Virus record (IMG/VR): IMGVR_UViG_3300024262_000195
Span: 1 to 27,894 of that record
Length of the DNA: 27,894 nt
Reading direction: 5' to 3' (one strand)
From: a virus
Shown: piece by piece, positions 1 through 27,894 of the stretch
Layout: each line of letters opens with the position of its first letter
Numbering within the stretch: position 1 is the stretch's first letter
Notes under the pieces: model-generated
The model's database searches: none
What the model was told of the DNA's origin: nothing
The model's input: only the letters and a program-made list of their open reading frames with translations
Position numbers and translations under genes: made by a program

Positions 1-570
1 TCTTCATGGTTAAGTGCAACAACACTTGATGGTTTTCAAACAGGACACACACATTCATATAATAATCTAACTGATAAATTAAGTGGTGGAACAGGAATAT
101 TAATAAATAATAATATCGTTAGTGCAACTGAAAGTAGTTCAACATTACAATTACTCGATACTACTGGTAATACTAATGTTAATACAATAATACCAACATC
201 AATTATTTGGACTACTGAAGTATATTCAGGTACTAGTCTCAATTTTAGTGGTGGTAGTCGTATTTATATAGAAGCGAGTGGTGTTTATGAAATTTCATAT
301 TCATTAAGTGCAAAAAATAATACTGGTAGTCCTAAGAACATTGGGACAGTTATTAGAAAAAATAATAATCTTGATATAACACCATTGAGTTCTTCAGCAT
401 TTAATTTAGATAATATGAATCACACAAGCACTAATATTATGTCACAATATCTTGTTTCATTAAGTGTTGGTGATTATGTGGAATTAATTGCATTTAGAAT
501 AGGTGTTTCTGGTGAATCAAAAACAATCGGAAATACATCGTGGTTAAAAATAAAGAAAATAATAATATAA
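1..570 (+). CDS. Tail fibre / receptor-binding protein, C-terminal part (5' truncated)
   Basis: The reading frame is open from base 1 to the TAA at 568-570, giving 189 visible residues; the true start lies upstream of the window. The first residues (SSWLSATTLDGFQTGHTHSY) match a segment of the next gene (PSWLSGTTLQDFEEGHEHSQY), so the two are paralogues. The G-H-x-H motif is common in trimeric phage fibres, where histidines can bind a metal ion. The last 125 or so residues are beta-rich, with the pattern GVYEISYSL and then VGDYVELIAFRIG, resembling a C1q/TNF-like jelly roll. This fold is common at the receptor-binding tip of fibres. It lies 13 nt upstream of the next fibre gene in an apparent fibre operon. 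The fibre role is inferred from composition, motifs and context; the ligand is unknown. Confidence 0.75.
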   Translation, partial: SSWLSATTLDGFQTGHTHSYNNLTDKLSGGTGILINNNIVSATESSSTLQLLDTTGNTNVNTIIPTSIIWTTEVYSGTSLNFSGGSRIYIEASGVYEISYSLSAKNNTGSPKNIGTVIRKNNNLDITPLSSSAFNLDNMNHTSTNIMSQYLVSLSVGDYVELIAFRIGVSGESKTIGNTSWLKIKKIII

Positions 571-583
571 AAAAATAAAAAAA

Positions 584-2530
584 ATGGCAAGATTTTTAAT
601 TTATAGCACAGGCACTACTTGGTCAGGTACAATACTTAGAACAAGTGTAACTGATAATCCAAATGTTGGAGAATCATCATTATCTAATGAAGTTTTTGTA
701 TTTCCTGAGATACAACCATTATACTTGTGGCAAGTATCTGGTGTAACTGTTATACCAAATACTGATGAAAAAATAATTCTGTATGAGGAAAGTATTGCAT
801 CACCACCTACACCACAAGATAATATAAATTATGGTGAAGTTACTGGTTTAACTGAAACTAAGATTGATAAACTTACTGGTGCAACAGGTAATATTCCAAC
901 ATTTACTAGTAATGGTAATTTACAGGATGGTGGTTATACTATTCCAGAATTAACTGGTCTTACAACATATACTTTTGTTGGTAGTGGTGATACACAAATT
1001 TTTGAAAATGGTAATGAAATAACTGTTTATTCAACAGTGCCAAGTGGTACAACTATTGCTTGGGTTGATGTTTCTGATAAACCATCATGGTTAAGCGGTA
1101 CTACATTACAAGATTTTGAAGAAGGTCATGAACATAGTCAATATTTAACCAATGAAACATTTAGTGGATATACTGGTACTACTGCAACAGAACTTAATAA
1201 TAAAATTGATAAATTAACTGGTGTAACAAATAATCTTGCCATATTTGATGCAACTGGAAATGTTATAAGTGGTGGAAAAATACTTAGGAATGATGTAAGA
1301 ATTGATGGTGTCGCAACCGATGGTTTTGTTACAAGTGAAAAGGGTGTTAGGGATGCTATTGATGCAGCTATTGCAGCAACAATAGTTCTACAGGGTGATT
1401 GGAATGCTACTACAAACACTCCTGATTTAACTGGGGGTAGTATAACAACTGGTTATGCTTGGAGAGTATCAGTAAGTGGTACGACTGACTTGGATGGGAT
1501 TACTGATTGGCAAGTTGGTGATTTAGCAGTTAAATCTGCAACGGGTTGGATAAAAATAGGTAATGAAGATGTTGCTGCTCTTTGGGGTAATATTGGTGGA
1601 ACATTATCAGATCAAACAGATTTATGGAATGTCTTAACAACTATAACTGGTGAAACTGCAAACAAACTTGATACAAGTATATTTAATTCATATACTGGTA
1701 CAACAGAAACAAGGTTAGATGGTATCGATGATGATATTACTGGACTAACAGCAACTAAATTAGATATAACCGATTTTGACACTTATACAGGTGCAACTGA
1801 TACTAGATTAAATGGTATTGATGACGACATAACTGGGTTAACAGCAACTAAATTAGATATAACCGATTTTGACACTTATACAGGTGCTACTGATACTAGA
1901 TTAGACGGTATTGATAGTGAGATAACATATATTTCAGGTGTAACAGACACTAAATTAGATATTATTACATTTTCTGGTTATACTGGAACAACCGATACAA
2001 GGTTAGATGGTATTGATAGTGAGATAACATATATTTCAGGTGTAACCGATACCAAACTTGATACTGATATATTTACTGGTTATACTGCAAGTACTGCTAA
2101 TATAGATAAGAAAATTCAAGTAGTTAGCACATCAACAGCAAATGCTAATGAAATTTCACCTTTTGTAATTCCGTGGAATAGTGCACCATTAAGTGCTGAC
2201 ACATACTTGTGGTCGGGTGGTACTACTGTTTGGATTAAATCAGAAGGGACATATGAAATTGATTATCATGTTGTATTGAAAAATGATAATAGAAATGAAA
2301 CACATAGTGTTGGCGCATATGTTGTGAAAAATGGCGCAACAGAATTATTAACAGCAACAGCAGGAATGATTGTTGGTAGTGATAATGGTGGTGAACTAAG
2401 TTTACCACCAGTAGTTCTAACACTTGCTGTTAACGATAGACTGGACTTAGTTACATTTAGAATTGGTAATAGTGGGAACGCTAATTTAGTTACTGGTTCA
2501 GTATTTATGAGTTTAAATAAATTAAGTTAA
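584..2530 (+). CDS. Tail fibre protein with anchor-like N-terminus, tandem shaft repeats and jelly-roll-like tip
   Basis: 648 aa. Residues 1-98 resemble the N-terminus of the following giant fibre (shared FPExQPLY, SIA, then NIxYG and TGxT), which suggests a common attachment domain for the virion. Residues around 165-187 carry the WLSGTT...GHEHSQY segment shared with the preceding gene. Residues around 265-355 (QGDWNATTNTP, WQVGDLAVK, LWGNIGGTLSDQTDLW) are typical of fibre beta modules. Residues 360-505 are 31- and 34-aa tandem repeats (TKLDI..F..YTG.TDTRL.GID) that probably form a trimeric shaft. The last 140 residues look like a jelly-roll domain (GTYEIDYHV, then NDRLDLVTFRIG). The start at 584 is the first ATG after the previous stop, preceded by an A-run and no Shine-Dalgarno. 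The fibre assignment is good; the receptor is unknown. Confidence 0.85.
   Translation: MARFLIYSTGTTWSGTILRTSVTDNPNVGESSLSNEVFVFPEIQPLYLWQVSGVTVIPNTDEKIILYEESIASPPTPQDNINYGEVTGLTETKIDKLTGATGNIPTFTSNGNLQDGGYTIPELTGLTTYTFVGSGDTQIFENGNEITVYSTVPSGTTIAWVDVSDKPSWLSGTTLQDFEEGHEHSQYLTNETFSGYTGTTATELNNKIDKLTGVTNNLAIFDATGNVISGGKILRNDVRIDGVATDGFVTSEKGVRDAIDAAIAATIVLQGDWNATTNTPDLTGGSITTGYAWRVSVSGTTDLDGITDWQVGDLAVKSATGWIKIGNEDVAALWGNIGGTLSDQTDLWNVLTTITGETANKLDTSIFNSYTGTTETRLDGIDDDITGLTATKLDITDFDTYTGATDTRLNGIDDDITGLTATKLDITDFDTYTGATDTRLDGIDSEITYISGVTDTKLDIITFSGYTGTTDTRLDGIDSEITYISGVTDTKLDTDIFTGYTASTANIDKKIQVVSTSTANANEISPFVIPWNSAPLSADTYLWSGGTTVWIKSEGTYEIDYHVVLKNDNRNETHSVGAYVVKNGATELLTATAGMIVGSDNGGELSLPPVVLTLAVNDRLDLVTFRIGNSGNANLVTGSVFMSLNKLS
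1661..2098 (+). repeat. Coding tandem repeat of 93- and 102-nt units
   Basis: Equivalent points of the repeat (the codons for TKLD/NKLD) start at 1661, 1754, 1847, 1949 and 2051. Spacings are 93, 93, 102 and 102 nt. The repeat stays in frame and encodes 31- or 34-aa units. The 9-nt difference comes from a swap of DDITGLTATK for SEITYISGVTDTK. Neighbouring units are nearly identical at DNA level, so the array probably expands and contracts by slippage or recombination and changes shaft length. Confidence 0.85.
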
Positions 2531-2534
2531 AATT

Positions 2535-5500
2535 ATGGCATTACAATATTTTAAATATGACACCGATTATGGGAATACGATAGTAGATAGAAGCGACACA
2601 AGTTTTTCTCCTATTCCACCGTATGAAGAAATCCATATTGATTTCTCTATACCTGAAACACAGCCATTATATTTTTATGCAAATAGTGGTGGTACTGGTG
2701 GAACTATTATTGTTAATAGTCAAACAAATATTGATAATTATTTAAATTCAATTGCTCCCTCACCAACTTCAGATAGTAATATTGATTATGGTACTTTTAC
2801 TGGTGTAACAACAAATTTACAATCACAAATTGATCTTTTAAGTGGTGGTAGTGTTAATATAGATACAATAATAACAGTAGCTCCAAGTGGTGCAACATTT
2901 ACTAGTATTCAAGCAGCTATCGATAGTGTTACTGATGCTACTACAGATAAAAGATACTTAATTGATGTTTATTCAGGAACTTATGTTGAAGACATCAATA
3001 TGAAGAATTATGTTTTTTTAAAAGGTAACTCAGCATCAAATGTTAAAATCTTTGGTAATCTAACAATAGCACCTATTGGGTTTGGATTCACAAAAGTAAG
3101 TGATGTTGAATTCACTACAACTGAAAGAACAACAGCAACAATTAACACAATTGGTCTGGCTCAACTTAATAATGTTGTACTGTCTTCGACATGGACAGGT
3201 AATACCTTACAGAAAAGCACGATAAATGTTCAGCGAGGCGTGGTTCAGCTTCTAAGTGATGGTACTGTAATGCGTTTAACTGATACCTATACTGGTGCAA
3301 CACAAACCAGTGACTATATTATTCGTGTGAGTGGAAGTAATGAAGTTATATTAAACGCAAATAATAGCACATTCTTAATGGAGGTAGATAGTAATATTAC
3401 CGAATTAGGTTTGATAAAACATACAAATACTGCTGATAGTGATGTTGTATTAGATAATTATAATTTTACCCTTAATCTGCATGGTAGTGCCCCAACAAAC
3501 TTAATTAAATTAAAAAATTTAGAGGGTGGTAATGGTGACATTCAAGCTAGTGATGCTACAACTTATGTTGATAGTGATAATGCTGCAACACCTACAATTA
3601 TCAGTGCTTATGTGAGTGGTGCTACAGCAGGTTCTCATATTGATTATACTACATCAAAAATTGATTGGAAATCTACGATTCCTGATGAAAATATTTATAT
3701 CGGTGCTGCCACTACCATAAATGATGGAATTCGAGCATTAAATGTAATATTTGAAACACAAGATGATACCGTTCCTGAAATATATACTGCTGATGGAAAT
3801 CTTGGGAATGAATATTATTTAATTTATAATGGTGTGGGTACTTCTTATAATAGTGAATCAACAATAACAAACACATTAATTATTGGTAATGTTGATAACG
3901 ATATAATTACTGATTATGATGTTTCATTAACAGGTAATAGCACAAGCACAATTATTAGTGAATATGGTATTAGAGAGTTTGCAAGTGACGATAATAATAT
4001 AATTCACACCAATAGTGGTTGGACTGCTACAACACAAACTGTTAATGGGTTCTTAAATGAATTCACAGTTAACGCTGAATTAATATCTGGAACTGGATAT
4101 GCTGAATCATTACTTATAACAAAAACAGGTACATTTGAAATAACCGTGCTTGCTGGTAATGGTGGGGTTATTGCATTTGAGGGTTTTTATAAAAAAATTA
4201 ATTGGTCACAAGAAGTTTTTGATGTTACGGGTTATGCTCCCGGTCCTTGGAACGTCTATGTAACAACAGGTGGTACTATTACGCTTACTCAAAGTAATTT
4301 AGATAATTTCACTAACATTAACTTAGGTTTCTTTTTCATGAATGCTGGTGATGTAGGAATTGGTACAATCAATAGTTCAAAACGAAGAATTGATTCGTTT
4401 GGTACAAGAGCACATGATTTTGCTGCAAATCTTGGTGGTTTTATTTATGATGGTAGTGGGAAAGCAGAACCACTAGGAATTTCAGGAACAAGTGCAATGA
4501 AAATACTATTACCTGAAGTAAGTGTACAACAGACTTTCGATAATGTAACACTACAAGAAATTAGTTCTGATGATGCTGGAACTAATTTCTTCTTCTGGTA
4601 TCAAACACCAAGTGGATTTTCAAGAAACTTTTATGCTGAAAATGAATATGATGGTAGAATATCTACACATTCATATAATGACCCTACTAAATCAAACATA
4701 ATTCCAGTTGTTGGTGGAACAATTACTTTTACAAGCGGTAGTAGTTCAGCAACAACTTCTGTTGACTTAACGTCCCAGATAATTGTTGGCGATCATATAT
4801 ATCTCACTGCTGATACTGACTTTTATATGCAGAGAGTTTATGATATTAATGCAACAACAATTTCATTTGGAACTCACACATATAAAGGTGCTGGTGGAAC
4901 AGGTGCAGCGATAGTTAATAAGGCGTTAGTTGATATTCCTAATGGAAAATATGCGAAACATCAAATTATTAGGGATTATAACAATAACACTGGGTACGCT
5001 AACTTTGTTAATGGAACAGTACTTTTCGATACTCGTGAAGAAGCAATTGCTGGTAGTCTTCCACCAATAATTGGTTTAGAATCAACTAATTTAAAGATTG
5101 TTGCAATATTAACAACCTCTGGTCAAACATCATTAGATGGTCAATTAATTGATATTAGACCACTTTCATTCCCATATCAAGTAGGTGGTAGTGGTGGTAG
5201 CGGTAGTGGAGTAAATGTTCACGCCAACTTATTAGGTCTTGGTTCTGATGATCATTTACAATATTTAAAAACTGATGGTACAAGAGACATCACTGGTATT
5301 CAAAGTTATGATAATATATATAACTTCACTGGTGACACAAATATTGTCACAAAGAGATTTGTTGACGACAAAAAATATAGCACAGATGTAATTACTGGTG
5401 GTACATTTAATACTGCTCAAATTCCAAATCTTGATACAAGTAAAATTACAACAGGTACATTTGATGTTGCCAGAATTCCTGACTTAAATGCAAGTATAAT

Positions 5501-8500
5501 CAGTGGTGGTACATTATTAACAACAGTTATTCCAAATCTTAATGCAAGTATTATAACTGGTGGAACATTTATAGACATAGTTACACCAAGTGTTAGACCA
5601 CCAAGTGATAGTGTAACCGCATTACAAATAAAAAATGCTACTGGTGGAACGATTGTTAATTTCGACACAATTAGTGGTTTAACTGGTTTTGGTGAAAGTT
5701 CTCCACAAGGACTTATTCATGCCTATGGTAGAGATAATAATGATAGTGATTTAATCAATACACAAACTAATGCAATTATTATTGATGGTGTTGCTGGTGC
5801 AGATAAAGATATTGCATGGTTTGAAGATGGAGAACCAAGATGGGTTGCAGAAACATATAGAAATGAAGATGGTGTATATTGGTATTTATATAATAATAAA
5901 GGTGATTTATCGCCACTAACAATTTCAGAAAGTGGAAGAGTTGGTATTAATAGTGTTTCAAATATTATTGATTATTTACCTGTGAAACTAACAGGTCCTT
6001 ACAGTGGAACAAGCACAAATGAAGTAATTTTTAGTGGATTATATGATAAGAATTATATTGGTGTATATCAAGTAAGTATTGATGATAATATTACAATACC
6101 AAACACATTTATATGGAGAAAATCAGTAGATGGTGGTGAAATATATGGTGATTGGTCAACATCAACAGGTTGTACGACAGGTGCAACTATAATTGATAGT
6201 GGTGTTGAAGTAAGTTTCATTGATGTTAGTGGTTTTACTTCAGGAGATACATGGCAAATAACAGCATTTCCTCAATTATCACCAGCAACATTATCAGTTA
6301 TTGCAAATAGAATAAATAAAGTATATTATACACCAAATTATCCCGCACCAACTCCAACATATTTGGATTTAAGTACAACTGTTAATACAACAATTGTTGA
6401 AAAAGGATTAGCGTTTCAAACTACAACTGATGCAGTTTATGTTGGTGGAAATACACAAATTACTGATATTTTTGTTAATGTGCTTTCAGGTGGGGTTGGT
6501 TTTACTTCAGTAATTGAATATTGGAATGGTAGTTCATGGGTTGATATAACTGTTGGAAGTGACTATTTTGTTGATGAAACCGATAATTTAAGTAAAACTG
6601 GTACATATAAATGGAATACTTCAACAATGACTGATTGGGTAAAATCAGATTTAAATTCATCTGGTGATGAATATTATTGGTTGAGAGTAAGAACTTCAAG
6701 TGTACCCTCGGTAGCACCAATACTTGGTGGAATTTCAAGAGGTAATGATAAACGATTTGGTATTTATAGTTCAGCACTTGATATTAATCCATCGTTTTAT
6801 GTTGATGCTTTAGGTAGAACGTCTGTTGGTGGTGGAAATATAACTAGTAAGAATTTATTTCAGGTTGGTGTAACTAGGGATACTCAAGAATCTCAATTTG
6901 ATAGTATGGTAGAGTTTAGTACAGAAGATAGTACTTCTGCTGCATTAAGACTAAGACTTAGTTATGAAGGTGAAAAAGGGTATTGTATAGGTTTTGCAAA
7001 AAATCGTGGAACTGCAACAGACCCAGAACCAGTTCAAAGTGGTGATGAAATTGGAACTATTCTTTGGGGTGCTGCTATTGATGATATCGAAACAGGTGTG
7101 TTGCTTGGTGATATTACAACATATTATACTGGTGACAATGTATCGAAATATGGTGATATGGTGTTTAAAACACATGATAATTCAAGTAGTCCATATCCAA
7201 CAGAGGTTGTTAGAATATCAGGTAGTGGAAACACTGGTTTTGGAAACATTACAGTTCCTACGGCAAAAATTCATATTCAAAGTGGTAGCACAACAGTTGC
7301 TCCATTAAAATTCATAACTGGTGATTTATTAACAACACCACAAGTTGGTGCATTTGAATATGATGGTACTTCATGGTATGGAACAATTACTGGTGACACT
7401 AGAAAAACATTTGCTTTCTTAGAAAGTCCAGTTTTTACTGGAAATCCAGAATTACCAACAGGTACAACAATTAACAATGAAAATCTTATTGATTATATAT
7501 TACAATCAGGTGGTAGTTCAGGTGGTGGTTTTGTAACAACAAATAATTTTAATACCTATACTGGTGACACCGATTCTAAGATAACATATGTTTCAGGTGT
7601 AACAGACACCAAGTTACCAACAGCAACCTTTAATTCATATACTGGTGGTACAATTGCTTGGGATAAAGTAAATAAAACTGGTTCTGACTTAGCTGATTTA
7701 GCTACTCGTAATGCCGAAGACGTTAATATTAGTTTAGCTCATTGGAGTAATGTTAATAATGTTGATGATTATGTGCAGAAAAGTGCACAATATCTCGAAG
7801 ATACTCAGGGTAGTGGTAGATTAAGTCCCGAAACAGTATTAGGTGGTAGATTAACGCAGAGTTTAATTGTAAGTGGTGGTACTGGTTATATTATATATTC
7901 TGATTTCTTTAGTGAAATATCATGGAGTGGAGAAACAATTGATGTTAGTGGATATGCTGAAGGTACATATTATGTTTATGTAGATACTAATGGAGATATT
8001 CAAGTAAGTACAAGTAATCCTGATGGTATCCATAATATCAGATTAGGTTTCTTCTATTATGGTGGTACTCTTATTGGTGTGATACAACAATGTGGTTGTG
8101 TTGTCTTGAACTCATTATCAAGAACAGTTAATTACATGTTAAGACAAGGAACATTCATTTACGATAATGGTGGTAATGTTCAGATAGGAACTGGTAGTAC
8201 ATTATCAATTGTTAGTTCACCATGTAAAATACAATTTGGACTTCTTGACATACAATTATCGGAAATCGGTAGTACTGATGCCAGTACCTTTAAGTTTGCA
8301 AACTTCTTTAACACATCAGATGCTGATTGGGAAACTAATTATTATTTTGGTTTATTTCGTGGTGGTATAATACCAACAGGAAGATGGAATGATATTACAA
8401 AACCAGCATTAAGTGCAATTACTGGAAGTGTAACGTTTACACAAGGCAGTAATGTAGTTACTAGTACAACTGATTTAACATCGTTGATTTCAGAAGATAA

Positions 8501-11030
8501 TTATATTTATCTTAGTGCTGATACTAGTACATATTCGACACCAGTTACTGGTGCAACATGGACGGGTTCACAAACAAACATTTATTTAAGAACACCATAT
8601 TATGGTGCTGGTGGAACAGGTACGATGATTGCGAATTATAGTTTACCTAAGTTGCCAGCAGGTAAATATGGAAAACACCTTATTGTTAGAGCAAGTGATG
8701 ACACCATGTATTTCATATTCGCTCAAACTTATTATGATTCAGAAGATGCTGCGATTGCTGGTGTAACACCTGCACTTCCAGCATCAATTGCTGACGTTGG
8801 AATCAAAATGGCAACAATTGTCACTACTTCTGGAATGACAGATTTAACTGGTAATATTTATGACATTAGACCATTACCTTATCAAGATAGAGAAGGTGGA
8901 CAATCAGGTGGTGGAACAGCAATTAGTGTTCATGGTGATCTTTCTGGACTTGGTGCTGATGATCATTTACAATATTTACGTACAGATGGTGCTCGTGCAT
9001 TAACTGGAATTCAAAGTTATCAGTCACAACCAACGTTTACAAATGATTTACATATTGTTTCTAAAAAATATGTGGATGATGCTGATAATCTTAAATTAAA
9101 TATAAGTGTTTTTAATACGTATACTGGTACAACAATTCCAAATACTTATTATAATAAGACTGAAATTGATGTTTATACTGGTGCAACAGCAACATTATTT
9201 GCAAATAAACAAGATACAATTACTGGTGCTGCAACAACAATAACTGACACAGATTTAACAACAAACAGAGCATTAATTAGTGTTGTTGGTAAAGTAGGTG
9301 TTTCAACAGTTACTTCAACGGAATTAAGTTATGTTGGTGGTGTGACTTCTGGAATTCAAGGACAATTAAATTTAAAAGCACCTATTGCAAACCCAGCATT
9401 AACTGGAATTCCAACAGCACCAACTGCTGCTGCTGGAGTAAATACGACTCAAATAGCAACAACAGCATATTATATTAGTAACGCATCAAATGTATCTCCT
9501 TTAATGGATGGTACTGTGGCTGTTGGTACTTCAACACGTTTTGCTCGTCAAGACCATAGGCATCCAAGCAATACAGCAAAAGCAAATCTTGCTGGTGGTG
9601 CAACATTCACTGGAATTATAAACGTTCCTAAACCAAGTATAAATGATAACTCAACTTGTGTTGCAACAACATCTTGGTATGTGGGTCAAGCAGCAACTAC
9701 AACCCCATTAACAAATGGTAGTGCTGCTATAGGTACATCATTATTATTTGCAAGACAAGATCATAGACATGCAACAGACACAAGTAGATTGGCTGTAACG
9801 GATTTCAATACATTTAGTGGTACTACGCTTCCTGCAAACTATTATAACAAGACTGAGGTTTATAACAAAACCGAAATTAATAGTTATACTGGTACAACTG
9901 ATACACTTATTGGTACTAAACTCGATACAACTATTTTCAATACATATACTGGAAACACTATTGGTGTGACTGCAAGTCGTAAGTTCAGTGCAGGTAAATT
10001 AAATGACCAAGTGCTTAGTGGAAGTCAAGGTGCAGTAACTAATTGGAATACCGAGGAATCGTTTAGTAATTCAGAATTTTATTCTTGGGATGAAACTCTT
10101 GGTGAATTAACAATTCTTCAAGACGGTGTATATCATATTAATTTTGATATTTCAATACTTGGTACTGTTGGTACAAGTAGAAGTGAAGGTAGGTCAGTTA
10201 TTCAAGAAGACGTAGGTGCTGGTTTTGTTGATATTTCATATACTGAAAGAGAATATTATGTCAGACAATTAAATTATGGTGCGTCAACAAACGCCAATTA
10301 TTTAAGAGAATATAGTGCTGGTGATAAAATCAGGGCAACTGCATGGGAACCGGTTGGGACAACAACATTAACGCTTCAAGGCGATGGTACATTATTAACA
10401 GTTGTTAAATCAGAAGTCGGTATTAACACATTACAATATACTGGTACAACAGACCAATTTGTTGAAAAGACTGACTTCGTTACATATACAGGTGCAACCC
10501 AAACAGAGATTGATACCAAAGAAGACATTATTACTGGTGGTGCAACTACAATTACCGACACCGATTTAACAACCGATAGAGTATTGGTTTCAAATGGTAC
10601 TGGTAAGGTGGCTGTAAGCACTGTGACAACAACTGAATTAGCTGCATTGGCAACTAATGTATATGGCACAGAGTATCAATTGGCATCAAGTCTTGCGTCT
10701 TCAACAAGTACTGCTACGACACCACAGACTAAGGTGAGTATGACAACAACTAATTTACCAGCAGGTACATATAAAGTACTTGCAGCATGGAGAGCAAGTC
10801 ATACATCATCAACTAACTCATCATATTTTGATGTAACTATTGGTGGTACAACACAAGGTACAAGAGGCACAATATCTAAAGAATGGCAAGATGTTACTAA
10901 TATCGAATCACTTTCAACGGTATTTTATGTCACGTTATCTGGGACAAACACTATTTTACTTAGATATTGGAATGAAGGTAGTAGTACGACAATAAGTGAT
11001 GCAACGATTGAATTAATAAGAGTAGATTAA
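2535..11030 (+). CDS. Giant modular tail fibre protein with pectin-lyase-like domain
   Basis: 2831 aa, the largest gene here. Residues 1-105 share the anchor-like domain of the preceding fibre. Residues about 114-340 start with FTSIQAAIDSVTD and then IDVYSGTYVEDI, the opening pattern of right-handed beta-helix (pectin-lyase-like) domains. A module at about 505-948 is repeated in diverged form at 1770-2185. Each copy ends with LGxDDHLQYL, TGIQSY and K(R/K)(F/Y)VDD. Residues 955-1020 hold IPNL..S.ITTGTF-type repeats. Residues 2282-2390 match the phage tail fibre repeat (ALTGIPTAPTAAAGVNTTQ) with two FARQDHRH motifs. Residues about 2480-2630 and 2705-2831 look jelly-roll-like. I see no S74 chaperone motif. 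It starts 4 nt after the previous stop, so the two are probably cotranscribed. No catalytic residues can be assigned, so enzyme activity on glycans is only a possibility. Confidence 0.85.
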   Translation: MALQYFKYDTDYGNTIVDRSDTSFSPIPPYEEIHIDFSIPETQPLYFYANSGGTGGTIIVNSQTNIDNYLNSIAPSPTSDSNIDYGTFTGVTTNLQSQIDLLSGGSVNIDTIITVAPSGATFTSIQAAIDSVTDATTDKRYLIDVYSGTYVEDINMKNYVFLKGNSASNVKIFGNLTIAPIGFGFTKVSDVEFTTTERTTATINTIGLAQLNNVVLSSTWTGNTLQKSTINVQRGVVQLLSDGTVMRLTDTYTGATQTSDYIIRVSGSNEVILNANNSTFLMEVDSNITELGLIKHTNTADSDVVLDNYNFTLNLHGSAPTNLIKLKNLEGGNGDIQASDATTYVDSDNAATPTIISAYVSGATAGSHIDYTTSKIDWKSTIPDENIYIGAATTINDGIRALNVIFETQDDTVPEIYTADGNLGNEYYLIYNGVGTSYNSESTITNTLIIGNVDNDIITDYDVSLTGNSTSTIISEYGIREFASDDNNIIHTNSGWTATTQTVNGFLNEFTVNAELISGTGYAESLLITKTGTFEITVLAGNGGVIAFEGFYKKINWSQEVFDVTGYAPGPWNVYVTTGGTITLTQSNLDNFTNINLGFFFMNAGDVGIGTINSSKRRIDSFGTRAHDFAANLGGFIYDGSGKAEPLGISGTSAMKILLPEVSVQQTFDNVTLQEISSDDAGTNFFFWYQTPSGFSRNFYAENEYDGRISTHSYNDPTKSNIIPVVGGTITFTSGSSSATTSVDLTSQIIVGDHIYLTADTDFYMQRVYDINATTISFGTHTYKGAGGTGAAIVNKALVDIPNGKYAKHQIIRDYNNNTGYANFVNGTVLFDTREEAIAGSLPPIIGLESTNLKIVAILTTSGQTSLDGQLIDIRPLSFPYQVGGSGGSGSGVNVHANLLGLGSDDHLQYLKTDGTRDITGIQSYDNIYNFTGDTNIVTKRFVDDKKYSTDVITGGTFNTAQIPNLDTSKITTGTFDVARIPDLNASIISGGTLLTTVIPNLNASIITGGTFIDIVTPSVRPPSDSVTALQIKNATGGTIVNFDTISGLTGFGESSPQGLIHAYGRDNNDSDLINTQTNAIIIDGVAGADKDIAWFEDGEPRWVAETYRNEDGVYWYLYNNKGDLSPLTISESGRVGINSVSNIIDYLPVKLTGPYSGTSTNEVIFSGLYDKNYIGVYQVSIDDNITIPNTFIWRKSVDGGEIYGDWSTSTGCTTGATIIDSGVEVSFIDVSGFTSGDTWQITAFPQLSPATLSVIANRINKVYYTPNYPAPTPTYLDLSTTVNTTIVEKGLAFQTTTDAVYVGGNTQITDIFVNVLSGGVGFTSVIEYWNGSSWVDITVGSDYFVDETDNLSKTGTYKWNTSTMTDWVKSDLNSSGDEYYWLRVRTSSVPSVAPILGGISRGNDKRFGIYSSALDINPSFYVDALGRTSVGGGNITSKNLFQVGVTRDTQESQFDSMVEFSTEDSTSAALRLRLSYEGEKGYCIGFAKNRGTATDPEPVQSGDEIGTILWGAAIDDIETGVLLGDITTYYTGDNVSKYGDMVFKTHDNSSSPYPTEVVRISGSGNTGFGNITVPTAKIHIQSGSTTVAPLKFITGDLLTTPQVGAFEYDGTSWYGTITGDTRKTFAFLESPVFTGNPELPTGTTINNENLIDYILQSGGSSGGGFVTTNNFNTYTGDTDSKITYVSGVTDTKLPTATFNSYTGGTIAWDKVNKTGSDLADLATRNAEDVNISLAHWSNVNNVDDYVQKSAQYLEDTQGSGRLSPETVLGGRLTQSLIVSGGTGYIIYSDFFSEISWSGETIDVSGYAEGTYYVYVDTNGDIQVSTSNPDGIHNIRLGFFYYGGTLIGVIQQCGCVVLNSLSRTVNYMLRQGTFIYDNGGNVQIGTGSTLSIVSSPCKIQFGLLDIQLSEIGSTDASTFKFANFFNTSDADWETNYYFGLFRGGIIPTGRWNDITKPALSAITGSVTFTQGSNVVTSTTDLTSLISEDNYIYLSADTSTYSTPVTGATWTGSQTNIYLRTPYYGAGGTGTMIANYSLPKLPAGKYGKHLIVRASDDTMYFIFAQTYYDSEDAAIAGVTPALPASIADVGIKMATIVTTSGMTDLTGNIYDIRPLPYQDREGGQSGGGTAISVHGDLSGLGADDHLQYLRTDGARALTGIQSYQSQPTFTNDLHIVSKKYVDDADNLKLNISVFNTYTGTTIPNTYYNKTEIDVYTGATATLFANKQDTITGAATTITDTDLTTNRALISVVGKVGVSTVTSTELSYVGGVTSGIQGQLNLKAPIANPALTGIPTAPTAAAGVNTTQIATTAYYISNASNVSPLMDGTVAVGTSTRFARQDHRHPSNTAKANLAGGATFTGIINVPKPSINDNSTCVATTSWYVGQAATTTPLTNGSAAIGTSLLFARQDHRHATDTSRLAVTDFNTFSGTTLPANYYNKTEVYNKTEINSYTGTTDTLIGTKLDTTIFNTYTGNTIGVTASRKFSAGKLNDQVLSGSQGAVTNWNTEESFSNSEFYSWDETLGELTILQDGVYHINFDISILGTVGTSRSEGRSVIQEDVGAGFVDISYTEREYYVRQLNYGASTNANYLREYSAGDKIRATAWEPVGTTTLTLQGDGTLLTVVKSEVGINTLQYTGTTDQFVEKTDFVTYTGATQTEIDTKEDIITGGATTITDTDLTTDRVLVSNGTGKVAVSTVTTTELAALATNVYGTEYQLASSLASSTSTATTPQTKVSMTTTNLPAGTYKVLAAWRASHTSSTNSSYFDVTIGGTTQGTRGTISKEWQDVTNIESLSTVFYVTLSGTNTILLRYWNEGSSTTISDATIELIRVD
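4047..5379 (+). repeat. Fibre module copy A (internal protein duplication)
   Basis: This codes for residues about 505-948 of the giant fibre. It shares with copy B, in the same order, an INWSQEVFDVTGYA-type segment, LGFFF, GGFIYD, GGTITFTSGSS, YIYLTADT, GAGGTG, LxDIPNGKYAKH, EEAIAG, TSG and DIRPL, a Gly/Ser linker, LGLGSDDHLQYL and TGIQSY. The copies have diverged at DNA level, so the duplication is old. Confidence 0.8.
7842..9090 (+). repeat. Fibre module copy B (internal protein duplication)
   Basis: This codes for residues about 1770-2185 of the giant fibre. It matches copy A in order: ISWSGETIDVSGYA, LGFFYYGG, GTFIYDNGG, GSVTFTQGSN, YIYLSADT, GAGGTG, LPKLPAGKYGKH, EDAAIAG, TSG, DIRPLPYQ, a Gly/Ser linker, LSGLGADDHLQYL and TGIQSY. 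It contains an unusual Q-C-G-C segment that copy A lacks. Confidence 0.8.
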
Positions 11031-11040
11031 TATAAATAAA

Positions 11041-11766
11041 ATGGACACAAAAAAACATTTAATAGCATATCAAATAAGTGGTCAAACAGTTGGAATTGAT
11101 ATTACGACTTATGACCCTGTTGAATTAAACGGAAATCCTGCAATGCAGATAATTCTTAGTGGTGAAACAACACCAGAAGGATACGTGGATATTGATAGTA
11201 TAGAATATTGGGATAAATTTGCTCTTGATATTGCAAACGATTATAGTGTTGTAAAATTTCAAATAAAAGAAATGGCAACAATTATTGGTTGGACTGGTTT
11301 AACTAATACTGAAAAGGATTTATGTATTAAATATTATAGTTATCCAGACACAACAACTGCTGTAATATATCTGATGACAACTAAAGGGATGTCACAAGCA
11401 GAGGCACAAGAATTTGTTTTGGTGTCATGGCATAAGCATCACCTTAGAAATATTGTTGCATATACCCAAAGATGGAATTATGCAAAATTCACAGTATTAG
11501 GATATATTAGTAGAGATGATGGTGAAGATTTATTTCAAACAGTAAAACCCTTAGTTGATTCATATATTGAAGTAGGTGTTCTTGGATGGGAATATAGTGA
11601 TTTCCAAGATGGAATTATTGATTATGTTTATTCTCAACATGGGTTTACAGGACAAGGACTTGAAGAAAATGGTTATAATTTATTACAAGGTACTTGGGAT
11701 GATTTTAAAGATGGACTAAATAATGTTTTAGTGTGCGGTATTTATAATAAATATACAGATATATAA
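11041..11766 (+). CDS. Uncharacterised phage protein, possible fibre accessory
   Basis: 241 aa; I do not recognise the family. It begins 10 nt after the giant fibre stop and its stop overlaps the next start by one base (TAATG), so it is translated with its neighbours. The N-terminus (LIAYQISGQTVGIDITTYDP) looks beta-rich. The middle has several aromatic, helical-looking stretches (TNTEKDLCIKYYSYPDTTT, AQEFVLVSWHKHHLRNIVAY). There is no signal peptide or clear membrane segment. Its position right after fibre genes, where phages often encode fibre assembly factors or small structural proteins, is the only hint of function. Confidence 0.75.
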   Translation: MDTKKHLIAYQISGQTVGIDITTYDPVELNGNPAMQIILSGETTPEGYVDIDSIEYWDKFALDIANDYSVVKFQIKEMATIIGWTGLTNTEKDLCIKYYSYPDTTTAVIYLMTTKGMSQAEAQEFVLVSWHKHHLRNIVAYTQRWNYAKFTVLGYISRDDGEDLFQTVKPLVDSYIEVGVLGWEYSDFQDGIIDYVYSQHGFTGQGLEENGYNLLQGTWDDFKDGLNNVLVCGIYNKYTDI

Positions 11767-12023
11767 TGGCAAAACAAGAAACAAATTTTTTAGAAATATT
11801 ATTCCGCAGCACCTTAATTGGTATGACGGTTTATGATGATGGTGGTACAGCATTGGTTATTGACGAATTAAATTACGACCCATTAATTAATTGTCTTTTT
11901 ATTACTTCAGGTGATAACTCATATAAAATGAGACTTGATAAGAATTATGATTTTGAAATTAATAAAAAATTTAATAAAATAGTACCAAACAAACAAAAAA
12001 TAAGTGGTAAAAGAAAGAGATAG
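11766..12023 (+). CDS. Small hypothetical protein
   Basis: 85 aa, coupled to the upstream gene by a 1-nt TAATG overlap and ending with TAG. The C-terminus is strongly basic (KQKISGKRKR). The N-terminal part (NFLEILFRSTLIGMTVYD) resembles a segment near the start of the 120-aa protein at 15821 (PFQDFLLRSILYGIDISD), hinting at a shared small fold, but the match is short. No known family is recognised and no function is assigned. Confidence 0.65.
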   Translation: MAKQETNFLEILFRSTLIGMTVYDDGGTALVIDELNYDPLINCLFITSGDNSYKMRLDKNYDFEINKKFNKIVPNKQKISGKRKR

Positions 12024-12025
12024 TT

Positions 12026-12034
12026 GTATTTATA
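12026..12034 (+). promoter_or_regulatory. Recurrent gap motif GTATTTATA, site 1
   Basis: The motif lies 3 nt after the preceding stop and begins 24 nt before the ATG at 12050. The leader then contains AAAAAGGAAAA, the only Shine-Dalgarno-like stretch I see in this window. The same 9-mer recurs in four other gaps. Its role (promoter element, RNA processing or regulator site) is not known. Confidence 0.5.
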
Positions 12035-12049
12035 TAAAAAGGAAAAATT

Positions 12050-12436
12050 ATGAATGAATTTCTTCAAGTGATATTTGGTGATTATACTGAAGTCCAATTA
12101 TTTGGATTTGCATGGTTTTTATTAATAGGGTATATTATTTATGCTTTAAATGAAACAAGTAGTCGTGATAAACTAGGTAAAAGAACACCAAGAAAATGGA
12201 GTTGGGTGTTTTGGATTAAAGATAATTGGCGTAGATATATGTTCACAATATTATCAACATATGTTTTGTTTAGATTTTATGTTGAATTTGTTGGACACGA
12301 ATTTACTAATTTCGAAGCAATAATGATGGGACTTATTGGTGATGGTATTGGTGCAACAGCAAAAACTAAGATGAATATGGCTAAAGCCGATAGAGAAAAA
12401 TTAATGTCAGAATATAATGATCATGAGGTAGGATAA
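12050..12436 (+). CDS. Small multi-pass membrane protein, holin candidate
   Basis: 128 aa with two clear hydrophobic segments (about residues 15-33, VQLFGFAWFLLIGYIIYAL, and 62-82) and a weaker third one (about 88-104) rich in Gly and Ala, ending IGDGIGATAKTK. The loop between the first two is basic (KLGKRTPRKW), which would favour a cytoplasmic position. The C-terminal tail is charged. Small size, two to three membrane passes and a position beside fibre genes fit a phage holin, but no endolysin gene is visible nearby, so another inner-membrane role is equally possible. An AGGA-like site lies 8-10 nt before the ATG. Its stop overlaps the next start by 1 nt. Confidence 0.75.
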   Translation: MNEFLQVIFGDYTEVQLFGFAWFLLIGYIIYALNETSSRDKLGKRTPRKWSWVFWIKDNWRRYMFTILSTYVLFRFYVEFVGHEFTNFEAIMMGLIGDGIGATAKTKMNMAKADREKLMSEYNDHEVG

Positions 12437-12849
12437 TGGATTATAGTACATTTAATATAAAAAATTTTTTCATTAAGAAAGATAGTACTCTTCCAGAATT
12501 GAAATACCCATTGACACAACATACAATGGAGCAATATGATATTACACCAGATATGTTGGAAAATGTTGCAGTAACATTCTCTATGATGGAAGCCAATACT
12601 GGAATATATCATGTAGCTAATGTTGCTGGTAATCTCGTTATTAATAATAATAGACCTGAATATCCTGATGAAGTTCAATATACACTCACATATAAATTTA
12701 AATTAAATCAAACAGCTAAAGCTGGAAGATATTTAGGGAATTTTACTATAGATTTTTTAGGAGAGAATTGTGGAAAAATTGGATTACCTGTTAATGGGTT
12801 TATTGATATTTTAATATCAGATTCACTTACAAAAACAACAGTTATTTAA
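12436..12849 (+). CDS. BppU-like / Ig-like beta-sandwich phage structural protein
   Basis: 137 aa. A short N-terminal arm (residues 1-40, with LPELKYPLTQ) precedes a beta-sandwich-like domain. Its pattern is VAVTFSMMEA, then a variable strand, VQYTLTYKF, TAKAGRYLGNFTIDF, and a last strand (FIDILISDS). This order resembles the N-terminal Ig-like domain of BppU-type baseplate proteins and related fibre-associated phage proteins. A role as a tail or baseplate decoration protein is inferred from this pattern and from the neighbouring fibre genes. It is coupled to the membrane protein gene by TAATG and is the last gene before the only long gap in the window. Confidence 0.65.
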   Translation: MDYSTFNIKNFFIKKDSTLPELKYPLTQHTMEQYDITPDMLENVAVTFSMMEANTGIYHVANVAGNLVINNNRPEYPDEVQYTLTYKFKLNQTAKAGRYLGNFTIDFLGENCGKIGLPVNGFIDILISDSLTKTTVI

Positions 12850-12850
12850 C

Positions 12851-12865
12851 TGGTTGTTCCAACCA
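12851..12865 (+). terminator. Weak hairpin after the structural gene block
   Basis: Just after the stop at 12849 the sequence TGGTTG-TTC-CAACCA can form a 6-bp stem with a 3-nt loop. The nearest T-run (CTTTT, about 12879-12883) is some 14 nt further on, so it is not a textbook intrinsic terminator. Its position between the structural block and the replication operon is suggestive. Confidence 0.3.
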
Positions 12866-12938
12866 TGCCCACCTTAATCTTTTAACAATTTTATAAATAA
12901 ACATATATTTTTTATTATACTTGATTTGTAATTGTGGA

Positions 12939-12953
12939 AAACTACAGTAGTTT
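12939..12953. promoter_or_regulatory. 15-nt dyad, operator candidate
   Basis: AAACTAC-A-GTAGTTT is a perfect 7-bp inverted repeat around one central base. It ends 2 nt before the proposed -33 TTG of the promoter that precedes the replication operon. The position would suit a regulator binding beside RNA polymerase. It occurs once, so this is inference. Confidence 0.35.
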
Positions 12954-12955
12954 AA

Positions 12956-12985
12956 TTGCCGATTAATTTTTTTTAACTATATTTG
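12956..12985 (+). promoter_or_regulatory. Bacteroidota-type promoter candidate for the replication operon
   Basis: TTG at 12956-12958 and TATATTTG at 12978-12985 are separated by 19 nt. This fits the Bacteroidota consensus of a -33 TTG/TTTG element and a -7 TAnnTTTG element. The -7 box ends 17 nt before the ATG at 13003. It lies in the only gap longer than 60 nt and leads into four closely packed genes (13003-20677). Confidence 0.5.
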
Positions 12986-13002
12986 CATTATATTAACAAG
13001 TT

Positions 13003-15837
13003 ATGCAAAATTTCCCTCTTTTTATAGTGCATTGTGAAAGAATTCGTAGGAGAGAATGGTATTATCTCAGATTTCCTATCAATGACCAATTAATTCAGAG
13101 AGTAAAAAACTTACCAGAAGAAACTCGTAAGTGGAATGCTTCTATGATGGTTTGGGAAGTCTCAACCTTATCATTATTCTTTTTAATTAAAAGATATAAG
13201 GGGTCTAATAAGATTCATTTTGATTTCGGAAATGATGATAGTCGTAAAATTTTTATAAATCAAATAAAAAAACTTGAAGTTAAAGAAGAGGAAAAGCGTA
13301 AATTTATTGCTGACCTCAACATTAAGAAAGAACATTGGGTTAAATATAAAGAAGAACTTGAAACAACATATGTTGAGTATGGTGAGAAAATGCACGCATT
13401 GTTGAAAGAGGGTGTTAAACTTTATCCACATCAGATTGTCGCAGCAATGTTCATGAATGCTACTCGTAGTACTTTAATATCACATGAAATGGGATTGGGG
13501 AAGGCGCAAGACCTTGATTCTAAACTACTTACACCTAAAGGTTGGGTAAGAATGGGTAATATTAAAATTAATGATTTCGTTATTGGAAGTGATGGAAAAC
13601 CAAAAAAAGTTTTGGGTGTTTATCCACAAGGTCTAAAAGACATATATGAAATAACATTTAATGATGGTGTTACTGCACGTTCGTGTGATGAACATCTTTG
13701 GAATGTAAATACTTATATTCGTAATTGGCGTGGAAATCCTTTTATGACAAAAACACTTCGTCAAATTATGGATAGTGGATTACAATTTAATAATGGTAAT
13801 AATAAATGGTATGTTCCAATAGTTAAACCAATTTATTTTGATGAAAAAGAATTAAAAATAGACCCATATGTTATGGGGTGTTTATTAGGTGACGGTTCAT
13901 TGACTGTTTTAAATGGTATTGGGTTCTCATCTGTAGATAAAGAATTAATAAATGAAATGTCATTAAGATTACCAGAGAAACATAATATGGTAATCAATGG
14001 TAAATCAATAAAAGATTATTATTTAACTGCTGATGGTAAAAATAATATTATTAATCAGGAATTAAAAAAATATGGGTTGAAAGGTAGTAATTCATATACT
14101 AAATATATTCCAGAAGATTATAAATTCTCTTCAATACAACAAAGACTTGAAATATTACAAGGTATTTTAGATACTGATGGACATTCAAGGAAAGATTCTA
14201 TTGTTGAATTAACATTAGCATCAAAACAATTAATTGAAGATGTACAATTTATTGTACAATCATTAGGTGGTATTGGTAGAATAAAACCTAAATATGTTAT
14301 TTATAATGGTGAAAAAAGACTTTATTGGAGAATAACAATTAAATTACCACCAGAATTCACACCATTTAAATTAAAAAGAAAAATAAATACATTTGTAGCA
14401 CCAACAAAATATCAACCAAATAGGGCAATTAAATCAATTAAATTTATTGGTGAAAAAGAGGCACAATGTATTTTAATTGATTCAGAAGACCATTTATATT
14501 GTACTGATAATTGTGTATTAACCCACAATACACTTTCAGCTATCCTTTATGTTGAAATGAACAACTTCGAAAAAGTATTTGTAATCACACCAAATTCATT
14601 GAAGTTCAATTTTTATTATGAGGTCAAGAAGTTTACTAACAGTACAGCACACATTATAAATTGGAGAAAAAATGATTGTGGTATTGAAGAAGCTAAATAT
14701 GTTATTGTAAATTATGATTATTTTAATCCTACAAACACTAAGGAGAAAAAATTTATTACAAAATGGAAAAAACTAGGTGTTAATGTTATCGATGCAGTTA
14801 TTTGTGATGAAAGTCAAAAACTAAAAAATACTAAATCTAACACATATAAAAATTTTAAATCAATATTTAAAAAAAAGATATTTAGAGATGGGAAAATTAG
14901 TAAGATTTTCTTATCTGGAACACCTGCACCTAATAGAGCACATGAATTATATACTGTTTTAAATCAAATATCAGATGTTGATTTCCCAACAAAGAAATAT
15001 TTTCAAGAATATTATTGTGGTATGACCCGTGATACCGAGGGTGGTTGGGGTTATGTTGTAGATACCATGTCTCAAAAATTCGAGGAACTTTATCATAAAA
15101 TTGCACCGTTCACACACCGAAAACGTAAATTCGAAGTTTTGACAGACCTTCCAGATAAAACATATCAGCGTATTATATTAGAAATGACTGATGATGAACA
15201 ACGAATTTATGATGAAATCGAAGCGGGTGTTGCTAATGAATTTGTAGAACAACCAAATGGCAATCCGTTGACAATAATGATTCGTTTAAGACAATATCTA
15301 GCACATGTTAAAATAAAACATGTTACTGATTTAATTGAAAACGTATTTGAAACAGGTGAAAAAGTTGTTGTTGTTGATTTTTTTAAAGACAGTCTTTATG
15401 AATTAAAGAAGAAACTTGGGGAATGTGTAGCACTACATACTGGTGATCAAAATGCTGAAGAACGTGCTGAAATCGTTAAAGAATTTCAAAATATTGATGG
15501 GAATATTAAAGGATTTTTAGGTAGTATTCAAACATGTAATTATGGTCTAACACTTACTGCTGCAAGTAAATTGTTTATAATGACACTTCCATATTCTGTT
15601 GGAGAATATGATCAGGTTAGTGACCGTCTTCATCGTATAGGTCAGAAAGCTGCCGTTAATATTTATGTATTGATTTTTCCTGATACTATTGATGAATATG
15701 TGTTTTCTTCAATTGAGAATAAGCGTAGAGAAGTTCTTAAAGTTATTGATAACGAAGATTATACTTCAAATGTAAATGAATCAGTATTAAGTGAAGTAAT
15801 TAAAAAAATTAAGGAAAAACATGGCAAAGATGTATGA
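13003..15837 (+). CDS. SNF2-family (SMARCAL1/HARP-like) DNA helicase, intein-containing
   Basis: 944-aa precursor; removing the 342-aa intein (residues 168-509) leaves a 602-aa helicase. The N-terminus (FPINDQLIQRVKNLPEETR, then W) resembles the HARP-like domain of SMARCAL1-type annealing helicases. Helicase motifs follow in order: LYPHQ (Q-motif region), HEMGLGK|T (Walker A, K167 and T510, split by the intein), DESQ (602-605, Walker B variant of DEAH), LSGTPAPNR (from 637) and YDQVSDRLHRIGQ (869-881, motif VI with arginine fingers). The product is expected to use ATP to remodel DNA, for example at stalled forks during phage replication. No Shine-Dalgarno precedes the ATG. It ends in TGA and overlaps the next gene by 17 nt. 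The family call is firm; the biological role is inferred. Confidence 0.92.
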   Translation: MQNFPLFIVHCERIRRREWYYLRFPINDQLIQRVKNLPEETRKWNASMMVWEVSTLSLFFLIKRYKGSNKIHFDFGNDDSRKIFINQIKKLEVKEEEKRKFIADLNIKKEHWVKYKEELETTYVEYGEKMHALLKEGVKLYPHQIVAAMFMNATRSTLISHEMGLGKAQDLDSKLLTPKGWVRMGNIKINDFVIGSDGKPKKVLGVYPQGLKDIYEITFNDGVTARSCDEHLWNVNTYIRNWRGNPFMTKTLRQIMDSGLQFNNGNNKWYVPIVKPIYFDEKELKIDPYVMGCLLGDGSLTVLNGIGFSSVDKELINEMSLRLPEKHNMVINGKSIKDYYLTADGKNNIINQELKKYGLKGSNSYTKYIPEDYKFSSIQQRLEILQGILDTDGHSRKDSIVELTLASKQLIEDVQFIVQSLGGIGRIKPKYVIYNGEKRLYWRITIKLPPEFTPFKLKRKINTFVAPTKYQPNRAIKSIKFIGEKEAQCILIDSEDHLYCTDNCVLTHNTLSAILYVEMNNFEKVFVITPNSLKFNFYYEVKKFTNSTAHIINWRKNDCGIEEAKYVIVNYDYFNPTNTKEKKFITKWKKLGVNVIDAVICDESQKLKNTKSNTYKNFKSIFKKKIFRDGKISKIFLSGTPAPNRAHELYTVLNQISDVDFPTKKYFQEYYCGMTRDTEGGWGYVVDTMSQKFEELYHKIAPFTHRKRKFEVLTDLPDKTYQRIILEMTDDEQRIYDEIEAGVANEFVEQPNGNPLTIMIRLRQYLAHVKIKHVTDLIENVFETGEKVVVVDFFKDSLYELKKKLGECVALHTGDQNAEERAEIVKEFQNIDGNIKGFLGSIQTCNYGLTLTAASKLFIMTLPYSVGEYDQVSDRLHRIGQKAAVNIYVLIFPDTIDEYVFSSIENKRREVLKVIDNEDYTSNVNESVLSEVIKKIKEKHGKDV
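13504..14529 (+). other. Class 3-type intein with LAGLIDADG homing endonuclease, in the helicase Walker A motif
   Basis: In-frame insertion of 342 aa between GLGK (K167) and T510. It starts with Ala168 (AQDLDSKLLTP) instead of Cys or Ser and ends THN followed by Thr. The diagnostic class 3 residues are all visible: Trp233 two residues after the block B His (CDEHLW), Cys489 at the block F position usually occupied by Asp (AQCILID), and Thr507 before the terminal His508-Asn509. In class 3 inteins the block F Cys starts splicing in place of residue 1. The central part has two LAGLIDADG motifs (YVMGCLLGDG, 289-298, and LQGILDTDG, 385-393) with Asp297 and Asp392 as expected catalytic acids. Splicing and nuclease residues look intact, so both activities are plausible. 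The host protein should be inactive until splicing rejoins the P-loop. Confidence 0.93.
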
Positions 15838-16183
15838 ATGGGATAATAACCCATTTCAAGATTTTTTATTAAGGTCGATATTATATGGTATTGATATATC
15901 TGATAAGGAATATGAGGTTAATATTTATGTTGGAATGACTACTTTTTTGGAATATTTTATTGATAATGAAAAAGAATTATCTTATTTGGATTTTAAAATA
16001 GTAAATAAGGATAACTATTTTAAAGTTATACCAAATAACTCAATAAGTGCTTTTTGGTTGTCAGGTGTTTTTCCGAAAGATATTAAAAAAGTATTAGATA
16101 CTAATGAACTTGTGTTCGATGAACATAAATTTAAATATGATGCTAGAAGGAAAAAATTGAAATATATTAAAATGAAAAAATAA
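15821..16183 (+). CDS. Hypothetical protein in the replication operon
   Basis: 120 aa. It starts inside the helicase gene (17-nt overlap) and its stop overlaps the next start by 1 nt (TAATG), so translation is probably coupled. It is rich in aromatic and charged residues, with a Lys-rich C-terminus (RRKKLKYIKMKK). There is no membrane segment or known motif. The segment near the N-terminus (PFQDFLLRSILYGIDISD) weakly resembles that of the 85-aa protein at 11766. No function is assigned. Confidence 0.7.
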   Translation: MAKMYEWDNNPFQDFLLRSILYGIDISDKEYEVNIYVGMTTFLEYFIDNEKELSYLDFKIVNKDNYFKVIPNNSISAFWLSGVFPKDIKKVLDTNELVFDEHKFKYDARRKKLKYIKMKK

Positions 16184-17010
16184 TGAAAAAAATTGGTGTT
16201 TTATTTTCTGGTGGTTTAGATTCAACATATTTAGTCTGGAAAAATCTTAATGATGGAAATCAAGTAATCCCCATATATGTTGAAATTGAAAACAATGGTA
16301 ATAAATCTATTTTAGAGAAAAATCGAATCAAACTACTTTATGAAAAATTTGCTAAAGAATTTAATAATGATGACAACACTTATATTCATAATATTAATTA
16401 TGCTATAAGTGTTGGTGTTCATGCAAGGGAAGATAGTTTACATTTAAAACAAATACCTGTTTGGATATTTTCATTAATGTTTATGCAAAGTATGGACATT
16501 GATGAAATACAAATTGGATATATTATGAATGATGATGCAATCTCATATCTTGATGATATTCAAACTATCTACAAATCATACCAACCAATTTGTGAACCAA
16601 TGAAACCATTATTTTTTCCATTAACAAAGAAAAAAAAATGGGAAATAGTAAGAAAATTACCTAAAGAATATCTTGAACTTATTGTTAGTTGTGAAAATCC
16701 TAGAATTATTAGTGATGAAAATGTTAAATTTGTAGAATATGAACCATGTTGTAATTGTACACCATGTAATTCAATAATAAATAGTAATTATTATGAGTTG
16801 GATAAATTCCCTGAAAACTACCATAGACAGTTAGTTGAACGACACGCATATGATTTACGAAAATTTAAATATAAGGTCGTTGATGATAATGGTGTTGAAT
16901 ATTTCGAAAAAATGTGTAAATTAGAACCTTCAAAAATACCACATCAATTGTCATTGGATTTTGATTATGAAATTGAAGATAAAATGGAATATGAATCAGT
17001 AAAAGGTTAA
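16183..17010 (+). CDS. queC: QueC-like 7-cyano-7-deazaguanine (preQ0) synthase
   Basis: 275 aa, longer than typical QueC (about 230). The N-terminal PP-loop SGGLDS (residues 9-14) binds ATP for adenylation of the substrate. IGYIMNDDAISYLDD (111-125) corresponds to the conserved G...D..YxD region. The C-terminal zinc site is present as C170 and C189-x2-C192-x2-C195, with C190 in place of the usual Gly. QueC converts 7-carboxy-7-deazaguanine to preQ0 with ATP and ammonia. In phages preQ0 can be put into DNA by a DpdA-type transglycosylase as protection against restriction, or feed tRNA queuosine. No FolE, QueD, QueE or DpdA gene is in the window, so partners must be elsewhere in the genome or in the host. 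It sits 4 nt before the DNA polymerase gene. Confidence 0.8.
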   Translation: MKKIGVLFSGGLDSTYLVWKNLNDGNQVIPIYVEIENNGNKSILEKNRIKLLYEKFAKEFNNDDNTYIHNINYAISVGVHAREDSLHLKQIPVWIFSLMFMQSMDIDEIQIGYIMNDDAISYLDDIQTIYKSYQPICEPMKPLFFPLTKKKKWEIVRKLPKEYLELIVSCENPRIISDENVKFVEYEPCCNCTPCNSIINSNYYELDKFPENYHRQLVERHAYDLRKFKYKVVDDNGVEYFEKMCKLEPSKIPHQLSLDFDYEIEDKMEYESVKG

Positions 17011-17014
17011 ATAT

Positions 17015-20000
17015 ATGAATAAACATGAAGTTTTAGGTGAAATCAAGGGATTCCTTGAGGGTTATAACAATGATATTAAATATCTAGTTAATGTCGAAAC
17101 TGATAATAGAACCGATATTGCAGAATGTATAATTCATGAACCAAATCAGAAACCAAGAATTGAAAAGATAAGGTATAAACCTTTTATGTATATGAAAGAT
17201 TTATCTAAGCACAATATTGTGCTCTATCCTAATAATTCCGATGATTATATTGAGAGTAAAAAGAAAAAATATGGTATAACAATTACTAAATTAAAGACTG
17301 GTAATCAAAAAAGATTGGTTGATGGTTATTGTTATAAAATAACCAGTCATAGGTCAAGTAATGATATTCTTCAATATTTAAGAGATGGTGGTATCGACCC
17401 ATTTGCTAAACTTACTGATGAAAATGGTGATATTGTTAGGGATGAAAAAGGTAAAATAGTTTATAGAAACCGTGATCTTTTTTATTCACCACGAACAAAT
17501 GAACAATTTTTTATTTCAACACAATCAAGACTTTATAAAGGTTATGAAGCATATAAAGATGTTCATAGGTTGACATTCGATATTGAAACAGAAGGTCTTA
17601 GATATGAAATGGCAAGAGTGTTTGCTATTGGTGTACGAGATAATAGAGGGGAAGAAATTGTCTTAGAAGTTGATAAACGTAATGATGATGAATCTGAAAT
17701 AAGGTTGATTCAAGATTTCTTTAATTTAATTGATTATATACGACCTGCCGTTATTTTAGGTCATAACTCTGAAATGTTCGATTTTGAGTTTATTTTAGGT
17801 AGAGTGAAGGTTCTCAAAATGAACTTAGATGAAGTTCCAACTAGTCTTAAGGAAGGTTTTCATTTGAAAAGGGTTGGAAATACTAGTGTTAAATATGGTA
17901 ATACATCAGATAAGTATACTGCTACTCAAATGTGGGGTTATTCTATTATAGATACATTACATGCAGCGAAACGAACTGCTGCTGTAAACACTGATTTAAA
18001 ATTTACTAATTTGAAATATGTGGCGAAGTTTGAAAACTTTGCAAGAGAAAATCGAACATATATTAAAGGAGAAGATAATGATATTGGTAGATTTTATAAC
18101 GAAAACAAAGTATTTTTAATTAACGAAAAGAATGAATATGTTCAAGTACCTGATGAATATCAGGATGTTGCAAAAAAACTATATAAACTTCAAGTAAATA
18201 AAGATACGACAAGTACAGAGGAACATAATTTTTTTAGAAAAAAATATCTTAAAGAAAACAAATCTTTTATTACTTGGTTTAGAGAATCGGCATCAGAGAA
18301 AAATTTAAAAACTTTTATTGGTGGTAGGAAACTTGTAAAACAATACTTACTTGATGACCTTTGGGAAACTGAACAGGTTGATGAACTTTATAATCAATCA
18401 TCATTTATGCTTGCTAAAATAGTTCCAACAACATATCAGAGAATATGTACTATGGGTACAGCAGCAGTTTGGAATCTTTTATTAACTGCTTGGAGTTATG
18501 AAAATGATTTGGCAATTCCAATTCCAGACACACATGAGGAATTTGGTGGTGGTTTGGCAAGAACATATAAAAAGGGATATACTGAAAGATTAATTAAAAT
18601 TGATTATGCCAGTCTTTATCCAATGATTCAGTTAACTGATGACGTATTCCCAATGTTTGACATTACTGGTGTTATGAAGAAGTTTTTGTTATATTTAACA
18701 ACAACACGTAACATCTATAAAAAAATGGGTAGTGGTAGTAAATTAGATAATGAAGAAATTGAATTATTACAACAAATTGACCCTGAAATATATGAAAAAT
18801 TCATTAAAGACGAATTGACTAAAGAGGACATTGCAATGTTCAAAGTTAAACAGTTACCAATAAAAATATTGAATAACTCACTTTATGGTGCATTGGGTTC
18901 ACATATCAGTTTTAATTGGTCAGATAATGTTTGTGCAGGAAGAATTACAAGTGTTGCTAGACTTGAATTAAGACATGCTATTTATTGGTTTACTCAATTT
19001 GGTTGTGTACCATTACTTGCTGTGACTGATGGTATTAATTTCCAAATACCAAACACTACAACTATACATGTAACTGATGAATCAACAACTTATGATCAGA
19101 CAGAAGGACTTATTGAAGATATGTGGAAATATAATGGGAAGAGTGGTATTCAAGCACTTATTGATAAGTTTAATGCTGAAGAAATGAAACCACCATATAT
19201 GAGTGTTGATGATGATGGAGAAAGTATATCGTGTTTAAATCTAGCAAGGATTAATTATGCAACGCTTTCACTTATTAAAGATAAAAAAACTGGTGAGACG
19301 AAAGAAAAGATTAAATTAACTGGTAATACAATCAAATCTAAAGCAATGCCAGAATATATCCAAGAGTTTATTAATAAAGCGTTTGAACTTATTCTTCATG
19401 GTAAAGGTAAGGAGTTTGTTGATTATTATTATGATTATGCCGAAGATATTAGGTATATGCAAATACCTTTAAAGAAAATTGCGAGTAAAAGTAGAGTTAA
19501 AGTTAGTTTAAAAGGATATCTAAATAGAGGTAAGGATAAAAATGGTAGGGATAAAGCGATGCAAGCACACATGGAGTTGTTATTAAAAAGACGTAAAGAA
19601 ATTGCTTTGGAACTTTTTGAAAAACATAAAGATGAACTAACATTCGACCCTGAAAAGAAATTGAATGATAAAGATAAAATGAAGTTAGTTGCAGATTATA
19701 TGCCACCACCACCTGAATTAGATAGTGTCGTATATTATGTTAATACTGGTTATGTTAAATCACATGGTGATTCGAAAACAATTAAAGATAAGGAAACTGG
19801 TGAAGAAAGATTTGCATCTACTTTAATCAGTAATGAAGACCTACGGGAAAATCCAAATATGACAGGGACATATAATTATGAAAGATATCTTTCAAATTTT
19901 AATATTAAAGTGAAAGCACTTCTTATTGGGTTTGAACCTGAGATAGCTAAAAAAATATTAGTGTCCATTATAAAGAAAGGTGAAAATAAGGGTGAATTGA

Positions 20001-20677
20001 AGAAAGAAATGTTTACAAAAGATCAATTACAATTGAAAAGTTTTGATCTTGATGATTTTGATGAATCAATGTATTTGGAAAAAAGGGAAGTTGATTATTG
20101 GAATAAAACTGGATATGACCCTAGATTAGTATGGGATGGTTTTAAAATGCATGATGATTACCCTGTTTATTATGAGATATATGAGGGTGCTTTGAAATTT
20201 CTTAATGATTTAATGGAGAAAAGTGGTAAACAAAAAATAAAATCAATAAATGATAAATATGGTAAAGGTGATTTAGTTTTAATTAAGGATGGAAGTAAAT
20301 ATCATGTTGGGGCATTCAATGGTACGTATTTGAAAATTGTGAAGGATAATGTTGATGTACCTAAAAGTGAGATTGAATTAGAATTAGATAGAATCAGAGA
20401 AGAAAAACAGAAAAAAATAGTTGAAAATTTAGAACCTAGTCCATTATCAACTAAAAGTGATAAAGATATTTATCTTGAAGCACAACAAAAGAAAAGAATA
20501 AATTATTTCGATAGTTTTAAAAAAGAATTTAATGTGCCAGAAGAAATGACAATGGAAACACTTTTTAGTAAAGTGGATAATTCAGAAACTACCCTTGATG
20601 ATTATATTTTAGCACAAGAAAATCTTCTTAATAAAGAAGCAAATGAATATTTAGGTGTTGATGATGGTGCATATTAA
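17015..20677 (+). CDS. Family B DNA polymerase with 3'-5' exonuclease
   Basis: 1220 aa, long for a phage PolB. Exonuclease motifs: Exo I DIETEG (D189, E191), Exo II HNSEMFD (N251, D256) and Exo III YLLDD (Y444, D448). Polymerase motifs: A DYASLYP (530-536, catalytic D530), B KILNNSLYG (617-625) and C VTDG (670-673). Motif C normally reads DTD; here the first Asp is Val670 and the second, metal-binding Asp672 is kept. The region after motif C is long and ends in a charged helical tail (about 1080-1220) that may be a partner-binding extension. The gene is the last of the operon that also encodes the helicase and QueC-like protein. The product is expected to be the phage replicative polymerase with proofreading. 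Confidence 0.93.
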   Translation: MNKHEVLGEIKGFLEGYNNDIKYLVNVETDNRTDIAECIIHEPNQKPRIEKIRYKPFMYMKDLSKHNIVLYPNNSDDYIESKKKKYGITITKLKTGNQKRLVDGYCYKITSHRSSNDILQYLRDGGIDPFAKLTDENGDIVRDEKGKIVYRNRDLFYSPRTNEQFFISTQSRLYKGYEAYKDVHRLTFDIETEGLRYEMARVFAIGVRDNRGEEIVLEVDKRNDDESEIRLIQDFFNLIDYIRPAVILGHNSEMFDFEFILGRVKVLKMNLDEVPTSLKEGFHLKRVGNTSVKYGNTSDKYTATQMWGYSIIDTLHAAKRTAAVNTDLKFTNLKYVAKFENFARENRTYIKGEDNDIGRFYNENKVFLINEKNEYVQVPDEYQDVAKKLYKLQVNKDTTSTEEHNFFRKKYLKENKSFITWFRESASEKNLKTFIGGRKLVKQYLLDDLWETEQVDELYNQSSFMLAKIVPTTYQRICTMGTAAVWNLLLTAWSYENDLAIPIPDTHEEFGGGLARTYKKGYTERLIKIDYASLYPMIQLTDDVFPMFDITGVMKKFLLYLTTTRNIYKKMGSGSKLDNEEIELLQQIDPEIYEKFIKDELTKEDIAMFKVKQLPIKILNNSLYGALGSHISFNWSDNVCAGRITSVARLELRHAIYWFTQFGCVPLLAVTDGINFQIPNTTTIHVTDESTTYDQTEGLIEDMWKYNGKSGIQALIDKFNAEEMKPPYMSVDDDGESISCLNLARINYATLSLIKDKKTGETKEKIKLTGNTIKSKAMPEYIQEFINKAFELILHGKGKEFVDYYYDYAEDIRYMQIPLKKIASKSRVKVSLKGYLNRGKDKNGRDKAMQAHMELLLKRRKEIALELFEKHKDELTFDPEKKLNDKDKMKLVADYMPPPPELDSVVYYVNTGYVKSHGDSKTIKDKETGEERFASTLISNEDLRENPNMTGTYNYERYLSNFNIKVKALLIGFEPEIAKKILVSIIKKGENKGELKKEMFTKDQLQLKSFDLDDFDESMYLEKREVDYWNKTGYDPRLVWDGFKMHDDYPVYYEIYEGALKFLNDLMEKSGKQKIKSINDKYGKGDLVLIKDGSKYHVGAFNGTYLKIVKDNVDVPKSEIELELDRIREEKQKKIVENLEPSPLSTKSDKDIYLEAQQKKRINYFDSFKKEFNVPEEMTMETLFSKVDNSETTLDDYILAQENLLNKEANEYLGVDDGAY

Positions 20678-20686
20678 CATTAACAA

Positions 20687-20695
20687 GTATTTATA
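20687..20695 (+). promoter_or_regulatory. Recurrent gap motif GTATTTATA, site 2
   Basis: It lies in the 33-nt gap after the polymerase gene and begins 24 nt before the ATG at 20711, exactly the same spacing as site 1. The function is unknown. Confidence 0.5.
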
Positions 20696-20710
20696 TGAAA
20701 ATATGTTATC

Positions 20711-21355
20711 ATGAAATTTAAAAAGAAAGATATTGACGAAATTATTAATAGTAGTGGAGAATTAATTGGTAGTGAGGATATACCTACAACTGGTTCTGAT
20801 TTAGAAAGTGCTGCAAATAATACTACCGATTATAATGCTAAAGTAGGTCAACAACCATTTAGATATGATATGTTAGGTCGTTTTGGTTTCACACTAATGC
20901 CATTTATGGAAGGTGAAGAAAAGAATCAGGGTCAAGCCGAATTAGAAAATGATCTTGTTGATTTAATGAATCAAAGATATGTTGATATTCTTTCGCATTA
21001 TAAAAGAAATCCACAAAGTATTAAACCAGATTATAGAAAACATGTTACTGATAAAGAAATTAGTAACGAATCTATGAAATATAGTGTTGAATATGCTAAT
21101 AAAATTCTTAAATTAATTGAAAAACATTTCGAGAAATCATTAAAAAATCTTGACGAACAATTTCAAGAAAATCTTGTTGAAAGTAAGGTTGTTGAAGATA
21201 AAATGGTTGATAAAAAGGAAGATGAAATGACATCCAAATCCGAAGATAATGCTCTCAGAGAAAAGAAACTTGAGAAAATTGCTGGGTTGATTAATAAATT
21301 GGAGAAAAAGGATATTAATAAATTAATTAATTTATTGGAGAAGACTAATGGCTAA
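20711..21355 (+). CDS. Acidic, helix-rich phage protein of unknown function
   Basis: 214 aa. The first 65 residues look disordered, then comes an aromatic patch (FRYDMLGRFGFTLMPFMEG, 51-69). The rest is highly charged and helical, including a probable coiled coil near the C-terminus (about 175-214, LEKIAGLINKLEKKDINKLI). I do not recognise the family. It opens the block of probable virion-accessory genes and overlaps the following Nudix gene by 8 nt. Hydrophobic-x-Glu sites such as NLVES and the charge pattern would fit a scaffold or head-associated protein, but this is only inference. Confidence 0.7.
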   Translation: MKFKKKDIDEIINSSGELIGSEDIPTTGSDLESAANNTTDYNAKVGQQPFRYDMLGRFGFTLMPFMEGEEKNQGQAELENDLVDLMNQRYVDILSHYKRNPQSIKPDYRKHVTDKEISNESMKYSVEYANKILKLIEKHFEKSLKNLDEQFQENLVESKVVEDKMVDKKEDEMTSKSEDNALREKKLEKIAGLINKLEKKDINKLINLLEKTNG

Positions 21356-22121
21356 TCAAGAACTATATGATAAAACCTATAAAATCCCTTCTGAGGTACT
21401 TAAAGGTATCCAGACATACTTAGTATCCAATCCGAATGGAAATGGTGTCAAACGAGCTAAACACATACTTAGGAATGGTTATTTAACATATCAAGCACTT
21501 AAGAGATTGAAGAATTTCTTTGATCACTTTAATTCAGAAATTAATGATAATACACAATTTTATCTTGCGGGTGGTCAACCTATGAAAGAATTTATTGAAA
21601 CAACATTAAATCAAGAAAGAGCAGGGGTGAATAGGTCAAAAGAAGTTAAACGAGATATGACAGCAAACCCTAATTCGGAATTAATGCCACATCAAACACC
21701 AAGACTTAATGAGGTTAAGAAAAAAAAGGTTAAAAATGCTGTTGCTGTTATTGTAAATAAGGATAATAAAATATTATTGTTAAAGCGAAGTGATACCCCT
21801 AAAGTCTGGATGCCAAATAAATGGTCATTAGTTGGTGGTAAGGTTGAGAAAAGTGAAAGTCCAGAACAAGGATGTAAAAGGGAAATATTAGAAGAAACTG
21901 GTTTAGAGATTAAAAAATTCGTTAAATCATTTACTATTGAAAGAAATACCGATAGTATTGAATATATCTATGCTTGTCGATATGAAGGTGATGATACTGA
22001 TATTGTGCTTGATCGTGAGAATACTAATTATGGTTGGTATGATGTAAGCGAGATGGAATTTCTTGATCTTGTTCCACATTTAATAGAATATATTACACTT
22101 GTATTTAAAAAATATGAATAA
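21348..22121 (+). CDS. Nudix hydrolase with an extra N-terminal domain
   Basis: 257 aa. The C-terminal half (about 130-257) is a Nudix domain with a complete Nudix box: G164, E170, R178-E179 and E182-E183-x-G185, matching GX5EX7REUXEEXGU. The preceding strands (AVAVIVNKDNKILLLKRS) and W-x-L-V-G-G are typical. The enzyme should hydrolyse a nucleoside diphosphate linked to another group, such as a damaged dNTP, NADH, ADP-ribose or an RNA cap; the substrate cannot be told from sequence. Residues 1-115 form a helical domain (YKIPSEVLKGIQTYL, AKHILRNGYLTYQALKRL) of unknown function. The two parts are joined by a Lys-rich linker after PRLNE (118-122). The N-terminal part may target the protein to the virion or host. 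Confidence 0.88.
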   Translation: MANQELYDKTYKIPSEVLKGIQTYLVSNPNGNGVKRAKHILRNGYLTYQALKRLKNFFDHFNSEINDNTQFYLAGGQPMKEFIETTLNQERAGVNRSKEVKRDMTANPNSELMPHQTPRLNEVKKKKVKNAVAVIVNKDNKILLLKRSDTPKVWMPNKWSLVGGKVEKSESPEQGCKREILEETGLEIKKFVKSFTIERNTDSIEYIYACRYEGDDTDIVLDRENTNYGWYDVSEMEFLDLVPHLIEYITLVFKKYE

Positions 22122-22124
22122 TTT

Positions 22125-22141
22125 GTATTTATATATAAATA
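22125..22141 (+). promoter_or_regulatory. Recurrent gap motif GTATTTATA, site 3, within a 16-nt palindrome
   Basis: The motif occupies 22125-22133, 3 nt after the Nudix stop and 41 nt before the ATG at 22166. Bases 22126-22141 (TATTTATATATAAATA) are a perfect palindrome, so the site also holds TATAAATA (22134-22141) on the + strand, the T4-type late promoter core. Confidence 0.45.
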
Positions 22142-22165
22142 ACAGTAAAATTTAAAATAAAAAAA

Positions 22166-22435
22166 ATGGCAAACGGAGAAACAAGTAGATTATTAGAAAA
22201 TAGTAAAGAATATAGGGATGACTTAATTGCAAAAAATAGTGATGGTTATACGCCCGGTAATGAATATAGTGTTGGACATGTTGATACGCTTTCTGATGGT
22301 GATAATAGAGGTAGAGAAGAAGATGATAATACCATTGGTACACTTATTGATATCGAAGCAAGAGAAAAACAATTGGCAAGAAATAGTTGCTTATTTACTA
22401 CTACAAATCAATATACTGTTGGTGGTAGAATATAA
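22166..22435 (+). CDS. Small phage protein, probably structural
   Basis: 89 aa, very polar and rich in Asn, Asp, Gly and Arg. It starts MANGETSRLLENSKEYRDDL and has repeated Y/T/G-containing turns (NEYSVGHVD, NQYTVGGRI). The start has an A-run leader and no Shine-Dalgarno. Its stop overlaps the start of the next gene by 1 nt (TAATG), so the two are translationally coupled. I do not recognise the family. The block context suggests a virion-associated product. A longer overlapping frame at 22227-22445 is a shadow, since it lacks the TAATG coupling and a leader. Confidence 0.7.
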   Translation: MANGETSRLLENSKEYRDDLIAKNSDGYTPGNEYSVGHVDTLSDGDNRGREEDDNTIGTLIDIEAREKQLARNSCLFTTTNQYTVGGRI

Positions 22436-23367
22436 TGGATGCTGAAGTAAAAATATTGTTCGAAAATATTAAGCATTTTCGTCAACTCTTAACTGAAGGA
22501 GTTGGTGAAGATGTTATTATAAAAGCTATTGAAAATCATGAATGGATTTTTATTTATTATGATGCTGGCGATGAAGAAGGTAAAAATGCAACAGGTGCTC
22601 GTACAATAAGACCTTATGTTCTTGGTACTGGTAATGCTGGTAATACACTTTTAAGAGCATGGCAAGATAACCCAAGAAATAGTTGGCATTTTGATAATCG
22701 AGCAACTCGTAAAGACAGTCAATATCATGATTATTGGACTGATAATGAGGGTACGAAACCCGGTTGGAGATTATTCGATGTAGCTAAGATAACAAAAGCA
22801 TACCCAATTGGTAAAAAATTTAATGATAGTAACGGTAAACCGATGATACCTGCTGGATATCATGAAGGTGGTGATGATGCTATGACTAGCATTATTGCTT
22901 ATGTTTCAAAAAGTGATGATTTTCAAGCACCACAAAAGATTGATAGGGAATTTAGTGGTGAAACATCTCCAAGAGCAGAGTCTTATAAACAAAAATGGGA
23001 TAGTATTAGAAATGGTAATAAAAATAATAGGAAAATTACTAGTGATGATGTTGCTAAATTAAGTGATCTTGCAACTCGTGTTTATAAAACAAAGAAAGGT
23101 AGTTATTTGGTAGTAATTGACGATAAAAATAATTTCCAATTAATGTTAGTAAAAGACAAGGATAAACAAAATATCCCTGATACTGCAATTGTTGGGTCGT
23201 TACCTTATTTATATGATAGTCTTGTTAAAGGAAACGCACCTGCTGATGATAAATTTTTTAATGATATGAAAAATAAAACTAAAGCAGCAGTGAATCAACA
23301 ACAAACAGGGGTAAATGAAACTGACAAACCAACAATCCCTTATAAAAAAATGACTTTTTTCAAATAA
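22435..23367 (+). CDS. WYL-domain-like protein
   Basis: 310 aa. Residues about 28-125 have the outline of a WYL domain: IKAIENHEWIFIYYD, then ARTIRPYVLG, TLLRAW and GWRLFDVAKIT, so a basic Arg/Pro strand precedes an Arg-Leu-Phe strand. WYL domains bind nucleic acid or nucleotide ligands and often regulate bacterial defence and transcription, but there they usually follow an HTH domain, which is missing here. Residues 180-270 look like a second small alpha/beta domain (SYLVVIDDKNNFQLMLV). The tail contains Q-rich VNQQQTGVNETDKP. It lies among probable head or virion proteins, so a structural or ejected role is as likely as a regulatory one. The WYL call rests on pattern only. Confidence 0.65.
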   Translation: MDAEVKILFENIKHFRQLLTEGVGEDVIIKAIENHEWIFIYYDAGDEEGKNATGARTIRPYVLGTGNAGNTLLRAWQDNPRNSWHFDNRATRKDSQYHDYWTDNEGTKPGWRLFDVAKITKAYPIGKKFNDSNGKPMIPAGYHEGGDDAMTSIIAYVSKSDDFQAPQKIDREFSGETSPRAESYKQKWDSIRNGNKNNRKITSDDVAKLSDLATRVYKTKKGSYLVVIDDKNNFQLMLVKDKDKQNIPDTAIVGSLPYLYDSLVKGNAPADDKFFNDMKNKTKAAVNQQQTGVNETDKPTIPYKKMTFFK

Positions 23368-23371
23368 AATA

Positions 23372-23380
23372 GTATTTATA
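23372..23380 (+). promoter_or_regulatory. Recurrent gap motif GTATTTATA, site 4
   Basis: It lies in the 38-nt gap after the WYL-like gene and begins 34 nt before the ATG at 23406. It is followed by an A/T-rich leader without a Shine-Dalgarno. Confidence 0.5.
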
Positions 23381-23405
23381 AAAAAGTATAATAAATTATA
23401 AAAAA

Positions 23406-24110
23406 ATGGCTGAAAAGAAAATTGATTTAAATAAATTAAGAAGTGAAATTGATTCACGTAAAAAGGGACAGCATGTTGTTTCTTCACAATTAGGTGAAAC
23501 TGTTATGAGTGGAGTAGCACCACGAGATGAATTCTTAAATGGATTATTGAAAGCAAGGGAAACGGGACAATCAACACCTTCAATTAACTTAATCAAAACT
23601 GTTGAAAATACCGTAGCGACTAAACATGGTGAAGCACCAAAATATAAAATTAATGAGAATACTCCACAAGTAAATCAACGTAATAAAATTGACATGTCAC
23701 CTGAAAGAGATGAACAATTATTTGCTGACCTTGAAAATAAAAGAAAACAAACACTTGCTGAAAGTATTGAAAAATATACTAATTCAAGTAACTCAAACTC
23801 AACTAATTTACCACCAATGGTTAATTATAATGGACAACAAATGTTAACATCACTACCACAAACAGCAAGTGCACCACAACAAATTAATGAAGCTGTATTG
23901 GTTGAAAGTGTGAAAGAGATTGTTAATACTCATTTGGTTGAAAACTTCGGTCCTATCCTTGAAGAAGCAATAAAGAATACTGTAATTGAAATGTATGCTG
24001 TTGAAAGAATTAAAGCGGTTTTAGATGAAAATACAGATTTAATTGAAAAGGTTGTTTATAATACCATTAGAAAAATCCAAGCAAAAACTAAAGCTAAACA
24101 AACAGCATAA
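23406..24110 (+). CDS. Low-complexity helical phage protein, possible scaffold or head-associated
   Basis: 234 aa. The N-terminal half is polar and probably disordered, with IDLNKLRSEIDSRKK at the start. The middle is rich in Asn, Ser, Thr, Gln and Pro. The C-terminal 75 residues (from INEAVLVESVKEIV) are amphipathic helices that look like a coiled-coil or oligomerisation region and end in a basic tail (KIQAKTKAKQTA). There is no membrane segment. INE tripeptides occur at 82-84 and 160-162, the second exactly where the helical C-terminal region starts. The family is not recognised; composition and neighbours would fit a scaffold-like or internal head protein. Confidence 0.7.
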   Translation: MAEKKIDLNKLRSEIDSRKKGQHVVSSQLGETVMSGVAPRDEFLNGLLKARETGQSTPSINLIKTVENTVATKHGEAPKYKINENTPQVNQRNKIDMSPERDEQLFADLENKRKQTLAESIEKYTNSSNSNSTNLPPMVNYNGQQMLTSLPQTASAPQQINEAVLVESVKEIVNTHLVENFGPILEEAIKNTVIEMYAVERIKAVLDENTDLIEKVVYNTIRKIQAKTKAKQTA

Positions 24111-24127
24111 TTTTTAATATTAATTTC

Positions 24128-24136
24128 GTATTTATG
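24128..24136 (+). promoter_or_regulatory. Recurrent gap motif, variant GTATTTATG, site 5
   Basis: It lies in the 57-nt gap before the kinase-like/nucleotidyltransferase gene and begins 40 nt before its ATG (24168). It differs from the others in the last base. Its end overlaps the hairpin described next. Confidence 0.4.
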
Positions 24137-24166
24137 AATATAAATTATATTAAATAATATTCATAA
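24132..24166 (+). promoter_or_regulatory. Leader hairpin with 10-bp perfect stem
   Basis: TTATGAATAT (24132-24141) pairs with ATATTCATAA (24157-24166) around a 15-nt A/T loop. The stem ends one base before the ATG at 24168. It could modulate initiation or be a protein-binding dyad; in such AT-rich DNA it may also be chance. Confidence 0.3.
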
Positions 24167-24167
24167 T

Positions 24168-27100
24168 ATGACATTCGTTGAATTTAAAGAGAATTTCTTA
24201 CCAGAATTCATGAACATTAGATCATTTGCTGGTAGAATCAAATACGCCAATGAACACCTATCTAGGATTGGTAGTGGCACTGGAAGAATTGTATACGATA
24301 TTGATGGTGAAAGGGTTTTAAAACTTGCAAAAAACACAAAAGGTGTTGCACAAAATGAAACTGAAGCTAATATCGGATATTATCGTGACACCAATCATAT
24401 TGTAACTGAAGTTTTTGATAGTGCTGAAGATGATACTTGGTTAATTGCAGAAGAAGCAAAAAAAGTTACTGAAAAAAGAATCAAAGAACTTACTGGAATT
24501 CCAAGTCTTTATAAACTTAATACTTTTTTGACTATTGTTGAGAGAGATAACAAACCGGGTGATGATCCATTTAGTAATCAATTAACTGATGAAGAGAAAA
24601 GTTTTTTCTGGGAAAACGAATTTGCAACAGATTTAGCAGATTTAGTTGTGGGTTATAATCAATCCATAGGTGATATGGGTAGACCAAGTTCGTATGGTGA
24701 GGTATTACGTGACGGTCAACCAACAATTGTTTTAACAGATTATGGTTTAAATGATGAAGTCTATAATACACATTATAATCCACAAAGAAAAGAGAAATAT
24801 AGAATGTATGAACTCTTTAACTATGCTGATGGAAATGATGATATACTTAGTGATGCTGGTGGCGGTATGGATATTAGACATGGAATGTGGGCGCAAATGC
24901 CTTATACCGTAGATGATGGTCAGGGTGTTATAAATGAAGAATTTATTAAATTTGTTTCTAATCGAAATCGTTATCCAAATAAACCAATATCTGGTCTTCC
25001 TGTTCTTACAGATAAATTTCATGATTGTGTTAATAATATAACTGAAATAATTAAAGTAGTTGAAAATAAAAAACAATTTTATGATAATTTACTTGAACTT
25101 CAAGATTATTTAATATCTCAAAATTATTATGATAGAGACCCACTACTTCGTGAAGCATACTCAGTTAATGAAGAAGTTCCAGCAGTACAACGATATAGTT
25201 TGGATGATAAAAATTATTCTGATAAATTAGCAAATGAAGTTGCAGGTAAATTAAGATTAACAACTCCAAGAAATATTGGTGGTGGTGCTAATGGTTTTGC
25301 TTATGAGATAAATAATAATTTGGTGATGAAAATTACAGCAGATATTAGTGAAGCCGACGCAGCATCAAAATTATTAAGAGGTCAACCAAAATACTTAGCA
25401 AAAATTTTCAAATTATACAAAGTTGTCGATACTGAAATACATAAAGCATATTTTGTTATACTTCAAGAAAATATTCTTGATAAACCAGTTGAGAAATTCA
25501 GAAAATTGCAAAATGATGTCGAAAAAATAAGTCCAAATGGTATTGGTTATTTTGATCTTATGGGGTCAATAAGAATACCAGCTAAATTTGATTATAATAA
25601 TATGGTTGAATTTGGTAAACGTATATTAACCGATAATCCTGAAGCTAATGTCAGTGAATCTGATAGACAAGCAGCATATGAATATTTTATAGGTATGTTG
25701 AATATACGTAAAGAATTAATAGATTTCGATATTAAATCAAGAGATTATATGGAAATTAAAAATCTTGGATATAAAGATGGTAATTTAAAATTTTTCGATA
25801 CTGGTGGATATCGTGCTACTGAACCCCAAATGAATGATGATAGTATAATATCGTTACCAGAAAATATTACTGAAGAACAACTTGATGAAATTTATCCGAA
25901 AGAACGTGCAGATGCAATTGCTGTTGAAATTGGGGAAAAACTTAATGTAAAACCAAATTATATTGCTCATGGACTTTTTGGAGTTGCATATGATATTGGT
26001 AATGATAAAGTGTTGAAAATAACTAGAGATAAAAGTGAAGCAGCAGAAAATGTTAAACTTATAGGAAAACCTTTAAAATATTTAGCTGAACCATATAATG
26101 TTTATAGAATTAACACAAAATCAAATGATATTGAAACATATGCCATTATTTTAGAAAAATTAAAAACTGATCTACAATATTTTGAACGAATGTTTGACAG
26201 ATTGGATTATGTTTTTGACAAGATATTTAAAATAAATTATAAAGACGCTCTTGAAGCATATAAAGATGGGTATCGATTTGAAACTAATGTTGATACAGAT
26301 AAGATTGATAATTATTTCAAAACTAATCCAAAAGATAGGGAATTTTTCTTTAGTATATTAAGAATTGCTGAAGAACTTGAAAAATATGGTATAGAAACTA
26401 TTGATTATTATAACCCAAGAAATCTTGGATATAAGAAAAGTGGTTTAATTGGTTTTTTTGATATTGGATATGGTAATGAAAATTTACAACTAACAAATCC
26501 TGAACAGATTGATGTTAATGTAAATGAAGATGGTAGTGCTAAATTCAGTACTGATGATGCTATTGGTCAAGATGGTTTTCCAACCTATAATACTAATGAT
26601 ACTTCTCCAAGCATTAATAATGATTTGGATGCTAATATTGCAATGTATGAAGACCTTGAATATAACCATGTTAAAGGTGATGCAACTGATGATAAATATG
26701 AAATTAGTGAAAGAAACAAATCATATGGTGCTGGTTCAAAAACAGTAAAGGTAAAAAAGAAATGTCAACTTGGTGGTTTAGGAAACACAAGTGTTGCTTG
26801 TAATCAAGGAGATATTAATAATTTGGAATTTGGAAGTGTTAATGAAGATATTGATGCAAGTGAAGCATATCGAGATGAGAATGCATTACAAACAATTATT
26901 GATGGTAAGCGTGGTGTAGGTATAATCATGTTTGGTATGTATCCTCAATTAAAAGAATTAGCGATTAATGCTGGACTTAATTTCATTAAAATTAAACAAG
27001 ATAGTCATCCAGAAAGTTTGGGAACAAGTATTGTTTATCGTGATGGTTATGAAAAACAAGCAAATCGTTTACATGACATAATGAAATCTCATGGTGGTTA

Positions 27101-27894
27101 TGTTGCGGATGAAACACCTGAAGAAGCTAGAGAAATTGGTTTGTTATTAGGTTATACTGAAGATAGTGTTAATAAGTTTGTGGAAAAAAGATATCTACAA
27201 ATCCCTGTTGCACAGGAAAGAAGTTATGAAGACCATATGAATAGTTTAGATGAGGATTTGGAAATCTCAGAATATTTTAGTAGTCTTGTACCTATGAATG
27301 AAGCAGAAATAATGTCACTACAAGACTTACCTTTTAAAAAAGAGGTAGAGCAACTTGGTGGTAAAATATTTAGTGTTGGTGGTGCAGTACGTGATGAATT
27401 TTTAGGTAAAGAATCTAAGGATTTAGATATATTGATCACAGGTATTCCTATGGATGGACTTGAAAAACTACTTTCAAAATATGGTGGTGTTAATGCTGTT
27501 GGTAAGTCATTTGGTGTTTTGAAATTTGTACCAAAAGGTGCAAGTGAAGAAATTGATGTTGCAATTCCAAGAACAGAAACACCAACAGGAGAAGGTGGTC
27601 ATCAAGGTTTTGATGTTAAATCAGATCATACTTTACCTATTGAAGATGATTTAAGAAGAAGAGATTTTACAATTAATGCAATTGCAAAAGATATTGATGG
27701 TAATTTGGTTGACCCGTTTAATGGTCAAGAAGATTTAAAAAGTAAAATTATTCGCATTGTTAATCCAGAGGCATTTTCAGACGACCCATTGAGGATGTTA
27801 CGTGCTGTTCAGTTCGCAAGTCGTTTTGGTTTTACTATTGAACCCAAAACCATGCAAATGATAATTGATAATGCAGATAAAATTAAAGAAATAG
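24168..27894 (+). CDS. Multidomain protein: three kinase-fold-like repeats, Cys module and tRNA nucleotidyltransferase head (3' truncated)
   Basis: The frame is open from the ATG at 24168 to the window end, giving 1242 codons without a stop. Repeat 1: Gly loop GSGTGR (35-40), VLK Lys52, hinge WLIAEE, D169, DYG (191-193). Repeat 2: GGGANG (371-376), VMK Lys388, Glu395, D526, N532, FDTG (D544). Repeat 3: HGLFG (601-605), VLK Lys617, Glu624, D746, N752, FDIG (D765). Repeats 2 and 3 share D-Y-x4-N-L-G-Y-K before the metal-binding Asp. Residues 866-884 hold C-x11-C (CQLGGLGNTSVACNQGD), followed by an alpha/beta module of about 110 aa (905-1010). From 1060 comes a class II nucleotidyltransferase head: GGAVRD (1071-1076), DLD (D1085, D1087), RRRDFTINA (1163-1171), DPFNGQEDL and DPLRMLRAVQFASRFGF. 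This class adds CCA or poly(A) to RNA 3' ends; specificity is unknown and the RNA-binding part is beyond the window. It may be a polyprotein. Confidence 0.88.
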   Translation, partial: MTFVEFKENFLPEFMNIRSFAGRIKYANEHLSRIGSGTGRIVYDIDGERVLKLAKNTKGVAQNETEANIGYYRDTNHIVTEVFDSAEDDTWLIAEEAKKVTEKRIKELTGIPSLYKLNTFLTIVERDNKPGDDPFSNQLTDEEKSFFWENEFATDLADLVVGYNQSIGDMGRPSSYGEVLRDGQPTIVLTDYGLNDEVYNTHYNPQRKEKYRMYELFNYADGNDDILSDAGGGMDIRHGMWAQMPYTVDDGQGVINEEFIKFVSNRNRYPNKPISGLPVLTDKFHDCVNNITEIIKVVENKKQFYDNLLELQDYLISQNYYDRDPLLREAYSVNEEVPAVQRYSLDDKNYSDKLANEVAGKLRLTTPRNIGGGANGFAYEINNNLVMKITADISEADAASKLLRGQPKYLAKIFKLYKVVDTEIHKAYFVILQENILDKPVEKFRKLQNDVEKISPNGIGYFDLMGSIRIPAKFDYNNMVEFGKRILTDNPEANVSESDRQAAYEYFIGMLNIRKELIDFDIKSRDYMEIKNLGYKDGNLKFFDTGGYRATEPQMNDDSIISLPENITEEQLDEIYPKERADAIAVEIGEKLNVKPNYIAHGLFGVAYDIGNDKVLKITRDKSEAAENVKLIGKPLKYLAEPYNVYRINTKSNDIETYAIILEKLKTDLQYFERMFDRLDYVFDKIFKINYKDALEAYKDGYRFETNVDTDKIDNYFKTNPKDREFFFSILRIAEELEKYGIETIDYYNPRNLGYKKSGLIGFFDIGYGNENLQLTNPEQIDVNVNEDGSAKFSTDDAIGQDGFPTYNTNDTSPSINNDLDANIAMYEDLEYNHVKGDATDDKYEISERNKSYGAGSKTVKVKKKCQLGGLGNTSVACNQGDINNLEFGSVNEDIDASEAYRDENALQTIIDGKRGVGIIMFGMYPQLKELAINAGLNFIKIKQDSHPESLGTSIVYRDGYEKQANRLHDIMKSHGGYVADETPEEAREIGLLLGYTEDSVNKFVEKRYLQIPVAQERSYEDHMNSLDEDLEISEYFSSLVPMNEAEIMSLQDLPFKKEVEQLGGKIFSVGGAVRDEFLGKESKDLDILITGIPMDGLEKLLSKYGGVNAVGKSFGVLKFVPKGASEEIDVAIPRTETPTGEGGHQGFDVKSDHTLPIEDDLRRRDFTINAIAKDIDGNLVDPFNGQEDLKSKIIRIVNPEAFSDDPLRMLRAVQFASRFGFTIEPKTMQMIIDNADKIKEI

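Follow-up and report, generated by a model that had tools for sequence, protein, structure and literature searches.

A probable cassette-built polyvalent effector precursor with prohead-protease-type junctions, thought likely to mature in the head of a T4-type jumbo phage

The window analysed here is the entire IMG/VR record IMGVR_UViG_3300024262_000195 (27,894 bases), itself a genome fragment, and it carries on its plus strand, at positions 24168 to 27893, an open frame of 1242 codons that runs past the 3' end. This gene is probably the 5' part of a cassette-built polyvalent effector precursor, matured in the head and belonging to the virion of a T4-type jumbo phage. Kinase-like repeats, a C-x11-C element and a class II nucleotidyltransferase head follow one another in one frame, as the initial annotation had read from the letters, and this description is borne out by the frame itself, by structure models of the repeats, by Pfam and PHROG matches of the head and by motifs. 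The same annotation took the chain for a fusion of kinases with a CCA head. Whereas the single frame stands, the modules are probably joined as parts of a precursor and not as a functional fusion, because prohead-protease-type sites lie at the module borders and relatives encode a matching protease and capsid; moreover, about one in three of the relatives that possess the CCA enzyme encode it separately, often behind an HNH-like ORF. Module folds, CCA motifs, the junction motif, variable cassettes and the relatives' protease and capsid genes were all read from sequences and models.

A scan with the whole protein identified 12 IMG/VR loci and a scan with its N-terminal module identified 47, on contigs of up to 349 kb; after removal of near-duplicates, 36 polyproteins of 642-2688 aa were retained. 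Independent contigs show the same start and module order, at 46-72% identity. The order seen in the window is thus found again in other phage genomes, but the three kinase-like repeats are not a fixed feature, as zero to two kinase cassettes follow the first module. Indeed, the N-terminal module is common to all relatives and the downstream content differs. Among 28 relatives, the CCA enzyme is present in 20, and the other modules include GNAT (8), Acb1-like (6), 2'-5' RNA-ligase-like (5), tRNA-ligase phosphodiesterase-like (4) and ART-PolyVal (3) domains. The polyprotein gene is located near tail and baseplate genes. The only cultured relative is Xanthomonas phage XacN1, whose ORF170 is a stand-alone K1-like protein (K1 being the first kinase-like module). 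The DNA polymerase of the window has no match in the phage collection, and no PADLOC defence family was matched. The source is probably a T4-type jumbo phage, and a single MAG contig, together with analogy, suggests a Bacteroidota host. This lineage may be related to the 'moraphage' lineage, whose hosts are mostly Bacteroidota (PMC12619734).

The N-terminal module (residues 1-335, positions 24168 to 25172, plus strand) begins with the kinase-like fold K1 (about residues 1-195, phrog_4301), followed by a disordered stretch (196-253) and a helical tail. K1 displays a Gly loop (35-40), Lys52, Asp169 and a DYG sequence (191-193). Because Ser/Thr stands where the catalytic-loop Asn is expected, K1 is a possible pseudokinase and may be inactive. 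First modelled within residues 1-800, it was poorly resolved at 55-97 and 191-253. Refolded alone (residues 1-200) with 36 alignment rows, it gave a model confident up to about residue 195, and protein kinases and aminoglycoside phosphotransferases make up almost the whole of the best 50 structure matches of this model (Z at most 7.8), among which a few SAICAR synthases also occur.

Two further kinase cassettes follow on the plus strand, K2 (residues 336-574, positions 25173 to 25889, fold at 345-552) and K3 (residues 575-787, positions 25890 to 26528, fold at 577-785). In an AlphaFold2 model of residues 1-800 built with 15 relatives, both folds reach a pLDDT of about 90 and include the kinase N-lobe with the catalytic-loop and DFG strands. 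The best matches of these models among solved structures are PKR (Z 10.7 over 146 residues) and MPS1 (Z 9.2), and aminoglycoside phosphotransferases are also found, so that structure prediction agrees with the kinase fold suspected for the repeats. The kinase alignments end soon after the DFG Asp, and hence most of the C-lobe is missing. Among 16 aligned proteins, Lys388, Asp526, Asn532 and Asp544 of K2 are invariant, as are Lys617, Asn752 and Asp765 of K3, Asp746 being nearly so. K2 and K3 have lost the C-terminal subdomain and keep the Lys, Asp, Asn and DFG Asp, whereas K1 is deprived of the Asn. As Pfam kinase models gave no match up to E 10, the modules are filed as kinase-fold only and not as family members, and searching PDB sequences with an alignment of the kinase modules returned nothing convincing. 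In all three modules dN is well below dS among relatives, pointing to purifying selection. The viral structure matches of the kinase modules include T7-like phage protein kinases.

The borders of the modules are probably sites of a T4-type prohead protease, which, to judge from sequence, would cut after the Glu of a [LIV]-x-E motif (the predicted cut is marked ↓). Junction 1 is V-N-E335↓E (positions 25164 to 25172, plus strand), where [IV]xE is kept in most relatives. Junction 2 includes two predicted sites, L-P-E565↓ and L-D-E574↓ (25854 to 25889, plus strand); the LPE at 565 is the breakpoint in relatives without K3, and [LI]xE stands at 574 in most rows of the alignment of 16 proteins. At junction 3, predicted at V-N-E787↓D (26520 to 26528, plus strand), P3 is V/I/M/L, P2 is free and the Glu is invariant. 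The lowest-confidence stretches of the model (328-335, 565-574 and 787-800) fall on these predicted sites, with pLDDT below 50 at 328-335, at 565-574 and from 787 onwards. After K3, the plus strand encodes a linker module (788-848, positions 26529 to 26711) ending in I-S-E848↓, then a 45-residue module (849-893, positions 26712 to 26846) with a C866-x11-C878 pair invariant among relatives and ending in S-V-N-E893↓ (junction 4), a module to which no function is assigned (894-1029, positions 26847 to 27254) ending in L-D-E1029↓, and a spacer (1030-1045, positions 27255 to 27302) ending in P-M-N-E1045↓. Module 894-1029 is absent from relatives L003 and L080, in which the flanking modules join at VNE↓.

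The motif is strongly over-represented in these chains. Thus, [LIVM]NE is found in 238 copies in the 36 non-redundant polyproteins versus 82 +/- 9 expected from shuffles, whereas it stays near expectation in control proteins of the same phages (DNA polymerase, 12 vs 7.6; helicase, 3 vs 5; SbcCD, 10 vs 8; baseplate gp6, 2 vs 3). At junction 4, located at a fixed spacing after a conserved CNQGDxxNL sequence, P3 is I/L/V and P1 is E in 29 of 29 sites (28 proteins); P2 takes six residue types, and each column after the site has an entropy of about 3 bits. Sharp breakpoints, residues at which the resemblance between two polyproteins stops, fall on [LIVM]xE in 90 of 305 cases (11.3x background), whereas only 8 of 136 do so in 854 other proteins of the same phages (3.0x background; Fisher p 5e-9). 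Since breakpoints are partly non-independent, the count by distinct context (30/115 vs 3/62, p 4e-4) gives the fairer value. This test, with its larger control, replaced one based on plain BLAST ends, whose 5.25-fold enrichment of [LIVM]xE was dropped as evidence as controls reached 5.3-fold on few, non-independent ends. Some copies of [LIVM]NE lie inside folded modules, such as VINE at 257 in the N-terminal module and, among relatives, a TVNE within the CCA body; these must be either protected or also cut. Residues 1-100 of the window protein contain no [LIVM]NE, and thus no T4-like short N-terminal targeting peptide, but other proteins of the 349-kb relative G009 do carry short leaders ending at a site. 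A neighbouring NUDIX protein (positions 21348 to 22121, plus strand) has a leader of ~115 residues closing in L-N-E↓ ahead of the domain, and xNE recurs at 118-124 in relatives; this neighbour is a possible further processed head protein.

In T4, the major capsid protein gp23 is cleaved at FLTE↓A. A T4-type gp23 (PF07068, E about 1e-64) and an S77 prohead protease (PF03420) are each found in 9 of 10 long relatives, neither the protease nor the capsid gene being located within the window, and the contigs of relatives also hold baseplate and sheath genes, as recognised by sequence resemblance. In 8 of the 8 capsid proteins read, [HY]MINE↓S precedes the conserved core, between an FENQ segment and this core, where T4 gp23 has its own site. 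Because the capsid MINE↓ matches the T4 FLTE↓ in place and motif, the junction motif of the polyprotein is the one that the lineage would use for capsid maturation. Likewise, the sites at which gp21 processes Alt in T4 are ITE-6 and LTE-619 (PMC5694885). Recurrent putative prohead-protease sites at module borders, matched by the protease and capsid of relatives, are what the present analysis adds to the initial annotation.

A polyvalent protein could also be delivered intact and uncut, [LIV]xE then being a conserved linker style or a recombination seam. Polyvalent proteins known so far are virion proteins of large size with several domains, the N4 virion RNA polymerase is packaged without processing (PMC5512222), and the processing of ejection proteins differs among giant phages (PMC5694885). 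Intact delivery is nevertheless unlikely, as the junction motif is that of the lineage's own capsid protease, strict at P1 and P3 and free at P2, the prohead protease is encoded by relatives, and the CCA and 2H modules exist there as separate genes.

The last module in the window (residues 1046-1242, positions 27303 to 27893, plus strand) comprises the head and the start of the neck of a class II CCA-adding enzyme, recognised by Pfam, PHROG and motifs, the remainder being past the window. Pfam PolyA_pol matches residues 1068-1196 (E 1.8e-22) and PHROG 2244, a tRNA nucleotidyltransferase, matches 1066-1242 (E 4.5e-56). The head motifs VGGAVRD, KDLDI, RRDFTINA and DDPLRMLR (GG, DxD, RRD and DDxxR classes) are all present, so the head appears to be of the class II CCA-adding type, with CCA rather than poly(A) as its predicted product. 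The neck and body domains (PolyA_pol_RNAbd and tRNA_NucTran2_2) are found in relatives, past the point where the window ends. In L013, the CCA neck and body are followed by a 2H phosphodiesterase-like domain carrying HHMTI and HITLA, and this layout probably shows what follows the window end. L013 itself does not physically continue the window, the overlap (137/142 bases identical) being that of a close relative. Two H-x-T motifs, HHMTI and HITLA/HITIA, are found in L002, L003, L013 and others, and Pfam tRNA_lig_CPD is matched in 4 of 28 relatives (best E 5.7e-8), at a position past the window end. In relatives, a Swiss-Army-Knife-like HAD phosphatase gene is located nearby, with a match (E 5e-4) below the cut-off. 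The last domain had been imagined to attack or repair host tRNA. Nothing found supports attack, whereas repair of cleaved tRNAs by the CCA enzyme and the 2H domain is plausible, since in relatives this precursor also contains a 2H phosphodiesterase and the HAD phosphatase gene stands next to it.

Alternatively, the CCA enzyme would be used for maturing phage tRNAs devoid of an encoded CCA. Extended to the whole chain, this gives a late, unpackaged set of cytosolic enzymes, in which maturation or repair of phage tRNAs inside the infected cell would fall to the CCA and 2H parts. G009 carries about 33 tRNAs, of which 31 of the 32 inspected have no encoded CCA, and jumbo phages commonly encode CCA enzymes (PMC7824862). 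Such a set is quite improbable, as it explains neither the protease sites nor the ART, GNAT and kinase cassettes, nor the gene position near tail and baseplate genes, and supplying CCA to phage tRNAs requires no kinase linkage. Although the window is a contig fragment with the gene running off its end and the CCA enzyme is a separate ORF in several relatives, a frameshift, chimera or annotation artefact merging separate genes is very improbable and, as an assembly or frameshift error, is refuted by independent contigs, about 20 relatives (46-72% identity, dN well below dS) having the fused order.

According to the favoured reading, a precursor matured in the head, the gene would be translated late as one chain, with the invariant kinase-like module first and the variable effector cassettes next, and this chain would enter the prohead core. 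The invariant N-terminal module is a natural candidate for the packaging signal. Once active, a gp21-type prohead protease would cut after the Glu at [LIV]-x-E between cassettes, as at the capsid MINE↓. Then, the mature separate proteins would stay in the head and be ejected with the DNA. The ejected set would include small kinases without most of the C-lobe, directed at host proteins, and the CCA-adding enzyme, to which relatives would add 2H phosphodiesterase, GNAT, ADP-ribosyltransferase and Acb1-like modules, with roles in host takeover, RNA repair and counter-defence. The T7 kinase acts on host proteins and, by analogy, the kinases of the precursor may do so as well. As all cassettes end at the same predicted cutting signal, recombination could add, remove or exchange them without yielding an unprocessed product. 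The initial guess of an ejected host-takeover polyprotein was right as a guess and is part of this reading, in which we infer the packaging, cleavage and ejection of the precursor as well as its kinase activity and targets.

Polyvalent proteins are the nearest kind of known system, and in mechanism the T4 internal head proteins and Alt come closest. As described in the available part of Iyer et al. 2017 (PMC5512222), polyvalent proteins share with the window type large phage multidomain chains of kinases, ARTs, GNATs and Pol-beta nucleotidyltransferases; their entry into the host along with the DNA is predicted, the authors likened them to viral polyproteins, and their kinases are also devoid of the C-terminal subdomain, with ATP-site and phosphotransfer residues kept. 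The present chains likewise combine unrelated effector domains (three kinase-like modules and the CCA enzyme in the window; GNAT, ART-PolyVal, Acb1 and 2H in relatives) and are phage-encoded, the contigs of relatives holding gp23 and the S77 protease. In the same part of that source, however, domain release is credited to peptidase domains inside the same chain, and neither a CCA-adding enzyme linkage nor S77-type sites at every border are described, whereas no peptidase module is seen in the window precursor, whose sites fit a trans-acting capsid-maturation protease. T4 counter-defence and takeover proteins are packaged in the head and ejected, and the gp21-processed internal head proteins and Alt share the [LI]xE motif, the S77 protease and the gp23 capsid with the lineage (PMC9958956, PMC5694885). 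In T4, every such protein is encoded by a gene of its own, bears a short targeting leader and loses terminal peptides only, whereas here many effectors stand in one precursor with a predicted site at each border. In the giant phages SPN3US and phiKZ, head ejection proteins are also substrates of the prohead protease, in some cases at several positions (PMC5694885), but the motif is A/S-x-E and propeptides are removed, whereas here several enzymes would be freed from one chain. Phage RNA-repair sets include the same enzyme kinds as here (CCA enzyme, 2H phosphoesterase and Swiss-Army-Knife HAD phosphatase), mainly as separate genes in the available part of PMC7824862, whereas here one precursor also containing kinase cassettes adjoins the HAD gene. 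A search of the open literature found no paper on 'phage polyprotein'. Compared with these systems, the apparent novelty is a trans-acting capsid protease for which each border within a shuffled chain has a predicted site.

It is thus rather likely that this lineage of DNA phages employs a true polyprotein strategy, in which up to about ten takeover and counter-defence proteins per precursor would be freed in the capsid by the trans-acting head-maturation protease, at sites doubling as recombination seams for new arsenals. Phage effectors injected with the DNA are difficult to find. If the strategy is confirmed, [LIV]xE would allow the borders of dozens of injected proteins to be read from sequence, each with a testable size, the capsid protease would be a general release factor for the effector arsenal, and phages would have a simple route for exchanging counter-defence modules. 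One delivery unit would then join kinases, ADP-ribosylation, acetylation, Acb1-like cyclic-nucleotide hydrolysis and tRNA end repair.

Besides the polyprotein with kinase-like modules and a CCA-adding head, relatives encode further candidate precursors. A second family of about 890-1180 aa, rich in [LIVM]NE motifs (42 observed versus 5.9 expected), is found at G001:C1:91240-94557 in one jumbo-phage contig, with homologues in G002, G003, G004 and G009, and one of its members includes DUF3008 and DUF6926 modules. This family probably represents another processed polyprotein. A 1192-aa protein (G001:C1:5185-8763) carrying an ART-PolyVal domain and LINE-type sites inside the chain is a possible third processed effector precursor.

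Intein-like insertions are found in two kinds of genes. The prohead protease gene is split by such an insertion in L114 (G009:C1:214152-216080) and in the related loci L097, L099 and L100, with the insertion site standing close to the catalytic His. An Intein_splicing match located between the two S77 halves (E 1.3e-4) was below the cut-off. In the window, an SNF2-type helicase (13003-15837) includes a LAGLIDADG/Hint intein-like insertion, which appears to be absent in some relatives, such as the 603-aa version on the contig of L010. A QueC-like gene at 16183-17010 of the window, adjoining the PolB gene, is possibly involved in 7-deazaguanine DNA modification. Regarding the tRNA genes of the 349-kb contig G009 (L110, L115-L117), most of them display one C after the apparent discriminator, followed by A/T-rich sequence and not by CCA.

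The window also encodes, at 22435-23367, a protein with an N-terminal leader ending in LLTE and a C-terminal GVNE, both with predicted cleavage after Glu. Similar leaders are also found in relatives, and this product is a possible further processed head protein. In G009, the ORFs at 145932, 148325, 203377 and 234208, whose products are otherwise unlike, share a leader of the type RLFEVMxKV...LNE, also predicted to be cut after Glu. This leader is similar to the capsid targeting sequences of T4 and could serve for listing packaged proteins.
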